DNA from: Brachybacterium kimchii
GTDB lineage: Bacteria > Actinomycetota > Actinomycetes > Actinomycetales > Dermabacteraceae
Length of the DNA: 64,000 bases
Reading direction: 5' to 3'
Assembly (NCBI RefSeq): GCF_023373525.1
Contig: NZ_CP097218.1
Coordinates: forward strand, 4,154,001-4,218,000
The notes below the pieces were generated by a model that worked only from the letters and a program-made list of their open reading frames with translations, had not been told where the DNA came from and did no database searches. This document shows, in pieces, positions 1 to 64,000 of this stretch. Every line of letters begins with the position of its first letter. Within the stretch, counting starts at the first letter, position 1. The translations under genes and the position numbers were made by a program.

Positions 1-211
1 GGTCGTCGTCCAGCAGAGGGGTCTCGAGGGCATCGGCGCCCGCGAGCTCGGGGGAGATCAGCCAGGAGACGAGGGCGATCACGAGGGCCACCGCGAGCGG
101 CAGCCACGGGTGCAGGAAGTGCCCGAAGATCCCGAGCACGCCCATGAGAACCGCGGTCGCGCACACGGCGAGGGCGAGGCGCACCAGCAGGGAGCGCAGG
201 ACGCGGCTCAT
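1..211 (-). CDS. Partial small membrane protein next to DUF4129 gene
   Basis: Only the first 70 codons are inside the window; the reading frame stays open to the left edge. The ATG overlaps the stop of the DUF4129 gene by four bases (ATGA), so the two are translationally coupled. The visible part has a hydrophobic segment at about residues 9-30, a second at about 33-53, then an acidic stretch ending LLDDD at the edge. I do not recognise the family. DUF4129 proteins usually sit beside MoxR ATPase, DUF58 and transglutaminase genes, so those may follow to the left; that is inference. Confidence 0.6.
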   Translation of the reverse strand, partial: MSRVLRSLLVRLALAVCATAVLMGVLGIFGHFLHPWLPLAVALVIALVSWLISPELAGADALETPLLDDD

Positions 212-924
212 CGGGCGGTCACCTCCTGCAGCCGGTCCGCGAGTCGCTCGAGCGCGCGGCGGGCACTGGACCGGGTGCCCTCGTCGAACGCCTCGGCGTC
301 GGCCGCGCGGTCGTCGAAGAGGGCGCGTCCGTAGAGGCCGGCGAGGATCCGCAGGTCCGAGTCCGGGAGGTCGATGTCCCGCAGCACGGTGACCACGTAC
401 TCGGTGGTGGTCTGCTCGGGCCGACGGACGATCCCGGCCTCGGCGATCCCGCGCTCGAGGGCGAGCCAGGCGTCGATGATCGCGTCGCGCGGAGTGGCCG
501 CGTACTCGAGGGACTCCCGGGCGCGGGCCAGGGCACGGTGGGCGTCCTCGACCTCGAGGAGCTCTGCCTCCGCGTCGCCCGCCTCCGCCTCGGGCCGACG
601 GGCGCTGCGCAGCGTCCGGGCCCGTCTCAGCACCCAGATCACGAGCACCAGCACGGCGATGCCGACGAGGATCGCGAGCACCAGGAGGACGGTCGCGGCG
701 AGATGCCCGGAACCGGGGTCCGGGGGAGCCGGGGGTGTCTGCGAGGCCTGCGTGGGCGGAGGCGCGGTCTCGGCCTCGCGGTCCACGTCGATGTCGAAGA
801 ACCAGCCCCTGCCCTCGAGCACGGGCCCCAGCACCCGGCCCGCCCCGAGCACGACGCACACGAGCGCCACGAGGGCGATCAGGGAGGTCGCGGCCGCGGC
901 GCTGCGGGGCGGGAGTGGGTGCAT
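208..924 (-). CDS. DUF4129 domain-containing membrane protein
   Basis: A 238-residue protein with a membrane segment at about residues 12-34, a Pro/Thr-rich extracytoplasmic loop, a second membrane segment at about 76-98, and a cytoplasmic helical domain (about 150-235) with the DUF4129 pattern: an alpha-helical AIIDAWLALERG stretch, TTTEYV, and a C-terminal LYGRALF segment. The family is found with MoxR/DUF58/transglutaminase-like genes; its biochemical role is unknown. It starts five bases after the stop of the methyltransferase gene and overlaps the next gene by ATGA, so it belongs to the same minus-strand operon. Confidence 0.8.
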   Translation of the reverse strand: MHPLPPRSAAAATSLIALVALVCVVLGAGRVLGPVLEGRGWFFDIDVDREAETAPPPTQASQTPPAPPDPGSGHLAATVLLVLAILVGIAVLVLVIWVLRRARTLRSARRPEAEAGDAEAELLEVEDAHRALARARESLEYAATPRDAIIDAWLALERGIAEAGIVRRPEQTTTEYVVTVLRDIDLPDSDLRILAGLYGRALFDDRAADAEAFDEGTRSSARRALERLADRLQEVTAR

Positions 925-929
925 GCGGA

Positions 930-2204
930 TCAGTCCCCCGGCGGCCGGGGGTGCGGGGAGGCGACGATGACGTGCTGCTCGCCGCCGATCCGGGTGAGGA
1001 CGAGCGTGGCCCGCTCCTCGCCGAAGCGGCGCGGGCGCAGCTTCCTGCGCAGCTCGTCGGGCTCGACGGCGGTGCCGCGCTTCTTGATCTCGAGGATCCC
1101 CAGCCGGTGCTCGCGCAGGTAGGAGGTGAGGCGCTTGAGGGAGAAGGGCATCACGTCGCGCACGCTGTAGCCGGAGGCGAAGGGCGTCGAGATCCGCTGG
1201 TCGCTCGTGAGATAGGCGATCGAGGGGTCGAGCGTGCGGGCGTCGAGATCGCGGGCGACCTCTCCCAGCAGGCCCGCGCGGATGACGGCGCCGTCGGGCT
1301 CGTACAGGTGCGCGCCCAGCTCACCGGTGTGCGGGTCGGCCTCGGGGGTCCCGCGGGGCGCGAGGCGGTGCGCGCCACCGCGGTCGATCACGAGCGCGCT
1401 GCGCTGCGTCCCCGCGGACGCGAGCGGGCCGAACCAGCAGGTCGCCTCGAGGACCTGGCCGTGCCAGGACAGCCACTGGGTCTCGGTGCCCGCGGGCAGG
1501 GCGTCGTGGTCGATGCCCGGGCCGAGCTTCGCTCCGAGAGCGCCGTCCTCGTCGGCCCCGCCGCGGCCGGATCCGGCCTGCCCGAGGCGGCGGGCGAGGT
1601 CCACCACCGTCGACAGCGGGGGCGAGTACTCCTCGGGATCGCGCAGGCGCACGCTCCCGGAGGCGCGGCCCGCCGCCGGCCGACGGCGGGCAGGATCCAG
1701 CCAGATGCCCTCGGTGCGGGCGGGGTCGTGGTCCTGCGCCTGGCCGAGCTCGGCGCGGGCGCCCTCGAAGGGCATGAGGTTCACAGTGGCCACGGCGACG
1801 GTGGTCGGGTCGCGGTCGACGGCGAGCACCTCGAGGTCCAGGGCCGCGGCGGCCATCGCGTCCCCGCCGATCCCGCAGCCGAGGTCCGCGAGCGAGGAGA
1901 TGCCGGCGTCGCGGAAGCGCCGTGCGTGCAGCGCGGCGATCGGCAGGCGCGTGGCCTGCTCGAGACCGTCGGCCGTGAAGAGCATGCGATCCGCGAACTC
2001 GCCGAACTTGTCGCGGCCCTTCGCGCGCAGCTTCGCCTGGGTGAGCACCGCAGCGACGAGCTCCGGGGCGTGCCCGGCCTCGCGCAGGCGCGCGCCGAGA
2101 GGGAGCGCCGCGCGCTCGTCGTACGGCGGCAGGGACTGCAGGAGCTTCCAGCCGGAGGGCTCGAGGACCTGCTCGAGCCCCTGGGTCCCGGGGCCCTCGG
2201 TCAC
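930..2204 (-). CDS. SAM-dependent methyltransferase with THUMP-like C-terminus
   Basis: A 424-residue protein. The SAM-binding motif I is DLGCGIGGD at about residues 107-115, followed by an acidic residue after the next strand (AVDRD). The C-terminal third has the KKRGTAVEPDELRRKL pattern seen in actinobacterial proteins with a THUMP-like domain, which suggests RNA or another large substrate rather than a small molecule. The substrate is not known. The ATG overlaps the stop of the upstream oxidoreductase gene by four bases, so it is co-transcribed with it. Family placement is fairly secure; function is inference. Confidence 0.75.
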   Translation of the reverse strand: MTEGPGTQGLEQVLEPSGWKLLQSLPPYDERAALPLGARLREAGHAPELVAAVLTQAKLRAKGRDKFGEFADRMLFTADGLEQATRLPIAALHARRFRDAGISSLADLGCGIGGDAMAAAALDLEVLAVDRDPTTVAVATVNLMPFEGARAELGQAQDHDPARTEGIWLDPARRRPAAGRASGSVRLRDPEEYSPPLSTVVDLARRLGQAGSGRGGADEDGALGAKLGPGIDHDALPAGTETQWLSWHGQVLEATCWFGPLASAGTQRSALVIDRGGAHRLAPRGTPEADPHTGELGAHLYEPDGAVIRAGLLGEVARDLDARTLDPSIAYLTSDQRISTPFASGYSVRDVMPFSLKRLTSYLREHRLGILEIKKRGTAVEPDELRRKLRPRRFGEERATLVLTRIGGEQHVIVASPHPRPPGD

Positions 2205-3190
2205 GCGGTCTCCCTCAGGTCCAGGACGATCTTGCCGCGGGTGTGGCCGTCCTCGAGCATGCGGTGGCCCTCGGCGATCTGCGCGGGGGCGAGGACGGTG
2301 CTGACCTCGACGTCCAGGGTGCCGTCCGCGACGGCGTCGACGAGCGAGGCCAGGCGCTGGGGGCTCGGGGCCATCTTCGTGACGCGCGCGTCGATGCCGC
2401 GCTCGCGGGCCGGGGCGACGTCGGCGAGGCTCGGCAGGGCGACGATCCTGCCGCCGGGCGCGAGATGATCGAGGCTCGGCACGAAAGTGTCGAAGTAGTG
2501 GGCGTCGATGATGCGGTCGACGCCGCGGCCCTCCGTCGCAGTGTCGATCGTCTGCTCCCAGTCCTCGGTGTCGTAGGCGATGGGCCGCGCGCCGAGGCCC
2601 CGCAGTCGCTGCGCGTTCGCGGAGCGGCCCGTCGCCCAGACCGTCCTGGCGCCGGCGCGCAGGGCGAGCGGGAGGAGCATCTGGCCGACGCCGCCGCTGC
2701 CGCCGTGGACGAGCAGCGTCATGCCCGGGGCGAGCTCGGCGTCGTCCTCGAGGGCGGTGAGCGCGGTGGAGCCCGCGAGCGCGAGGCCCGCGAAGACGGG
2801 CAGCTGGGCCTCGGGAACGCCGGCGGGGACGGGGGAGAGGTCGGCGACGGGGATCGCGACCTGCTCGGCATAGGTGCCGCGCATGTCGCCGAGGTCGCGG
2901 ACGCCGAACACGCGGGTCCCGACGGGCATGCCCAGGGCGTCCAGGTCCACGTCCTCGCCGGCGCCGAGGACCTCGCCGAACATCTCGCGGCCCAGCACGG
3001 CGGGCAGGGTGAGCGCGGAGGCGCGGCCCGAGGAGCCGTCGCGCAGCTTGTAGTCGAGGGGATTGAGCCCGGCGAAGGCGACGCGGACGAGGACCTCACC
3101 GGGGGCGGGCTGCGGGGCGGGGGCTTCCTCGAGGCGGAGCACGTCGGGATCGCCGAACGCGGGAAGGGTGATCTGGCGCATGGGATCCAT
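2201..3190 (-). CDS. NAD(P)H-dependent MDR-family oxidoreductase
   Basis: A 329-residue medium-chain dehydrogenase/reductase of the quinone-reductase type. The GroES-like N-terminal domain begins MRQITLPAFG and the Rossmann fold carries HGGSGGVG at about residues 162-169. There is no catalytic zinc site and no four-cysteine structural zinc cluster, so it should be a zinc-independent enone or quinone reductase using NADPH. A second in-frame ATG at 3181 gives the start typical of the family and could be the real one. It is followed without a gap by the methyltransferase gene (ATGA). Confidence 0.8.
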   Translation of the reverse strand: MDPMRQITLPAFGDPDVLRLEEAPAPQPAPGEVLVRVAFAGLNPLDYKLRDGSSGRASALTLPAVLGREMFGEVLGAGEDVDLDALGMPVGTRVFGVRDLGDMRGTYAEQVAIPVADLSPVPAGVPEAQLPVFAGLALAGSTALTALEDDAELAPGMTLLVHGGSGGVGQMLLPLALRAGARTVWATGRSANAQRLRGLGARPIAYDTEDWEQTIDTATEGRGVDRIIDAHYFDTFVPSLDHLAPGGRIVALPSLADVAPARERGIDARVTKMAPSPQRLASLVDAVADGTLDVEVSTVLAPAQIAEGHRMLEDGHTRGKIVLDLRETA

Positions 3191-3196
3191 TGTGGA

Positions 3197-3511
3197 TCAG
3201 GGGGCCCCGTCGTTGCGGCGAAGCATCGACTCCGTCGCGGATTTCCGGGCTTCGCGGGCGTCCCGGACGATGCGCCGCTCGCGCATCAGGCTGCGGATGC
3301 GAGTTCCCAGCAGCATGATTCCTGCACCGAAGGCGAGACCCAGGGAGAGCGCCGCGATCCATGGGCTGTAGAAGTATCCGGCGACCGGGACGAGCGCGAG
3401 GGCGAGGAGGCCGACGGGCCAGGCCCCGATGCCTCGGTGTCCCAGCAGGTCGGAGAGGACGATCGCGGCGACGACGCCGGCCACGAGCACGAGCACATGG
3501 ACCGCTGTCAT
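3197..3511 (-). CDS. Small membrane protein, 104 residues
   Basis: I chose the ATG at 3511 because a -10 hexamer (TATGCT) lies exactly six bases upstream and the N-terminus then begins directly with a membrane segment. Three hydrophobic segments (about residues 4-20, 29-47 and 49-70) are followed by a basic tail rich in Arg and Glu. It is the first gene of the minus-strand run leading to the left edge, six bases before the oxidoreductase. The family is not recognised. Confidence 0.6.
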   Translation of the reverse strand: MTAVHVLVLVAGVVAAIVLSDLLGHRGIGAWPVGLLALALVPVAGYFYSPWIAALSLGLAFGAGIMLLGTRIRSLMRERRIVRDAREARKSATESMLRRNDGAP

Positions 3512-3517
3512 GACAGG

Positions 3518-3523
3518 AGCATA
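3518..3523 (-). promoter_or_regulatory. -10 hexamer TATGCT, leaderless start
   Basis: TATGCT is followed by six bases (CCTGTC) and the ATG of the 104-residue membrane protein. It would serve the five-gene minus-strand run. No clear -35 is seen. Confidence 0.55.
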
Positions 3524-3577
3524 ACGATTCGGGTACGCCGGCCCCGTACTGTGCACGGGATCACCGATCCACGCCAC

Positions 3578-3583
3578 TATGGT
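3578..3583 (+). promoter_or_regulatory. Candidate -10 (TATGGT) of peptide transporter operon
   Basis: TATGGT lies about 175 bases before the GTG of the first permease gene. It is the best -10-like hexamer in the gap, and the same hexamer precedes sucC (58002-58007). It would give a leader of about 165 bases carrying three hairpins. Confidence 0.35.
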
Positions 3584-3590
3584 GGGGCCG

Positions 3591-3660
3591 AGCGCCGGTG
3601 AGGCGCTGAGACGCGGTCGCCCGGGAGGGGTCGGCGACCCGCGCGGCACAGGTGCCGCGC
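3591..3660 (+). promoter_or_regulatory. Structured leader with three consecutive hairpins
   Basis: Three inverted repeats follow one another upstream of the transporter operon: AGCGCC/GGCGCT at 3591-3596 and 3602-3607; GGTCGCC/GGCGACC at 3615-3621 and 3633-3639; and GCGCGGCAC/GTGCCGCGC at 3641-3649 and 3652-3660 (nine perfect pairs, two-base loop). The last one could act as an attenuator-like hairpin. No known riboswitch class is recognised. Confidence 0.4.
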
Positions 3661-3756
3661 CGCGTGCGGCGGAAGCGTCTGTCGCACGTGCTGGTCGGCC
3701 CGAGGGCAGTGAAAGGAATTGCTGGCAGATGACGACGCACGTCCCGAGGAGCATCC

Positions 3757-4743
3757 GTGGTTAGGTTCATCTCGATACGGGTGCTCACGTACGTGATCCT
3801 CGTGTTCCTGGCAACGAGCTTCGCCTACCTGCTGGCAGCGTCGCTCATGCATCCCGAAGAGGTGCTGTACCCGCCGATCGCCACGAAGCCGGTCCCCGAG
3901 GGGACGGCGCAGGCCTATCTGAACGCGCGCAACATCAATCCGGACGTGCCGGTGTTCCAGCGGTATGCCAACTGGCTGGGCGGCCTCGTGCGCGGCGACC
4001 TGGGCGTCACCACCGGCACGAACAAGGAACTGAGTCCCGTGCTCGAGGTCCTCAAGCAGAGGATCCCGATCAGCCTTCGCCTCGTGGTGCTCGGCACCGT
4101 GATCGGCACCGTCCTGGGCGTCGCCGTCGGGATGATCACTGCAGTGCGTCGCCACTCGCTCGGCGACCGCGGCGCGACGCTGCTGTCCTTCGTGATCGTC
4201 TCCCTCCCGACGCCGGTCGTCATCCTGGTGGTCCAGCAGATCAACCAGGCGATCCAGAACCGCACAGGCTTCGGGCTGCCGGCGATCAATCCGGTCAACC
4301 CGCTGCTGCACGGCTGGGACGCGTTCCTCTACGAATCCAAGGCGATCGTGATGCCCACGATCGTGCTGGCGATCTTCGCCGCCGCGAGCTATTCGCGGTA
4401 CATGAAAGTCACCACGCTCGACGTGCTGGGCAGCGACTACCTGCGCACGGCCCGCGCCAAGGGCCTGACCCGCGGCAGGGCGATGAACCGCCACGGACTG
4501 CGGATGGCGCTGATCCCCATGGGCCAGTACTTCGCCTTCGCGGTGGGCAGCGCCTTCACCGGCTCTCTCTTCGTGGAGCTGATGTTCAACTGGCAGGGCG
4601 TGGGGCGCTATGCGGTCTCCGCCGTCGGCATCGCGGATATCAACGGCACGGCCGGCGTCGTGCTCTACACCGGCATTCTGACTCTGCTCTCCGCGACGTT
4701 CGCGGACTTCCTGCAGGGCATTCTCGACCCGAGGATCAGGTGA
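3757..4743 (+). CDS. Peptide-type ABC transporter permease (DppB/OppB family)
   Basis: A 328-residue inner-membrane permease. It starts at GTG 3757, six bases after GAGGA. One N-terminal membrane segment is followed by a roughly 70-residue periplasmic-side loop and then five more segments. The loop that contacts the ATPase (EAA motif) reads DYLRTARAKGL at about residues 226-236, as in the DppB/OppB family. It pairs with the permease encoded seven bases downstream to form the channel of an importer for di- or oligopeptides or a related solute; the substrate cannot be told from sequence. Confidence 0.88.
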   Translation: MVRFISIRVLTYVILVFLATSFAYLLAASLMHPEEVLYPPIATKPVPEGTAQAYLNARNINPDVPVFQRYANWLGGLVRGDLGVTTGTNKELSPVLEVLKQRIPISLRLVVLGTVIGTVLGVAVGMITAVRRHSLGDRGATLLSFVIVSLPTPVVILVVQQINQAIQNRTGFGLPAINPVNPLLHGWDAFLYESKAIVMPTIVLAIFAAASYSRYMKVTTLDVLGSDYLRTARAKGLTRGRAMNRHGLRMALIPMGQYFAFAVGSAFTGSLFVELMFNWQGVGRYAVSAVGIADINGTAGVVLYTGILTLLSATFADFLQGILDPRIR

Positions 4744-4750
4744 TCGCACG

Positions 4751-5755
4751 ATGACGAATCCTTCGGACATGCGCGGCACGGACGACGCCGCCGCTCTGCA
4801 GGTCGAGACCGACCACCGGGCGAACTCGGTGCTCGAGGGGATGCCGCCCAGCGAGGCCGAGCCGCCCGAGGGCGATGTGCGGTCGCTCGAATCCATCGGC
4901 CGCGGTGAGCTGCTGCGCCGGCGGTTCCTGCGCAACCCCGGTGCCCTGATCGGCATGGTGGTGGTGCTTCTGCTGATCCTCGGCGCGATCTTCGCCCCGA
5001 TGGCCTACCAGTACGAACCCTTCGAGCGGGACCTCCGGAATGCGCTCACGGGCCCTTCCCAATACCACTGGTTCGGTGTCGATGAGAACGGCTACGACAT
5101 CTTCGCGCGCACGATGGTGGGCCTGCGGATCTCGCTCGTCATCGGCGCGGGCACCGCGCTCCTGACCACGGTGCTCGCCCTGATCGTGGGCACCGTCGCC
5201 GGGTATGTGAGCTACAAGGGCCGCTGGGGCGCCTTCGTCGACGGCGCGCTGGTGAACCTCATCAACCTGTTCCTGGTGATCCCGTCACTGCTGCTGCTGA
5301 TGCTGTTCAGTCCGGTGCTCCAGCAGGCGAGCTGGCTCTGGCTGATCCCGCTGCTCGCGGTCTTCTCGTGGATGCTGACCGCCCGTGTGCTGCGGGCGAT
5401 GACGCAGCAGCTTGTGCGCACCGAGTACGTGGAGGCCTCGCGCTTCATGGGCGTGAACCCGGTGACGACGATCGTGCGGCACATCATCCCGAACATCGCC
5501 AGCTGGATCATCATCGACACCACGCTGGGCGTGAGCGCCGCGATCCTCGGAGAGACCGGCCTGTCGTTCATCGGCTTCGGGATCCAGTACCCCAACGTCT
5601 CCCTGGGCACGGTGCTGCAGGCCTACAACATCGCCGCCCCCTGGACCTGGATCCCGCCGGCCATGGTGCTGGCGGCCCTCGTCATCTCCGTCAATCTGAT
5701 GGGCGAAGCCCTGCGCGACGCCCTCGACCCGACCAGCGGCTCGAGCCGGGTCTGA
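4751..5755 (+). CDS. Peptide-type ABC transporter permease (DppC/OppC family)
   Basis: A 334-residue permease with a hydrophilic N-terminal extension of about 55 residues, a first membrane segment at about 65-87, and five more in the C-terminal half. The EAA-type loop EYVEASRFMGV is at about residues 224-234, matching the DppC/OppC family. It is the second permease of the importer; seven bases separate it from the first permease and 14 from the ATPase gene. The end GEALRDALDP is characteristic of this family. Confidence 0.88.
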   Translation: MTNPSDMRGTDDAAALQVETDHRANSVLEGMPPSEAEPPEGDVRSLESIGRGELLRRRFLRNPGALIGMVVVLLLILGAIFAPMAYQYEPFERDLRNALTGPSQYHWFGVDENGYDIFARTMVGLRISLVIGAGTALLTTVLALIVGTVAGYVSYKGRWGAFVDGALVNLINLFLVIPSLLLLMLFSPVLQQASWLWLIPLLAVFSWMLTARVLRAMTQQLVRTEYVEASRFMGVNPVTTIVRHIIPNIASWIIIDTTLGVSAAILGETGLSFIGFGIQYPNVSLGTVLQAYNIAAPWTWIPPAMVLAALVISVNLMGEALRDALDPTSGSSRV

Positions 5756-5769
5756 GAGGAACAGCAGGC

Positions 5770-7536
5770 ATGAGCGATCCCATCCTGACCGTCACGGACC
5801 TCAGCGTCGGCTTCGAGACCGAGGCGGGCCATGTCCAGGCCGTCCAAAATCTCAGCTACCAGGTCCGGCCCGGCGAGGCCCTGGCCATCGTCGGAGAGTC
5901 CGGTTCCGGCAAGTCCGTGAGTTCGCTGGCCGTCATGGGCCTGCTGCCCGGCTCCGCCCAGATCACCGGCGACATCGAGCTGATGGGCAAGAAGATCTTC
6001 ACGATGAACGATCGCGAGCTCTCCCAGCTCCGCGGCGACACCATCTCGATGGTCTTCCAGGACCCGCTCTCGGCGCTGACACCCGTCTTCACCGTGGGCG
6101 ACCAGATCTCCGAGGTGGTGCGCATCCACCACCCGGACGTCAGCAAGCAGAAGGCGGCCGATCGTGCGGTCGAGCTGCTGGAGGCCGTGGGCATCCCGGA
6201 GCCCCGGCGCCGGGCACAGCAGTATCCGCACGAGTTCTCGGGCGGCATGCGCCAGAGGGTCATGATCGCGATGGCGATCGCGAACGAGCCCGAGCTGATC
6301 ATCGCCGACGAGCCCACCACCGCCCTGGACGTCACCATCCAGGCCCAGGTGATGGAGCTGCTGAAGTCCGCGCAGGAGATGCTGGGTGCGGCCACCATCC
6401 TCATCACCCATGACATGGGCGTGGTCGCGGGCTTCGCCGATCGCGTGCTCGTGATGAAGGACGCGCAGATGGTCGAGACCGGGGGCGTCGAGCAGATCTT
6501 CTACGAGCCGCGCGAGCAGTACACGCGGAACCTCCTCTCGGCCGTCCCTCGGATCGATCAGGGCGCCGAGGGCGGCAGCGTCGCCGGGGCGGCGATGCGA
6601 AAGGTCGCCGAGGTGGCCGCCTCGGAGGACTCCCGTCCGCGGGAGGCCCGACCCGCCGTGCTCGAGGTCGAGGACCTCCACCGCATCTACCCGATCACCA
6701 AGGGTGCCGTGGTGCGCCGCAAGGTGGGCGAGCAGCGCGCGGTCGACGGCATCTCCTTCGACATCCGCGAGGGCGAGTGCATGGCCCTGGTGGGGGAGTC
6801 GGGTTGCGGCAAGACCACCACGCTGATGGAGATCATGCAGCTGCGCACGCCGCAGCAGGGCGAGATCCGCATCGACGGACGGCCCACGGGTTCGCTCAGC
6901 CGAAAGGAGCGGGCGAAGCTGCGCTCCGAGGTCACCCTGGTCTTCCAGGATCCGATGGCCTCGTTGGACCCCCGCATGCCCATCGGCGACATCCTCAAGG
7001 AGCCCATGCGGGTCCAGGGGTACAGCGCGAAGAAGATGAACGAACGGGTGGACTGGCTGCTCAAGACGGTCGAGCTGAAGCCCGAGCACGCCTCGCGGTA
7101 CCCCACGGAGTTCTCCGGCGGTCAGCGCCAGCGCGTGGGTGTGGCCCGTGCCCTCGCCTGCGATCCGAAGCTCATCATCCTGGACGAGCCGACGTCGGCC
7201 TTGGACGTGACCGTGCAGGCGGGCGTGCTCGCCCTGCTCGCAGACCTCAAGACCCGCCTGGGCGTGTCCTACCTCTTCGTCTCGCACGATCTCTCGGTGG
7301 TCCGGCACATCTCCGACCGCATCTCCGTGATGCGCAAGGGGCAGATCGTCGAGTCCGGGCCGACGGAGCGCGTCTTCGACGATCCGCAGCACGAGTACAC
7401 CAAGGAGCTGCTGGCGGCCGTGCCGATCCCGGATCCCCGGATCGCGCGCACGCGCGGTCGGAACGTGATCGACGAACAGGCGTTCCAGGGGCAGGGACAC
7501 GGTGGCGTCGGGACCGGGAGCCTGTCCACCTCGTGA
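5770..7536 (+). CDS. Fused double ATPase of peptide-type ABC transporter (DppD-DppF)
   Basis: A 588-residue cytoplasmic protein joining the two ATPase subunits that are separate in E. coli Dpp/Opp. The first domain has Walker A GESGSGKS (about 42-49), signature FSGGMRQRV (about 156) and Walker B IIADEPT. The second has GESGCGKT (about 341), FSGGQRQRV (about 447) and IILDEPT. Each is followed by the C-terminal segment typical of oligopeptide ATPases. I start at ATG 5770 after AGAGGA; the frame is open further upstream but that part overlaps the permease. Both sites look intact, so both half-reactions should hydrolyse ATP. Confidence 0.9.
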   Translation: MSDPILTVTDLSVGFETEAGHVQAVQNLSYQVRPGEALAIVGESGSGKSVSSLAVMGLLPGSAQITGDIELMGKKIFTMNDRELSQLRGDTISMVFQDPLSALTPVFTVGDQISEVVRIHHPDVSKQKAADRAVELLEAVGIPEPRRRAQQYPHEFSGGMRQRVMIAMAIANEPELIIADEPTTALDVTIQAQVMELLKSAQEMLGAATILITHDMGVVAGFADRVLVMKDAQMVETGGVEQIFYEPREQYTRNLLSAVPRIDQGAEGGSVAGAAMRKVAEVAASEDSRPREARPAVLEVEDLHRIYPITKGAVVRRKVGEQRAVDGISFDIREGECMALVGESGCGKTTTLMEIMQLRTPQQGEIRIDGRPTGSLSRKERAKLRSEVTLVFQDPMASLDPRMPIGDILKEPMRVQGYSAKKMNERVDWLLKTVELKPEHASRYPTEFSGGQRQRVGVARALACDPKLIILDEPTSALDVTVQAGVLALLADLKTRLGVSYLFVSHDLSVVRHISDRISVMRKGQIVESGPTERVFDDPQHEYTKELLAAVPIPDPRIARTRGRNVIDEQAFQGQGHGGVGTGSLSTS

Positions 7537-7604
7537 GGTCCGTCCGCGCCTGGGCGGTGCCCCGCGTGTAGAACGTTGCGAATGGATAACACCCTGTTCA
7601 GATG

Positions 7605-7616
7605 CACGACGTCGTG
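7605..7616. promoter_or_regulatory. 12-bp perfect palindrome upstream of solute-binding lipoprotein
   Basis: CACGACGTCGTG is perfectly self-complementary and lies in the 211-base gap before the lipoprotein gene. It is a possible operator for separate control of the binding protein, but it is short and no regulator gene is adjacent. Confidence 0.3.
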
Positions 7617-7747
7617 ACCTACCGTTCGTATGCTGGTCACACCTTGTGCACCACGTCACGTCGGCCATCGGAGGTCGGAGCGGACGCCGAGGGGGATTTG
7701 ACGAGCCGCCCCGAAAGGATCGGGGTGCGCGCATGAAGGAGAGACAT

Positions 7748-9466
7748 ATGCGATTCACGCGGCGTTCCATGCTCGGCGCAACTGCGCTGTCCGTGACCGG
7801 TGTGGCCCTCGTGGGCTGCAGCCAGGACAACGGCCAGGGCGGCGGGTCCGGTGGGAGCGGTGATGGCGAGGCCATCGCGGCCGACTCCAACGACATGAAC
7901 CCGAAGGATCGCGGCGAGCTGGGCGAGGGCGGCGCGCTGCGTCTGTCCAACAACGCGTTCCCCGCGAACTGGAACTCCTTCCACGTCGACGGAGCGGAGG
8001 CGAACACCTCGGAGATGATGGCGCTCGTGTACCCCTCCCTCATCAAGGCCGATGCCAAGGGCGAGGTCTCCGCCAATCCGCAGTACACCAAGCGCATCGA
8101 GCTCACTTCTGAGGACCCGCAGGTCGTCGAGGTGGAGCTGAACCCCGACATGAAGTGGTCGGACGGTACCCCGATCGACTTCAAGTCGATCGAGAACGTG
8201 ATCACGATCCAGAGCGGCAAGGACGAGGATTACCAGGTCGCGTCGACCGAGGGGTACACGCTCATCGACAAGGTCGAGCAGGGAGACAGCGAGCTGATCG
8301 CCAAGATCACCTTCAAGGAGAAGTACGCGGACTGGATGGGTCTGATCTCCGTCATGCCGGACTCCCTCGCGGAATCCGCGAAGGCGTACAACGAGGGATG
8401 GCTCAAGGAGCCGAAGGTCACCGCCGGTCCCTTCAAGGTGGGCAAGATCGATGCGGCGAACAAGACGGTCCTCCTGGAGCCGGATGACAACTGGTGGGGA
8501 GACAAGCCGCTCCTCGACCAGGTCCTCTTCACGACCATCGAAGACCCCTCCGCCTCGGCGACCTCCTTCCAGAATGGTCAGCTGGACGCGCTCAACACCA
8601 CGGTCCCCGCCCAGTACTCCGTCGTGAAGCCGATGATCGGCAACGGTGCGACACTGCGGAAGTCCGCCGGGCCGGACTGGACCCACCTGACCCTGAACGG
8701 ATCGAAGGGCCGCCCGCTGTCGGACCAGAAGGTGCGTCAGGCCTTCTTCCGGGCCATCGATCGCGAGGAGGTCTTCCTCTCGGTGAACTCCACGATGCCG
8801 TACCCGAAGAACCCCGAGCAGCTCAACAACCGCCTCCTGATGACCAACCAGGAGGGGTACAAGGACAACTCGGGGGATTACGGCAAGTACGATCCCGACG
8901 CGGCCAAGAAGCTGCTCGAGGAAGCGGGCTACAAGCTCGAGGGCGAGAAGGCCATGAAGGACGGCAAGCAGCTCGAGCTGACGTACGTCTACAACGACGG
9001 CTCGAAGACTAATGAGGCCGTGGTGCCCGTGGTCCAGGAGCAGCTCAAGGCCGTGGGTATCAACATGAAGGTGCAGAAGGTCCCGCCGACAGACCTGTTC
9101 TCGAAGTACATCGGCGCCCAGGAGTTCGACATCACGCTGTTCGGCTGGGTCGGCAACCCGTTCCTCTCCAGCGGCGACTCGATCTGGAAGACCAAGGGCG
9201 GTCAGAACTTCGGCAAGATCGGTAACGACGCGACCGACAAGGTCATCGATCAGGCCGCCGTCGAGACCGACGACGCCAAGCGCCTCGATCTGATCAACCA
9301 GGCCGATGCGGGGCTGTGGGAGCTGGCCGGCACGCTCCCGCTGTGGCAGTCCTACGACTTCTACGTCCAGAACGACGACCTGGCGAACTTCGGGGCCAAG
9401 GGGTTCGCTGACATCGACTGGACCCTCGTCGGCTACGTGAAGGATTCCGACAAGCTCAAGGGCTGA
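7748..9466 (+). CDS. Solute-binding lipoprotein of peptide-type ABC transporter
   Basis: A 572-residue family-5 extracellular solute-binding protein (DppA/OppA type). The N-terminus MRFTRRSMLG gives a twin-arginine-like signal, and the lipobox ends LVGC with the lipidated Cys at residue 24, so it should be anchored on the outer face of the membrane. The ATG at 7748 follows AAGGAGA with proper spacing; an ATG 15 bases upstream is less likely because it falls before that site. It is the last gene of the importer cluster and lies 211 bases from the ATPase, which would allow it to be made in excess. Confidence 0.88.
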   Translation: MRFTRRSMLGATALSVTGVALVGCSQDNGQGGGSGGSGDGEAIAADSNDMNPKDRGELGEGGALRLSNNAFPANWNSFHVDGAEANTSEMMALVYPSLIKADAKGEVSANPQYTKRIELTSEDPQVVEVELNPDMKWSDGTPIDFKSIENVITIQSGKDEDYQVASTEGYTLIDKVEQGDSELIAKITFKEKYADWMGLISVMPDSLAESAKAYNEGWLKEPKVTAGPFKVGKIDAANKTVLLEPDDNWWGDKPLLDQVLFTTIEDPSASATSFQNGQLDALNTTVPAQYSVVKPMIGNGATLRKSAGPDWTHLTLNGSKGRPLSDQKVRQAFFRAIDREEVFLSVNSTMPYPKNPEQLNNRLLMTNQEGYKDNSGDYGKYDPDAAKKLLEEAGYKLEGEKAMKDGKQLELTYVYNDGSKTNEAVVPVVQEQLKAVGINMKVQKVPPTDLFSKYIGAQEFDITLFGWVGNPFLSSGDSIWKTKGGQNFGKIGNDATDKVIDQAAVETDDAKRLDLINQADAGLWELAGTLPLWQSYDFYVQNDDLANFGAKGFADIDWTLVGYVKDSDKLKG

Positions 9467-9480
9467 TCGCGCTCCTCGCC

Positions 9481-9514
9481 CAGGGCCGTCTCGCAACCGT
9501 GCGGGGCGGCCCTG
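9481..9514 (+). terminator. Rho-independent-type hairpin after binding-protein gene
   Basis: CAGGGCCG (9481-9488) pairs with CGGCCCTG (9507-9514), 14 bases after the stop codon. There is no U tract. Confidence 0.5.
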
Positions 9515-9717
9515 CGTCGTGTGCGGCGCTGGGGCATGCGAAGGCCTCCCCAACAGGGGAGAGCGGAGGACATGCGCGCGCTGATCGCCACGGGCCGCGC
9601 GCTCGATCACCTGGATGACCGCGGGCCGCGCCCTCGCAGTACTCATGTTCCTCGCCCTCAGGGTGCTCGGGCGCCACGGGTGAGCCACGACGGGCCCGTT
9701 CCGTCGGCATCCCCTCG

Positions 9718-9723
9718 TAGGCT
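9718..9723 (+). promoter_or_regulatory. -10 hexamer TAGGCT, leaderless start
   Basis: TAGGCT ends six bases before the ATG at 9730 (spacer GGCGGC). The -35 is not recognisable. Confidence 0.55.
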
Positions 9724-9729
9724 GGCGGC

Positions 9730-10623
9730 ATGCGCATCCTGCAGCTGACGGACACCCATCTCTACGGGGACCCCGCCTCCCGCCACTACGACCGCATCGA
9801 CACCGCCGCCGCCCTGCGCGCGGTTCTCGCGCGCGTGCGCGGGATGGAGGGTGTGGACGTCGTGGTCCACACGGGCGACGCCTCGGACGACGGCAGCGTC
9901 GCGAGCTACCGCCTGCTGCACGAGCTCGTCGACCCCTTCGCGGCATCGCTCGGTGCGCCGCTCGTGGTGACGATGGGCAACCACGACGTCCCCGCCGCGT
10001 ACGCCGAGGTCGCGGGCCCCGGAGACCACGGGGGCCCCTGGCAGGACCGGGTCCGCGCGCTGCCCCGTGGCGGGCGCGTGATCGTCCTGGACTCGAGCGT
10101 CCCGGGCGCCGGCTACGGGCACCTCGACCCCGAGCAGCTGGAGTGGCTGCGGGAGGTCCTCGCCGCACCGGCCGCCAGTGGTGCGCCCGCCGGGGGAGAG
10201 GCGGACGGGCCGACGGTCCTCGCGATCCACCACCCGCCGCTCGTCGGCGCGACGCCGCTGCTGCGGGGCCTGGACCTCGACGGCCTCGACGCGCTCGCCG
10301 ACGTCCTCGCGGGCAGCGACGTGCGCGCGATCCTGTCCGGCCACTACCACCACCCGATGACGGGGAGCATCGCCGGCATCCCCGTGCTCGTCGGCCCCGG
10401 TATCACCAACGTCGTCGACCCTCTCGCCGCCGGCGGTGTCGAGCGGGCCGGGGCGCGCTCGGGCGCGCAGCTCGTGGAGATCGACGCCCCCGGGGCCCCG
10501 GGCGTCCGCGCCACGAGCGCCGAGTGGGCCAGCGGCGGCGACACCCTCGAGGATCCCGAGCGGCCCGTCTACGAGTTCGGGCCCGACGTCGTCGCGCAGA
10601 TCCTCCGCGCCGCCGGGCGCTGA
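9730..10623 (+). CDS. CpdA-like metallophosphoesterase
   Basis: A 297-residue calcineurin-like phosphoesterase. The metal-binding motifs are all present in order: LTDTH (residues 6-10), HTGDASDDG (about 47-55), MGNHD, and SGHYHH at about 202-207. This layout is that of class III cyclic nucleotide phosphodiesterases, so 3',5'-cAMP is the likely but unproved substrate. The protein has no signal peptide and should be cytoplasmic. It stands alone between the ABC transporter and groESL, with its own leaderless-type promoter. Confidence 0.75.
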   Translation: MRILQLTDTHLYGDPASRHYDRIDTAAALRAVLARVRGMEGVDVVVHTGDASDDGSVASYRLLHELVDPFAASLGAPLVVTMGNHDVPAAYAEVAGPGDHGGPWQDRVRALPRGGRVIVLDSSVPGAGYGHLDPEQLEWLREVLAAPAASGAPAGGEADGPTVLAIHHPPLVGATPLLRGLDLDGLDALADVLAGSDVRAILSGHYHHPMTGSIAGIPVLVGPGITNVVDPLAAGGVERAGARSGAQLVEIDAPGAPGVRATSAEWASGGDTLEDPERPVYEFGPDVVAQILRAAGR

Positions 10624-10697
10624 GCCCGCTCCGTGCCGGCCCGCCGCCGCCCCGGCCGACCTCGCTCTCGGCCCACGGCGAACAGCCGTCCCGAGGG

Positions 10698-10724
10698 TTA
10701 GCACTCGTGTTGCGCGAGTGCCAG
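10698..10724. promoter_or_regulatory. CIRCE operator 1 (HrcA site)
   Basis: TTAGCACTC, nine bases, GAGTGCCAG. The left arm matches the CIRCE consensus perfectly and the right arm at seven of nine positions. It overlaps the groES -35 region. Confidence 0.88.
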
Positions 10725-10739
10725 AGCGGGTTCTAGAGT
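10710..10739 (+). promoter_or_regulatory. groES: groESL promoter between and over the CIRCE sites
   Basis: TTGCGC at 10710-10715 and TAGAGT at 10734-10739, with an 18-base spacer. The -35 lies inside the first CIRCE element and the predicted start falls at the edge of the second, so HrcA binding would block it. Confidence 0.6.
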
Positions 10740-10746
10740 GGCGTCG

Positions 10747-10773
10747 TTGGCAGTCATCGGCCGAGAGTGCCAG
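10747..10773. promoter_or_regulatory. CIRCE operator 2 (HrcA site)
   Basis: TTGGCAGTC, nine bases, GAGTGCCAG. Each arm differs from consensus at two positions. It starts 49 bases after the first element, within the predicted groES leader. Confidence 0.75.
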
Positions 10774-10880
10774 ATGGCCGCCGCGACCGGGTTCCCCCGG
10801 GTCGGCACCGCGACGACGACCAGGACCGGGAACCCGTCCAGAACTCACGTCGAGTCTTAGAACACGAAGGAGTGAGCCGC

Positions 10881-11177
10881 ATGTCGGTCTCCATCAAGCC
10901 CCTCGAGGATCGCGTCGTCGTCCAGCCCACCGAGGCTGAGCAGACCACCGCGTCCGGTCTCGTCATCCCGGACACCGCCCAGGAGAAGCCCCAGGAGGGC
11001 ACCGTCGTCGCCGTCGGCGAGGGCCGTTTCGACGACAAGGGCCAGCGCATCCCGCTGGACGTCAAGGTCGGCGACAAGGTCGTCTACTCGAAGTACGGCG
11101 GCACCGAGCTGAAGTACTCCGGCGAGGAGTACCTGATCCTGGGCTCCCGCGACATCCTCGCGATCGTCGAGGCCTGA
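10881..11177 (+). CDS. groES: Co-chaperonin GroES
   Basis: A 98-residue co-chaperonin that caps the GroEL ring. It begins with [11 protein letters not shown], has the mobile loop TASGLVIPD, and ends with DILAIVEA, all typical of actinobacterial GroES. The ATG at 10881 follows GAAGGAGTGAG. Three bases separate its stop from groEL, so the two are one heat-shock operon. Two CIRCE operators upstream indicate repression by HrcA, whose gene is not in this window. Confidence 0.97.
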
Positions 11178-12770
<1,593 letters not shown>

Positions 12771-12790
12771 GTCCCCTCCCGCCCCTCGAT

Positions 12791-12829
12791 CGCGGCGCCC
12801 CGTCGGAGTCCCTCCGGCGGGGCGCCGCG
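12791..12829 (+). terminator. Strong hairpin terminator after groEL
   Basis: An 18-pair stem (12791-12808 with 12812-12829, one G-U pair) around a three-base loop, 20 bases after the groEL stop. The core arm is CGCGGCGCCCCG. There is no U tract, as is common in high-GC actinobacteria. Confidence 0.8.
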
Positions 12830-12926
12830 CTGTCCGGTGCCGGGCGATCACCGGACCGGGAGGAGCCGTCCCCGCGCGGTGCGCGACGCGATGCGGAGTG
12901 CTCCCAGGGACGGGGGAGCGGGACCC

Positions 12927-12932
12927 TAGAAT
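12927..12932 (+). promoter_or_regulatory. Candidate -10 TAGAAT
   Basis: TAGAAT lies about 98 bases before the GTG of the next gene and would give a leader of about 90 bases. No good -35 is visible. Confidence 0.35.
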
Positions 12933-13029
12933 CAGAACCCGTCGGCGCGTCGGCAGTGCACCCCAGCATGCCGTCGCCACGCACGCATCATGCACGCCGC
13001 AGGCACGGAGCAGGAACGAAGGGAGCGCC

Positions 13030-13716
13030 GTGGACCCCATCAGCTCGGACGCCCCCGAGGCGATGCCCGAGCGCGTCTACGGGCCCGCCGCGAGCGGCGT
13101 CGTCGGCACCCTCATCACCGCAGCGCTCTGCGCCGGCGTGCTCGAGTTCCTCGTGCTCACGAGCTTCCTGGGCCAGCACCTGTGGCACGACGCGCGCCTC
13201 GGCCACGACGCCGTCTTCACCCTCCCGCTGCTGATCTGGGTGATCGTGCTGGTGGTGACCATCGGGTGGGCCCTGCGCACCCTCACCATCTGGCTGCAGG
13301 TCGACGAGCACGGCTTCCGCCTGCGCGGCCTGTGCCGCCGCACCCGCACCGCGGACTGGGACGAGGTGGGCAGCGTGGTCGCGATCCGCGACATCAGGCG
13401 CCCCGGCCGTGCCGCCGAGCTGCTCGACTCCGGATCCATGTTCGACGCCCTCGAGCTGCTGCGGCCCGACGGCACGCGCCTCGCCGTCGTCTCCGGCCGC
13501 GTGTTCGGCCCCCGCGCCCAGCTCGAGACGCTGCGCCGCGCCCGCGGCGCCGGAGTGCCCATCGAGCAGATCGAGTCCATCGGCGTCGAGGAGCTGCGCC
13601 GCACCCACCGTGACTGGATCTCCCTCGCCGAGGCCCACCCGAACCTGCTGCTCGCGATGCTCGTGCTCTTCTACATCGCCCACAACGCGGTGACCTTCGC
13701 GATCTGGGGCCTGTGA
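13030..13716 (+). CDS. Membrane protein with PH-like domain
   Basis: A 228-residue protein. I start at GTG 13030 because GAAGGGAG lies at the right distance; longer in-frame starts have none. Two membrane segments (about residues 20-42 and 62-84) are followed by a soluble beta-rich region (about 90-180: LTIWLQVDEHGFRLRGL, then DWDEVGSVVAI) resembling bacterial PH-like domains, and a final hydrophobic segment at about 205-225. The function is unknown. Its stop overlaps the next start (TGATG), so it is in an operon with the RluA-type synthase. Confidence 0.6.
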   Translation: MDPISSDAPEAMPERVYGPAASGVVGTLITAALCAGVLEFLVLTSFLGQHLWHDARLGHDAVFTLPLLIWVIVLVVTIGWALRTLTIWLQVDEHGFRLRGLCRRTRTADWDEVGSVVAIRDIRRPGRAAELLDSGSMFDALELLRPDGTRLAVVSGRVFGPRAQLETLRRARGAGVPIEQIESIGVEELRRTHRDWISLAEAHPNLLLAMLVLFYIAHNAVTFAIWGL

Positions 13717-14699
13717 TGGGCCGCGCCGCCCGGCGCCGGGCGCGCCGCGCAGCGCCGCCCCTGCCCCAGCGGGACGGGCTGGATCCCGTGCGCTGGAAGG
13801 TCGGGCCGACGGACGGGGCCGATGCGTCGCACGCCCTCGACGCCCTGGCGGCCCGCTTCCCCGCGCTGCTCGATCCCGCGGCCACGGCGCTCGCCTCCCG
13901 CTTCGACGCGGGTGACGTGGTGGGGGCCGACGGCCGGGCGTGGTCGGCGTCCGATCCCGTCGGGCCCGGCGACGAGCTCTGGTTCCACCGCGAGCTGCGG
14001 GACGAGAACGTTGACGGCCCGGACCCGCGGATCCTGCTGCACGACGACCATCTGCTCGTCGTCGACAAGCCGCACGACATGGCGACCATGCCGCGCGGGG
14101 CCCATGTGCTCGCGAGCGCCCTGGTCTGTCTGCGCCGCGCGACGGGCATCGAGACCCTCGCCCCGCTGCACCGCCTGGACCGCCGCACCGCGGGCGTGCT
14201 CGCCTTCGGCGTCGTCCCGGCCGAGCGCGCCGCCTACCAGGGGCTCTTCGCCCGCGGGGAGGTGCGCAAGACCTACCTCGCGCGGGTCGAGGCGAGCGGA
14301 ACCGTGCAGATCCCGCGGGGTGCGGGGGAGCGCTTCACGATGCGCGACCGGCTCGAGAAGACCCACGGACAGCTGCAGACGCGCGTCGTCCCCGGAGAGC
14401 CGAACGCCCTCACCGAGGGGGAGGTGCTCCGGGCGGCGGACGCCGAGGTGGGCCCCGCGGTGGGCGGCGCCGGGGCGCGAGGCGAGAGCCTCGTGCTGCG
14501 TCTGCACCCGCGCACCGGCCGCACCCACCAGCTGCGCGCCCAGCTCGCCCATCGCGGCGCCCCGATCGCGGGCGATGACCTCTACCCGCACGCCGTCCCC
14601 GCGACCGAGCCCCTCGCCCTGCTCTCCCAGGAGCTCGCCTTCACGGACCCCGTGACGGGCCGGGACCGCGCGGTCCGCAGCGAGCAGGAGCTGCCGTGA
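13716..14699 (+). CDS. RluA-family pseudouridine synthase
   Basis: A 327-residue rRNA/tRNA-type pseudouridine synthase. The catalytic motif HRLDRRTAG is at about residues 151-159 with the active-site Asp, preceded by ILLHDDHLLVVDKP and followed by the GRTHQLRAQLAHRG motif near the C-terminus. The leading segment is basic and lacks a clear S4 domain. The target base is not predictable. I prefer ATG 13716, which overlaps the upstream stop; a GTG three bases earlier is also possible. It overlaps the next gene by GTGA. Confidence 0.88.
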   Translation: MGRAARRRARRAAPPLPQRDGLDPVRWKVGPTDGADASHALDALAARFPALLDPAATALASRFDAGDVVGADGRAWSASDPVGPGDELWFHRELRDENVDGPDPRILLHDDHLLVVDKPHDMATMPRGAHVLASALVCLRRATGIETLAPLHRLDRRTAGVLAFGVVPAERAAYQGLFARGEVRKTYLARVEASGTVQIPRGAGERFTMRDRLEKTHGQLQTRVVPGEPNALTEGEVLRAADAEVGPAVGGAGARGESLVLRLHPRTGRTHQLRAQLAHRGAPIAGDDLYPHAVPATEPLALLSQELAFTDPVTGRDRAVRSEQELP

Positions 14700-15493
14700 G
14701 CGCGACCCCCGGACCTGCCGCCGAGCCCCGTCCCCGTCGCACGCGCCGCGGGCTGCTCGTCGTCGGCCCGACCCTGGGCGCCCGATACCTGCCCGGGGCG
14801 CTCATCGGTCTGCCGCTGCTCGCACTGCTGCTGGGCGCGTTCCCCGCCGCCGGCATCCAGGCGTGGAGGTTCGGGCGACTGCGGGCGGGGGAGGACGACC
14901 TGCTGGTGCGTCTGCTCGCGCCCGGCATCGTGCAGTACCTCGTGGGTGTGCTCGCGGTGTGGGCGCTCGTCGCCCTGTGGGCGCTCGTGCCGCTGATCAT
15001 CGTGCACCGCACCGTCCTCCTCGATGCCGAGAGCGGGACGCTGCGCCGGGTCCGCGGGCTGCGCACGGCAGGGGTGCGGGCGAGCGCGGACGTGGTGCGC
15101 ATCGAGGCCGACGCGGTCCGCGGCGGGATCGGCGTGATCGCCTTCGCCGACGGCGAGGAGTGGGTGGTCCCCGAGTCCGGCTGGGACGCGGCCTCCTTCG
15201 ACGGCTTCCGCGCACTGCAGGAGAGCGCCGGTCTGCCCGTGCAGCCACCCCGCGCGGTGCTCGTCGCCGCGCACCGCCGAGCCCACCGAATCGCGCGCGA
15301 CCGGGAATCCGCCGCCAGGATCGGCATGCCCTGGGAACAGGCGTACGAGGACGATCCCGCGGCCTTCCTCGCCGAGTTCGACCGCCGCCGGCGGGTCCTC
15401 GGCGGCAAGGAGCCAGCCCGGCCCGGCGACCTCACGCGCGCCTCCGCGACCGGGGCCGAGCGCGGTCCGGGGAGCGATCGCCGGGAGACGTGA
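14696..15493 (+). CDS. Two-TM membrane protein of unknown function
   Basis: A 265-residue protein starting at GTG 14696, overlapping the pseudouridine synthase stop. A basic N-terminus is followed by membrane segments at about 36-58 and 78-101, then a soluble region (about 105-180) containing RTVLLDAESGTLRR and FADGEEWVVPESGW, reminiscent of a small PH-like or DUF-type beta domain. The C-terminal 80 residues are charged and probably disordered. It is the last gene of the operon begun at 13030 and is convergent with the TetR gene. Confidence 0.55.
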   Translation: MSATPGPAAEPRPRRTRRGLLVVGPTLGARYLPGALIGLPLLALLLGAFPAAGIQAWRFGRLRAGEDDLLVRLLAPGIVQYLVGVLAVWALVALWALVPLIIVHRTVLLDAESGTLRRVRGLRTAGVRASADVVRIEADAVRGGIGVIAFADGEEWVVPESGWDAASFDGFRALQESAGLPVQPPRAVLVAAHRRAHRIARDRESAARIGMPWEQAYEDDPAAFLAEFDRRRRVLGGKEPARPGDLTRASATGAERGPGSDRRET

Positions 15494-15508
15494 TCCGGTG
15501 GCGCGCGC

Positions 15509-16117
15509 TCAGGGCCGCAGCGGGCTCAGCACCGCGCCCATGGCCTCGCGCACGACGGCCGCCTCCTCAGGGGACTCCATGGCCCCGTCGGCGCGGAGAT
15601 AGCGCGTGCCGAGCACGGCCATCAGCCCGCCGACGGCGAACTCGATCCTGCGGCGCTGGACGGGATCGAGGTCGACGGGCTCGGCGCCGATCACGCTGCG
15701 GGTCACGCGCTCGCACAGCCAGTCGAAGACGACCGAGCGCGCGCGGGGGAGCGCCTCGCGCGCATCGAGCGCGGGCGACGCCTCGATCTCGCCCTGCCTC
15801 AGGCGCTCGAGGATGTGCTCGAGCGGGTCCTCGTCCGGGGCCTCCTGCAGGAATCTCCGCTCGCCCGCCTCGAGGCGATCGCGCACCACGGACGCGTAGA
15901 CGTCGTCGATGTCTGCGAAGTGCTGGTAGAAGGTGGGCCGCGAGATCCCCGCGGCCTTGCACAGCTGGGAGATCGAGATCGTCTCGAGGCCCTGCTCGCG
16001 CGAGAGCGCCTCGAAGGCGTCCTTCACCGCGGTCCGTGAGCGCAGTACGCGCGCATCCTCGACGGCGCGGCCCGCCTCGCCTCGGCCCGTGGGTGCGGGC
16101 CCCTCGCTGCTGTCCAT
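15509..16117 (-). CDS. TetR-family repressor of the adjacent membrane pair
   Basis: A 202-residue TetR regulator. After a 22-residue disordered leader, the DNA-binding domain spans about residues 24-70 with the recognition helix region LCKAAGISRPTFYQHF. The C-terminal ligand domain ends near ADGAMESPEEAAVV. It is divergent from two tandem membrane-protein genes, and a near-perfect 31-bp inverted repeat sits in the 76-base gap, so it very likely represses them and perhaps itself. Its own -10 (TAGCCT) is six bases before the ATG. Confidence 0.85.
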   Translation of the reverse strand: MDSSEGPAPTGRGEAGRAVEDARVLRSRTAVKDAFEALSREQGLETISISQLCKAAGISRPTFYQHFADIDDVYASVVRDRLEAGERRFLQEAPDEDPLEHILERLRQGEIEASPALDAREALPRARSVVFDWLCERVTRSVIGAEPVDLDPVQRRRIEFAVGGLMAVLGTRYLRADGAMESPEEAAVVREAMGAVLSPLRP

Positions 16118-16123
16118 CGCCCC

Positions 16124-16129
16124 AGGCTA
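16124..16129 (-). promoter_or_regulatory. -10 hexamer TAGCCT, leaderless start
   Basis: TAGCCT is followed by six bases and the ATG of the TetR gene at 16117. The operator at 16151-16181 lies where the -35 would be. Confidence 0.55.
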
Positions 16130-16150
16130 CCAGCGCGTGAGGACATTCAC

Positions 16151-16181
16151 TTACAGTTGTCAAGCAGGGTGACGACTGTAA
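16151..16181. promoter_or_regulatory. TetR operator, 11-9-11 inverted repeat
   Basis: TTACAGTTGTC (16151-16161), nine bases, GACGACTGTAA (16171-16181). The arms match at ten of eleven positions. It overlaps a plus-strand promoter (TTGTCA 16157-16162, 16-base spacer, TAAAAG 16179-16184) that serves the membrane pair. Confidence 0.75.
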
Positions 16182-16184
16182 AAG
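16179..16184 (+). promoter_or_regulatory. -10 TAAAAG of the membrane pair
   Basis: TTGTCA-N16-TAAAAG, nine bases before the ATG at 16194. No ribosome site is present, so the transcript is probably leaderless or nearly so. Confidence 0.5.
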
Positions 16185-16193
16185 ATCGCAGTC

Positions 16194-17321
16194 ATGTCCA
16201 TGCCATCACTCGCGGGCGCCGCTCGACGCGCCCCGCTGCCCATGATCCTCATGGCGATGCTCTTCCCGGTCTTCATGGCCTTCGCCTACCCCGGCTCGTA
16301 CCTCTCGGCGATGCTCGAGCCCGCTCCCGACCACATGCAGCTCGCGGTCGTCGAGAGCACGAAGGACGCTCCTCAGATCGCCCAGCAGCTGCAGGCCGAG
16401 GGAGGGGACGCCGTCGACGTCACCACCGTGGCCGACACAGCCGCGGCGAAGACCGCCGTCACCGACCTCGAGGCCCGCGCCGCCTACGACCCCTCGAACG
16501 GCAGCCTCTACGTCGCCACCGCCGGCGGCGCCCAGGCCACGAGCGCGGCGCAGAGCATCTTCGACGAGGTCGCCCAGAAGACCGACCAGACCCTCCACGT
16601 CAAGGATCTGCGCGGGACCACCGCCGCCGACTCCACCGGCACCGGCTTCATGTACATGCTCACCGCGTGCCTCGTGGCCGGCTACGTCACCGCCACCATG
16701 CTCACGAGCGTCGCCCGCGGCGTCCGCCTGCCCGTGAAGCTCGCCGTGCAGGTGCTCATGTCCGTGGTCGCCGGTGTGCTCACCGCGGGAGTGTGCTTCG
16801 GCTTCTACGGCGTCTACGACCACCACCTCGTCGGCGCCGCGCTCATCGGCGGCGCCCTGTTCCTCACCGCCTCCGTCGTCCAGCTGGGATTCGCGGGTCT
16901 GCTCGGTCAGGCGTCGACGCTCGTCGGGATCAGCCTCTTCGTGATCCTCGGGGTGCCCGCCTCGGGGGTCGCCGCCACACCCGACATGCTCCCCGGGTTC
17001 TTCCGCGTCCTGCATCGCCTGCTGCCCTCGGGCGCGGGCGGCGAGCTGCTTCGGCGGGTGCTCTACTTCGACGCCCACGGCATCGGCACCTGGGTGCTGC
17101 TCCTGGTCACCTGGCTGCTCGTGGGCGCGGGCCTGGTCTGGCTGGGCACCCTGCGCTCGCCGTCGGCCGATCCGGCCACGAGCGTCGTCACCGAGGAGCG
17201 CGAGCACCTGCGCGCGCACCCGGAGGGCGGCATGTTCACCGCGTACGACGAGGCGCAGGACCGGACCGAGCACGCGCCCCAGGCGCCCCGCCATCGCGCC
17301 CCCGAGGAGGGACTGGCATGA
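16194..17321 (+). CDS. ABC-2/YhgE-like membrane protein, copy 1
   Basis: A 375-residue protein with one N-terminal membrane segment (about 15-37), an extracytoplasmic domain of about 115 residues, then five or six closely spaced membrane segments (about 152-325) and a hydrophilic tail. This is the layout of ABC-2-type permeases and of YhgE/Pip-like proteins. It contains ARAAYDPSNGSLYVATAGG, which corresponds to LRGAYDPEKGVVYYAGANG in the next gene, so the two are paralogues. No ATPase gene is adjacent. It is probably an export or envelope protein; the substrate is unknown. Another ATG lies six bases downstream. Confidence 0.7.
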   Translation: MSMPSLAGAARRAPLPMILMAMLFPVFMAFAYPGSYLSAMLEPAPDHMQLAVVESTKDAPQIAQQLQAEGGDAVDVTTVADTAAAKTAVTDLEARAAYDPSNGSLYVATAGGAQATSAAQSIFDEVAQKTDQTLHVKDLRGTTAADSTGTGFMYMLTACLVAGYVTATMLTSVARGVRLPVKLAVQVLMSVVAGVLTAGVCFGFYGVYDHHLVGAALIGGALFLTASVVQLGFAGLLGQASTLVGISLFVILGVPASGVAATPDMLPGFFRVLHRLLPSGAGGELLRRVLYFDAHGIGTWVLLLVTWLLVGAGLVWLGTLRSPSADPATSVVTEEREHLRAHPEGGMFTAYDEAQDRTEHAPQAPRHRAPEEGLA

Positions 17322-18520
17322 ACGAGACAGGCACCCACGAGGCCCCCGAGAACGGGGAGCCCAGGAACGAGGCACCGATGGGCGACCGTGCCCAGGACAG
17401 CACGCCCCCGCGCGGCACCCTGCTGGAGCGGCTCTCCTCCGCGCCGGCCGCCTCGGCCATCGGCGCGATGAGCGACCCGACCAAGAAGCCCGGGCCGCCG
17501 GTCGATCGGAGGCTCACGACACGGCGCATGCTCACGGTCGGCATGCTGCTCCCGCTGTTCATGCTCTTCGTGATGCCGATGGTCATGACCGGCATGACCA
17601 CCCACAGCTCGCCGCGGCACATGGAGGTCGCGGTGATCGGCTCCGCCTCCGCGGCCGACGACCTCGTCACGAACCTCCAGGACTCCTCGGGGAACTCCTT
17701 CGACGTCACGCGCGTGGCCTCGGTCGACGCGGCGAAGACGCAGATCGCCGAGCACGATCTGCGCGGGGCCTACGACCCGGAGAAGGGCGTCGTCTACTAC
17801 GCCGGCGCGAACGGACGACAGGTCACCGGGGCCGTCACGAGCTTCTTCGACAAGGTCGCCCAGCAGCAGGACCAGAAGCCGACGGAGCGCGACGTCGTCC
17901 CGCTCGAGGACCACGACCCGTCGGGCACGGCAGCCCTGTACCTCTCCCTCGGCACCATCCTGGGGGGCTTCATGACGGGCATCATCCTGAGCCTCATGCC
18001 CACGGGGTCGAAGGTCCGCCTGGCACTGGGGGTCGTGATGCCCGCGGTGTTCGCCACCGGGATGATCGTCTACGGCTGGGCGGTCTTCGGGATCTTCAGC
18101 GGCGTCGCGATCATGCCCTGGGTGATGCTCTTCCTGCTGAGCCTCACGGCCTGCGCCGTGACCAGCGGGCTCATGCTGAGCATGGGGCCCGCGGCGATGC
18201 CGATCGCGATCCTGCTGATCCCCCTGCTCGGCATGTCGAGCTCCGGGGTCGCCGCGCCCCTCGACATGATCGGCGGCTTCTACCGGGGCATGCACACATG
18301 GATCTTCTCCGCACAGGGGATCTCCGGCGTGCGCGATGCCCTCTACTTCGACGACGCCTCCCTCACGGTGCCGGTGCTCGTGCTGCTCGCCTGGATGGTG
18401 GGCGGCGTCCTGCTCGCGGCACTGGGAACCCTCCGGCAGAAGCGGCGGCACCTCTTCGCCATGCTCACCGAGCAGGAGGAGACGAGCACCGCGCTCGCCG
18501 TCGGCGCCGCGGCGGCCTGA
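17318..18520 (+). CDS. ABC-2/YhgE-like membrane protein, copy 2
   Basis: A 400-residue paralogue of the preceding gene, overlapping it by ATGA. It differs by a 65-residue hydrophilic N-terminal extension before the first membrane segment (about 70-92). It keeps the extracytoplasmic domain, with a YDPEKGVVYYAG motif at about residues 152-163, and five or six C-terminal segments. Both copies have a proline-poor loop ending in an ALYFDD or VLYFDA motif before the last segment. The overlap suggests equimolar synthesis and possibly a heterodimer. The partner ATPase, if any, must be elsewhere. Confidence 0.7.
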   Translation: MNETGTHEAPENGEPRNEAPMGDRAQDSTPPRGTLLERLSSAPAASAIGAMSDPTKKPGPPVDRRLTTRRMLTVGMLLPLFMLFVMPMVMTGMTTHSSPRHMEVAVIGSASAADDLVTNLQDSSGNSFDVTRVASVDAAKTQIAEHDLRGAYDPEKGVVYYAGANGRQVTGAVTSFFDKVAQQQDQKPTERDVVPLEDHDPSGTAALYLSLGTILGGFMTGIILSLMPTGSKVRLALGVVMPAVFATGMIVYGWAVFGIFSGVAIMPWVMLFLLSLTACAVTSGLMLSMGPAAMPIAILLIPLLGMSSSGVAAPLDMIGGFYRGMHTWIFSAQGISGVRDALYFDDASLTVPVLVLLAWMVGGVLLAALGTLRQKRRHLFAMLTEQEETSTALAVGAAAA

Positions 18521-18544
18521 GCGGACAGCGCGGCCCAGCCTCAT

Positions 18545-18591
18545 CGGCAGGGCGCAGGGCGTGGCCCGTCCCACGTCCCAGCGCCCTGCCG
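18545..18591 (+). terminator. Hairpin after the membrane pair
   Basis: CGGCAGGGCGC (18545-18555) pairs with GCGCCCTGCCG (18581-18591); 25-base loop, 24 bases after the stop and upstream of guaB. Confidence 0.5.
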
Positions 18592-18610
18592 GTGCCCCCG
18601 GACCCCCGAG

Positions 18611-20122
<1,512 letters not shown>

Positions 20123-20134
20123 GCCCGGCGGGCC

Positions 20135-20150
20135 GACCGACCAGTCGGTC
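20135..20150. terminator. Weak hairpin between convergent guaB and VOC gene
   Basis: GACCGAC (20135-20141) and GTCGGTC (20144-20150) form a compact stem in the 37-base convergent gap. Confidence 0.35.
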
Positions 20151-20159
20151 GTCGACCGA

Positions 20160-20585
20160 CTACTCGGCGCGCGCGGCGGGGTCCGTGTCGCCGCTGTGCT
20201 CGTAGCCGATCAGCCAGAGCACGCCGAAACGATCCCGGACCTGCCCGTCGGACGCTCCCCACGGGCGCCGCTGCAGATCCTCGACGACCTCGCCGTCGGC
20301 CGCGAGATGCGCGAACCACGTGCGCAGGGTCGTGGGGTCCGCCGCGCCCAGCAGGGCGAGCATGAGGCCCTCGAGCCGCAGCGGGGCGTCGCCCGCGGAA
20401 TCCGAGGCGTACAGCGCGACCGGGCCGCGCAGCTGCGCGTGGGCGATGGCGTCGCCCGGCAGGTCCTCGCGGCCCATCTCGGCGGCGGTGTGCGCGCTGA
20501 GCTCGCCGCCGAAGACCCCCTGGTAGAACTCCAGGGCCTCGCGGGCGGTGCCGGGGAAGTGCAGGTAGGGCGCAGGAGCGTTCAT
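20160..20585 (-). CDS. VOC-family (PhnB/glyoxalase-like) protein
   Basis: A 141-residue vicinal-oxygen-chelate fold protein. It begins NAPAPYLHFPGTAREALEFYQ and ends DRFGVLWLIGY, the pattern of PhnB-like proteins related to 3-demethylubiquinone methyltransferase. The pattern suggests a small dimeric enzyme or ligand-binding protein; substrate unknown. I start at ATG 20585, where the family N-terminus begins; a GTG or ATG further upstream adds an arginine-rich segment unlike the family. It is convergent with guaB. Confidence 0.75.
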   Translation of the reverse strand: MNAPAPYLHFPGTAREALEFYQGVFGGELSAHTAAEMGREDLPGDAIAHAQLRGPVALYASDSAGDAPLRLEGLMLALLGAADPTTLRTWFAHLAADGEVVEDLQRRPWGASDGQVRDRFGVLWLIGYEHSGDTDPAARAE

Positions 20586-20676
20586 GCGGACCGACCCTAC
20601 GCCTCGCGCCCGTCCTCCCCGCATACCTGTCGTCCACAGCCCCGACGGCGCGGTCTCGGACGTCGGGGAGCGCGCA

Positions 20677-20682
20677 TAGGGT
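20677..20682 (+). promoter_or_regulatory. -10 hexamer TAGGGT, leaderless start
   Basis: TAGGGT is seven bases before the ATG at 20690. The same TANNNTGGTCGC pattern occurs at the SURF1 and gpmA genes. Confidence 0.45.
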
Positions 20683-20689
20683 GGTCGCC

Positions 20690-21397
20690 ATGAGCATCCC
20701 CTGGACGCAGGCCCCGCTGCTGGGCTTCGACACCGAGACCACCGGGACCGACGTCGCGCAGGACCGCATCGTCACCGCGGCACTCGTCCACTCCGCCGGT
20801 CCGGGGCGCGAGAACGAGACCATCGCGACCTGGCTGATCGACCCAGGAGTCGAGATCCCCGAGCCCGCCCGGAAGGTGCACGGCATCTCCACCGAGCACG
20901 CGCGCGAGCACGGCATGCAGCCCGCGCCCGCGCTCGAGGAGGTTGCGAGCATGCTGGCCGAGGCGCTCGCGAAGGAGGTCCCGCTCATCGCCTTCAACGG
21001 CAGCTTCGACCTCCAGATCCTCGAGAACGAGCTGCGTCGTCTGGGGCTGCCCACCCTCGCCGAGCGACTCGGGCACGACGTCGCCCCGATGCTCGACCCG
21101 CTGGTCATCGACCGCGGCGTGGACCGCTTCCGCAAGGGCAAGCGCACCCTGAGCGCCCTCATGGAGCACTACGGCGTGGTCACCGACGGCAGGCTGCACA
21201 CGGCCGATGTGGACGTCTCCGGCACGCTCGACGTGCTGCGCGCCCAGGTCGCCGCCTTCCCGCAGCTGGGCGGGACGACCCTCGCCGAGCTGCACCAGCA
21301 GCAGATCACCTGGCACCTGGACTGGGCGAAGAACTTCAACGAGTTCCTGCAGAAGAAGGGCAAGACGCCCGACGTGCCGCTGAGCTGGCCGCTGTGA
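20690..21397 (+). CDS. DnaQ-type 3'-5' exonuclease
   Basis: A 235-residue DEDD exonuclease. The three motifs are present: FDTETTG (residues 13-19), FNGSFDLQIL at about 101, and HTADVDVSG at about 169. It resembles the proofreading epsilon subunit or stand-alone exonucleases used in DNA repair or RNA turnover; which one cannot be told. The ATG at 20690 is preferred over a GTG nine bases upstream because of the -10 spacing. It lies 25 bases upstream of guaB3. Confidence 0.8.
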   Translation: MSIPWTQAPLLGFDTETTGTDVAQDRIVTAALVHSAGPGRENETIATWLIDPGVEIPEPARKVHGISTEHAREHGMQPAPALEEVASMLAEALAKEVPLIAFNGSFDLQILENELRRLGLPTLAERLGHDVAPMLDPLVIDRGVDRFRKGKRTLSALMEHYGVVTDGRLHTADVDVSGTLDVLRAQVAAFPQLGGTTLAELHQQQITWHLDWAKNFNEFLQKKGKTPDVPLSWPL

Positions 21398-21407
21398 GGA
21401 GCCCCGG

Positions 21408-21413
21408 TAGACT
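21408..21413 (+). promoter_or_regulatory. -10 hexamer TAGACT of guaB3
   Basis: TAGACT is six bases before a GTG (21420), three before ATG 21417 and nine before ATG 21423. All three are in the same frame, so the start is uncertain by two codons. Confidence 0.45.
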
Positions 21414-21422
21414 GTCATGGTG

Positions 21423-22535
21423 ATGAGCGAGATCGAGATCGGCCGGAACAAGCGGGGACGCCGCGGATACAGCTTCGACGACGTCGCGGTGGTGCCCTCC
21501 CGGCGCACCCGCGACCCCGAGGACGTCTCCACCGCCTGGCAGGTGGACGCCTACCACTTCGACATCCCGATTTTCTCGGCCCCCATGGACTCGGTCGTCT
21601 CCCCGGAGGTCGCGATCGCCCTGGGCCGCGCCGGTGGTCTGGGCGTGCTCGACCTCGAGGGCCTGTGGACCCGCTACGAGGATCCGACTCCCCAGCTGGA
21701 CCGCATCACCTCGGCGAGCGAGGAGGAGGAGGTCGTCGGCGTCCTCCGCGAGGCCTACGAGGAGCCGATCAAGCCTGAGCTGATCACCGAGCGCATCCGT
21801 CAGCTGCGCGAGGCCGGGGTCACTGCCGCGGGCTCCCTCTCGCCGCAGCGCACGCAGGAGCACTGGCGCACCGTCGTCGACGCGGGCGTGGACCTCTTCT
21901 TCATCCGCGGCACGACCGTCTCGGCGGAGCACGTCTCCTCGGGGCGCGAGCCGCTGAACCTCAAGCGCTTCATCTACGAGCTGGACGTCCCCGTCATCGT
22001 GGGCGGCTGCGCGACCTACACCGCGGCCCTGCACCTCATGCGCACGGGCGCCGCGGGCGTGCTCGTCGGCTTCGGCGGCGGCGCCTCCCACACCACCCGC
22101 GAGACCCTCGGCATCCAGGTGCCTCTCGCGACCGCCGTGGCCGATGTGGCCGCCGCGCGCCGCGACTACATGGACGAGTCCGGCGGCCGCTACGTGCACG
22201 TCATCGCCGACGGCGGCCTGGGCCGCAGCGGCGACCTCGTCAAGGCGATCGCCTGCGGGGCCGACGGCCTGATGGTCGGCGCGGCCCTCGCGCGCGCCGA
22301 GGAGGCCCCCGGCCGTGGCTACCACTGGGGGAGCGAGGCGCACCACCCGACGCTGCCGCGCGGTCACCGCGTGGAGGTCAGCACCGTCGCGCCGCTGGAC
22401 CAGATCCTCTTCGGCCCGGGCCTGAGCGCCGAGGGCACCACGAACCTCGTGGGCGCCCTGCGTCACGCCATGGCGACCACCGGCTACACGGAGCTCAAGG
22501 AGTTCCAGCGCATCGAGGTCGTCACCACCCGCTGA
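21423..22535 (+). CDS. guaB3: GuaB3-family IMP dehydrogenase-related protein
   Basis: A 370-residue barrel protein of the actinobacterial GuaB3 group. It begins SEIEIGRNKRGRRGYSFDD and lacks the CBS pair of GuaB. The region of the catalytic Cys reads IVGGCATYTAALHLMRTG instead of the IMPDH GSICTT loop, so IMP dehydrogenase activity is unlikely. Homologues have been discussed as GMP reductase-like or regulatory proteins. The typical family start is ATG 21423; two other in-frame starts lie within six bases upstream. It sits between an exonuclease and heme oxygenase. Confidence 0.88.
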   Translation: MSEIEIGRNKRGRRGYSFDDVAVVPSRRTRDPEDVSTAWQVDAYHFDIPIFSAPMDSVVSPEVAIALGRAGGLGVLDLEGLWTRYEDPTPQLDRITSASEEEEVVGVLREAYEEPIKPELITERIRQLREAGVTAAGSLSPQRTQEHWRTVVDAGVDLFFIRGTTVSAEHVSSGREPLNLKRFIYELDVPVIVGGCATYTAALHLMRTGAAGVLVGFGGGASHTTRETLGIQVPLATAVADVAAARRDYMDESGGRYVHVIADGGLGRSGDLVKAIACGADGLMVGAALARAEEAPGRGYHWGSEAHHPTLPRGHRVEVSTVAPLDQILFGPGLSAEGTTNLVGALRHAMATTGYTELKEFQRIEVVTTR

Positions 22536-22627
22536 TCCCGGTCCCGAGGTGCCGGGCGTCGGCGAACGCGTCGTCCCCGGCTGCGGCGCTATGGCACCTG
22601 GCACCCCGTCGAACCTGTCCAGCGGGT

Positions 22628-22639
22628 AAGGGTGCCCTT
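22628..22639. promoter_or_regulatory. Iron-box-like palindrome
   Basis: AAGGG, TG, CCCTT lies in TAAGGGTGCCCTTG upstream of heme oxygenase. It resembles half of a DtxR/IdeR box in layout but lacks the full TTAGGTTAG arm. A DtxR/IdeR gene is at 60401. Confidence 0.3.
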
Positions 22640-22661
22640 GCATCCGGTCGTCGCTCGTGGT

Positions 22662-22695
22662 CCACTTGTCCTGACGCCACGTCAGAACGAAGTGG
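22662..22695. promoter_or_regulatory. 34-bp inverted repeat upstream of heme oxygenase
   Basis: CCACTTGTCCTGACG (22662-22676), CCA, CGTCAGAACGAAGTGG (22680-22695). The arms match with one mismatch and one extra base. It ends 11 bases before the ribosome site GGGAG and 22 before the ATG. It could be an operator or a stem-loop masking translation. Confidence 0.55.
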
Positions 22696-22717
22696 CATGC
22701 ACCCCCGGGAGACGACG

Positions 22718-23371
22718 ATGACAGCTCTGGACACCCCCGCCGCGCCCTTCGCTCAGCGCCTGCGCGACGCCACGCGCGCCGAGCACTCGGACGCCGAGAG
22801 CAAGGGCTTCATCACCGCGCTCATGGGCGGTGAGCTGGGGGAGCTCGACTACTGGCGCCTGCTGGGCCAGTACCTCCCGCTCTATAACGCGCTCGAGGAG
22901 GCGATCGAGACGGCCGCAGCGCGCTCCGCGCTCGCCGCGTCGTTCCAGGTTCCGCGCCTCGCCCGCGCCGAGGCGATCCGCGCAGACCTCGCCGCGCGCT
23001 TCGGCGCCGCCGCCCCCGTGGTCGACGGCGTCTCACTCACCGCGCCGCTGCCTGCGACCGCCGCCTATGCCGAGCGGATCCGCAGCGCCTCCGTGCCCGC
23101 GCTGCTCGCGCACCATTACCTGCGCTACCTCGGCGACCTCTCGGGCGGGCAGGCCATCGGCGCGCTCGTCGCGCGGCACTACGCCGTGCCGCGCGAGCAG
23201 CTGACCATGTGGGACTTCTCGGAGATCGACGCACCGAAGCGCGTGAAGGACGCCTACCGCGCGCGCCTGGACGACATCACCGATCCCGCCGTGCAGGAGG
23301 AGTTCCTCGCCGAGGCGCGCGAGGGCTACCGGCTCGCCGGCGCCCTGTTCGCGGCGCTCGACCCGCGCTGA
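22718..23371 (+). CDS. Heme oxygenase (biliverdin-producing, HmuO type)
   Basis: A 217-residue heme oxygenase that opens heme to biliverdin, CO and iron. The proximal ligand is His23 in RAEHSDAESKGF, and the distal helix reads GDLSGGQAIG at about residue 138, both hallmarks of the HO-1/HmuO family. The ATG at 22718 follows GGGAG; an in-frame ATG 21 bases upstream adds an atypical start. It is monocistronic, preceded by a long inverted repeat and a weak iron-box-like site, which fits iron or heme control. Confidence 0.9.
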   Translation: MTALDTPAAPFAQRLRDATRAEHSDAESKGFITALMGGELGELDYWRLLGQYLPLYNALEEAIETAAARSALAASFQVPRLARAEAIRADLAARFGAAAPVVDGVSLTAPLPATAAYAERIRSASVPALLAHHYLRYLGDLSGGQAIGALVARHYAVPREQLTMWDFSEIDAPKRVKDAYRARLDDITDPAVQEEFLAEAREGYRLAGALFAALDPR

Positions 23372-23374
23372 TCA

Positions 23375-23388
23375 CCGTCGGCCGACGG
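23375..23388. terminator. Short palindrome between convergent genes
   Basis: CCGTCGG and CCGACGG are directly adjacent and perfectly self-complementary, just after the heme oxygenase stop. Possible weak bidirectional terminator; it also contains the recurrent GCCGACGG word. Confidence 0.3.
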
Positions 23389-23428
23389 GCTGATCCTGCC
23401 GGCCGACGGAACGGGCTCTCCACGGGGA

Positions 23429-24064
23429 TCAGTGCTGCTGGTACCCCTGGAACTGCTGGTGCTGCTGCATGTGCTCGCGGATCTGCCGGGAGGAGCGCAC
23501 GCGCGCGACGATGCCCCAGATGAGCAGGATCAGCGCGATGATGCCGAGCAGGATCGGGATGCCGAAGCCGACGCCCGCGGCGATCAGGACGCCGGTCATC
23601 CCGACGTCCGCGACGGCCACGTCGCTGGCGCCCTCGCAGGAGACCTGCACGGTCTGGTCGCCCGAGACGTTGAACGTGCCCACGGCGGTGTACGAGGCGC
23701 CGTCGACCGTGGACGTCATCCCTTCGCCCGAGGTGCTGTCCATGGACGTGTCGCCGCCGGACACGGAGCACGTGGCCGCGTCGGCCTCCTCGGTGGGCAC
23801 GTACACGTAGTACATGGACATGCCGGACGCCTTGACGCTCCCGCTCTCGGACCCGAGCGAGGTGGCATCGACGTTCGTCACGACGACGACTGCCACGATC
23901 ACTGCGGCGACGAGCGGCATCACGACCAGCCCGATGAGGTTCGCGACGATGCCGAGCGCGCCGAAGATGATGCGCTTCAGCCCGCGCTTCTTCGGGGGCG
24001 CCTGGTAGGCGGACTCGGAGGGGTACGGGCTCGCGGGGCCGTAGGCAGGGGGCGGGACGGTCAT
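23429..24064 (-). CDS. Two-TM membrane protein with extracytoplasmic domain
   Basis: A 211-residue protein starting at ATG 24064 after GAAAGGG. The N-terminus is Pro/Tyr-rich (about 30 residues). A membrane segment is at about 40-65, an extracytoplasmic beta-rich domain of about 90 residues has two cysteines (TCSVSGG and VSCEGAS) that could form a disulfide, a second segment is at about 165-190, and a Gln/His-rich tail follows. The function is unknown. It is downstream of ackA on the same strand, about 60 bases away. Confidence 0.6.
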   Translation of the reverse strand: MTVPPPAYGPASPYPSESAYQAPPKKRGLKRIIFGALGIVANLIGLVVMPLVAAVIVAVVVVTNVDATSLGSESGSVKASGMSMYYVYVPTEEADAATCSVSGGDTSMDSTSGEGMTSTVDGASYTAVGTFNVSGDQTVQVSCEGASDVAVADVGMTGVLIAAGVGFGIPILLGIIALILLIWGIVARVRSSRQIREHMQQHQQFQGYQQH

Positions 24065-24123
24065 GGTGACCCTTTCAGGAGGTGAGGAGGGGAGAGGGGG
24101 AGGAGGATCGGGCGCGGGACGCG

Positions 24124-25401
24124 TCAGCCCCGCGCGACGGCGAGGGTCTGCTGGGCGATCTCGAGCTCCTCGTCGGTGGGGACGATGAGGACGCGCACGG
24201 GGGAGTCGTCGGTCGAGATCGTGCGGATGCCTGGTGCTCGCTCGGCGTTGCGCTCGCGGTCCAGGACGATGCCGAAGCCCGCGAGACCGGCGAGGGTGCG
24301 CTCGCGGACCTCGGGCACGTTCTCGCCGATGCCGGCGGTGAACGCGATGACGTCCAGTCCGCCGAGCGCGAAGGCGTAGGAGCCCAGGTACTTGCGCAGA
24401 CGGTGCACGTAGACCTGCATGGCGAGCTCCGCGGTCTCGTCGCCGTTGCGGATCGCCTGGGTGATGTCGCGGAAGTCGCTCATGCCGCACAGGCCCTGCA
24501 TGCCCGAGCGCTTGTTGAGCAGGGTGTCGATGTCCTCGACGCTCATGCCCGCGCTGCGGTGCAGATGCACGAAGACGGCCGGGTCGATGTCGCCCGTGCG
24601 GGTGCCCATGACCAGGCCCTCGAGCGGGGTGAGGCCCATCGAGGTGTCGACGGGTGCGCCGTCGGCGACCGCGGAGGCGGAGGCGCCGTTGCCCAGGTGC
24701 AGCACGACCTGGCGGAGGCCCGATGCGTCCGTCCCCTCGGAGGTCAGCAGCTCGGTGACTTTCTTCGAGACGTACTGGTGGCTCGTGCCGTGGGCGCCGT
24801 AGCGACGGATCCGGTACTCGTCCGCGACGCCCTTGTTCAGCGCGTAGGTGCGGGAGGCCGCGGGCAGGTCCGCGAAGAAGGCGGTGTCGAACACGGCCAC
24901 GTGCGGGATGTCCGGGAGCATGCGCCGCGCCGCGTCGATGCCGTCGACGGCCGGCGGGTTGTGCAGCGGCGCGAGCGAGCTGAGGTCGGCGATCTGGTCG
25001 CGCACCCAGGAGTCGATGGGCGTGGGCGCGGAGAAGCGCGCCCCGCCCTGGACGACGCGGTGCCCGACGGCGACCACGTGCGCATCCTCGAGGGCCAGCC
25101 CCACCTGGTCGAACAGCTCCATGACGATCTGCATGGCCACCACGTGGTCCGGGACCTCGCCCTGGTGCGCGCCGTACGCCTCGCCCGCGGTGATGCGGCC
25201 CATGCCCTGGTCCAGGCCGATGCGCTCGATGATGCCCGAGGCGAAGACCTCGCCCGCGAGCGGGTCGAGCAGCTGGAACTTCAGGGACGAGGAGCCCGAG
25301 TTCACCACGAGCACGGTCGAGGTGCCCGCGGACGGGGCGTCCGGGCCGAGCTCGGCGGCATCGGAGGAACCGGGAGCGTCGGGGGTGCTGGGGGTGCTCA
25401 T
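24124..25401 (-). CDS. ackA: Acetate kinase
   Basis: A 425-residue enzyme that makes acetate and ATP from acetyl phosphate and ADP. The nucleotide-binding signature VLVVNSGSSSLKFQ starts at about residue 29 and the second, ending GLTPLEGLVMGTR, follows about 190 residues later. A 27-residue disordered N-terminal extension precedes the usual start, which is longer than most homologues. The ATG overlaps the pta stop by ATGA. The pair gives overflow acetate metabolism and is reversible. Confidence 0.96.
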   Translation of the reverse strand: MSTPSTPDAPGSSDAAELGPDAPSAGTSTVLVVNSGSSSLKFQLLDPLAGEVFASGIIERIGLDQGMGRITAGEAYGAHQGEVPDHVVAMQIVMELFDQVGLALEDAHVVAVGHRVVQGGARFSAPTPIDSWVRDQIADLSSLAPLHNPPAVDGIDAARRMLPDIPHVAVFDTAFFADLPAASRTYALNKGVADEYRIRRYGAHGTSHQYVSKKVTELLTSEGTDASGLRQVVLHLGNGASASAVADGAPVDTSMGLTPLEGLVMGTRTGDIDPAVFVHLHRSAGMSVEDIDTLLNKRSGMQGLCGMSDFRDITQAIRNGDETAELAMQVYVHRLRKYLGSYAFALGGLDVIAFTAGIGENVPEVRERTLAGLAGFGIVLDRERNAERAPGIRTISTDDSPVRVLIVPTDEELEIAQQTLAVARG

Positions 25402-27557
25402 GCGTCCTCCTGGGTGGGGGTCGTGCCGGACTGATCCGCGGCCTGCGCCTGGATCGCGGTGATCACGACCGTGTTGATGATGTCGTCCACGAGCGCTCCG
25501 CGGGAGAGGTCGTTGACCGGCTTGTTCAGGCCCTGCAGAACGGGGCCGATGGCGATCGCGCCGGCCGAGCGCTGCACCGCCTTGTAGGTGTTGTTGCCCG
25601 TGTTCAGGTCGGGGAAGACGAACACCGTCGCGCGTCCCGCGACGGCCGAGTCCGGCAGCTTCGTCTTCGCGACGGAGGCGTCCACGGCCGCGTCGTACTG
25701 GATGGGCCCCTCCACATCCAGGTCCGGGTGCTGGGAGCGGACCGCGGCGGTCGCCTCGCGGACCTTGTCGACGTCGGCACCGGTGCCCGAGCTGCCCGTG
25801 GAGTAGGACAGCATCGCGACGCGGGGGTCGACGCCGAACTGGCGGGCGGTCTCCGCGGACTGCACGGCGATGTCCGCGAGCTGCACGGCCGTGGGGTCGG
25901 GGTTCACCGCGCAGTCGCCGTAGACGAGCACGCGGTCCTGAAGCGCCATGAGGAACACCGAGGAGACGATCTTCGCGCCCGGCTTGGTCTTGATGATCTC
26001 GAAGCTCGGGCGGATCGTGTGGGCCGTGGAGTGGACGGCGCCGGAGACCATGCCGTCCGCCGTGCCGAGCTGCACCATCATGGTGCCGAAGTAGGAGACG
26101 TCCTGGACCTTCTCCCGGGCCTGCTCGAGGGTCACGCCCTTCTTCGCGCGCAGACGCGCGTACTCGGCGGCGAACCGCTCCACGAGCTCCGGATCGTGCG
26201 GGGAGATCACGGTGGCCTCGGAGATGTCGTGGCCCAGCTGCGCGGCGCGCGAGCGGATCGTGGTCTCCTCGCCCAGCAGGACCAGGTCCGCGACGCCGCG
26301 GGCCAGGATGGCCGCGGCCGCCGCGAGGATCCGCGGCTCGTCGCCCTCGGGCAACACGATCGTCTTCTTCTCGTCGCGTGCGCGCGCGAGCAGCTCGAAC
26401 TCGAACATCATCGGGGTGACCACGTCGCTGCGGGTCACGTCCAGGGTCTCCAGCAGCTCCTCCATGGGCAGGTGCTCGGCGACCGCGCGGCGCGCCGCGT
26501 CGAGCTTCTGCGGGCTGTCGGCGGTGAGGCGGCCATGGGTGCCGGCGATCGCGACCGCGGCCTCGTAGGTCGAGTCCTCGGTGGCGATGATCGGAAGGTC
26601 CTGCTGCACGCCCTCGATCAGGCGGGTGACCTCGCTCGGGATCTCGTAGCCGCCGGTCAGCACGATCGAGCTGAGGGCCGGGAACGTGCCCGACTGCTGG
26701 GCGAGGAACAGCCCCGGCAGCAGGTCGTAGCGGTCGCCGGGGGCGATCACCGTGCAGTTCTCCGTGAGGCGCCGCAGCACGTTGGGCAGGCTCATCGCCG
26801 CGACCAGGTTGCCCAGGGCCACGCGTCCCAGCCACTCGGGATTGCCCTGGACCAGGGTGCCGCCGACCGCATCCTTGAGCGCCTGCACGGTGGGCGCCAT
26901 GATCACCGGGTTCTCCGGGATCGCGGCGACGACCACGCCCGCGGGCAGTCGCGCGGAGACGGCCTCGCGGGTCGCCTCGAGCTGCTCGGGGTCGCTGCGG
27001 TTCGCGACCAGCGCGATCGGCATCGCGTGGTGGGAGGCGAACTCCTGCACGCTGACCTGCGCGAGCGCCGCGACCTGATCGGGCGTTCGGTCCAGTCCCG
27101 AGACCACGATGACGACGGGGGCCGAGAGGTTCGCGGCGACCTCGGCGTTGAAGGCGAGCTCGGTGGGGTTCGCCATGTCGTCGTAGTCCGAGCCGAGCAC
27201 GACGAGCGCCGAATAGCGCTGCGCGAGCTCGTGGTACTTCGCGAGGATCTCCTCCTGCGCGGCGTCCGGATCGGCGAGGGCCCGGCGCGAGTCGACGCCG
27301 AGCGCCTCCTCGTAGCTCTGGTCGACGGCCGGATGGGAGGTCAGCAGGTCGACCGAGTAGTCCCGATGCTCGCGGGAGCCCGCCGGCCTCGAGCCGTCGG
27401 CCCGGGGCCCCTCCGGCCCCGCGCTCTCGGCCTTGAAGACGGGTCGGAACACCCCGACTCGATCGGAGCGGGCGGCGAGGGCCTCGAGGAGGCCGAGCGC
27501 GACGCTCGACTTCCCGGTCATGCCCTCCGGACTGGCGACATACACGCTGTGCGACAC
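25398..27557 (-). CDS. pta: Phosphate acetyltransferase (long form)
   Basis: A 719-residue enzyme that interconverts acetyl-CoA and acetyl phosphate. The N-terminal P-loop-like domain has SPEGMTGKSSVALG, the middle has a DRTGG-type domain, and the C-terminal catalytic PTA domain carries RDEKKTIVLPEGDEPR and FPDLNTGNNTYK. This is the long, regulated type as in enteric Pta. It starts at GTG 27557 with the -10 TATCCT six bases upstream, and is coupled to ackA. Confidence 0.95.
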   Translation of the reverse strand: MSHSVYVASPEGMTGKSSVALGLLEALAARSDRVGVFRPVFKAESAGPEGPRADGSRPAGSREHRDYSVDLLTSHPAVDQSYEEALGVDSRRALADPDAAQEEILAKYHELAQRYSALVVLGSDYDDMANPTELAFNAEVAANLSAPVVIVVSGLDRTPDQVAALAQVSVQEFASHHAMPIALVANRSDPEQLEATREAVSARLPAGVVVAAIPENPVIMAPTVQALKDAVGGTLVQGNPEWLGRVALGNLVAAMSLPNVLRRLTENCTVIAPGDRYDLLPGLFLAQQSGTFPALSSIVLTGGYEIPSEVTRLIEGVQQDLPIIATEDSTYEAAVAIAGTHGRLTADSPQKLDAARRAVAEHLPMEELLETLDVTRSDVVTPMMFEFELLARARDEKKTIVLPEGDEPRILAAAAAILARGVADLVLLGEETTIRSRAAQLGHDISEATVISPHDPELVERFAAEYARLRAKKGVTLEQAREKVQDVSYFGTMMVQLGTADGMVSGAVHSTAHTIRPSFEIIKTKPGAKIVSSVFLMALQDRVLVYGDCAVNPDPTAVQLADIAVQSAETARQFGVDPRVAMLSYSTGSSGTGADVDKVREATAAVRSQHPDLDVEGPIQYDAAVDASVAKTKLPDSAVAGRATVFVFPDLNTGNNTYKAVQRSAGAIAIGPVLQGLNKPVNDLSRGALVDDIINTVVITAIQAQAADQSGTTPTQEDA

Positions 27558-27563
27558 CCGACC

Positions 27564-27569
27564 AGGATA
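27564..27569 (-). promoter_or_regulatory. pta: -10 hexamer TATCCT of pta-ackA, leaderless start
   Basis: TATCCT is followed by GGTCGG and the GTG at 27557. The string CCTATCCTGGTCGGG is repeated exactly upstream of pcrA. Confidence 0.6.
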
Positions 27570-27663
27570 GGTGCACCTTCCCTCGGATCCCAGGGACCGG
27601 CGATCCTGGGGACGCGCGTCACGTCCGGGCCCGCGCTCCCGGCTCGCGCACGGGGGCGCCGCC

Positions 27664-27669
27664 TACCAT
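27664..27669 (+). promoter_or_regulatory. -10 hexamer TACCAT, leaderless start
   Basis: TACCAT is followed by GGTCGC and the GTG at 27676 of the SURF1 gene. Confidence 0.55.
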
Positions 27670-27675
27670 GGTCGC

Positions 27676-28602
27676 GTGCTCCGCGTCGCCCTCCGTCCCC
27701 GGTTCCTGGGGCTGCTCGCCCTCATGGTGGTGGCGACGCTCGTCTGCGGCCTGCTGGCCACCTGGCAGTGGGACCGGGCGCACCGCGCACTCACCCAGCA
27801 GACCGGCGAGGACCGCACGCTGGGCCAGATCGCCGACGTGCTCGAGCCCGGCAAGGCCGTCACCAACGAGATCGCCGGCGGCATCGTCGACGCGAGCGGC
27901 ACCTACGACCCCGACCAGCAGGTGCTCGTCCCCGGCCGCCGCATCGACGGCGAGGACGCCGTGATCGTGGTGACCGCCCTGCACGTGAAGACGGGCTCGG
28001 GGGCCGACGGCACGGCCGGCTCGGACGACGCCCTGCTGCCCGTCGCGCGCGGCTGGATCCCCGAGAAGCAGGTGACCGGCGACGACGGCGAGGTCGACCC
28101 CTCGCTCGCTCCCGCGCCGCCCACGGGCGAGGTGAGCGTGAACGGTCGGCTCGAGGCGAGCGAGGCCGCGACCAACGGCCTCGAGGACGGCATCGCCCAG
28201 GAGATCGCGACCCCGCTGCTCATCAACGAGTGGGGCTCGCCGATGTACGCCGGGTACGTCGCCGTCGGCTCCTCGCAGGACGGGCTGAACGGCCTGCCCA
28301 AGGCCGAGTCCCAGTTCTCCTCCGGACTGAACTGGCAGAACCTCGGCTACGCCCTGCAGTGGGTGCTGTTCGGCGGCTTCTTCCTCTACCTGTGGTGGCG
28401 CTCCGTGCGCACCGCTCATCTCGACGAGCTCGCCGAGAAGCGCGAGCAGATGCAGTCCCGGCTCGCGGGGGAGCAGCAGAGCCCTCCCGGGGAGCCCGCC
28501 AGCCCCGTCGACCGCACCCCGGCCGACCAGACCGTCGGCCCCTCGCAGGCCGACCCGACAACCGAGGGAGAGACAGGTGCAGACTCCGCGCCCGCTCGAT
28601 GA
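27676..28602 (+). CDS. SURF1-family cytochrome oxidase assembly protein
   Basis: A 308-residue membrane protein with an N-terminal segment (about 10-30) followed by the family motif TWQWDRAHR, a large extracytoplasmic domain, and a C-terminal segment with GYALQWVLFGGFFLYLWW. This is the two-segment SURF1 layout; the family helps assemble the heme a/copper site of cytochrome aa3 oxidase. A 60-residue Pro/Glu-rich tail follows. The GTG at 27676 is chosen from the -10 spacing. It overlaps the next gene by 26 bases. Confidence 0.88.
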   Translation: MLRVALRPRFLGLLALMVVATLVCGLLATWQWDRAHRALTQQTGEDRTLGQIADVLEPGKAVTNEIAGGIVDASGTYDPDQQVLVPGRRIDGEDAVIVVTALHVKTGSGADGTAGSDDALLPVARGWIPEKQVTGDDGEVDPSLAPAPPTGEVSVNGRLEASEAATNGLEDGIAQEIATPLLINEWGSPMYAGYVAVGSSQDGLNGLPKAESQFSSGLNWQNLGYALQWVLFGGFFLYLWWRSVRTAHLDELAEKREQMQSRLAGEQQSPPGEPASPVDRTPADQTVGPSQADPTTEGETGADSAPAR

Positions 28603-29059
28603 GGTGACCGCCCGCGCATCCTTCGCCCGCTTCCGCTGGGCCGCGATCGCGGAGGGCATCGCCCTGCTGATCCTCGTGGGGATCATGATCATGCGCTACG
28701 GCGTCTACGGCGGCGACCCGTGGTGGGACTCCACCTCGGATCTCTGGTCCACGATCAGCAGCCGCTGGTCGCCGATCCACGGCGTGATCTACATGATCTA
28801 CGTGATCCTCGGCTTCGACATGTGGAACAAGATGCGCTGGAAGCTGCCGCGCATGGTGCTCATCATGTTCTTCGGCGTCATCCCCGTGCTCTCCTTCTTC
28901 GGGGAGCGCTTCCTGCACTCCTCGATGGAGGAGGACCTGCGGCGCCGGCCCACGCTCCAGGACACCGACGGCCAGGACGGCGCCGGCGCGGCCGGCCCGG
29001 CCGGCACCGCACCCGATGGCACGGACACCCCGGGGCAGAGCCCCGCCGACGGAAAGTAG
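28577..29059 (+). CDS. DUF3817 membrane protein
   Basis: A 160-residue integral membrane protein of the DUF3817 family, with three hydrophobic segments (about 22-41, 68-85 and 92-112) and the motif IHGVIYMIYV that marks the family. A disordered Gly/Ala/Pro tail follows. It starts at GTG 28577 after GGGAGAGACAG, inside the end of the SURF1 gene, so they are co-transcribed. Its stop codon TAG is also the first three bases of the guaA -10 hexamer. The function is unknown. Confidence 0.75.
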   Translation: MQTPRPLDEVTARASFARFRWAAIAEGIALLILVGIMIMRYGVYGGDPWWDSTSDLWSTISSRWSPIHGVIYMIYVILGFDMWNKMRWKLPRMVLIMFFGVIPVLSFFGERFLHSSMEEDLRRRPTLQDTDGQDGAGAAGPAGTAPDGTDTPGQSPADGK

Positions 29060-29062
29060 ACT
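29057..29062 (+). promoter_or_regulatory. guaA: -10 hexamer TAGACT of guaA, leaderless start
   Basis: TAGACT is followed by GATCCG and the GTG at 29069. Its TAG is the stop codon of the DUF3817 gene. Confidence 0.6.
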
Positions 29063-29068
29063 GATCCG

Positions 29069-30661
29069 GTGACAGATACCGACGCCCGACCCGTCCTCGT
29101 CGTCGACTTCGGCGCCCAGTACGCGCAGCTGATCGCGCGCCGCGTCCGCGAGGCCCAGGTCTACTCCGAGATCGTCCCGCACACCGCCTCGACCGCGGAC
29201 ATCCTCGCCAAGGAGCCCCGCGCGATCATCCTCTCCGGCGGGCCCTCCTCGGTCTACGCCGAGGGAGCCCCGGGCCTGGACCCCGCGCTGCTCGAGGCGG
29301 GCGTGCCCGTGCTCGGCCTGTGCTACGGGTTCCAGTCCATGGCCGCCGCGCTCGACGGGACCGTCGCCCCGACGGGCGTGCGCGAGTACGGCGCGACCCG
29401 CCTGGAGGCCGTGGACTCCGCGAGCGAGCTCCTGCGCGAGCAGGACACCGAGCAGAACGTGTGGATGAGCCACGGCGACTCCGTCACCGCCGCGCCCACC
29501 GGCTTCCGCGTCGTCGCGACGTCCTCGGCCTCGCCGGTCGCCGCCTTCGAGCACCCCGAGAAGCACCTCTACGGCGTGCAGTGGCACCCGGAGGTCGGCC
29601 ACTCCGACCGCGGCCAGGAGGTCCTCGAGAACTTCCTCTACCGCGGCGCCGGGATCACCCCCGAGTGGACCACCGGCAGCGTCATCGAGGAGCAGGTCGA
29701 GCGGATCCGCACCCAGATCGGCGAGGGCACCGCGATCTGCGCGCTCTCGGGCGGCGTGGACTCCGCGGTCGCCGCGGCCCTCGTCCAGAAGGCCATCGGG
29801 GACCGGCTCACCTGCGTGTACGTGGACCACGGGCTCATGCGCCTGAACGAGTCCGAGCAGATCGAGAAGGCCTTCGGCGAGTCCACCGGCGGCGCGAAGC
29901 TCATCGTGGTCGACGCCGAGGAGCAGTTCCTCTCCGCGCTCGCCGGGGTCACCGACCCTGAGAAGAAGCGCAAGATCATCGGCCGCGAGTTCATCCGCAC
30001 CTTCGAGCGCGCCCAGGCGGACATCCTGCGCGAGCGCGGCGTCATCGACGCGGCGGGCCACGCCGAGGCGAAGGCGTTCCTGGTCCAGGGAACGCTCTAC
30101 CCCGACGTCGTCGAGTCCGGCGGCGGCGAGGGCGCGGCGAACATCAAGAGCCACCACAACGTGGGCGGCCTGCCCGAGGATCTCTCCTTCGAGCTCGTCG
30201 AGCCCCTGCGCGCCCTGTTCAAGGACGAGGTGCGGGCCGTCGGCTCCGAGCTGGGCCTGCCCGACGGGATCGTCTGGCGCCAGCCCTTCCCCGGGCCCGG
30301 CCTGGGCATCCGCATCATCGGCGAGGTGACCAAGGACCGCCTGGACGTGCTGCGCCGGGCCGACGCCATCGCCCGCGAGGAGATGACCGCGGCCGGGCTC
30401 GACCGCGAGATCTGGCAGTGCCCCGTGGTGCTGCTGGCCGACGTCCGCTCCGTGGGAGTCCAGGGCGACGGTCGCACCTACGGCCACCCGATCGTGCTGC
30501 GCCCCGTGACCAGCGACGACGCCATGACCGCGGATTGGGCCAAGCTGCCCTACGAGGTGCTGGGCCGGATCTCCACCCGCATCACCAACGAGGTCGCGGA
30601 GATCAACCGCGTCACCCTCGATGTCACCAGCAAGCCGCCGGGGACGATCGAGTGGGAGTGA
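29069..30661 (+). CDS. guaA: GMP synthase (glutamine-hydrolysing)
   Basis: A 530-residue enzyme that aminates XMP to GMP. The glutaminase domain has its nucleophile in GLCYGFQS (Cys at about residue 84) and the QWHPEV motif at about 170. The synthetase domain has the P-loop SGGVDSA at about 228, and the C-terminal dimerisation domain ends [11 protein letters not shown]. It begins at GTG 29069 with a -10 hexamer six bases upstream and no ribosome site. Confidence 0.97.
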
Positions 30662-30693
30662 GCCCGAGGCCCGTCACGGGCTGAGCGGGCGCG

Positions 30694-30727
30694 AGCGGGG
30701 GCCGTCGAGCGATCGACGGCCCCCGCT
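30694..30727. terminator. Bidirectional hairpin terminator after guaA
   Basis: A perfect 15-pair stem (30694-30708 with 30713-30727) and a GCGA loop, between convergent guaA and the GNAT gene. The core is GGGGGCCGTCGA. Confidence 0.8.
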
Positions 30728-30744
30728 GCGCGTCTCCGTGTCGA

Positions 30745-31899
30745 CTACGCCGTCTGCGTCTGCGTCTGCTCCTGTGCCTGCTCCTGTGCCTGCTCGGGCT
30801 CCAGGAGCCGGGAGGGGTGGGGCGGCACGTCCCGGTGCCAGGACTGCGTGCGCTCGAACGTCTCCCAGCCCATGGACCTGTAGAGGCCGTCGGCGCTGGT
30901 GGGGGAGTCCGCGTCCACCTCGAGGTCCACGTGGTCGCGGCCGCGGCGCGCCGCATCGGCGATCGCCGCGCGCAGCAGCGCCTTGGCGACGCCGTGCCCA
31001 CGGGCGGAGCGGTGCACCCCCAGGTAGTCGAGGTAGGTGCCCTCACCGACGCGGCCGTGGCCGGTCTCGTGCGCGGGACGCGTCGAGGCGACGAGCCCGC
31101 CGGCGGGCAGCCAGGCGCCGTCCCCGTCGTGGTCGATCTCCGCGATCCACCACAGGTCCCAGTCGGCCTCCTCGGGGGACTCCACGAGCCGCTGCGAGAA
31201 CTCGGCGAAGGACTCGCGGTACGAGCTGAAGTGGTCGGCGAAGGACTCCTCGAGCATGCGGTGCACGCTGCGCACGTCCTGGGCGACGGGCAGCCCCGAG
31301 GGGTGCAGGTGCACGGAGCGCACGCGGACCCCGGGGCGGGGACCCGGCAGGGAGTCGGCCTCCTGGGCGAGCACGCCGCGGCGCATGTGCAGCCAGGTGC
31401 GGACCTTCTCGAGGCCCCCGGCGGCGAGCTGGGCGGCGCGATCGGCGTCGCGCTCGTCGATGTCGACGCTCAGCTGCGTGGAGTCGACCCCGCGGTGGCG
31501 GGCGAAGGAGCCGGCGACCTCGACGGCCCAGGCGATCAGCGCGGCGCTGAGCTCGTCCCGGGCGGGCGCGTCCGCAGCGATCACGCTCTGCAGGTCCGTG
31601 CGGCCCTGCGCCCGGTCCTCCAGGGCGATCCAGGCGATCGGCAGGGCGTCGGCGCGGATCGTGCCGTCGGGCTCCGCCGGCACGATCACCACCTGCCGCC
31701 GGGACCAGGAGCGCAGGCCCACCATCTGCGAGCGCAGGTGGTCGACGTCGATGGGCGCGGCATCGGGGTCCACGGCGTCCTGGGCCGCGCCGAGGAGCGC
31801 GGCGACGGGTTCGACGTCGGCCTCCATGGGCACGCGCGAGGCGAGGCGGAGGCCGGGGATCTCGGGCAGACGGGGCGGGACGTGGTCGCTCAGCAGCAC
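30745..31899 (-). CDS. Tandem GNAT acetyltransferase (MshD-like layout)
   Basis: A 384-residue protein with two GNAT-type halves. The second half is the catalytic one, with YLDYLGVHRSARGHGVAKALL giving the acetyl-CoA-binding R/Q-x-x-G-x-G/A loop (RSARGHGVA). Mycothiol synthase MshD has the same two-domain layout, but the sequence is not clearly MshD, so the substrate is open. The C-terminus ends in a Gln-rich repeat (EQAQEQAQEQTQTQT). I start at GTG 31899 because the -10-like GACCAT lies six bases upstream; longer starts are Pro/Gly/Arg-rich and look non-coding. Confidence 0.7.
   Translation of the reverse strand: MLLSDHVPPRLPEIPGLRLASRVPMEADVEPVAALLGAAQDAVDPDAAPIDVDHLRSQMVGLRSWSRRQVVIVPAEPDGTIRADALPIAWIALEDRAQGRTDLQSVIAADAPARDELSAALIAWAVEVAGSFARHRGVDSTQLSVDIDERDADRAAQLAAGGLEKVRTWLHMRRGVLAQEADSLPGPRPGVRVRSVHLHPSGLPVAQDVRSVHRMLEESFADHFSSYRESFAEFSQRLVESPEEADWDLWWIAEIDHDGDGAWLPAGGLVASTRPAHETGHGRVGEGTYLDYLGVHRSARGHGVAKALLRAAIADAARRGRDHVDLEVDADSPTSADGLYRSMGWETFERTQSWHRDVPPHPSRLLEPEQAQEQAQEQTQTQTA
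30751..30798. repeat. Short tandem repeats in end of GNAT gene
   Basis: Six-base CGTCTG units and two exact copies of CTCCTGTGCCTG lie at the 3' end of the GNAT gene and encode its Gln/Thr-rich tail. This is likely a slippage-prone tract. Confidence 0.6.
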
Positions 31900-31905
31900 C
31901 CGTCC

Positions 31906-31911
31906 ATGGTC
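31906..31911 (-). promoter_or_regulatory. -10-like hexamer GACCAT, leaderless start
   Basis: GACCAT is followed by GGACGG and the GTG at 31899. It is a weaker hexamer than most but has the same spacing. Confidence 0.35.
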
Positions 31912-32116
31912 CCACGTACCGCGCGGGCTCGAGGTCGGGTGCCGACCCGCGGCGCCCCGACCTCGCGCCGCGGGGCGCGTCGGCCACGGAGACCCCGGAG
32001 ACCCCGGGGGCCCCGGGGACCGCAGAGCCCGGGGAGACCGGACAGCGACGAGGCCCCGCACCATCTCGTGGTGCGGGGCCTCATCTGATGCGCGGCGCGT
32101 CGGCGCCGGTGGGGGA

Positions 32117-34015
32117 TCAGCGCTCGGCGTGACGACCGTGCTGCGGGGGGCCGTCGGCGCGGTGCGTCTGGTGATGCGCGGGCTCGGACTCCGCGGCCGG
32201 CGTCGCGCTCTCGGCGGACTCCTCAGGACCAGCCTGCGCGGACCCGGCCTGCGCGGACCCGGCGCTCGGCGCGGTCTCGGCGCCCCGTGCCGCCGGTGCG
32301 TCGGACGCGATCTCCGGCTCCTCCTCGTCGTGGACCGAGGACTCCGCGAGCGGACCCGAGCCGCCGACCGCGGCGAACTGGCCGGTCGTGGTGCCGGGCT
32401 CGTCGGCCACGTGGAGGGTGTCGCGCAGCGGCAGCTGCTTGATGAACAGCGAGAGCAGCAGTGCGGCGATCACGAAGGGCACCGCGGTGAGGAACACGTC
32501 GTGCATCGCATCGCCCATGCCGCTGCGGATCGCGTCGGCGAGGAAGTCGGGCAGCTTCTCGAGCTTCGAGGGGTCCAGCACGGAGCTCTCGAGGTCCGAG
32601 GACTCGACGCCGCCACCGCTGGCCTGCATCTTCGCGAGCTCGGCGAGTTCCTGCTTCGGCAGTGCGGAGATCTTGTCCTGGATGGCGGTGGCCATCTGCG
32701 CGCTCATCACGGTGCCCAGCACCGCGGTGCCGATCGTGGAGCCCATGTTGCGGAAGAACTGCACGGCCGAGGTGGCGACGCCCAGCTCGTGCTGCGGCAC
32801 GGCGTTCTGGACCACGAGCGTGTAGACCTGCATGCACAGGCCCAGGCCCAGGCCGATCACGACCATGGCGAGCGTGAGGTGCCACTGCGAGTCGCCGTAC
32901 TGCATGCTCTGCAGCAGGTAGTAGCCGATCACCAGCACGATCCCGCCGGCGACCAGGAAGACCTTGTAGTTGCCGAGCTTGGAGATCAGGATGCCGACGA
33001 CGATCGAGGTGAGGATCATCGCGACGGAGAGCGGGATGAGGATCGCGCCGGAGTTCGTGGCGGAGACCCCCAGGACGCCCTGCGCGTAGACGGGGATGTA
33101 GATGATCGCGCCGAACATGGCCACGGCGATCGCGAAGGACGCGGCGACCGAGAGGGCGATGATCGGGCGGGCCAGCATGTGCATCGGCAGCAGCGGCTCG
33201 GCGACCTTGTTCTCGATGATCACGAAGGCCACGAGCAGCGCGGCCGCGACCGCGTACATCCCGATGATCACGGGGGAGGACCACTCGTAGGAGGTGCCGC
33301 CCCAGGTGGTCGCCAGCAGGCCCACCACGAGCGCCGGGGTCAGCGTGATCATGCCCAGCATGTCGACCTTGCCGCTCTTGGCGGTGTGCTCGAGGTGCAG
33401 GAACTTGAAGATGAAGATGAAGGCCAGGATGCCGATGGGCAGGGTCAGGTAGAACAGCCAGCGCCAGCCGAAGCTGTCGGTGATCGAGCCGCCGACGAGC
33501 GGGCCCACCACCGAGGAGACGCCGAACACGGCGCCCATCAGGCCCTGGTACTTGCCGCGCTGTCGGGGCGGGATGATGTCGCCGATGATGGTCTGCGACA
33601 GCGGCATCAGCGTGCCCATGCCCAGGCCCTGCACGGCGCGGGCGAAGACCAGGAACCAGAAGTTCGTGGACATGCCCGCGAGGATCGAGCCGATCATGAA
33701 GACCGCGAGGCCCGCGAGGTAGAACCAGCGGCGCCCGTAGAGGTCGGAGAGCTTGCCGACGATGGGGACCGCGACGGCGGAGACCAGCATCGCGGCGGTC
33801 GCGATCCAGTTGTAGTGGTCGAGTCCGCCAAGCTCGGCGACGATGCGGGGCATCGCCGGGCCGACGATGGTCTGGGAGAGGGAGGCGACGAGCATGCCGA
33901 GCATGAGACCGGCGAAGACGAGCTTGCCGGCCCGGTCGAGCCCGGTGAAGGCCTGCTCGGTTCCGCCGCGGGGCCCGCTGCGGGTGCTGGGCGCGGATGA
34001 CGTGGTGGAGGTCAA
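32117..34015 (-). CDS. DHA2-type MFS multidrug efflux transporter
   Basis: A 632-residue major-facilitator protein of the EmrB/QacA (DHA2, 14-segment) family. Motif A is LYGRRWFY, and LSQTIVGPAMPRI is the usual DHA2 first-helix motif. Segments run to about residue 540, after a long loop, with a 100-residue acidic tail. The start is TTG 34015, six bases after AGGAGA; longer ATG starts would include the promoter. It is divergent from a TetR gene and its promoter carries two palindromes, so it is very likely a drug- or toxin-inducible pump. Confidence 0.88.
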   Translation of the reverse strand: MTSTTSSAPSTRSGPRGGTEQAFTGLDRAGKLVFAGLMLGMLVASLSQTIVGPAMPRIVAELGGLDHYNWIATAAMLVSAVAVPIVGKLSDLYGRRWFYLAGLAVFMIGSILAGMSTNFWFLVFARAVQGLGMGTLMPLSQTIIGDIIPPRQRGKYQGLMGAVFGVSSVVGPLVGGSITDSFGWRWLFYLTLPIGILAFIFIFKFLHLEHTAKSGKVDMLGMITLTPALVVGLLATTWGGTSYEWSSPVIIGMYAVAAALLVAFVIIENKVAEPLLPMHMLARPIIALSVAASFAIAVAMFGAIIYIPVYAQGVLGVSATNSGAILIPLSVAMILTSIVVGILISKLGNYKVFLVAGGIVLVIGYYLLQSMQYGDSQWHLTLAMVVIGLGLGLCMQVYTLVVQNAVPQHELGVATSAVQFFRNMGSTIGTAVLGTVMSAQMATAIQDKISALPKQELAELAKMQASGGGVESSDLESSVLDPSKLEKLPDFLADAIRSGMGDAMHDVFLTAVPFVIAALLLSLFIKQLPLRDTLHVADEPGTTTGQFAAVGGSGPLAESSVHDEEEPEIASDAPAARGAETAPSAGSAQAGSAQAGPEESAESATPAAESEPAHHQTHRADGPPQHGRHAER

Positions 34016-34113
34016 GAATTCTCCTGAGTCCAGAAGGGGCGATCGGTGACGGCGGGTGCGCAGAACCGCGCACGCGGAGTGGCCGGAGCGCTCCATCGAG
34101 CTTCGACCGGTCA

Positions 34114-34142
34114 ACACTACTGCGATTGCAGTCACTGCACAA
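34114..34142 (-). promoter_or_regulatory. Promoter of DHA2 pump gene
   Basis: On the minus strand, TTGTGC (34137-34142), 17-base spacer, TAGTGT (34114-34119). One palindrome fills the spacer and the other abuts the -35. Confidence 0.6.
34127..34139. promoter_or_regulatory. TetR operator, copy 1
   Basis: TGCAGTCACTGCA, a perfect 13-bp palindrome inside the repeated ATTGCAGTCACTGCA. It lies between the -35 and -10 of the pump gene. Confidence 0.75.
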
Positions 34143-34143
34143 T

Positions 34144-34156
34144 TGCAGTCACTGCA
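34144..34156. promoter_or_regulatory. TetR operator, copy 2
   Basis: A second exact TGCAGTCACTGCA, 17 bp after the first. It covers the region where the -35 of the regulator gene would lie. Confidence 0.75.
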
Positions 34157-34175
34157 CTTTTCTCGTGAGGTGGGC

Positions 34176-34181
34176 TACGGT
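34176..34181 (+). promoter_or_regulatory. -10 hexamer TACGGT of TetR gene, leaderless start
   Basis: TACGGT is followed by CGCTCC and the GTG at 34188. Confidence 0.55.
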
Positions 34182-34187
34182 CGCTCC

Positions 34188-34934
34188 GTGAGCAGCGCGC
34201 CAGACACCGAGCCGGGCACCAGCACCGGCTCCATCCCCTCAGGAGACCCGCGGCGAGGCCCGGAGCTCGCCCCCGAATGCGGGCTGCGCGAGCGCAAGAA
34301 GCGCCAGGCGCGCGCCGACATGCACCGCGCCGCCCTCGAGCTCGTCGCCGAGCACGGTCTGGACAGCGTCACCGTCGAGATGATCGCCGAGCGCGCGGGG
34401 ATCTCGCCCCGCACCTTCTTCAACCACTGGGCGTCGAAGGAGTCCGCGGTCCTGGGTCTGCCGGTCCTCGGCCCCGACGAGTCGTGGCGCGCCCTGCTGA
34501 CGGTGAGCCCCGAGGCGACGCCGGAGCAGGCGCTGCGCGAGGTGCTGCGGCAGATCATCCGCACGGCCGATGCGGACCTCGGGCTGCGCGAGCTGAAGAA
34601 GCGCGTGCTGCACCGCGAACCGAGCCTCCACGCGGTGAGCGCGGGGCGCACGGCGCACATGCAGTCGGCGCTGATCGCCGCCTTCGAGCGCCGCGTGCGC
34701 GTCGGCCCGCTCACGCAGGAGCAGGCGGAGGAGCTCATCGGCGAGGACGTGGAGAGCTTCGCGGGCGGCGCCGCGGAGGACCCGCAGCTCTACGAGCGCG
34801 CGGTCATCGCGGTGCAGCTCGGATTCGCCGTCTCCCGCAGCGCGTTCTCCCTGTCGATGGCACGGGGCACGACGGTCCTCGAGGAGTTCGACCACGTCTC
34901 GCACGTGGTGGGGACCCGCCGCATCGCGAGCTGA
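34188..34934 (+). CDS. TetR-family regulator of the DHA2 pump
   Basis: A 248-residue TetR regulator. A 35-residue disordered start is followed by the DNA-binding domain with MIAERAGISPRTFFNHW at about residues 62-78. I start at GTG 34188 from the -10 spacing; a longer frame upstream would run through the operators. The gene is divergent from the pump, and the two exact 13-bp palindromes lie between them, so it should repress both genes until a ligand binds its C-terminal domain. The ligand is not predictable. Confidence 0.85.
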   Translation: MSSAPDTEPGTSTGSIPSGDPRRGPELAPECGLRERKKRQARADMHRAALELVAEHGLDSVTVEMIAERAGISPRTFFNHWASKESAVLGLPVLGPDESWRALLTVSPEATPEQALREVLRQIIRTADADLGLRELKKRVLHREPSLHAVSAGRTAHMQSALIAAFERRVRVGPLTQEQAEELIGEDVESFAGGAAEDPQLYERAVIAVQLGFAVSRSAFSLSMARGTTVLEEFDHVSHVVGTRRIAS

Positions 34935-34950
34935 GCGGGCCGCCGCTCAG
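34931..34950. terminator. Hairpin overlapping TetR stop codon
   Basis: CTGAGCGG (34931-34938) and CCGCTCAG (34943-34950) with a GCCG loop. The TGA stop is inside the left arm. A smaller stem follows at 34966-34980. Confidence 0.55.
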
Positions 34951-34965
34951 CGGACGCAGCCGATC

Positions 34966-34980
34966 CGGCGGACTCCGCCG
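34966..34980. repeat. CGGCGGA/TCCGCCG palindrome, half of a direct repeat
   Basis: GCGGACTCCGCCGAT occurs twice in tandem (within 34968-35001) in the convergent gap after the TetR gene. Each copy can fold on itself. The repeat may add to termination. Confidence 0.45.
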
Positions 34981-35009
34981 ATCGAGCGGACTCCGCCGAT
35001 TCAGCAGGT

Positions 35010-36047
35010 TCAACGGACCAGGTGTCCGCGCCCCGACTCCCAGCCCCGTCCGTCGGCCAGACGCCCGCCGACCTCGCGCTCGAGCCGGCTCCGTCGCGGC
35101 AGCGCCGCGGGATCGTACGGAGGGCGCGCGCTGAACACGAAGAACGCGGCGCCGTCGTCGTCGCGGCTGTTCTCGAGGATCTCGAAGCGGTCCACGAAGG
35201 CGCCGATGTTCGAGTCCGTGCCCAGGGAGTCCACGAGCACCCGGTTCATGAGCCACGAATGGCATTCGAACTCGCGGCCGAAGGCGGCGGCGCCCGCGGG
35301 CGCGGCGGCGACGAGATCGGGATAGGCCTCCGGGAAGTACGCGCTCGCGGCCTCGAAGCTCGCCTCGACGTCGGCGGGGTCCAGGGGACCGGTCGCCGGG
35401 ATGTGCACGCCGATGATCCATCGGCCGTCGGCCGCCGAGCGATGCAGATCGAACTGCAGGCGCCCGAGATGGACGAGCCTGCCGCACCAGTTCATCGCGG
35501 TCCAGGAGACCTGATGCAGGCCCAGTCGACCGTGGCTGCTGGCCCGGTGCACGCGCATCTGCTGGCCGAGGTCGGAGAGCACATGCCAGGACTGCGCCTC
35601 CGAGAGCCTGCGCCGGGCGTGCCAGGTGCGCACCGTGTCGGTGGAGACCACGTGGGCGAGGATCGCGATGAGCCCCTCGCCGGGGGCGAGCGGCTGCTGG
35701 AGGGCGTTGTGCGCCTCGGCGAGGTCCGCGAGCGGTGCGGCGGGCGCGTCGAGACCGGCCGACGCGCGCAGCAGGTGCGCGGTGCGGGTGATCGCGGCGA
35801 GGACCTCGGGCACCGCGAGGGCGCGGGGGATCAGCGCCGAGAGCTCCTCGTGGTCCTGGTCGGTGATGCCCAGGCGCTCGAGCAGGGCGTCACGGTCGTC
35901 CGCGGTGAGTGCACGGGTGACCTCGTCCTCGGTGAGTGCGCCGGTCGCGGCGACGCCCGTCGGCAGGTATCCCTCGGGCAGGGCTCCGCGCTCGGCGTCG
36001 GACTCGGAGCGGCCGGGGACGGAGGGGTGCGCATCGGTGCGGGTCAC
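35010..36047 (-). CDS. GNAT-like acyltransferase (NAT_N/GNAT_C type)
   Basis: A 345-residue protein. The N-terminal region (about 40-170) is helical and the C-terminal region has VHIPATGPLDPADVEAS and FECHSWLMNRVL, a pattern I associate with acyltransferase-domain proteins combining a helical NAT_N and a GNAT-like C-terminal domain. The acyl donor and acceptor are unknown. It starts at GTG 36047, six bases after TAGGCT. It is divergent from the HerA-like ATPase gene. Confidence 0.55.
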   Translation of the reverse strand: MTRTDAHPSVPGRSESDAERGALPEGYLPTGVAATGALTEDEVTRALTADDRDALLERLGITDQDHEELSALIPRALAVPEVLAAITRTAHLLRASAGLDAPAAPLADLAEAHNALQQPLAPGEGLIAILAHVVSTDTVRTWHARRRLSEAQSWHVLSDLGQQMRVHRASSHGRLGLHQVSWTAMNWCGRLVHLGRLQFDLHRSAADGRWIIGVHIPATGPLDPADVEASFEAASAYFPEAYPDLVAAAPAGAAAFGREFECHSWLMNRVLVDSLGTDSNIGAFVDRFEILENSRDDDGAAFFVFSARPPYDPAALPRRSRLEREVGGRLADGRGWESGRGHLVR

Positions 36048-36053
36048 GCAGGA

Positions 36054-36059
36054 AGCCTA
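36054..36059 (-). promoter_or_regulatory. -10 hexamer TAGGCT, leaderless start
   Basis: TAGGCT is followed by TCCTGC and the GTG at 36047. Confidence 0.55.
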
Positions 36060-36072
36060 CGTGCCCTCCGGC

Positions 36073-36078
36073 TACGAT
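36073..36078 (+). promoter_or_regulatory. -10 hexamer TACGAT of HerA-like gene
   Basis: TACGAT lies 31 bases before the chosen ATG at 36110, which has a strong ribosome site (GAGGAGG). Here the transcript has a short leader, unlike most neighbours. Confidence 0.45.
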
Positions 36079-36109
36079 CGTGGCGATCATGACGCTTCGA
36101 GGAGGATCC

Positions 36110-37780
36110 ATGACCGACGAGTCCGCGACCACCCCCGCCCCCGATCCCGCAGCCGCGTCGGACGCGCCGGCCGCTGCGCTCGACGAGAAGGCGACCGCTG
36201 TGCGCGACGCCTACGACTTCGAGGGCACGCAGATCCACCTGGGCGTTCTCGTGAGGGACGGCGAGCCCGATCCGCAGGTGCCCGTGAACCTCGCGCTGGG
36301 CATGCTCAACCGCCACGGCCTCATCGCCGGCGCGACCGGCACAGGCAAGACCAAGACCTTGCAGGTCATCGCCGAGCAGATCGCCGCCGCGGGCACCCCG
36401 GTGTTCGTCGCGGACATGAAGGGCGACCTCTCGGGCATCGCGGTCCCGGGCACGGCGAGCGAGAAGCTCAGCGCGCGCGCCGCCGCCCGCGGCCAGGAGT
36501 GGACCTCCCGCGCGGGGACCTCGGAGATCCTCACCCTCGGCGGGCAGGGGACGGGCATCCCCATCCGCACCACCGTGAGCGACTTCGGGCCCGTGCTGAT
36601 GTCCAAGACCCTGGGCCTGAACGACACCCAGGAGTCCTCGCTCGGGCTCATCTTCCACTACGCGGACACCAAGGGCCTGGGCCTGCTCGACCTCAAGGAC
36701 CTGCGCGCGCTCATCCAGTTCCTCACGGCCGACGACGAGGGCAAGCAGGAGCTCAAGGGCATCGGCGGCGTCTCCGCCGCGACCGCCGGGGTGATCCTGC
36801 GCGAGCTCACCGAGTTCGAGAACTCCGGGGCCGACGTCTTCTTCGGCGAGCCCGCCTTCGACACCCAGGACCTGCTGCGCACCGCCTCCGACGGCACCGG
36901 CATCATCTCCTGCCTCGAGCTGCCCGACGTGGCCACCCGCCCCACCCTGTTCTCGACGTTCATGATGTGGCTGCTCGCGGACCTCTACCAGGATCTCCCC
37001 GAGGTCGGGGACGCGGACAAGCCCAAGCTAGTGTTCTTCTTCGACGAGGCGCACCTGCTGTTCAAGGACGCCTCGAAGGCCTTCCTCGAGCAGGTCGTCC
37101 AGACCGTCCGCCTCATCCGCTCCAAGGGCGTGGGCATCTTCTTCATCACCCAGACCCCGAAGGACGTGCCCGGGGACGTCCTCGCGCAGCTCGGCAACCG
37201 CGTCCAGCACGCCCTGCGCGCCTATACGCCGGACGATGCGAAGGCCCTCAAGGCGACGGCCTCCACCTTCCCGACCAGCGACTACGACCTCGTCGAGGTC
37301 ATCCCCTCGCTGAGGACAGGCGAGGCCGTGGTGACCGTGATGAGCGAGGACGGTGCGCCGACACCGGTGGCCGTCACCGCGGTGCGCGCGCCCGAGTCCT
37401 CGATGGATCCGGCGCCGAAGGAGGAGCTCGAGAAGATCGTCGCCGCCTCCCCGCTCGTGCCCTACACCGAGGTCGTCGACCGCGAGTCGGCCTACGAGAT
37501 CCTCGGCAAGCGCGACGAGCAGGCGGCCCAGGCCGGGGCGCAGGGCACTGCGGCCGGCGGCCAGGGCGCGGGTCCCGCGCCAGCACCGTCGGCCCCCGCG
37601 GGACAGGGGACGACGGCGGAGAAGCCGTCGAAGGACGGGAAGCACGACGGGAAGCAGAGCGGGAAGAAGGACGAGGGCTTCATGGGCAACCCCGCGGTGA
37701 AGTCCTTCATCCGCTCGGCCGGGACGGTGCTCGGCCGCGAGATCACTCGGTCGCTGTTCGGGACCCGCCGCCGGCGCTGA
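36110..37780 (+). CDS. HerA/DUF853-type ATPase
   Basis: A 556-residue P-loop ATPase of the HerA-like DUF853 family. Walker A is GATGTGKT at about residue 74 and Walker B is LVFFFDEAHLLF at about 307. An RLIRSKGVGIFFITQTP segment, typical of HerA/FtsK-related ATPases, follows. The role is unknown; relatives translocate DNA or protein. The C-terminal 100 residues are Ala/Gly/Pro/Lys-rich linker followed by a basic end. I start at ATG 36110 after GAGGAGG; an ATG 21 bases earlier lacks a site. Confidence 0.8.
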   Translation: MTDESATTPAPDPAAASDAPAAALDEKATAVRDAYDFEGTQIHLGVLVRDGEPDPQVPVNLALGMLNRHGLIAGATGTGKTKTLQVIAEQIAAAGTPVFVADMKGDLSGIAVPGTASEKLSARAAARGQEWTSRAGTSEILTLGGQGTGIPIRTTVSDFGPVLMSKTLGLNDTQESSLGLIFHYADTKGLGLLDLKDLRALIQFLTADDEGKQELKGIGGVSAATAGVILRELTEFENSGADVFFGEPAFDTQDLLRTASDGTGIISCLELPDVATRPTLFSTFMMWLLADLYQDLPEVGDADKPKLVFFFDEAHLLFKDASKAFLEQVVQTVRLIRSKGVGIFFITQTPKDVPGDVLAQLGNRVQHALRAYTPDDAKALKATASTFPTSDYDLVEVIPSLRTGEAVVTVMSEDGAPTPVAVTAVRAPESSMDPAPKEELEKIVAASPLVPYTEVVDRESAYEILGKRDEQAAQAGAQGTAAGGQGAGPAPAPSAPAGQGTTAEKPSKDGKHDGKQSGKKDEGFMGNPAVKSFIRSAGTVLGREITRSLFGTRRRR

Positions 37781-37813
37781 GCCGAGGCGGACGAGCCGGC
37801 CACCCGCCGCGGA

Positions 37814-38428
37814 TCACCAGAAGTAGCCCCTGCCCGCGCAGTAGGTCGCGACCTGCTGCACGGGCAGCTGGTGGTGCTGCGGGAGGTCGGCGGAGAGGGT
37901 CGTGCCCGCGGGGTCGGCGATCCTCAGGGTGCGCTCGTCGGGGTCGTAGCCGTCGACGGCGACGAAGTGGAAGATCTCGCCGGTGTTCCCGCCCCAATCG
38001 GGGTATTCGCCGGGCATCACCCACCAGTTGAGCACGGTCGCGAAGCCGTCGTCGACGTTCGCTGTCGCGCGCTCCCACAGCAGATCGGCATCGGCCTCGC
38101 TGGCCGTGGTGGACTCCATCCACTGGTCGCGGTAGGCGGCGCCGGGGGAGTGCGCGGTCAGGACCGGGGAGACCGCGCCGAAGTTCGTGCCCGCCTGCGT
38201 GGTGCCGAGCTCGTCGGCGAGGGCGGCGGGGGAGGGCGCGTCCCCGAGAGCGCTCAGGGCGACGGCCACGGCCGTCGGCCCGCACCAGTAGACCGTCTCC
38301 TGCTGCTGCCAGGTCGTGGGCAGGTTCTTCGAGGTCGCGGCGGAGGCGACGGGAGCTGCGGCGGCGATGCCGGAGAGGGCGAGGGCGCTGAGCCCGGCGC
38401 GGTGCAGAAGGGTTCGTCGATCGAGCAT
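37814..38428 (-). CDS. Exported C39-like cysteine peptidase
   Basis: A 204-residue secreted protein. The signal peptide begins LDRRTLLHRAG, with a twin-arginine-like pair, and ends with VASAA near residue 31. The C39-type papain fold shows Cys49 in YWCGPTA, His154 in IFHFVAVDGYD, and Asp172 in IADPAG, which complete the triad. It is likely a cell-surface or secreted peptidase. ATG 38428 follows GAAGGAGA at good distance. It is downstream of gpmA on the same strand but separated by a strong terminator. Confidence 0.75.
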   Translation of the reverse strand: MLDRRTLLHRAGLSALALSGIAAAAPVASAATSKNLPTTWQQQETVYWCGPTAVAVALSALGDAPSPAALADELGTTQAGTNFGAVSPVLTAHSPGAAYRDQWMESTTASEADADLLWERATANVDDGFATVLNWWVMPGEYPDWGGNTGEIFHFVAVDGYDPDERTLRIADPAGTTLSADLPQHHQLPVQQVATYCAGRGYFW

Positions 38429-38501
38429 CGGAGTCTCCTTCGAGGGGTGGGATGCGCGCCTCGGTATGACGTGGCGCACACCCACGCTAGGCCGGAAGCG
38501 C

Positions 38502-38539
38502 CGCGGCGCCCATGGGGAGAACTCCCCATGGGCGCCGCG
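38502..38539. terminator. Perfect 18-bp hairpin after gpmA
   Basis: Eighteen perfect pairs (38502-38519 with 38522-38539) and an AA centre; the core is GGCGCCCATGGGGAG. It lies 55 bases after the gpmA stop and upstream of the C39-like peptidase. Confidence 0.75.
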
Positions 38540-38593
38540 TGCGATCCGGGCCGCGCTCCGCGCGTGCTCAGCGCGAGATGTCGGGCAGACCGC

Positions 38594-39340
38594 TCACTTC
38601 TTGCCCTGGTTGGCGACGGCCTCGGCGGCGGCCTTCGCGGCGACCGGGTCGAGGTAGCGTCCGCCCTTCTCGACGGGCCGGAAGCTCTCGTCGAGCTCGT
38701 AGACCAGCGGCTGACCGGTGGGGATGTTCAGCCCCGCGATCTCCTCGTCGCTGATGCCGTCGAGGTGCTTGACCAGGGCGCGCAGCGAGTTGCCGTGGGC
38801 GGCCACCAGGACCGTCCTCCCGTCGCGCAGATCGGGCTTGATGCCCTCCTCCCAGTACGGCAGGAAGCGCTCGACGACGTCCTTGAGGCACTCGGTGTGG
38901 GGGAGCTGGTCGCCCAGGTCCGCGTAACGGGGGTCCTGGTCCTGGCTGAACTCGGTGCCGAACTCGATCTCGGGCGGCGGCACGTCGTAGGAGCGGCGCC
39001 ATGCCATGAACTGCTCCTCGCCGTACTTCTCGCGGATCTCCGCCTTGTCCAGACCCTGCAGCGCGCCGTAGTGGCGCTCGTTCAGCCGCCAGTCGCGGCG
39101 CACCGGGATCCAGTGGCGGTCGGCCGCGTCCAGCGACAGGTTCGCGGTCATGATCGCGCGACGCAGCAGCGAGGTGTGGACGACGTCGGGCAGCACGCCC
39201 TCGCGGGCCAGCAGCTCGCCGCCGGCGGTCGCCTCGGCCTTTCCGGACTCCGACAGGGGCACGTCGACCCAGCCGGTGAACAGGTTCTTCGCGTTCCATT
39301 CGCTCTCGCCGTGGCGGAGCAGCACGAGTGTGTAGGTCAT
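38594..39340 (-). CDS. gpmA: Phosphoglycerate mutase, 2,3-BPG-dependent
   Basis: A 248-residue glycolytic enzyme that interconverts 3- and 2-phosphoglycerate. The phosphohistidine motif [10 protein letters not shown] places His10 in the active site; [12 protein letters not shown] and [16 protein letters not shown] are the other family motifs. The C-terminus ends with a Lys-rich helix. It starts at ATG 39340 with the -10 TAGTCT six bases upstream. Confidence 0.96.
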
Positions 39341-39346
39341 GCGACC

Positions 39347-39352
39347 AGACTA
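39347..39352 (-). promoter_or_regulatory. gpmA: -10 hexamer TAGTCT of gpmA, leaderless start
   Basis: TAGTCT is followed by GGTCGC and the ATG at 39340. Confidence 0.6.
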
Positions 39353-39440
39353 ATCCACGGCCCCGACGGCGGTCTCGCGCGGCCCGGGCGTGGACGTCCC
39401 GCGCGGTGTCGGGCGCCGTGTCTGCTTGCTCTCCGGAATT

Positions 39441-39468
39441 TTGCAGGAGCATCCCAGGTCCCTAGCAT
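39441..39468 (+). promoter_or_regulatory. Promoter of BCCT transporter gene
   Basis: TTGCAG-N16-TAGCAT. It is one of few promoters here with a recognisable -35. Confidence 0.55.
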
Positions 39469-39698
39469 GGAAGGACCGGGCGCCCGGACGATGCCGACCG
39501 CAGCGCCGCACGGGCCGCGAGCACCATCCGCCGCCCTGCCTGCTCCGCGCGCGATGCCACGGCGAGACCGCCGTGCCGCGCTCCGACGGTGCCGACCGCG
39601 TCGGCCGCGTCGCGCACGTCCCCCGTGCCCGACCGGCCCCAACGCGCCGACCGCACACCGGGTGCCCGCCCAGGACACCCGACGAAGCGGAGGACCGC

Positions 39699-41936
39699 GT
39701 GCACGAAGCCGACGACCAGCATCTCGAACCCGGCGCCCCGACCCGGGCCGCCGCCGAGCGGCGGGCTTCCGAGCGGCGGGCAGCCGAGGCCGCGCGCCAG
39801 GAGAAGCGCCCGCCCTCGACGAGCGAGGAGATGCACCGCGGTCAGTCGGACCTCGAGCCCTCCGGCGGCATCCGCGTGAACCGGATCGTCCTCGGTGTCT
39901 CCTCCGCCGTGATCCTCGCCTTCTCCCTGTGGGCGATCGTCAGGCCTGGCGGCGCCCAGAGCGTGCTCGAGGGGACCGTCGGCTGGATCTCGACGAACCT
40001 GGGCTGGTTCTACGTGCTCACCGTGACGGTCGTGATCGGCTTCGTGATCTGGGTGGCGCTGTCGAAGCAGGGCACCGTGCGACTCGGCCCCGACCACTCG
40101 CGCCCGCAGTACAGCCTGTTCACGTGGGTCGCCATGCTGTTCGCCGCGGGCGTCGGCATCGACATGCTGTTCTTCTCGGTGACCGGCCCGGTCACCCAGT
40201 ACTACGCGCCGCCGACCCTCGAGGCCGAGAGCGCCGAGGCCGCCCGCGACGCGGTGGTCTGGACGATCTTCCACTACGGGGTCGCCGGCTGGTCGATGTA
40301 CTCCCTGCTGGGCATGGCCATGGGCTACTTCGCCTACCGGTGGGGGATGCCGCTGAGCATCCGCGCGGTCCTCTACCCGCTCTTCGGCAAGCGCGTGCGC
40401 GGCGCCACCGGCCACGTGATCGACATCGTCACCCTCGTGGGCACCGTCTTCGGGGTCGCCACCTCGATGGGCATCGGCGTGGTCCTGCTGAACATCGGCC
40501 TCGAGCACCTGCTGGGCCTGCCCTCCGGGCTCGCCGTCCAGATCGCGCTCGTCGCGATCGCCGTGGTGATGACGATCGCCGCCTGCACCTCGGGCGTGGA
40601 CAAGGGCATCCGCCTGATCTCGGAGCTGAACATCTGGGTCGCCGGCGCGATGCTGCTCTACATCATCGTCACCGGCCGCACCGCGTTCCTGCTCTCCGCG
40701 ATCGTCGAGAACATCGGCCGCTTCGTCACCAGCCTGCCGGGCCGCACCATGGAGACCATGGCCTACGAGCCCGGCGGTTCGGACTGGATGGCCGGATGGA
40801 CCCTGTTCTTCTGGGCGTTCTGGCTCGCGTGGGGGCCGTTCGTGGGCCTGTTCCTCGCGCGCATCTCGCGCGGTAGGACCCTGCGCGAGTTCGTGATCGC
40901 CGCGATCACCGCCCCGGTGCTGTGCGACCTCCTCATCGTCTCGGTATTCGGCAACTCCGCGATGGCCGAGGTGCTCGACGGCAACGACGCCTTCGGGAAG
41001 CTCGCGATGTCGAGTCCCGAGGAGGGCTGGTACGCCCTGCTGGAGATGTTCCCCGGCGCCGCCTTCCTCATCGGGCTCGCGACCCTCTCCGGCCTGCTGT
41101 TCTACCTGACCAGCGCGAACTCGGGGGCGATGGTCATGTCGAACTTCTCCTCGAGCATCCGTGATCCCGGCGAGGACGGGCCGAAGTGGCTACGCATCTA
41201 CTGGGCGGTGCTCACGGCCGTGCTCACGGTCGCGATGCTCATCGCCGGCGGCGTCACCACGATGGAGTACGCGACGCTGATCTTCGCGCTGCCGGTGACG
41301 ATCATCGCCTACCTGGTGATGTTCTCCTTCACCAAGGTGCTGCGCATGGAGGCCGCCGAGCGCGCGGGCTGGGCGCGGCTGCGCTCGGCCGGCCAGCGCC
41401 GTTCGGGCTCCGGTCGTTCGTGGCGACAGCGGATGGCGTCGATCCGCACCTATCCCGGCAGGGACCAGGTCGCGGCCTTCGCGGACACGGTCGTCGGCCC
41501 CGCCCTCGAGGAGGTCGCCGCCGAGTTCCGCTCCTCCGGCACCGAGGCGGAGGTCTCGCGCACCGAGGAGCCCCTCACCGGGGTCGACGAGTTCGTGCTC
41601 ACAGTCCCGATGGGCCAGGAGCGCGACTTCCTCTACCGCGCTGCGTCGGTGCAGGCCCCGGTGCCGCAGATCGGGTCGAAGGCCTCCCGCGGCGAGCAGC
41701 GCTACTGGCGGCTCGAGGTGTTCTCCCAGACCGGCTCCGCGGGCTACGACCTCATGGGCATGAACGAGCAGCAGGTGATCGGCGACGTCCTCGACTGCTA
41801 TGAGGCGCACCTGGCGTTCCTGCAGCTCAGCCACGAGAACGACGGCCTCTCGGCGATCGCTCCGCTCGGTGCGGGCGAGGCCGGCGAGACGCAGGAGTCC
41901 GTGGCCGGGGAGCCGGCGCCGCCGATGGTGCGCTGA
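39699..41936 (+). CDS. BCCT-family osmoprotectant transporter
   Basis: A 745-residue betaine/carnitine/choline-type transporter with twelve membrane segments between about residues 55 and 560. The family signature is in GWTLFFWAFWLAWGPFVG, followed by LARISRGRT. It imports glycine betaine, choline or ectoine; the sequence does not say which. The N-terminus (about 50 residues) is charged, and a 200-residue cytoplasmic tail, longer than usual, may sense osmolality as in BetP. GTG 39699 follows GGAGG. Confidence 0.9.
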   Translation: MHEADDQHLEPGAPTRAAAERRASERRAAEAARQEKRPPSTSEEMHRGQSDLEPSGGIRVNRIVLGVSSAVILAFSLWAIVRPGGAQSVLEGTVGWISTNLGWFYVLTVTVVIGFVIWVALSKQGTVRLGPDHSRPQYSLFTWVAMLFAAGVGIDMLFFSVTGPVTQYYAPPTLEAESAEAARDAVVWTIFHYGVAGWSMYSLLGMAMGYFAYRWGMPLSIRAVLYPLFGKRVRGATGHVIDIVTLVGTVFGVATSMGIGVVLLNIGLEHLLGLPSGLAVQIALVAIAVVMTIAACTSGVDKGIRLISELNIWVAGAMLLYIIVTGRTAFLLSAIVENIGRFVTSLPGRTMETMAYEPGGSDWMAGWTLFFWAFWLAWGPFVGLFLARISRGRTLREFVIAAITAPVLCDLLIVSVFGNSAMAEVLDGNDAFGKLAMSSPEEGWYALLEMFPGAAFLIGLATLSGLLFYLTSANSGAMVMSNFSSSIRDPGEDGPKWLRIYWAVLTAVLTVAMLIAGGVTTMEYATLIFALPVTIIAYLVMFSFTKVLRMEAAERAGWARLRSAGQRRSGSGRSWRQRMASIRTYPGRDQVAAFADTVVGPALEEVAAEFRSSGTEAEVSRTEEPLTGVDEFVLTVPMGQERDFLYRAASVQAPVPQIGSKASRGEQRYWRLEVFSQTGSAGYDLMGMNEQQVIGDVLDCYEAHLAFLQLSHENDGLSAIAPLGAGEAGETQESVAGEPAPPMVR

Positions 41937-42004
41937 CCCTGGGCCGACGCCGTCCCTCTCCGGCCGACGGACCGACGCCGCCGTGCCGACCACGCCGTCC
42001 CCGC

Positions 42005-42020
42005 CCGGCCGACGGGCCGG
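42005..42020. terminator. Weak hairpin between convergent BCCT and dtd genes
   Basis: CCGGCC (42005-42010), GACG loop, GGCCGG (42015-42020). A six-pair stem in the 87-base convergent gap. Confidence 0.35.
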
Positions 42021-42023
42021 CTC

Positions 42024-42461
42024 TCAGGCCTCGAGGAGGACCGTGAAGGGGCCGTCGTTCGTGAGCGAGACCCGCATGTGCGCGCCGAAGCGGCCGGTCG
42101 AGACCTCGATGCCGCGCGCGCGGATCTCCGCCACGAGGTCGTCGACGAGTGGCTCGGCGACCTCGCCGGGAGCGGCCTTCGACCAGGACGGCCGGCGTCC
42201 CTTGCGGGCGTCGCCATAGAGCGTGAACTGGGAGACCACGAGCACCTGTGCGCCCGCGTCGAGCACCGAGCGCTCGCCGTCGAGGATCCGCAGCTCGCAG
42301 ATCTTCCGGGCGAGCACGGCGACCTGCTCGGGCCCGTCCCCGTGGGTGACGCCGACCAGGGCGAGCAGCCCCTCGCCCGCGACGGCACCCGTCATCTCGC
42401 GTCCCTCGGGACCCTCCACCTCGACGCTCGCGCCGTCGACCCTCTGCAGCACTGCTCGCAT
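42024..42461 (-). CDS. dtd: D-aminoacyl-tRNA deacylase
   Basis: A 145-residue proofreading enzyme that removes D-amino acids from tRNA. Both dimer-site motifs are present: SQFTLYGD at residues 77-84 and the C-terminal NDGPFT at 135-140 (NxGPVT in most homologues, so Phe replaces Val). The ATG at 42461 is chosen because TACCCT lies six bases upstream and the family starts MRAVLQRV. Confidence 0.93.
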
Positions 42462-42467
42462 GCTGCG

Positions 42468-42473
42468 AGGGTA
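42468..42473 (-). promoter_or_regulatory. dtd: -10 hexamer TACCCT of dtd, leaderless start
   Basis: TACCCT is followed by CGCAGC and the ATG at 42461. Confidence 0.55.
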
Positions 42474-42552
42474 TCGGGCCCGACGTGGGCGGCGCGGGCC
42501 GTGGGTTCGACGTCGAAGCTGGTGCACCGCACCTCCGTGCGGCCCCGCGGCC

Positions 42553-44106
42553 TCAGCCGCCCAGACCCGGGGGGATGCGCCGCTCGAGGGTGGGGGAGTC
42601 GTCGCCGGGGATCGGTGCCTGTGGAGCCGCCCCGCCCCGCGGCGCCGGAGGCGAGCCGTCCGGGGTGCCCGACGGCGGCGCGGCCTGCGCCGGGGGTGTC
42701 TGTGGCGGCGGGGTCTGCTGCGGGGGAGTGCGCGGTGAGGGGTGCCCTCCCTGTGTAGGAGCCGGAGCCGGCGCTCCAGGCGCGCCCGAGCCCGTCGGCC
42801 CCGCCTGCTGCGCGGCGATGCGCTCGGACTCGGCGGTGCGGGCGGCCTCGACCCAGCGCTCCGCGATCCGCACGATCGCCTCGGTCGCGGCCTGCCAGGC
42901 GGCCTCCTGCTGCCGGTGAGGGCCCGTGGCGAGGGAGAGCACGACGCCCGCGCTGCGCAGGGCGAGCTCGGTGGGATCCACGCGGCGCGTGAACACCTCC
43001 TGCCAGGCGTCGATCGCCGTGAGCACGCGCTGCTGCACGGCGGGGTCGATGCGCCGGGTGCTGCCCTCGTCGGCGAGGACGCTGAGGTGGGCGAGCAGGC
43101 ACGCCAGGTCGTCGGCCCGGCGTCCCGGGCCCACCGTGTCGATGTCCAGGACGCCGACCACCTCGCCGCCGTCGACGAACACCTGCGCCTCGTAGAAGTC
43201 GCCGTGGACGACGTCGTGGGCGGAGAGGTCCTGACGTCGGCCGACGGCCGCGAGGCCCTCGCGGATCTCGCGCACGAGGGCGTCGACGCGCGGGCCCAGC
43301 GACGGCAGCGAGGAGCTCACGATCCCGGCGTAGAACTCGATCGAATCCGTCCACGGCGGCCGCATGGGCAGGGGGAAGAGAGAGGCGGGGAGGCGGTCGA
43401 GCATCGCCACCAGGTCCTCGGCGCGGCAGGCGTCGACGCCCTGGTCGAGGATGGCCCGCGAGAGCGGCATGCCCGGCAGCTCCTCGAGCACGACAAGACC
43501 CTCGCGATGCGCGATCACGCGCGGCACGGGCACGCCCGCGGCGAGCAGATGGCGGTGGCGCTCGACGATCTCGCCGGAGCGGCGCGGCTGCATGACCTTG
43601 AGGTACAGGCCGCGATCGGGCAGCTGCGCGCGCAGCACGGCGCGTCGGCCCGGGCGATACGAGATGACCTCGATCGGGACGTGCTCGGCGGTGCCCGGCA
43701 TCAGCGGCACGCCCATGTCCACGAGGGTGCGGCCCACGACGTCCGGGTAGCAGACCTTCGGGAGCATCGGCAGCCACGGGTCGTGGGGGTAGCGCCAGAC
43801 GCGCACGTTGATGTCGCCGTCGGTCATCACCATGGAGTTCTCTGCGTCCAGGAGGTCCTTCTCCTGCTCGCCCACGTGGGCGCTCGCGCCGAACAGCTCC
43901 TCGCGCGCGGGCGCCTGCGCGCCGTCGATCTCCGGCCAGGAGACCGTGGTGCGGTAGAGGGCCTTCGTCGAGCGGCCGGGCCGGTGGTCGACGTGATCGA
44001 GCTCCCACGTGCGCAGCACGCCGCCGGCATTGCCCACTGCCGAGCGCAGCAGGCCTCCGGCGCCGGGTCCCGTGAGCAGCTCGGACCCGTCGGATGTTCG
44101 ATCCAT
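42553..44106 (-). CDS. APH-fold phosphotransferase family protein
   Basis: A 517-residue protein with an aminoglycoside-phosphotransferase/choline-kinase fold. The catalytic loop is [12 protein letters not shown] at about residues 306-317 and the metal-binding Asp is in [10 protein letters not shown] at about 325. The N-terminal 150 residues are not typical and the C-terminal 90 are a Pro/Gln/Ala-rich disordered tail. The substrate is unknown; resistance should not be assumed. It starts at ATG 44106 with TAGAAA seven bases upstream. Confidence 0.7.
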
Positions 44107-44113
44107 GACCCTG

Positions 44114-44119
44114 TTTCTA
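44114..44119 (-). promoter_or_regulatory. -10-like hexamer TAGAAA
   Basis: TAGAAA lies seven bases before the ATG at 44106. Confidence 0.35.
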
Positions 44120-44239
44120 CCAGGTGCCGTGCGCGAGCACACACTCCTTGAGAGGTTCGCGGCCGTCCAGGGCCCCTCCGGGCCCGTCCGGCCCCGTGCG
44201 CGGCGTCCCGGCGCTCCCCGTCGGCCGGCCCCTCCCGCA

Positions 44240-44245
44240 TACGAT
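44240..44245 (+). promoter_or_regulatory. -10 hexamer TACGAT, leaderless start
   Basis: TACGAT is followed by GGATCC and the ATG at 44252. Confidence 0.55.
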
Positions 44246-44251
44246 GGATCC

Positions 44252-44680
44252 ATGAACGAGACCTCCCGCCCGATCGGGGCCGAGAACCTGCTGGGCATCC
44301 CCCCGACCTACCTGCCCGAGGACCACCCGGACACCGCCGTCGCGTCCGCGCTCGCCGACGGGGCCGACGCCCGCGAGCTCGCCGCCCGCTACCCCGCCTC
44401 CTCGCTCGCCTGGGCCGAGCTCGCCCAGGAGGCGCTCGAGTCCGAGGACCCGGTCGCCGCCTACGCCTACGCCCGCACCGGGTACCACCGCGGGCTGGAC
44501 GCCCTGCGGCGCGCCGGCTGGAAGGGCCAGGGACCTATCCCCGCCTCCCACGCCCCGAACCGCGGCTTCCTCAAGGCGCTCGCGCTGCTCGGCGAGTCCG
44601 CCGGCCGCATCGGAGAGCGCGAGGAGGCCGAGCGCATCCGCGACTTCGTCCAGGACGCCGATCCGAGCCTGCTGGGCTGA
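44252..44680 (+). CDS. DUF3151 family protein
   Basis: A 142-residue all-helical cytoplasmic protein of the actinobacterial DUF3151 family, recognised by NLLGIPPTYLPEDHPD near the start, SSLAWAELAQEALE, and AYARTGYHRGLDALRRAGWKG. Function unknown. It is monocistronic and lies 84 bases upstream of purA on the same strand. Confidence 0.85.
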   Translation: MNETSRPIGAENLLGIPPTYLPEDHPDTAVASALADGADARELAARYPASSLAWAELAQEALESEDPVAAYAYARTGYHRGLDALRRAGWKGQGPIPASHAPNRGFLKALALLGESAGRIGEREEAERIRDFVQDADPSLLG

Positions 44681-44716
44681 GTCCCCGGTGGGCCCGGGGA
44701 CCCAGGCGCCGATTGC

Positions 44717-44722
44717 TAGACT
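44717..44722 (+). promoter_or_regulatory. purA: -10 hexamer TAGACT of purA
   Basis: TAGACT lies 42 bases before the ATG of purA, which has its own ribosome site, so this gene has a conventional leader of about 35 bases. Confidence 0.45.
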
Positions 44723-44764
44723 CTCCGAGGTCCATCCACCGTCCCACCCGCTGCAGGAGCTGCC

Positions 44765-46057
44765 ATGCCGGCCGTCGTGATCGTCGGAGCCCAATGGGGG
44801 GACGAGGGGAAGGGGAAGGCCACCGACCTGCTCGGTGAGCGCGTCGACTACGTGGTCAAGCCCAACGGCGGCAACAACGCCGGGCACACCGTGGTCGTCC
44901 ACGGCGAGAAGTTCGAGCTCAAGCTCCTTCCCGCCGGCATCCTCTCCCCACAGGTCACGCCCGTGATCGGCAACGGCGTGGTGGTGAACCTCGAGGCGCT
45001 CTTCGAGGAGATCGCGACGCTCGACAGCCGCGGCGTGGACACGGCCCGTCTGCGCATCAGCGCGAACGCGCACGTCGTCGCCCCGTACCACCAGACGCTC
45101 GACAAGGTCACCGAGCGCTTCCTGGGCAAGCGCGCGATCGGCACCACGGGCCGCGGGATCGGCCCGGCCTACATGGACAAGGTGGGGCGTCTGGGGATCC
45201 GCGTCCAGGACCTCTTCGACGAGTCCATCCTGCGCCAGAAGGTCGAGGGCGCCCTGCGGCAGAAGAACGAGCTGCTCGTGAAGCTCTACAACCGCCGCGC
45301 CGTCGAGGTCGACGAGATCGTCGAGGGGCTGCTCTCCTACGCGGAGCGCCTGCGTCCGATGGTCGTGGACACCGTCGAGCTGCTGAACACCGCCCTGGAT
45401 CGCGACGAGGTCGTGCTCATGGAGGGCGGCCAGGCCACGTACCTGGACGTCGACCACGGCACCTACCCGTTCGTCACCAGCTCGAACCCGACCGCGGGAG
45501 GCGCCTGCATCGGCGCCGGCATCGGCCCCACCCGCATCGACCGCGTGATCGGGATCGTGAAGGCCTACACGACGCGCGTCGGCGCGGGCCCCTTCCCGAC
45601 GGAGCTCGAGGACAAGTGGGGCGAGTACCTCCAGACCACCGGCGGCGAGGTGGGCGTGAACACCGGTCGCCCTCGGCGCTGCGGCTGGTACGACGCGCTC
45701 ATGATCCGTCACGCCCAGCGCATCAACGGCTTCACCGACATCGTGCTCACCAAGCTCGACGTGCTCACAGGCATCGAGGAGGTGCCGATCTGCACCGCCT
45801 ACGACGTGGACGGCGTGATCCACCGCGAGATGCCCATGACCCAGACCGACTTCCACCACGCGGTGCCCGTCTACGAGACGCTGCCCGGGTGGACCGAGGA
45901 CATCTCGGGATGCCGCACCCTCGAGGAGCTCCCGGAGAACGCGCGCGCCTACGTCGCCCGCCTCGAGGAGCTCGCCGGCTGCCGGATCAGCGCCATCGGC
46001 GTGGGCCCTGACCGCGAGGACACCATCACCGTGCACGATCTGCTCCCGAGCAGCTGA
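44765..46057 (+). CDS. purA: Adenylosuccinate synthase
   Basis: A 430-residue enzyme that joins IMP and aspartate using GTP, the first step to AMP. The GTP-binding loop [11 protein letters not shown] is at residues 11-21, with [17 protein letters not shown]-like and TTGRGIGP motifs intact. ATG 44765 follows AGGAG. It competes with guaB for IMP. The next gene, a sterol carrier family member, begins 25 bases downstream. Confidence 0.97.
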
Positions 46058-46082
46058 GGCGCCCGAGCATGACCGCACGCCC

Positions 46083-46595
46083 ATGACGATCCGCCGACGC
46101 ACCGACCCCGCGGCCGGCGACCGCGCCCTGGCCGCGTGGGCCCTCGACCCCGGCGCCGCGACCCGGACGATCCTCGCGCCCGCCGTGCGCCACACCCTCG
46201 AGCTGGTCGCCGAGGAGCAGCCCGGCAACTCCGTGGAGCTGCGGGTCCCGCCCTTCGGCGCCGTCCAGGCGATCGCCGGGGTGCGCCATACCCGCGGCAC
46301 GCCCCCGGCGATCGTCGAGACCGACGCCGCGACCTGGCTGTCCCTCGCCGTCGGCGACCTCGCCTGGGAGGAAGCACTGGCGAGCGGGAGCGTGAGCGCG
46401 AGCGGCGAACGCTCGGACCTCACCGATCTGCTGCCGCTGCCCGGCCCGCGCCGTGTCGCGCGCCGCGCACGGGAGGCGCACGCAGCGGCCGAGCCCGCAG
46501 GGACGCCGGACAGGGGATCGGCCGACGGGACGTCGGACCGAGGCCCGATGGCCGAGGGGCGGACGGACGACGCGCGGACGGAGGAGGCACGATGA
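46083..46595 (+). CDS. SCP_3-type sterol carrier family protein
   Basis: A 170-residue protein similar to the bacterial SCP-2 orthologue group: RTDPAAGDRALAAW, ELRVPPFGAVQAIAG, and RHTRGTPPAIVETDAATWL are typical. The C-terminal 45 residues are Arg/Gly/Asp-rich and disordered. Members often lie beside purF in Micrococcales, as here. It probably binds a hydrophobic or small ligand; the partner is unknown. It overlaps cutC by ATGA. Confidence 0.75.
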   Translation: MTIRRRTDPAAGDRALAAWALDPGAATRTILAPAVRHTLELVAEEQPGNSVELRVPPFGAVQAIAGVRHTRGTPPAIVETDAATWLSLAVGDLAWEEALASGSVSASGERSDLTDLLPLPGPRRVARRAREAHAAAEPAGTPDRGSADGTSDRGPMAEGRTDDARTEEAR

Positions 46596-47371
46596 GCCTC
46601 GCGGTCGAGATCGCCGTCCAGGACCTCGAGGGTCTGCGGACCGCCGCGCTCGCCGGCGCGGACCGCGTGGAGCTCTGCGAGGACCTCTCGCGCGGAGGCC
46701 TCACCCCGGACCTCTCCCTCGTGGAGGCCTGCGTCGCCGAGGCCGCACGGCTGCGCGAGGCGCGCGATGCCAAGCCCCACTTCGGCGTGCACGTGCTGGT
46801 GCGCTGCCGGGCCGGCGAGGGCGACCTGCGCACGGCTCCCGACGAGTTCGTCTTCGACGAGGACGAGATCGCCCGGATGGCCCGGCAGGCCGCGGACGCG
46901 GTCGCCGCCGGCGCGGACGGCGTCGTCCTCGGCGCCCTCACACCGCAGCGCACGCTCGACGTCCCCGCCCTCGAGGCCCTGCGGGACGGCGCCCTGCGCG
47001 CGGGGTCCGAGGCGCTGCGCGGCGTGGTCCTCACCTGCCATCGCGCCGTCGACGCCCTCGTGGACGACGACGCGCGCGAAGAGGCGGTGCTCACGCTCCT
47101 GGGTCTCGGCTTCCACCGCGTGCTGAGCTCCGGAGGGGCCGCGAGCGCCCCGCAGGGCACGGCGTGCCTGGCCCGGATGGTACGAGCGGCCGACGGGCTC
47201 CTGGACGTGTGCGCCGGCGCGGGCATCCGCCCGATCGACATCCCCGAGCTCGCCTCCCGGGCCGCAGTGCCCGACATCCACCTCTCCGCCCGCCGCCCCG
47301 CGGACGACGGACGCACCATCACCGATCCCGCGGTCGTCCAGGCCGCGGTCGACGCCGCAGGAGAACTGTGA
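46592..47371 (+). CDS. cutC: CutC-family protein
   Basis: A 259-residue TIM-barrel protein of the CutC family. It begins LAVEIAVQDLEGLRTAALAG, has ADRVELCEDLSRGGLTP, and contains HRAVDAL and VLSSGGAASA, all family hallmarks. CutC was named for copper homeostasis, but its biochemistry is unsettled and no copper-binding motif is obvious here. It is coupled to the genes on both sides by ATGA and GTGA overlaps. Confidence 0.88.
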   Translation: MSLAVEIAVQDLEGLRTAALAGADRVELCEDLSRGGLTPDLSLVEACVAEAARLREARDAKPHFGVHVLVRCRAGEGDLRTAPDEFVFDEDEIARMARQAADAVAAGADGVVLGALTPQRTLDVPALEALRDGALRAGSEALRGVVLTCHRAVDALVDDDAREEAVLTLLGLGFHRVLSSGGAASAPQGTACLARMVRAADGLLDVCAGAGIRPIDIPELASRAAVPDIHLSARRPADDGRTITDPAVVQAAVDAAGEL

Positions 47372-47793
47372 CCTCCCAGCCCACGCCCGACTCCGCCCCC
47401 GAGCGCCGCCGCGAGCCCGAGTCCTCGCCCGAGCACCATGACGAGCCGGCGCCCGCCGCCGAGCCGACCATGCCCCAGCACCCGTCGCCCGAGGACGCTC
47501 CCGCGCCGGCGACGGAGCCCGCGCCGGCGCCAGATCCAGCGCGAGCGCCCGAGACCACGGCCGTCTACGTGCGGCGGCGCCGCGTGCCCACGCTGGCCTT
47601 CTGGGTGACCCTCGGGATCCTCGTGGGTCTCGTGGCCGGGGCGGTCACCGCGTTCGTCACCGGTGTGAGCGACGTCGGCGGCATCCTCTACTTCGCCGTC
47701 ACCGGCGGTGTGTTCGTGGGCCTCCCGCTCGCGCTCATCGCCGCGATCGTCGACGCCGTGGCCCACCGCTCGGAGCGTCGTCGGCCCCGCTGA
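47368..47793 (+). CDS. Small membrane protein with Pro/Glu-rich N-terminus
   Basis: A 141-residue protein starting at GTG 47368 after CAGGAG, overlapping cutC. About 65 residues of Pro/Glu/Ala-rich, probably disordered sequence precede a basic RRRRVP segment and two membrane segments (about 75-98 and 105-130). Function unknown. It is the last gene before purF and ends 76 bases from it. Confidence 0.55.
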   Translation: MTSQPTPDSAPERRREPESSPEHHDEPAPAAEPTMPQHPSPEDAPAPATEPAPAPDPARAPETTAVYVRRRRVPTLAFWVTLGILVGLVAGAVTAFVTGVSDVGGILYFAVTGGVFVGLPLALIAAIVDAVAHRSERRRPR

Positions 47794-47857
47794 ACGGGCG
47801 GGGGAGCGGCCCGCTGGACGCTCCCGGACGGCCGACGGTCGGGCCCGACGCATATGC

Positions 47858-47863
47858 GATGAT
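47858..47863 (+). promoter_or_regulatory. purF: -10-like hexamer GATGAT of purF
   Basis: GATGAT is followed by GGGCCC and the GTG at 47870. TATGCG just upstream is an alternative -10. Confidence 0.4.
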
Positions 47864-47869
47864 GGGCCC

Positions 47870-49483
47870 GTGGCACGCGGCGACGGAATGCTCTCGCACG
47901 ATCTGCTCCCCGGTGAGAAGGGGCCCCAGGACTCCTGCGGCGTCTTCGGCGTCTTCGCCCCCGGCGAGGAGGTCGCCAAACTGACCTACTACGGTCTCTA
48001 CGCCCTGCAGCACCGAGGGCAGGAGGCCGCGGGCATCGCTGCGAGCGACGGGGAGCAGATCCTCGTCTACAAGGACATGGGCCTGGTCTCCCAGGTCTTC
48101 GACGAGTCCGCGCTGAGCTCGCTGACCGGGCACATCGCCATCGGGCACGCCCGCTACTCGACGACCGGCGGCTCGATCTGGTCCAACGCCCAGCCCACCC
48201 TCGGCCCGCGGCCCGACGGCACCGTCGCCCTCGCCCACAACGGCAACCTCGTGAACACCGGTGAGCTCGTGGAGATGCTGCGCGAGCGCCACGGGGACGT
48301 CGGGCCGGGCAAGGGCGAGATCTCGCGCGGCAACACGACCGACACGGCGCTGGTCACGGCCCTCCTGGACACCGACGCCCCGCTCGGCGAGGCGCTGAGG
48401 GGCCTGATGCCGCACCTGCGCGGCGCCTACTGCTTCACCCTCATGGACGAGACCACGCTGTACGCGGCGCGCGACCCGCAGGGCATCCGGCCGCTGGTGC
48501 TGGGCCGTCTCGAGCGCGGCTGGGTGGTGGCCTCCGAGACCGCCGCCCTGGACATCTGCGGGGCGAGCTTCGTGCGCGAGGTCGCCCCCGGCGAGATGAT
48601 CACCATCGACGCGCAGGGCCTGCGCAGCGAGCAGGTGCTCGAGCCCCACCCCGAGGGCTGCGTCTTCGAGTACGTCTACCTCGCGCGCCCCGACACCGAG
48701 ATCGCGGGCCGCAGCGTCAACGCCTCGCGCGTGGAGATGGGGCGCCGGCTCGCCCGCGAGCATCCGGTCGAGGCGGACCTCGTGATCCCCACCCCGGAGT
48801 CGGGCACACCGGCCGCGATCGGATACGCCCAGGAGTCCGGCATCCCCTACGGGCAGGGGATGGTGAAGAACTCGTACGTGGGCCGCACCTTCATCCAGCC
48901 CAGCCAGACCATCCGCCAGCTCGGCATCCGCCTCAAGCTCAACCCGCTGAAGGAGGTCATCGCCGGCAAGCGCCTGGTGGTGATCGACGACTCGATCGTG
49001 CGCGGCAACACCCAGCGCCAGGTCGTGCGGATGCTGCGGGAGGCCGGTGCGGCCGAGGTGCACGTGCGCATCTCCTCGCCGCCCGTGCAGTGGCCCTGCT
49101 ACTACGGCATCGACTTCGCGACCCGCGCCGAGCTCATCGCCAACGGGCTCGACGTCCCCGAGATCGCCCGCTCCCTGGGCGCCGACTCCCTCGGCTTCAT
49201 CTCCGAGGACGGCATGATCGCCGCGACCGAGCAGCCCCGATCGGCCCTGTGCACCGCGTGCTTCAGCGGCCAGTACCCGGTGCCGCTCCCCGACCCCTCG
49301 GCGCTCGGCAAGAGCGTGCTCGAGGCGCGCCGCAGCGAGCAGCGCGGCGGGCGAGCGAGCTCGTCGGCCGCTCCCGCCCCGACGCCCGTCCCCGCATCCG
49401 CAGCCCCTGCGCCCCACGCAGCCACCACCCCGGCCGATCGTCCCGTCCCGGCCGCCACCTCCCAGGAGACCGCATCCGCATGA
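47870..49483 (+). CDS. purF: Amidophosphoribosyltransferase
   Basis: A 537-residue enzyme that commits PRPP to purine synthesis. The N-terminal nucleophile is Cys23 in DSCGVFG, so 22 residues should be removed or, less likely, the start is different. The PRPP-binding motif is VVIDDSIVRGNT at about residues 370-381. The C-terminal 45 residues are Ala/Pro-rich and dispensable-looking. It begins at GTG 47870 and overlaps purM by ATGA. Confidence 0.95.
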   Translation: MARGDGMLSHDLLPGEKGPQDSCGVFGVFAPGEEVAKLTYYGLYALQHRGQEAAGIAASDGEQILVYKDMGLVSQVFDESALSSLTGHIAIGHARYSTTGGSIWSNAQPTLGPRPDGTVALAHNGNLVNTGELVEMLRERHGDVGPGKGEISRGNTTDTALVTALLDTDAPLGEALRGLMPHLRGAYCFTLMDETTLYAARDPQGIRPLVLGRLERGWVVASETAALDICGASFVREVAPGEMITIDAQGLRSEQVLEPHPEGCVFEYVYLARPDTEIAGRSVNASRVEMGRRLAREHPVEADLVIPTPESGTPAAIGYAQESGIPYGQGMVKNSYVGRTFIQPSQTIRQLGIRLKLNPLKEVIAGKRLVVIDDSIVRGNTQRQVVRMLREAGAAEVHVRISSPPVQWPCYYGIDFATRAELIANGLDVPEIARSLGADSLGFISEDGMIAATEQPRSALCTACFSGQYPVPLPDPSALGKSVLEARRSEQRGGRASSSAAPAPTPVPASAAPAPHAATTPADRPVPAATSQETASA

Positions 49484-50619
49484 CGACCACTCCCGAAACC
49501 CCCGCGCTCACCTACGCCGAGGCGGGCGTCGACACCGCCGCGGGGGACAAGGCCGTCGAGCTCATGAAGGCCGCCGTCTCCGCGACCCACGGCTCCGAGG
49601 TGCTCGGAGGCGTGGGCGCCTTCGCCGGTCTCGTCGACGTCAGCGCCCTCAAGGCCTACGAGCGTCCGCTGCTCGCGTCGTCCACCGACGGCGTGGGCAC
49701 GAAGATCGCGATCGCCAGGGCCCTCGACGTGCACGACACCATCGGCCAGGACCTCGTGGGCATGGTCGTCGACGACATCGTCGTGGTCGGGGCGAGGCCA
49801 CTGGCCATGACCGACTACATCGCCTGCGGGAAGGTCGTGCCCGAGCGGATCGCCGACATCGTCCGCGGCATCGCCGAGGGCTGCCGCCTGGCCGGCTGCG
49901 CGCTCGTGGGCGGGGAGACCGCCGAGCACCCCGGCCTGATGGCTCCCGAGGACTACGACGTGGCGGGTGCCGCCGTGGGCGTCGTCGAGGCGTCGGCGAT
50001 GCTCGGTGCGCACCGCGTGCGCCTCGGCGACCGGATCATCGGCATGGACTCCTCGGGCCTGCACTCCAACGGCTACTCGCTCGTGCGCGCGGTCATCGAG
50101 GCCGCGGGGCTGGGACTCGACGCCGAGATCCCCGAGCTCGGCCGCACGCTCGGCGCGGAGCTGCTCGAGCCCACCCGCATCTATACCGGGGACCTGCTGG
50201 CGCTCCTCGACGACGCGGCCGGCGCGGGCGTGCACGCGCTCAGCCACGTCACCGGCGGCGGGCTCGCCGCGAACCTCGCGCGCGTGCTTCCCGAGGGCAT
50301 GACCGCCGTCGTGGACCGCGGATCCTGGCGGCCCGGAGCGATCTTCGAGCGCGTGAGCACCTGGGGCGGAGTTCCCCTGCACGATCTCGAGGCCACGCTG
50401 AACATGGGCATCGGCATGGTCGCGGCCGTCGCGCCCGAGAAGGCCGACGCCGCCATCGGCCTCCTCGAGTCCCGGGGTCTGCCCTCCCGCGTGATCGGGG
50501 AGGTCGTCGCGGGCGAGGAGGCTCCGCGGCCCACGGGCCAGGACGTCCTCGTCTCCGGCGCGAAGGGCGTCGACGGGGGAGGCGTGCTGCTGACCGGCAT
50601 GCACGAGGGCTGGTCCTGA
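49480..50619 (+). CDS. purM: Phosphoribosylformylglycinamidine cyclo-ligase (AIR synthetase)
   Basis: A 379-residue enzyme that closes the imidazole ring to make AIR. It has YAEAGVDTAAGD, STDGVGTKI, VGGETAEHPGLM, and SSGLHSNGYSLVR, all typical of PurM. It is translationally coupled to purF. A 25-residue C-terminal extension after EVVAGEE is longer than in most homologues. A strong terminator follows. Confidence 0.96.
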   Translation: MTTTPETPALTYAEAGVDTAAGDKAVELMKAAVSATHGSEVLGGVGAFAGLVDVSALKAYERPLLASSTDGVGTKIAIARALDVHDTIGQDLVGMVVDDIVVVGARPLAMTDYIACGKVVPERIADIVRGIAEGCRLAGCALVGGETAEHPGLMAPEDYDVAGAAVGVVEASAMLGAHRVRLGDRIIGMDSSGLHSNGYSLVRAVIEAAGLGLDAEIPELGRTLGAELLEPTRIYTGDLLALLDDAAGAGVHALSHVTGGGLAANLARVLPEGMTAVVDRGSWRPGAIFERVSTWGGVPLHDLEATLNMGIGMVAAVAPEKADAAIGLLESRGLPSRVIGEVVAGEEAPRPTGQDVLVSGAKGVDGGGVLLTGMHEGWS

Positions 50620-50670
50620 GCGGTCGATCCGCCTGAAGGGTCGATCCCGAGCGGACGAACTCCCGTGCAC

Positions 50671-50707
50671 GTGAAGAGGGCGACCCCATCGGGGTCGCCC
50701 TCTTCAC
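50671..50707. terminator. Bidirectional terminator after purM
   Basis: Seventeen perfect pairs (50671-50687 with 50691-50707) around ATC; the arm starts GTGAAGAGGGCGACC. It ends both purFM and the convergent DUF3073 gene. Confidence 0.85.
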
Positions 50708-50732
50708 AGGGTATGCATCTGCCGAGCGGGGC

Positions 50733-50939
50733 TCAGCGGCGGCGGGAGGCCGTGGAGGCCGGTCCGTCCTCCGCCCAATCGGCGTCGTCGGTGTCGCTCT
50801 CGGGCGCCTCGTACTCGGTGTCGGCCGAACGATGGGACTGGAGCTCGCGCTGGAGGGCGGAGAGGTCCGTCGGCGGGCTGTAGTACTTGAGGTCCCGTGC
50901 CACCTTGGTCTGCTTGGCTTTCTGTCGGCCACGACCCAT
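50733..50939 (-). CDS. DUF3073 family protein
   Basis: A 68-residue basic-to-acidic protein. The start MGRGRQKAKQTKVARDLKYY and following SPPTDLSALQREL are diagnostic of DUF3073, a family confined to actinobacteria and typically encoded beside purM. The second half is acidic and probably disordered. ATG 50939 follows a G-rich site (AGGGGG). Function unknown. Confidence 0.88.
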   Translation of the reverse strand: MGRGRQKAKQTKVARDLKYYSPPTDLSALQRELQSHRSADTEYEAPESDTDDADWAEDGPASTASRRR

Positions 50940-51007
50940 GGATCTGACCCCCTGTGCGTCGGCTGGCGGGCGCGCGAGCCCGGACGATGGCAATGTTTCG
51001 GAACCTG

Positions 51008-51013
51008 ATCCTA
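51008..51013 (-). promoter_or_regulatory. -10 hexamer TAGGAT of DUF3073 gene
   Basis: TAGGAT lies between two copies of GGTTCCGA (minus strand, 18 bp apart start to start). The leader would be about 60 bases. Confidence 0.4.
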
Positions 51014-51329
51014 CATCGGAACCATGTGCACCAGCCAGCCGGCGGGGCAGGTGTGAGCAACGCCGAACCCCGCGCGCGAGCGTGCGGCGGGCCCCGATCC
51101 GGGCGCTGGTGGGGCGGGGGATGGCGGTCGGCCGGACGCCGTCGACGCCGCCCTCCGGGGCGCGGACGTGTCCGGATCCTCACGGCGGGGAGCGATCGGC
51201 CTGCGGCCTGCCCGCGCGCGTGCTGTCGCGAGCGCGAGCGACGCATAGCGGATGGCACGTGAGAAACCCGGATGAATGTCCGAATTTCGTCCTTTGGTGC
51301 CGGTCGTGGCCCTGCCCGGCGCTGGAGCG

Positions 51330-51360
51330 CGAAAGTTTCCAGTCGGTATTGGAACTTTCG
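51330..51360. promoter_or_regulatory. Inverted repeat upstream of bldC
   Basis: CGAAAGTTTCCA (51330-51341), seven bases, TTGGAACTTTCG (51349-51360). The arms pair except for one extra base. It is about 35 bases upstream of the -10 TAAGAT, where an activator or repressor could bind. Confidence 0.5.
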
Positions 51361-51388
51361 TCCGTGTCGTCGGCTCTGTCCGAGTCGC

Positions 51389-51394
51389 TAAGAT
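51389..51394 (+). promoter_or_regulatory. bldC: -10 hexamer TAAGAT of bldC
   Basis: TAAGAT lies 48 bases before the ATG at 51443. The -35 is poor. Confidence 0.45.
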
Positions 51395-51442
51395 GGAAGC
51401 GCAACCTTGGCCCCACACACCCAGAGAAAGGGGACCCCCCCA

Positions 51443-51670
51443 ATGGCTGCAACGATTGAACAGCACTCGATGGAGAGCTCGTCGTCCTACACGGCACTTC
51501 TCACCCCCGCTGAGGTCGCCCGGCTCTTCCGGGTCGACCCGAAGACGGTGACGCGTTGGGCGCAGTCGGGCAAGCTCTCACCTCTGCGCACGCTCGGCGG
51601 CCACCGCCGCTACCGGCGCGAAGAGGTCGAGAGGCTCCTGACCGAGAGCACGGGTGAAGAGGCCCGCTGA
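51443..51670 (+). CDS. bldC: BldC-family MerR-like DNA-binding regulator
   Basis: A 75-residue protein. Its winged-helix region, LLTPAEVARLFRVDPKTVTRW then LRTLGGHRRYRREEVERLL, matches BldC, which in Streptomyces binds direct repeats cooperatively and delays differentiation. A 25-residue Ser-rich leader precedes the domain. ATG 51443 has GAAAGGGG about 13 bases upstream; a second ATG at 51470 is possible. In a non-sporulating actinobacterium its targets are unknown. Confidence 0.88.
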   Translation: MAATIEQHSMESSSSYTALLTPAEVARLFRVDPKTVTRWAQSGKLSPLRTLGGHRRYRREEVERLLTESTGEEAR

Positions 51671-51705
51671 CCTCTGAGCCGACGCCCCACCAGTGGCGTG
51701 CCAGT

Positions 51706-51745
51706 CACGACGGCCCGCGATCCGCAAGGATCGTGGGCCGTCGTG
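51706..51745. terminator. Bidirectional terminator after bldC
   Basis: An 18-pair stem (51706-51723 with 51728-51745, one G-U pair) around GCAA, between convergent genes. The arm is CACGACGGCCCGCGATCC. Confidence 0.8.
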
Positions 51746-51753
51746 CTGTGCGC

Positions 51754-52929
51754 TCATCCGCGTCGGCGCACGAGCTCCCGGGCCCCGAGCGCACCGCCGA
51801 GGACGAGGGGGACGGCCCAGGTCGCGCCCCCGAGCACGAGGGCGATCGCGCCGGACGCCGCGGGCGCGGAGCCGAGCGCAGTGAGCAGCAGGGCGACGGC
51901 CGTCTCCGTGATGCCGCCCCCGCCGGGCGTGACGGGAACGAGCGAGAGGGCCCGACCGATGAGGAAGACCCCGAGCAGCGGGAGGGGGCCGATCCCGCTC
52001 GTGAGGGCGTCGGCAGCGATCCAGAGCACGGCGCACTGCGCCGCGCGCGCCGCGAGCATCGGGACGAGGATCCCCGCCCAGCGCCGCCGCAGGATCCGCG
52101 CGACGCGATCTCGCGCCTCCAGCGCGAGTGCGGCAGGGTGCTTCTCGGCGGTCGCCTGCGCCTCGTCCTGCGCGTCCCCGCCGCGCCCCGTGAGCGCGAG
52201 CACGGTGCGGATCGTGGGGGCGAGGGCGTCGAGGATCCGCACGGTCGTCGGCCGATGTGCGAGGACCACGAGCACGGCCATGGTGAGCACGACGCCCAGA
52301 GCCGCGACGATCGTCGCCCCGAGCGTGCCCGGGAGGTCGTGGCGCACGCCCAGCGCGGCGTAGGAGGCGAGCGCCGCGAGCGGGATGACGATGCCGCCCA
52401 GCAGGAGGTCCGCCGCGGAGAACGCGGCGATCCCGGTGAGGACCGTGCGCATCGGCGTGCCGCGCCGGCGCAGCACCGCGCCCGTGAGCGCGATCCCCAG
52501 CAGGGATCCGCCCGGCACCGCGAGCGCGGTGGCCCCGGCGGCCGCCTGCGCGCTCACGACCGCGCCGACCGGCGCACCGGGCAGCGCCGCGCGCGCCCCG
52601 AGGGCCTCGAGGAGCACCGCGAGCACGCCGAGCACGAGCGCAGCGAGGAGCACGGGCGTCGGCACTGCGGCGAGCGCATCGAGGATCTGCGCCGGGTCGA
52701 GGTGCAGGGCGCGCGGCAGCAGCCAGACGAGCAGCACCACCAGCAGCGCGAGCGAGCACGCGGCGAGCACCAGGCGGACCGGGGAGGGACGATCGGAGCG
52801 CGTGAGGCCCAGCAGACTCGCGAGCAGGCCGTCGGCCCCGGCTGACGCCGGCGCGGAGGACGCGCCCGGGGGAGGAGGAGGCGGGGTCGACGGGTCCCCG
52901 GGGTGGTCAGCGGGGTCATCGGGCGCCAT
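51754..52929 (-). CDS. Flippase-like/LPG synthase-TM (UPF0104-type) membrane protein
   Basis: A 391-residue polytopic membrane protein. A 45-residue Pro/Ala/Ser-rich start is followed by eight or nine membrane segments. LVPVTPGGGGITETAVALLL near residue 345 is the conserved motif of the lysylphosphatidylglycerol synthase membrane region and UPF0104 family. It lacks the soluble synthase domain, so a lipid-flipping or glycolipid role is likely. ATG 52929 has GAGAAT seven bases upstream. Confidence 0.75.
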   Translation of the reverse strand: MAPDDPADHPGDPSTPPPPPPGASSAPASAGADGLLASLLGLTRSDRPSPVRLVLAACSLALLVVLLVWLLPRALHLDPAQILDALAAVPTPVLLAALVLGVLAVLLEALGARAALPGAPVGAVVSAQAAAGATALAVPGGSLLGIALTGAVLRRRGTPMRTVLTGIAAFSAADLLLGGIVIPLAALASYAALGVRHDLPGTLGATIVAALGVVLTMAVLVVLAHRPTTVRILDALAPTIRTVLALTGRGGDAQDEAQATAEKHPAALALEARDRVARILRRRWAGILVPMLAARAAQCAVLWIAADALTSGIGPLPLLGVFLIGRALSLVPVTPGGGGITETAVALLLTALGSAPAASGAIALVLGGATWAVPLVLGGALGARELVRRRG

Positions 52930-52936
52930 GCCCGGG

Positions 52937-52942
52937 ATTCTC
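52937..52942 (-). promoter_or_regulatory. -10-like hexamer GAGAAT
   Basis: GAGAAT is seven bases before the ATG at 52929. Confidence 0.35.
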
Positions 52943-53011
52943 CCATGCGGGGAGGGCGCGAGGTCGTCCACAGCAGCGGCCGGCGGTGCGCGGGATGTCG
53001 GCCGGCCCGCC

Positions 53012-53017
53012 TATCCT
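53012..53017 (+). promoter_or_regulatory. pcrA: -10 hexamer TATCCT of pcrA
   Basis: TATCCT lies nine bases before the ATG at 53027, within CCTATCCTGGTCGGG, which also precedes pta. Confidence 0.5.
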
Positions 53018-53026
53018 GGTCGGGCC

Positions 53027-55750
53027 ATGAGCTCTCTGTTCGACGACATGTCCCTGCCCGAGTCCTTCCGCCGCCTGAGCGGGGTGCGGGTGGACCCCGA
53101 CGCGCCCGACGCGCCCCAGGCGCCCGATGCCTCGCCGTCGGACGACGAGCTGCCCCCGCCCCCGGAGGACGACGCCCCTCCGCCCGAGGACGAGGGCGAG
53201 CCCGAGGGGGCCTGGGCCCCCGCCGCCGAGCCCGCGGCGCCGTCGGCCGCTCCGCGCGGCCCCCTCCCCGATGTCTCCGATCTCGTCGAGGGCCTCAACC
53301 CTCCCCAGCGCGAGGCCGTCGAGCACCGCGGCAGCCCGCTGCTGATCGTCGCGGGCGCCGGCTCGGGCAAGACCCGCGTGCTCACGCGCCGGATCGCCCA
53401 TCTGCTGCGCACGGGGGAGGCGCTGCCCGGCGAGATCCTCGCGATCACCTTCACGAACAAGGCCGCCGCCGAGATGCGGGAGAGGGTCGAGGAGCTCGTC
53501 GGCCCCGCGGGCCGCGGCATGTGGGTCTCGACCTTCCACTCCGCCTGCGTGAGGATCCTGCGCCGCGAGCATGCGGCCGCCGGTCTCAAGAGCTCCTTCA
53601 CGATCTACGACTCGGCGGATTCGCTGCGGCTGATCACGAACATCGCCAAGGACTTCGGGCTGGACACGAAGAAGAACCCGCCCCGCGGGATCGCCTCGAA
53701 GATCAGCTCGCTCAAGAACGAGCTCGTCGACCCCATCGACTATGCCGATCAGGCGGAGAGCGCGAAGAACCCGTTCGAGAAATCCATCGCCCAGGTGTTC
53801 ACCGCCTACACCGAGCGCCTGCGTCAGGCCAACGCGGTGGACTTCGACGACCTCATCGGCCTCACCGTCGAGGTGCTGCGCGAGAACCCCGCCGTGCGGG
53901 AGACCTACCGTCGGCGCTTCCGCCACGTGCTCGTGGACGAGTACCAGGACACCAACCATGCGCAGTACTCCCTGGTGCGCGAGCTCGTGGGGGACGACCC
54001 GCGCGCGGACCTCACCGTGGTGGGCGACTCCGACCAGTCGATCTACGCCTTCCGCGGGGCGACCATCCGCAACATCGTCGAGTTCGAGCAGGACTTCCCC
54101 TCGGCCCGCACGATCGTGCTCGAGCAGAACTACCGCTCCACCCAGAACGTCCTGAGCGCCGCGAACGCGGTGATCGAGGAGAACCAGGGCCGGCGCAAGA
54201 AGAACCTGTGGACCGACCAGGGCGAGGGCGAGCAGATCACCCTCTACGTCGCCGACGACGAGCAGGCCGAGGCCCGCTACATCGGCCGGCAGATCGACTC
54301 CCTCGTGGACAGCGGCCGCCGCGCGAGCGACATCGCGATCTTCTACCGCGCCAACGCGCAGTCCCGCGCCCTCGAGGACCAGCTGATCCGGGTGGGCCTG
54401 CCCTACAAGGTGGTCGGCGGCACCCGCTTCTACGAGCGGCGCGAGATCAAGGACGCGATCGCCTACCTGCAGGTGCTCGCCAACCCCGACGACGAGATCA
54501 ACCTGCGCCGCATCCTCAACGTCCCCAAGCGCGGCATCGGCGACCGGGCCGAGGCCGCGATCGCCCTGCTCGCCGAGCAGGATCGCATCAGCTTCGGCGA
54601 CGCCCTGCGCAGGGCCGAGGAGGCCCCCGGCATCGCCACCCGCTCCCTGAACTCGGTGCGCACCTTCGTCTCGATGCTCGATGACCTGCGGGAGCTGTAT
54701 GCGAGCGGGACCGGTCCGGCGGAGCTCGTCGAACAGGTCCTCCAGCGCTCGGGCTACTACGCCGAGCTGCAGAACAGCGACGATCCGCAGGACGAGTCGC
54801 GGCTGGAGAACCTTGCCGAGCTCGTGGGCGTGGCCAGTGAGTTCGAGGCCCAGATGGAGGCCGCCGCGGCCGCCGCGAGCGAGTTCGAGGACGACGCGGA
54901 CGACTCCGTCGACGGCACGGCAGGCGACGGCGCGGCGGGCGACGGCTCGGAGGGCGGCGGCACCGCCTCCGACGCGCCCGGCGACGGCTCCGACGGCTCG
55001 GCCCTGCCGGCGACCGACGACCCCGAGGCGCCGCTGCTGGATCAGTTCCTCGAGAAGGTCTCCCTGGTGGCCGACGCCGATCAGATCCCCGGGCAGGAGG
55101 ACCAGTTCGTCACCCTGATGACGCTGCACACCGCCAAGGGCCTCGAGTTCCCGGTCGTCTTCCTCACCGGGCTCGAGGACGGCACCTTCCCGCACCAGCG
55201 CACCCTCGCCGACCCCGATCAGCTCGAGGAGGAGCGGCGCCTGGCCTACGTGGGCATCACCCGCGCCCGCGAGAAGCTCTACCTCACGCGCGCCCAGATG
55301 CGCGCGACCTGGGGCGCTCCGCAGTTCTTCCCCGGCAGCCGCTTCCTCGACGAGATCCCCGAGGCGGTGCTCGACGTCGCGCGCGCGGGCTCCTCCCTCT
55401 CGGGCATGGGGTACGCGGGATCCGGCGGCTACGGGAGCGGCGGCTTCGGGGGAGGCGGCTACGGAGGCGGTCGCGGCGGCTCCTCGCGCGGACCGTCCTT
55501 CAGCGGCGGTGCGGGCGGCGGCCGACGGGACGTCGCGCGCCCGTCGTTCGGCTCCGGCCGCGGCGCGAGGTCCGCGGCGGACATGCCCTCGCTCGTCGTC
55601 GGGGACCGCGTCACCCACGACACCTTCGGCATGGGCACCGTCAGCGAGGTCACCGGACAGGACGAGAAGACCCAGGTCGAGGTCCAGTTCAAGGCGCCCC
55701 ACGGTACCAAGCGCCTGCTGCTGCGCTACGCCCCGCTGACGAAGCTGTGA
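53027..55750 (+). CDS. pcrA: UvrD/PcrA-type DNA helicase
   Basis: A 907-residue superfamily 1A helicase for repair and removal of RecA or stalled complexes. A 75-residue acidic Pro-rich start precedes motif I, GAGSGKT (about 109-115). DEYQDT, QNYRST, MTLHTAKGLEFPVV, and LAYVGITRARE are all present. An unusual insertion of about 50 acidic Gly/Asp/Ser residues (about 615-665) separates the 2B region from motif V. The C-terminus has a Gly-rich linker and a Tudor-like domain starting VGDRVTHDTFGMGTV, which in PcrA/UvrD1 contacts RNA polymerase. Confidence 0.93.
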   Translation: MSSLFDDMSLPESFRRLSGVRVDPDAPDAPQAPDASPSDDELPPPPEDDAPPPEDEGEPEGAWAPAAEPAAPSAAPRGPLPDVSDLVEGLNPPQREAVEHRGSPLLIVAGAGSGKTRVLTRRIAHLLRTGEALPGEILAITFTNKAAAEMRERVEELVGPAGRGMWVSTFHSACVRILRREHAAAGLKSSFTIYDSADSLRLITNIAKDFGLDTKKNPPRGIASKISSLKNELVDPIDYADQAESAKNPFEKSIAQVFTAYTERLRQANAVDFDDLIGLTVEVLRENPAVRETYRRRFRHVLVDEYQDTNHAQYSLVRELVGDDPRADLTVVGDSDQSIYAFRGATIRNIVEFEQDFPSARTIVLEQNYRSTQNVLSAANAVIEENQGRRKKNLWTDQGEGEQITLYVADDEQAEARYIGRQIDSLVDSGRRASDIAIFYRANAQSRALEDQLIRVGLPYKVVGGTRFYERREIKDAIAYLQVLANPDDEINLRRILNVPKRGIGDRAEAAIALLAEQDRISFGDALRRAEEAPGIATRSLNSVRTFVSMLDDLRELYASGTGPAELVEQVLQRSGYYAELQNSDDPQDESRLENLAELVGVASEFEAQMEAAAAAASEFEDDADDSVDGTAGDGAAGDGSEGGGTASDAPGDGSDGSALPATDDPEAPLLDQFLEKVSLVADADQIPGQEDQFVTLMTLHTAKGLEFPVVFLTGLEDGTFPHQRTLADPDQLEEERRLAYVGITRAREKLYLTRAQMRATWGAPQFFPGSRFLDEIPEAVLDVARAGSSLSGMGYAGSGGYGSGGFGGGGYGGGRGGSSRGPSFSGGAGGGRRDVARPSFGSGRGARSAADMPSLVVGDRVTHDTFGMGTVSEVTGQDEKTQVEVQFKAPHGTKRLLLRYAPLTKL

Positions 55751-55763
55751 GCGCGGGGCGCCG

Positions 55764-57029
55764 TCACCCCTGCCCCGAGTCGTCGAAGACGTCGATGCTG
55801 CCCGCGTAATTCGCGACCCAGACGCTCGCGGTCGTCGGCTCGTAGGCGACGCCCACAGGGTTGCGGCCCACGCTCTCGCGCTGGACCTCTGTGAAGCTGT
55901 CGACGTCGAACTTCGAGACGGAGTCCTCGTAGTAGTTCACGACGTACAGCGCGGTGCCGTCCGGGGAGATGTCCATCGAGCGGGGCTCGCGGCCCGTCGG
56001 CGCCTCGCGCAGCATCTCGCCGCTCGCGGTGTCGAGCTCGAGGAGCCGGTCCGAGCCCGCCTCCGTGAGGTACATGCGGGTGGCGTCGGGGGAGAGGACC
56101 AGGTGGCGGGGCTTGCGTCCCGTCTCGCGCACGAGCTCGCTCGTGCCGGCGGGGATGTCCAGACGGAACAGCTCGTCGGCGTACATCGCGGTGACGTAGG
56201 CGGTCTCGTTGTCCGGGAGCACGACGATGCCGCGCGGTGCGGAGTCCACGGGTATCTCCGCGGTGACCTCGGCGGTCTCGAGGTCGACGACGGAGACGGT
56301 GCGGTCGCACCAGTTGGAGACCAGGGCGAGGGACCCGTCGGGGGAGAGAGCCACGAACTTCGGCACCCGCCCCACCTCGATCGCCTGGTCCCAGCTCATG
56401 GTCGCCACGTCCAGGCGCAGCAGTGCGCTCGCGCCGGTCGCGTCCCCGTGGCGGCAGTCGTCGTTGCCCGAGGCGCCGTGCCCCTCGCCCGTCATCTGGT
56501 ACTGCGAGACGTAGGCATAACGGCCGTCGGCCGTCCAGGCGGCCTCGACCGGTGCGCCCGTGCTGGTCCCCGGGTACTGGGGGAATCCGAGTGCAGACAT
56601 GTCCACGGTGTCTGGGACGGTCGCGGCGAGGCTGCGATCGGCCGCGTCGTAGAGCGTGACGGAATGGCTGTAGAGCATGTTGTTGGCGAGCACGTGCCCG
56701 TGGCCGCTGGCCACCACGGACTTCGGGGTGATGTCCCCGGTGATCCGCTGCCGGTCGCTCATCCGGGTCCCGGACGACGGTCCGTCCAGGACGCGCGCGC
56801 TCGCGGTCGGCACGCCCTCCGCGGGATCGGAGGGGCCGCCGGACGACCCGCCCAGCAGATCGCCGTCGCCGGTGGTCGCGCCGCGCCGATGCTCCACGAG
56901 GCCGACGATCGCGATCACGAGCGCGAGGCACAGCAGTGCCGTGAGGAGGGGGAGGACGGCGGGCCGACGGGGATCCGCCTCCGCGTGCAGGCCGGCGAGC
57001 CTCGTCGATCGCCGGTTCCGCGGGCTCAT
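55764..57029 (-). CDS. Membrane-anchored beta-propeller (YncE-like) protein
   Basis: A 421-residue protein with a basic start, one membrane segment (about 25-47), and an extracytoplasmic seven-bladed-type propeller from about 90 on. Repeats such as FVALSPDGSLALVSNW, IVVLPDNETAYVTAM, LVLSPDATRMYLTEAG, and MDISPDGTALYVVNYY recur about every 42-45 residues. This is the YVTN/YncE pattern. The ligand is unknown. It overlaps the upstream gene by ATGA and ends the three-gene operon. Confidence 0.78.
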   Translation of the reverse strand: MSPRNRRSTRLAGLHAEADPRRPAVLPLLTALLCLALVIAIVGLVEHRRGATTGDGDLLGGSSGGPSDPAEGVPTASARVLDGPSSGTRMSDRQRITGDITPKSVVASGHGHVLANNMLYSHSVTLYDAADRSLAATVPDTVDMSALGFPQYPGTSTGAPVEAAWTADGRYAYVSQYQMTGEGHGASGNDDCRHGDATGASALLRLDVATMSWDQAIEVGRVPKFVALSPDGSLALVSNWCDRTVSVVDLETAEVTAEIPVDSAPRGIVVLPDNETAYVTAMYADELFRLDIPAGTSELVRETGRKPRHLVLSPDATRMYLTEAGSDRLLELDTASGEMLREAPTGREPRSMDISPDGTALYVVNYYEDSVSKFDVDSFTEVQRESVGRNPVGVAYEPTTASVWVANYAGSIDVFDDSGQG

Positions 57030-57598
57030 CGCCGTCGGGTGCGCTCGCGCACTGGCTCGGGTTCCCGGTGCTCCGGGCGGCGCGCGTCGAAGCTGCGCTC
57101 GTCGGACCGCCCGTTCTCGTCCGGATGGGCCTCGTCCTCGTCCAGCTCGTCCTCGTCGTCCGCGAGCCCGAATCCGACCCACAGCGCCCAGCCGAAGCGG
57201 ACCGCCATGAGCACCAGCACGATCGCGAGCACCGCGGTGAAGGGGATCTGCACGCCGGTGCGGGTGACCACGAACCAGATCACGCCCAGCGAGGCGCCCA
57301 TGATCACCGCGTCGCGCAGGGCCGAGAGCAGGCGCTGACCGATCCGCGCGCGCTTGAGGTGGCGCCGCGTGGCCTCGGTGTAGACGGCGGCGTCACGGCG
57401 GTAGCGGCGGCCGCGCTCGCGCATGTGCTCGCGGGACTCCCGCGTGCCCTCGTCGGCCGCCTTCGACGCCGCACGCGCGTAGGCGCCCGCCCGCTCCGTG
57501 CTGCGGCGGGTGGAGTCGCGCGCCTGGCGGGCGAGGTCGGGAGCCTGCCGACGGGCGGTGTTGCGCGCCGCCTTCGCGTAGGTCTTCCAGCTGCTCAT
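57026..57598 (-). CDS. Membrane protein with basic coiled-coil N-terminus
   Basis: A 190-residue protein. The first 95 residues are a highly charged Arg/Ala/Glu-rich helix, then membrane segments at about 98-115 and 117-140, and an acidic tail ([15 protein letters not shown]) with a basic end. The function is unknown. ATG 57598 is the natural start, as it lies ten bases after the preceding gene. It is coupled to the propeller gene. Confidence 0.55.
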
Positions 57599-57608
57599 GG
57601 GTCCTCCC

Positions 57609-57956
57609 TCAGCGGCCGTCGTCGCGCCAGCGGATGTCGCCCCCGCCGCTCGGCCGACGCCGGCCCTCGCGGGCCTCGCCGCGCCCGCCGGTGTCGAGAT
57701 CGTCGCGGGGGTCGTACCGGCGGGGGTCACGGGAACCGTCCCCCGCACGCCGCCGGGCGCTGCGCGCACGCTGCTCGCCGATGTAGGAGAGGCCCACGTT
57801 CAGCGCGAGGGTCAGCACGATCGAGAGCACGAGGCCCGCGACGCTCGAGCGGACGCCGAACACGCGCAGCAGCATGAACAGCACCAGGACCGCGACGAGG
57901 CTGAAGCCGATCTGGTCGCGGATCCGGCGGGTGAGACTGCGGGATCGTGGGGCCAC
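57609..57956 (-). CDS. Two-TM small membrane protein (DUF4229-like)
   Basis: A 115-residue protein with membrane segments at about 15-33 and 40-60 followed by an Arg/Asp/Gly-rich tail. Its layout is like DUF4229 proteins, but I cannot confirm the family. I prefer GTG 57956 because TAGGCT lies six bases before it; a GTG six bases upstream is also in frame. First gene of the operon with the coiled-coil and propeller proteins. Confidence 0.5.
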
Positions 57957-57962
57957 GGTCAC

Positions 57963-57968
57963 AGCCTA
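57963..57968 (-). promoter_or_regulatory. -10 hexamer TAGGCT, leaderless start
   Basis: TAGGCT is followed by GTGACC and the GTG at 57956. Confidence 0.55.
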
Positions 57969-58001
57969 GTCGTGCGGTGCTGGGACGGGCGTCGGCGGCG
58001 A

Positions 58002-58007
58002 TATGGT
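58002..58007 (+). promoter_or_regulatory. sucC: -10 hexamer TATGGT of sucCD
   Basis: TATGGT lies 75 bases before the GTG of sucC, giving a conventional leader of about 69 bases. Confidence 0.45.
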
Positions 58008-58082
58008 GGAGACGTTCGAGGGGCGGTTCGAGGGCCGACGAGGGCCCGCCGCCCGCCTACGACAACGGAAGGACGAACATCC

Positions 58083-59249
58083 GTGGACCTGTTCGAGTAC
58101 CAGGCCCGCGATCTCTTCGAGAAGCACGGCGTCCCCGTGCTGCCCGGAATCGTCGCGGAGGACCCACAGGCCGCCAAGGCCGCCGCTGAGACCATCGGCA
58201 CCCCGGTCGTGGTCGTCAAGGCCCAGGTGAAGGTCGGAGGCCGCGGCAAGGCCGGCGGCGTGAAGATCGCGAAGTCCCCCGAGGAGGCGGAGCAGAAGGC
58301 CTCCGAGATCCTCGGCATGGACATCAAGGGCCACACCGTGCACCGCGTGATGATCGCGGGCGGCGCGGACATCGCCTCCGAGTACTACTTCTCCCTGCTG
58401 CTGGATCGCGCCAACCGCAACTACCTGGCCATGTGCTCGGTCGAGGGCGGCATGGAGATCGAGCAGCTGGCCGTCGAGCGCCCGGACGCGCTCGCGCGGG
58501 TGGCCGTCGACCCCAACACCGGGATCGACGAGGCGAAGGCGAAGGAGATCGTCGAGGCCGCGGGCTTCGACGCGGAGACCGGCGCCAAGGTCGTCCCGGT
58601 GCTGCAGAAGCTCTGGGACGTCTACAGCGCCGAGGACGCGACCCTCGTCGAGGTGAACCCGCTCGTCCAGACGGGGTCCGGCGAGATCGTCGCCCTGGAC
58701 GGCAAGGTCACCCTCGACGACAACGCGCAGTTCCGCCACGAGGAGCACGCGGGCCTCGTGGACACGGCCTCCGAGGACCCGCTCGAGGCGAAGGCCAAGG
58801 CCCTCGACCTCAACTACGTCAAGCTCGACGGCGAGGTCGGCATCATCGGCAACGGCGCGGGCCTGGTCATGTCGACGCTGGACGTCGTCGCCTACGCGGG
58901 CGAGTCGCACGGCGTGAAGCCCGCGAACTTCCTGGACATCGGCGGCGGCGCGAGCGCCGAGGTCATGGCCAACGGTCTGGACGTCATCCTCGGCGACCAG
59001 CAGGTCTCCGCGGTCTTCGTCAACGTGTTCGGCGGCATCACCGCGTGCGACGCGGTGGCCAACGGCATCGTCGGCGCCCTGCAGAAGCTGGGCGACGCCG
59101 CGACGAAGCCGCTCGTGGTCCGCCTCGACGGCAACAACGTCGAGGAGGGGCGGAAGATCCTCGCGGACTTCGCGCACCCGCTCGTCACCCAGGCCGACAC
59201 CATGGACGGCGGAGCGGCCAAGGTCGCCGAGCTCGCCGCAGGAAAGTGA
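58083..59249 (+). CDS. sucC: Succinate-CoA ligase, beta subunit
   Basis: A 388-residue ATP-grasp subunit of the TCA-cycle enzyme. It begins [22 protein letters not shown], includes [16 protein letters not shown], and LVEVNPLV, then [10 protein letters not shown]; all are family hallmarks. It starts at GTG 58083 after AAGGA. The alpha subunit gene follows nine bases downstream. Confidence 0.96.
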
Positions 59250-59258
59250 GGGACCGTC

Positions 59259-60149
59259 ATGTCGATCTTCCTCGATGAGAACAGCAAGGTCATCGTTCAG
59301 GGCATGACGGGCTCGGAGGGCATGAAGCACTCCCAGCGCATGCTCGACTCCGGCACGAACGTCGTCGGCGGCGTGAACCCTCGCAAGGCCGGTCAGACCG
59401 TGTCCTTCGAGGGCGGCCACGAGGTCCCCGTCTTCGGATCCGTCGCGGAGGCCATGGAGGCCACCGGCGCGAACGTCTCGGTGGTCTTCGTGCCGCCGAA
59501 GTTCGCCAAGTCGGCCGCGATCGAGGCCATCGACGCCGCGATGCCGCTGCTCGTGGTCATCACCGAGGGCATCCCGGTGAAGGACTCCGCGGAGTTCTTC
59601 AACTACGCGAAGGACAAGGGCACCACCCGGGTCATCGGCCCGAACTGCCCGGGCCTGATCAGCCCCGGGAAGTCCAACGCGGGCATCACCCCGGCGAACA
59701 TCACCGGTCCCGGCAAGCTGGGCCTGGTCTCGAAGTCGGGCACGCTGACCTACCAGATGATGTACGAGCTGGCCGACCTCGGCTTCACCACGTGCATCGG
59801 CATCGGCGGCGACCCGGTCATCGGCACCACCCACATCGACGCGCTCGAGGCGTTCGAGAACGACCCCGACACCGTGGGCGTGGTGATGATCGGCGAGATC
59901 GGCGGCGACGCCGAGGAGCGTGCGGCCGCGTACATCAAGGACAACATGTCCAAGCCGGTGGTCGGCTACGTCGCGGGCTTCACGGCCCCCGAGGGCAAGA
60001 CCATGGGCCACGCGGGCGCAATCGTGTCCGGCTCCGCCGGCACCGCGCAGGCGAAGAAGGAGGCCCTCGAGGCCGCGGGCGTGAAGGTCGGCAAGACCCC
60101 GACCGAGACGGCCGACCTCATGCGCGAGATCATCTCGGCGCAGGCCTGA
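59259..60149 (+). CDS. sucD: Succinate-CoA ligase, alpha subunit
   Basis: A 296-residue CoA-binding subunit. [17 protein letters not shown] is the CoA-binding start, and [11 protein letters not shown] follows mid-protein. The phosphohistidine is in [10 protein letters not shown] at about residue 250. ATG 59259 follows GAGGGA. It forms the heterotetramer with SucC. Confidence 0.96.
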
Positions 60150-60214
60150 GAGCGCCCGGGCGCTCGGGCCCGACGCGGACCCGCATCGCGGGCCGGATCG
60201 GGCCCGACGGCCGA

Positions 60215-60252
60215 CGGACGGGCGGGCACCCCAGCGGGTGTCCGCCCGTCCG
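60215..60252 (+). terminator. Hairpin terminator after sucD
   Basis: A 17-pair stem with one mismatch (60215-60231 with 60236-60252) and a CAGC loop, 66 bases after the stop. A shorter self-complementary GAGCGCCC/GGGCGCTC lies directly after the stop at 60150-60165. Confidence 0.65.
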
Positions 60253-60357
60253 CGCGTCCGGGGGCGGGAGGGGCCGCGGAGGTCCGGTGGGCGGACGCGC
60301 GCCGGCGTGCGCGTCGGCCGTCAGCGCAATCGCTGGGGGAGTGTCGGTCTGAACAGG

Positions 60358-60363
60358 TACGGT
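60358..60363 (+). promoter_or_regulatory. Candidate -10 TACGGT of dtxR-like gene
   Basis: TACGGT lies 37 bases before the ATG at 60401, giving a short leader with a GGAACGGAG ribosome site. Confidence 0.4.
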
Positions 60364-60400
60364 AGAGCCCGTCGGAGGAACCAGGAACGGAGCAGCATCC

Positions 60401-61129
60401 ATGAGCAGCGATCTTGTCGACACCACGGAGATGTATCTCAAGACGGTGTTCGAGCTTCATGAGGCGGGCATCCCCCCGATGCGCGCCCGGATCGCGGATC
60501 GGCTCGGGCACTCGGGGCCGACGGTCTCGCAGACCGTCGCCCGCATGGAGCGCGACGGCCTCCTGCACCTGGACGACGAGCGCCGCATCATGCTCACCGA
60601 CAAGGGGCAGGCCATCGCGACTGACGTGATGCGCAAGCACCGTCTGGCGGAGCGCCACCTCATCGAGCAGGTCGGGCTGCCCTTCGAGCTGGTCCACGAG
60701 GAGGCCTGCCGCTGGGAGCACGTCATGAGCCGCGAGGTCGAGACGCGCATCGCCCAGCAGATCGTCGCGCCCTTCATCGATCCCTACGGCAACCCCATCC
60801 CGGGTCTCGCCGAGCTCGGGATCGACACGTCCGACGAGACCGGCGTCACCCCCGAAGGTCAAGATTCGGCAAGCTGGCACGGCACCCTCGACCGCGCGCT
60901 GGGCGGCTCCGGGTCGCTCGAGCTGCGCCTGCGCAGGATCGGCGAGACGGCGCAGACCGATGTCGAGCTGCTGCGCGATCTCGCTGGTCACGGCATTCTC
61001 CCCGGTGAGACGTTCCGGGCCGAGCGGACGCAGTCCGGTTTCCGGCTGCAGGGCGACGGCGCGGAGCCGATCATCATCGACGAGGACACCGCCGGTCAGC
61101 TCGTGGTGACTCCCGCGGCGGCCGAGTAA
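60401..61129 (+). CDS. dtxR: DtxR/IdeR iron-dependent repressor
   Basis: A 242-residue metal-dependent repressor closely resembling DtxR and IdeR. The DNA-binding part includes LVDTTEMYLKTV and SGPTVSQTVARMERDGL. The metal ligands are conserved with a one-residue shift from DtxR: Met11, His80, Glu84, His99, Cys103, Glu106 and His107. An SH3-like C-terminal domain is present. It represses iron uptake and heme-utilisation genes when iron is sufficient; the heme oxygenase at 22718 is a possible target. Confidence 0.94.
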   Translation: MSSDLVDTTEMYLKTVFELHEAGIPPMRARIADRLGHSGPTVSQTVARMERDGLLHLDDERRIMLTDKGQAIATDVMRKHRLAERHLIEQVGLPFELVHEEACRWEHVMSREVETRIAQQIVAPFIDPYGNPIPGLAELGIDTSDETGVTPEGQDSASWHGTLDRALGGSGSLELRLRRIGETAQTDVELLRDLAGHGILPGETFRAERTQSGFRLQGDGAEPIIIDEDTAGQLVVTPAAAE

Positions 61130-61138
61130 AGAGTCGGC

Positions 61139-61157
61139 AAGGTCTTCCCCAGACCTT
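61139..61157 (+). terminator. Hairpin after dtxR
   Basis: AAGGTCT (61139-61145), TCCCC loop, AGACCTT (61151-61157), ten bases after the stop. Confidence 0.55.
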
Positions 61158-61191
61158 CTCAGGACGCTGGGTGCGGGCGTTCAGGAGTCCT

Positions 61192-61197
61192 TAGGGT
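61192..61197 (+). promoter_or_regulatory. -10 hexamer TAGGGT of NlpC/P60 gene
   Basis: TAGGGT gives a leader of about 119 bases with a perfect eight-pair hairpin (GCCGATCG 61207-61214 with CGATCGGC 61220-61227). Confidence 0.45.
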
Positions 61198-61322
61198 CGA
61201 GGGCGTGCCGATCGCGGAACGATCGGCCGACGCCCACCGAGTTCGGCGCGCAGCGCTTCGGTCCGGGCAACTGAAGACGAAGCCGAATCTCCGCTCCGGC
61301 GGAGGCCCAGGGGAGCCCTCAC

Positions 61323-62282
61323 GTGTCGAAGACTGCGATGAACACGCACCGCCGAGCCATGCGCCCGGTGACGCCGGCCGTCCGCGCCGGCCGCACCGCC
61401 GCCGGCGCTGCGATCGCCGCCACCATGCTGTTCGGCGGGTCCGCCGCCGCGACGGCCGACGGGTCGAACCAGGCCGATGGTGCCGCGCAGGCCCAGGGGA
61501 TCGCCGCCCCGGCCGTGGTGCCCGCGGTTGACGCGAAGCCCTCGCAGATCCAGACCCTCAAGGACGGCGACGAGCCTTCGTCGTCCGGTGCTGTTCCCGA
61601 GTCTTACACGGTCGACGGTGAGATCGACACCGAGTCCGCCGCCCAGGCCGAGGCGAAGGCCCGCAAGGCCGAGGAGAAGAAGGCCGCCGCCGAGCGCGCC
61701 GAGCAGGAGGCCGAGGAGAAGGCCGCCGCCGACCGGGCCGCTCAGGACGATCAGGCGCAGGACGATCAGTCCCAGGACCAGCAGGACGACCAGTCGCAGG
61801 AGAGCGCCTCCTCGCAGTCGACCTCGAGCCGCTCCTCGCACTCGAGCTCCTCCAGCTCGAGCTCGTCCTCCTCCAGCAGCTCCTCCTCCAAGAAGTCCTC
61901 GAGCTCCTCGGAGAAGAAGTCCAGCGCCCCCGCCGCTTCCAGCGCCTCGGGCAACGGCATCCTCTCCACGGCCCGCAGCGGCATCGGCACCCCGTACGTG
62001 TTCGGCGGGACCAGCACGAGCGGCTGGGACTGCTCGGGCTTCACCCAGTGGGTCTACGCGCAGAACGGCATCAGCATCCCCCGCACCGACTCGGCCCAGG
62101 CCGCCGGCGGTCGCGTGATCTCCAAGTCCGAGGCGCGCCCCGGCGACCTCATGCGCAAGCCCGGCCACGTGGCCATCTACGCGGGCGGCGACATGCTGAT
62201 CGACGCCGGCAACAAGCGCGTGGGCACGACCGAGCGCCACATCTACTCGGGCTCCTGGACGTACGTCACGTACACCCACTGA
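61323..62282 (+). CDS. NlpC/P60 cell-wall hydrolase with poly-serine linker
   Basis: A 319-residue exported peptidoglycan hydrolase. The signal peptide ends near AAATADG (about 48). A charged coiled-coil (about 100-140) and a long Gln/Asp then poly-Ser linker (about 140-205) precede the catalytic domain. The nucleophile is in GWDCSGFTQW (Cys about 237), with His in GHVAIYAGG at about 281 and the third residue in DAGNKRVG. It cleaves D-Glu to meso-DAP or Lys bonds in peptides. GTG 61323 follows GGGGAG; an ATG 15 bases on is possible. Confidence 0.9.
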   Translation: MSKTAMNTHRRAMRPVTPAVRAGRTAAGAAIAATMLFGGSAAATADGSNQADGAAQAQGIAAPAVVPAVDAKPSQIQTLKDGDEPSSSGAVPESYTVDGEIDTESAAQAEAKARKAEEKKAAAERAEQEAEEKAAADRAAQDDQAQDDQSQDQQDDQSQESASSQSTSSRSSHSSSSSSSSSSSSSSSSKKSSSSSEKKSSAPAASSASGNGILSTARSGIGTPYVFGGTSTSGWDCSGFTQWVYAQNGISIPRTDSAQAAGGRVISKSEARPGDLMRKPGHVAIYAGGDMLIDAGNKRVGTTERHIYSGSWTYVTYTH

Positions 62283-62304
62283 TCATCCCTGACATCCCCC
62301 GCGT

Positions 62305-62346
62305 CGCACGTCGGCCCCGCACCCCTGGGTGCGGGGCCGACGTGCG
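62305..62346 (+). terminator. Strong hairpin terminator after NlpC/P60 gene
   Basis: Twenty perfect pairs (62305-62324 with 62327-62346) with a CT centre. The arm starts CGCACGTCGGCCCCG. It lies 23 bases after the stop. Confidence 0.85.
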
Positions 62347-62448
62347 TCCGGGGAAGGGCCGTGCGGATCAGGCGCGGACCCAGGTGGACGTGGCATCCTT
62401 GCGCGGTGCCTGACCGCACGCCCGAACATCCCCGGAGGAGGCCATGAG

Positions 62449-63288
62449 ATGAGCGCACTGCGACAGACGGCGAGCGTCCTGCTGCTCGTCCTCGCCGCCG
62501 TGGTCGGCGCGAGCTGGCTGCCGGGCACCTGGCTGCAGCAGCACGTGGTCGAGCGCGCGGGGTTCCTCGAGATCGCCGAGCCCATGGGGGAGGACGCCTC
62601 GACCCAGCACGCGCTCACGGATGCCGCGGTCGACGAGCTGCTCTCGAGCGACGTGATCCCCTCCTCGGTGCGCGGCACGGTCGCGCCCTACGCCAAGGAG
62701 CAGGCGGCGTCCTTCACGACCACGTCGGCCTACCAGGCGATGTGGGACGACTCGATGGACTCGGTGCACGAGGGGCTCTTCGCCTCCGGCGACAGTCCGA
62801 TCGAGGTCGACCTCTCGCCCGCCGTCGACTCCCTCATGGATCCGATCGAGGAGAAGCTGCCCTTCGGCATCACCCTGCCCCGGCCCGACCATCCCACGGT
62901 CACCCTCACCACGATCCCCGACCTGCCCGCCCTGCGCGCGGCCGCGCAGGTGCTCCCGTACGCGTCGTGGGCGCTGCCGGTGATGATCGTACTGATGGTG
63001 CTCGCGCTGCTCGTCGCCGACCGCAGGCGGGCCGCCCTGCTGGGCGCCGGGATCGCGACCCTCGTGGCGGGCGCGATCGGTCTGCTGCTCGCCGCGGGCA
63101 TCGGAGTTCTCGTGCCTGCGTCGGTCGACGGCGCGGGTCTCCTGGGGCCGATCGTGCAGGGCTTCGAGGCCCGCTTCAGCGCCGACATCGCGCCGCGCGC
63201 GACCGTGATGACCGGCGTCGGCGCGGGGATCATCGTGGTGGGCGCGGTGCTCCTCGCCGTGGTGCGCAGGCCGGCGCGGCGCCGGTGA
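62449..63288 (+). CDS. Membrane protein with extracytoplasmic domain
   Basis: A 279-residue protein. One N-terminal membrane segment (about 6-25), an extracytoplasmic helical domain of about 150 residues, and three membrane segments at about 175-195, 203-225 and 252-272. This is a layout found in several uncharacterised actinobacterial integral proteins. ATG 62449 follows GGAGGAGG. Function unknown. Confidence 0.55.
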   Translation: MSALRQTASVLLLVLAAVVGASWLPGTWLQQHVVERAGFLEIAEPMGEDASTQHALTDAAVDELLSSDVIPSSVRGTVAPYAKEQAASFTTTSAYQAMWDDSMDSVHEGLFASGDSPIEVDLSPAVDSLMDPIEEKLPFGITLPRPDHPTVTLTTIPDLPALRAAAQVLPYASWALPVMIVLMVLALLVADRRRAALLGAGIATLVAGAIGLLLAAGIGVLVPASVDGAGLLGPIVQGFEARFSADIAPRATVMTGVGAGIIVVGAVLLAVVRRPARRR

Positions 63289-63308
63289 GACTCCCGGAGT
63301 CGCCGTGA

Positions 63309-63331
63309 TGCGGTGTGCAGCCAGCACCGCA
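63309..63331. terminator. Hairpin between convergent membrane-protein genes
   Basis: TGCGGTG (63309-63315), nine-base loop, CACCGCA (63325-63331) in the 62-base gap between convergent genes. Confidence 0.45.
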
Positions 63332-63350
63332 CTGCCGGAGGGTGGAGATC

Positions 63351-63614
63351 TCAGTGCTCCGCCGGAGGCGTTTCAGTGCCGCGCGGGCCGGTCGTCACGT
63401 CCCGCTGCGTGTACGCGCTGATCAGCGCACGGAGGTCCGCGACGAAGCGTCGCAACCAGAAGATCGTGGCCACGATGACGAACGCGAGGGCGAGCTGACT
63501 CATCCACGAGTGCAGAAGCCGTTCGCCGGGCCACCAGAGCCACAGGAACGCAACCAGCACCACTGGTCGTGCGATCACCTTCAGCCACAGCAGGCGCAGA
63601 CCGTCCTTGCTCAT
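63351..63614 (-). CDS. Small membrane protein, 87 residues
   Basis: It has two hydrophobic segments (about 14-30 and 34-55), the second rich in Trp and aromatic residues, and ends with a soluble Thr/Glu-rich tail. ATG 63614 has TACGGT seven bases upstream; longer starts run into non-coding sequence. Family not recognised. Confidence 0.6.
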   Translation of the reverse strand: MSKDGLRLLWLKVIARPVVLVAFLWLWWPGERLLHSWMSQLALAFVIVATIFWLRRFVADLRALISAYTQRDVTTGPRGTETPPAEH

Positions 63615-63621
63615 GTCCGCC

Positions 63622-63627
63622 ACCGTA
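63622..63627 (-). promoter_or_regulatory. -10 hexamer TACGGT
   Basis: TACGGT lies seven bases before the ATG at 63614. Confidence 0.45.
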
Positions 63628-63640
63628 GCAAGCTGCCTGG

Positions 63641-63736
63641 TCAGTCCTCTGCGCTGCGGTGCCGCTTCTTCGGGCGGCCGCGCGTGAGGACGACGTCTCC
63701 GAGCAGACTCAGTACGAACTCGATCACGATGCCCAC
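63641..63736 (-). CDS. Possible very small membrane protein, 31 residues
   Basis: A short ORF from GTG 63736 encodes 31 residues: a hydrophobic stretch IVIEFVLSLLGDVVL followed by a strongly basic tail (RGRPKKRHR). The amphipathic or membrane start with a positive end is typical of small membrane proteins. No ribosome site or -10 hexamer at the usual spacing was found. It could be a remnant or chance frame. Confidence 0.35.
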   Translation of the reverse strand: MGIVIEFVLSLLGDVVLTRGRPKKRHRSAED

Positions 63737-63800
63737 GCGGACACACGAGCGGCCGCGCGAATGCGCCGTGCCGTGACGACTGAGTGACCTGCCGTTTCTC

Positions 63801-63876
63801 TGGTGCCCCCGGCGCGATTCGAACGCGCGACACCCGCTTTAGGAGAGCGGTGCTCTATCCCCTGAGCTACGGGGGC
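63801..63876 (-). tRNA. tRNA-Arg (anticodon CCU)
   Basis: A full cloverleaf on the minus strand from 63876: acceptor GCCCCCG pairs with CGGGGGC, D arm GCTC/GAGC, anticodon stem CCGCT/AGCGG with loop CTCCTAA (anticodon CCU, reading AGG), and T arm GTTCGAATC. CCA is encoded at the 3' end (63801-63803). Confidence 0.97.
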
Positions 63877-63933
63877 GGAACCGCCGACCATCCTACGGTA
63901 CGGAGGGCCCGGGACCTCCGCCCGGGCGCATGG

Positions 63934-63939
63934 CAGGAT
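63934..63939 (+). promoter_or_regulatory. -10-like hexamer CAGGAT, leaderless start
   Basis: CAGGAT is followed by CGAAGC and the GTG at 63946. Confidence 0.4.
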
Positions 63940-63945
63940 CGAAGC

Positions 63946-64000
63946 GTGAGCACCTCCACGCTGACCGTCGCCCTCGCCCAGTACGCCGTCGATGAGGATC
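63946..64000 (+). CDS. Partial carbon-nitrogen hydrolase (nitrilase family), N-terminus
   Basis: Only 18 codons are in the window, beginning STSTLTVALAQYAVDED. The LTVALAQ start followed by an acidic residue is typical of nitrilase-superfamily amidases. The -10-like hexamer lies six bases upstream of the GTG. Product and completeness cannot be judged. Confidence 0.55.
   Translation, partial: MSTSTLTVALAQYAVDED

Follow-up and report, generated by a model that had tools for sequence, protein, structure and literature searches.

What two coupled membrane proteins resembling ABC-2 permeases might do in a locus that offers them no ATPase is the question raised by a short region of the Brachybacterium kimchii genome. 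We analysed a window of 64,000 nucleotides (contig NZ_CP097218.1, positions 4,154,001 to 4,218,000; coordinates below count from its first base), in which a regulator gene stands head to head with a tandem pair of membrane protein genes. The features on which the argument depends are these:

15509-16117, minus strand: TetR-family regulator gene, 202 aa, with a TetR_N match, divergent from the membrane pair
16151-16181, no strand assigned: candidate operator, an 11-9-11 inverted repeat within the 76-bp intergenic gap
16194-17321, plus strand: P0001, first membrane protein, 375 aa, with TM1, an alpha/beta outside domain, TM2-6 and a predicted ABC-2 fold
17318-18520, plus strand: P0002, second membrane protein, 400 aa, with an N-terminal tail of about 60 aa followed by a P0001-like architecture
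17318-17321, plus strand: ATGA overlap of the P0001 and P0002 genes (4 nt), read from the sequence
16713-16727, plus strand: cytoplasmic TM2-TM3 turn of the P0001 model (residues 174-178), at the coupling-helix position of ABC-2 permeases
17996-18007, plus strand: cytoplasmic TM2-TM3 turn of the P0002 model (residues 227-230), without a coupling helix

The original prediction was of two tandem, coupled paralogues with one transmembrane (TM) helix followed by five, and this description holds. All three genes are present, sequence identity between the two membrane proteins is 34% across 339 columns (E=8e-51), the overlap of their genes makes translational coupling likely, and a 1+5 layout is visible in both predicted models. 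The extra N-terminus ascribed to the second protein alone appears as a tail of some 60 residues, modelled with low confidence, before TM1 of P0002 and presumably on the cytoplasmic side. An AYDP sequence put forward as a shared motif is instead confined to 6 of 104 alignment rows, all of them proteins from three species, and is no family motif. Neither protein gave a PADLOC match.

The regulator product matches the TetR_N profile at 31.5 bits (cut-off 24), and its orthologues beside the orthologous pair are 96% (L043) and 80% (L044) identical. The two arms of the near-perfect operator proposed for the divergent gap, TTACAGTTGTC-N9-GACGACTGTAA, agree in 10 of their 11 positions. With up to three mismatches allowed, the operator has no second match in the window (0 of 100 shuffles) or in the whole genome; the same arms occur in L043, and degenerate ones in L044. 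A TetR_N domain and a palindromic site in the divergent intergenic region, the marks of a TetR-family regulator, are both present, and a dedicated local operator is supported by these comparisons. The operator was also said to cover the promoter of the pair. Its 3' end does lie 12 bp upstream of the P0001 ATG, but the promoter itself is placed only by position, with no sigma-70 consensus found in 15400-18700. According to an excerpt of one paper, control of a divergent neighbour is likeliest for TetR regulators that lie less than 200 bp away from it (PMC3511530); the gap between the TetR and P0001 genes is 76 bp, and repression of the pair by this TetR is very probable.

A comparison with the ABC-2, YhgE/Pip and DUF3533 families had been suggested. 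P0001 scores 40.3 bits against PF12698 (ABC2_membrane_3; cut-off 31.6), a profile with no match in P0002 but with matches at E<=0.001 in 41 of 58 family members. The C-terminal membrane half aligns with YhgE/Pip at an hhalign probability of 98.8 over 179 columns, and TIGR03062 matches 26 of the 58 members at the same threshold; it finds nothing in P0001, and its scores for P0002 (25.9 bits) and the fused protein L045 (44.1) can be set against a cut-off of 102.2, far above the P0002 value. TIGR03061, the YhgE N-terminal domain, and the heptad repeat models have no match in P0001 or P0002 at E<=1, whereas the long YhgE/Pip protein L053 matches both; L133 and L134, which had been presumed to be long YhgE proteins, belong with neither group and were left out of both. 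DUF3533 (PF12051) is likewise without a match in either protein at E<=1, and matches four of the 58 members weakly at E<=0.001. On this profile evidence the pair is no isolated oddity: among the ABC2_membrane_3 proteins it falls in a short, YhgE/Pip-like branch that is widespread, within a PF12698/YhgE-Pip-like group that is broad, poorly characterised and of an already-known kind.

Structure prediction (pLDDT 74 and pTM 0.68 for P0001; 88 and 0.81 for P0002) places in both proteins an outside domain between TM1 and TM2, followed by an ABCG-like ABC-2 membrane domain. The P0001 model matches ABCG25 (VIA Z 16.6, rmsd 2.7 over 177 residues) and the P0002 model ABCG1 (VIA Z 14.2, rmsd 2.8 over 183 residues), so that assignment of the membrane domains to the ABCG type of ABC-2 transmembrane domain (TMD) is supported at the level of the models; it concerns the membrane domain only, the five best whole-length Foldseek TM-scores for each model being low (0.21-0.38). 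SbmA is absent among the fold matches listed for either model, and the A2 profile gave just two weak matches to PDB sequences, both designed proteins.

In ABC-2 permeases the TM2-TM3 segment forms the coupling helix that grips the ATPase. In the P0001 model only five residues separate helices 151-173 and 179-205 (local pLDDT about 70), and in the P0002 model four separate helices 205-226 and 231-257 (local pLDDT above 90). By hydropathy the loop has a median length of 12 (range 2-22) in the 58 family members, against 25-33 in ABC-2 controls from the same genome. Because these controls number only four, and because loops of 14-28 in ten long YhgE/Pip proteins overlap them, loop length alone is no proof. 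Loop lengths took the place of a regular expression for an ABC-2 coupling motif, since the latter failed when applied to its controls. By prediction, then, the docking site for an ABC ATPase is missing in both proteins.

The gene neighbourhood points the same way. We surveyed 91 related units from Actinomycetes, a non-random set that includes near copies from one genus and excludes the partial matches L047 and L051 and the long protein L053, using home-made TetR and ATPase profiles built from five and four seeds, respectively. An ABC ATPase gene lies within 1.5 kb of six of the 91 units, as compared with a background of 7.0% in 5000 random windows; these counts come from the profile, which detects the ATPases at L090 and L095-L097 that a regular-expression search had overlooked. 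In four loci, all from one genus, the homologue is followed immediately by an ABC ATPase gene; at L090 the ATPase gene overlaps its own ABC-2 permease gene, and L208 reads MarR, homologue, unknown, ATPase. In the window itself, among ORFs of at least 80 aa, only the double-ATPase ORF at 5368-7536 matches, and it lies some 8 kb from the pair. The claim that no ATPase gene stands beside the pair is therefore borne out, homologues are not consistently linked to one, and the absence of ATPase linkage is supported across the genomic sequences compared. A TetR gene, by contrast with backgrounds of 2.8% (of 8014) and 3.8% (of 5000), lies within 700 bp of 51 of the 91 units (35 of 50 in the nearer set versus 16 of 41 in the class-level set), head to head in 45 of the 51, and was not found within that distance for the other 40. 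The class-level set comprised 40 hand-picked stretches, with double-match places included deliberately, so the proportion of fusions in it cannot be read as a frequency.

A scan of genome contigs with a single protein query matched two close species only. Megablast of plasmids returned nothing beyond a piece of IMP dehydrogenase, and a protein search found homologues in nine plasmid records, three of which were read for gene context. A Streptomyces plasmid carries two tandem genes labelled 'ABC transporter permease' that stand head to head with a TetR gene across a gap of about 350 bp; a Rhodococcus plasmid has a TetR gene and a single, distantly related homologue in a lipid-type gene setting, which hints at a hydrophobe. 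Fused loci show a head-to-head TetR gene in seven of the nine read. The proposal of an uncharacterised two-component unit therefore needs qualifying: a two-protein TetR unit without an adjacent ATPase is indeed found, and its layout recurs in the Streptomyces pair and the fused loci, but the family is widespread. No studied family with this regulator was found in the literature searched.

P0001 and P0002 form sister clades in the tree (99/97), the main fused clade represents a second duplication and L177/L178 a third. The tandem Streptomyces pair divides accordingly: the first gene groups with the N-halves of the fusions (0.928), the second weakly with the C-halves (0.545). On this tree, pairs arose by duplication at least three times, with fused halves in two of these lineages. 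L111 yields two profile pieces yet is one ordinary protein and no fusion. Residues D200, G203, G290, R339, Y343 and F344 (P0002 numbering) are kept in P0001, in P0002 and in each half of the L045 and L086-L088 fusions, while D192 is N in two C-halves. Given the repeated pairing and the fused halves, the working unit is likely to be a dimer, here most likely a heterodimer of P0001 and P0002. Acidic residues are conserved in none of the TM helices, the largest D/E share of a column being 0.22 among 58 sequences, and so a proton path resembling the glutamate ladder of SbmA is not visible.

Taken together, the best overall reading, one we hold tentatively and at a little short of an even chance, is a self-contained, ligand-induced and ATP-free membrane unit built on an ABC-2 fold that has lost its ATPase. 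TetR dimers would occupy the single operator, shutting off the pair and probably the TetR gene itself, until a hydrophobic ligand releases them. P0001 and P0002 would then assemble as a heterodimer with the ABC-2 (type V, ABCG-like) TMD fold, each contributing a small alpha/beta domain outside the membrane. Since an adjacent ATPase gene and the coupling helix are both missing, the heterodimer would use no ABC ATPase, which we think somewhat probable. It would most likely move a hydrophobic or amphipathic compound (a drug, fatty acid, steroid or lipid) outward or between leaflets, although we regard export or flipping of a hydrophobe as an evenly balanced proposition. The hydrophobic substrate is suggested by two hints, both in distant relatives: the Rhodococcus plasmid described above and a YhgE/Pip protein that an excerpt of PMC9782250 places among the cholesterol-induced genes of Saccharopolyspora. 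Counting against this reading are the lack of a conserved acid in the TM helices, the four loci with an ATPase gene next to the homologue, the L208 run and the 40 units for which no nearby TetR gene was found.

Three other explanations deserve weighing. The pair could be an ordinary exporter, a heterodimeric ABC-2 permease that borrows an orphan ATPase encoded elsewhere. Paired permeases are common in ABC-2 systems, and the fold of both models, the PF12698 score of P0001 and the four genomes of one genus with an ATPase gene next to the homologue would all suit it; we nonetheless consider it unlikely, as ATPases are not enriched beside homologues, the L090 enzyme has a permease of its own, and neither model has the coupling-helix segment, which is short throughout the family. 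A passive lipid scramblase or modulator of membrane fluidity, as proposed for yeast Sng1, which we take to bear DUF3533, is less likely still. Its appeal lies in the lack of a conserved acidic TM residue, in the weak DUF3533 matches of four members and in Sng1 itself, which an excerpt of PMC8882276 ties to multidrug resistance and, in one study cited there, to membrane fluidity and flippase activity; DUF3533, however, matches neither P0001 nor P0002.

Transport may also not be the function at all. A scaffold or receptor in the envelope, resembling YhgE/Pip or EsaA, that aids secretion or a cell-wall process and is induced by envelope damage would accord with the profile relationship of the C-terminal membrane half and with the requirement for a long Pip protein in phage infection of E. 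faecalis (PMC4999554, in excerpt). Against this, neither protein matches the YhgE N-terminal or heptad models, P0002 falls far below the TIGR03062 cut-off, and one genomic operator for a divergent TetR resembles a ligand response; we judge the scaffold about as improbable as the borrowed ATPase, and retain the ATP-free unit.

Comparison with known systems places that unit more precisely. With the YhgE/Pip proteins (TIGR03061/TIGR03062; B. subtilis YhgE, Lactococcus Pip, E. faecalis PIPEF, EsaA) the pair shares TM1, an outside region and a profile-related membrane domain, and B. subtilis YhgE presumably has a TetR-type neighbour, YhgD. Their outside region, however, spans several hundred residues with heptad repeats rather than about 100, and the pair falls below the curated cut-off and is of a kind duplicated or fused into pairs. 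The PF12698 permeases and the TMDs of ABCG, ABCH and ABCA have a membrane domain with the same fold and order of TM helices, whereas the pair has no fused or adjacent ATPase and, in the models, no TM2-TM3 coupling helix. TetR-controlled single-gene exporters such as QacR/QacA and MmpL-type systems offer the same divergent TetR, intergenic operator and membrane target without an ATPase, on another membrane fold and with one subunit instead of two. SbmA/BacA (SLiPT) is, in excerpts of two papers, an ABC-type TMD dimer that works without ATPase or coupling helices (PMC13316013, PMC9408558). The likeness is loose: an adjacent ATPase and, in the models, a coupling helix are missing in the pair too, its dimer being predicted from comparison, but SbmA/BacA is a type IV ABC relative and a proton-driven peptide importer with a glutamate ladder, while the pair has an ABC-2 fold, no conserved membrane acids and presumed export.

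It is possible, if rather doubtful, that a widespread family of ATP-free secondary transporters has evolved in Actinomycetes from the ABC-2 (type V) fold, having lost both ATPase and docking helix; its members would be obligate dimers, repeatedly duplicated, sometimes fused to heterodimers and in many cases equipped with their own TetR: a type V counterpart of SbmA. If this is true, two lineages, that of SbmA and the ABC-2 (ABCG-like) one, would have come to use an ABC fold without ATP, and the family would offer a simple genetic model for the passage from primary to secondary pump. Because pairs and fusions recur, the question of a dimer lends itself to direct tests, and each local TetR provides a route to the substrate via its inducer.

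The window spans 4154001-4218000 on contig 1 of a 4.35-Mb genome and is part of a Brachybacterium chromosome; B. halotolerans and B. subflavum are the closest relatives found.

Gene order at the pair locus (window coordinates)
groEL-like gene, start of the listed order, assigned by eye
272-aa gene, after the groEL-like gene, without Pfam match
RNA pseudouridine synthase gene, after the 272-aa gene
265-aa gene, between the RNA pseudouridine synthase and TetR genes, without Pfam match
15509-16117, minus strand, TetR gene, heading the three-gene unit
16151-16181, candidate operator, a 31-bp inverted repeat inside the 76-bp TetR-to-pair gap
16194-17321, plus strand, gene for P0001, the first membrane protein, scoring above the PF12698 cut-off
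17318-18520, plus strand, gene for P0002, the second membrane protein, with an ATGA overlap with the P0001 gene
18623-20122, IMP dehydrogenase gene, next after the pair

The original prediction of a TetR gene facing a coupled gene pair across an intergenic inverted repeat is borne out by these coordinates, by the ATGA overlap and 76-bp gap, and by the repeat, which is single-copy in both the window and the genome. Orthologous three-gene units with the same flanking genes are found at L043 and L044 (the loci of close orthologues in two near species); the operator arms of L043 are identical to those of the window and those of L044 are degenerate. It had also been proposed that the operator covers the promoter of the pair. 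The inverted repeat does lie in the gap, but no sigma-70 consensus was found at the pair locus and we therefore infer the promoter position. TetR most likely represses the pair from this single candidate operator. When a regulator gene and a divergent gene are separated by less than 200 bp, the latter is usually under the regulator's control (PMC3511530). Elsewhere in the window, a home-made profile gives a second TetR-type HTH match (34056-34934), an ORF at 5368-7536 with two ABC ATPase domains looks peptide-importer-like by eye, and a second ORF near the IMP dehydrogenase gene (21417-22535) resembles IMP dehydrogenase by eye.

Within the family, a P0001-level match at E<=1e-6 occurs in 9/47 genomes and the close pair in three, the window's genome counted. 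IMP dehydrogenase was detected in 34/37 genus genomes; for 30 of the 34, the locus was examined together with some 1.5 kb of upstream sequence. The close pair precedes IMP dehydrogenase in 3/30. At three others (L217, L232 and L242) the 265-aa gene immediately precedes IMP dehydrogenase, without space for an intervening gene, and at L241 just the end of this gene falls within the stretch read, about 1.4 kb upstream; in the remaining 23/30, among them the shortened locus L234, the queried genes were not found in the roughly 1.5 kb upstream. The three-gene unit has therefore been gained or lost at the IMP dehydrogenase junction. The same genome also holds a third, distant single-copy paralogue (L050; C1:3905764-3907050, locus 8561-10054) with its own divergent TetR gene at 7926-8540, and a long repeat-bearing ORF (L131/L003, C1 near 3427818) with a C-terminus that is YhgE/Pip-like by eye.

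The neighbourhoods of homologues agree with the prediction on both regulator and ATPase. We surveyed 91 homologous units (50 from the family and order, 41 from the class), a set that excludes the window itself and includes its two close orthologues; the class set was hand-picked from a list of matches and some units are near copies within one genus, such that the fractions hold for the 91 units read and not for the class overall. For 51/91 units (35/50 in the nearer set, 16/41 in the class set) a TetR domain is encoded no more than 700 bp away, against a background in random windows of the same loci of 2.8% (224/8014) or 3.8% (n=5000). Its gene is head to head with the homologue in 45 of the 51, co-directional upstream in 4 and co-directional downstream in 2. 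There is no consistent ATPase linkage, with an ABC ATPase within 1.5 kb of 6/91 units versus 7.0% of 5000 random windows. Four of the six (L090, L095-L097) come from one genus and read TetR, homologue, ATPase on a single strand; the ATPase gene of L090 overlaps its own ABC-2 permease gene, and L096 has an ORF at the equivalent position. The other two are L190, with the ATPase on the opposite strand, and L208, where MarR, the homologue, a 451-aa protein without Pfam match and an ABC ATPase share one strand (5103-8852), possibly an operon tying the homologue to another exporter. MarR adjoins the homologue in two loci without TetR (L208 and L212), and a weak PaaX-like gene does so in another (L049). 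Near-perfect palindromes upstream of the homologue in L094 and L098, for example TAAGATACGATACGTATCGTATCTAA between TetR and homologue in L098, are likely operators of sister systems.

The predicted models of P0001 (pLDDT 74, pTM 0.68) and P0002 (pLDDT 88, pTM 0.81) share one layout of TM1, an alpha/beta domain and TM2-TM6, with a short helix pair preceding TM6. As modelled, the membrane domain matches that of ABCG-type ABC-2 transporters: among the matches listed, the top hits are ABCG25 for P0001 (Z 16.6, rmsd 2.7, 177 residues) and ABCG1 for P0002 (Z 14.2, rmsd 2.8, 183 residues), with many ABCG structures tying. The best Foldseek match of both is insect ABCH-9C (E 1.4e-4 for P0001, 4.9e-5 for P0002; whole-chain TM-scores low). 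By profile comparison the family is closest to long YhgE/Pip proteins (probability 98.8, 179 columns), with ordinary permeases more distant (92.3, 70 columns; a permease profile of 3 rows). P0001 scores above the PF12698 cut-off; P0002 has no Pfam match but a weak YhgE/Pip C-terminal match that is under the cut-off. The AYDP motif is present in the pair as described but occurs only in the six pair proteins from the three species with the close pair.

ABC-2 permeases have their coupling helix in the loop between TM2 and TM3. The predicted models leave only 5 (P0001) and 4 (P0002) residues between these helices, and on this basis neither protein would have an ATPase docking site. By hydropathy, 58 family members have a median loop length of 12 residues (range 2-22), compared with 25-33 for four ABC-2 permeases from the window's genome, three of which adjoin an ABC ATPase match. 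Loop length tells the family apart from ordinary permeases; in ten long YhgE/Pip proteins it is 14-28, overlapping the controls, and therefore cannot part YhgE/Pip from ordinary permeases. Absence of coupling helices, as in the predicted models, is a feature noted for SbmA-type transporters (PMC13316013).

Both halves occur in one ORF at nine loci from seven genera and six families, 7/9 with a head-to-head TetR gene. In a 104-row tree, P0001 and P0002 fall into two sister clades (99/97), and on this sample the duplication is therefore private to the window lineage. Seven fusions contribute their halves to a pair of sister clades within a separate 100/100 clade, and L177 and L178 account for a third, independent duplication. 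A Streptomyces plasmid carries TetR followed by two adjacent homologue genes 38 bp apart, which join the fused clade in a quick FastTree, the first with the N-halves (0.928) and the second with the C-halves (0.545); in the same tree the sister of the window pair is a lone Rhodococcus homologue with a TetR gene divergent from it (0.928). A Streptomyces coelicoflavus plasmid carries one more unpaired homologue of this sort, again divergent from a TetR gene. Such recurrent duplication and fusion is the pattern to be expected if the ancestral protein acted as a homodimer. The L045 and L086-L088 fusion halves share D200, G203, G290, R339, Y343 and F344 (P0002 numbering) with P0001 and P0002, while D192 is N in two C-halves of these fusions; 50/58 rows retain D192, D200 and R339 together. 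Neither member of the pair therefore looks degenerate.

We propose that TetR would repress the pair via one operator, that a ligand would relieve this repression, and that a P0001-P0002 heterodimer would then move the ligand or a related hydrophobe. Thin hints of the substrate come from the lipid-type genes around the Rhodococcus homologue, from CoA-ester genes near the Streptomyces plasmid pair and from a YhgE/Pip protein that cholesterol induces and that has a locus tag adjoining that of an MMPL transporter (PMC9782250). Transport might be driven by the gradient of the substrate itself, by protons that the two conserved aspartates outside the membrane would handle, or by a hidden ATPase; no acidic residue is conserved at any TM position, which counts against a simple proton pump. 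E. faecalis isolates nonsensitive to ginkgolic acid have a mutated YhgE/Pip gene, but the effect shown in the section of PMC8754111 covered is that of Fur. No study of such a TetR-controlled gene pair appeared in the portion of the open PMC literature covered. The unit is real and has a recurring layout, in a poorly characterised family; if the proposed mechanism is true, the new point would be an obligate pair that uses an ABC-2 fold for transport without ATP.
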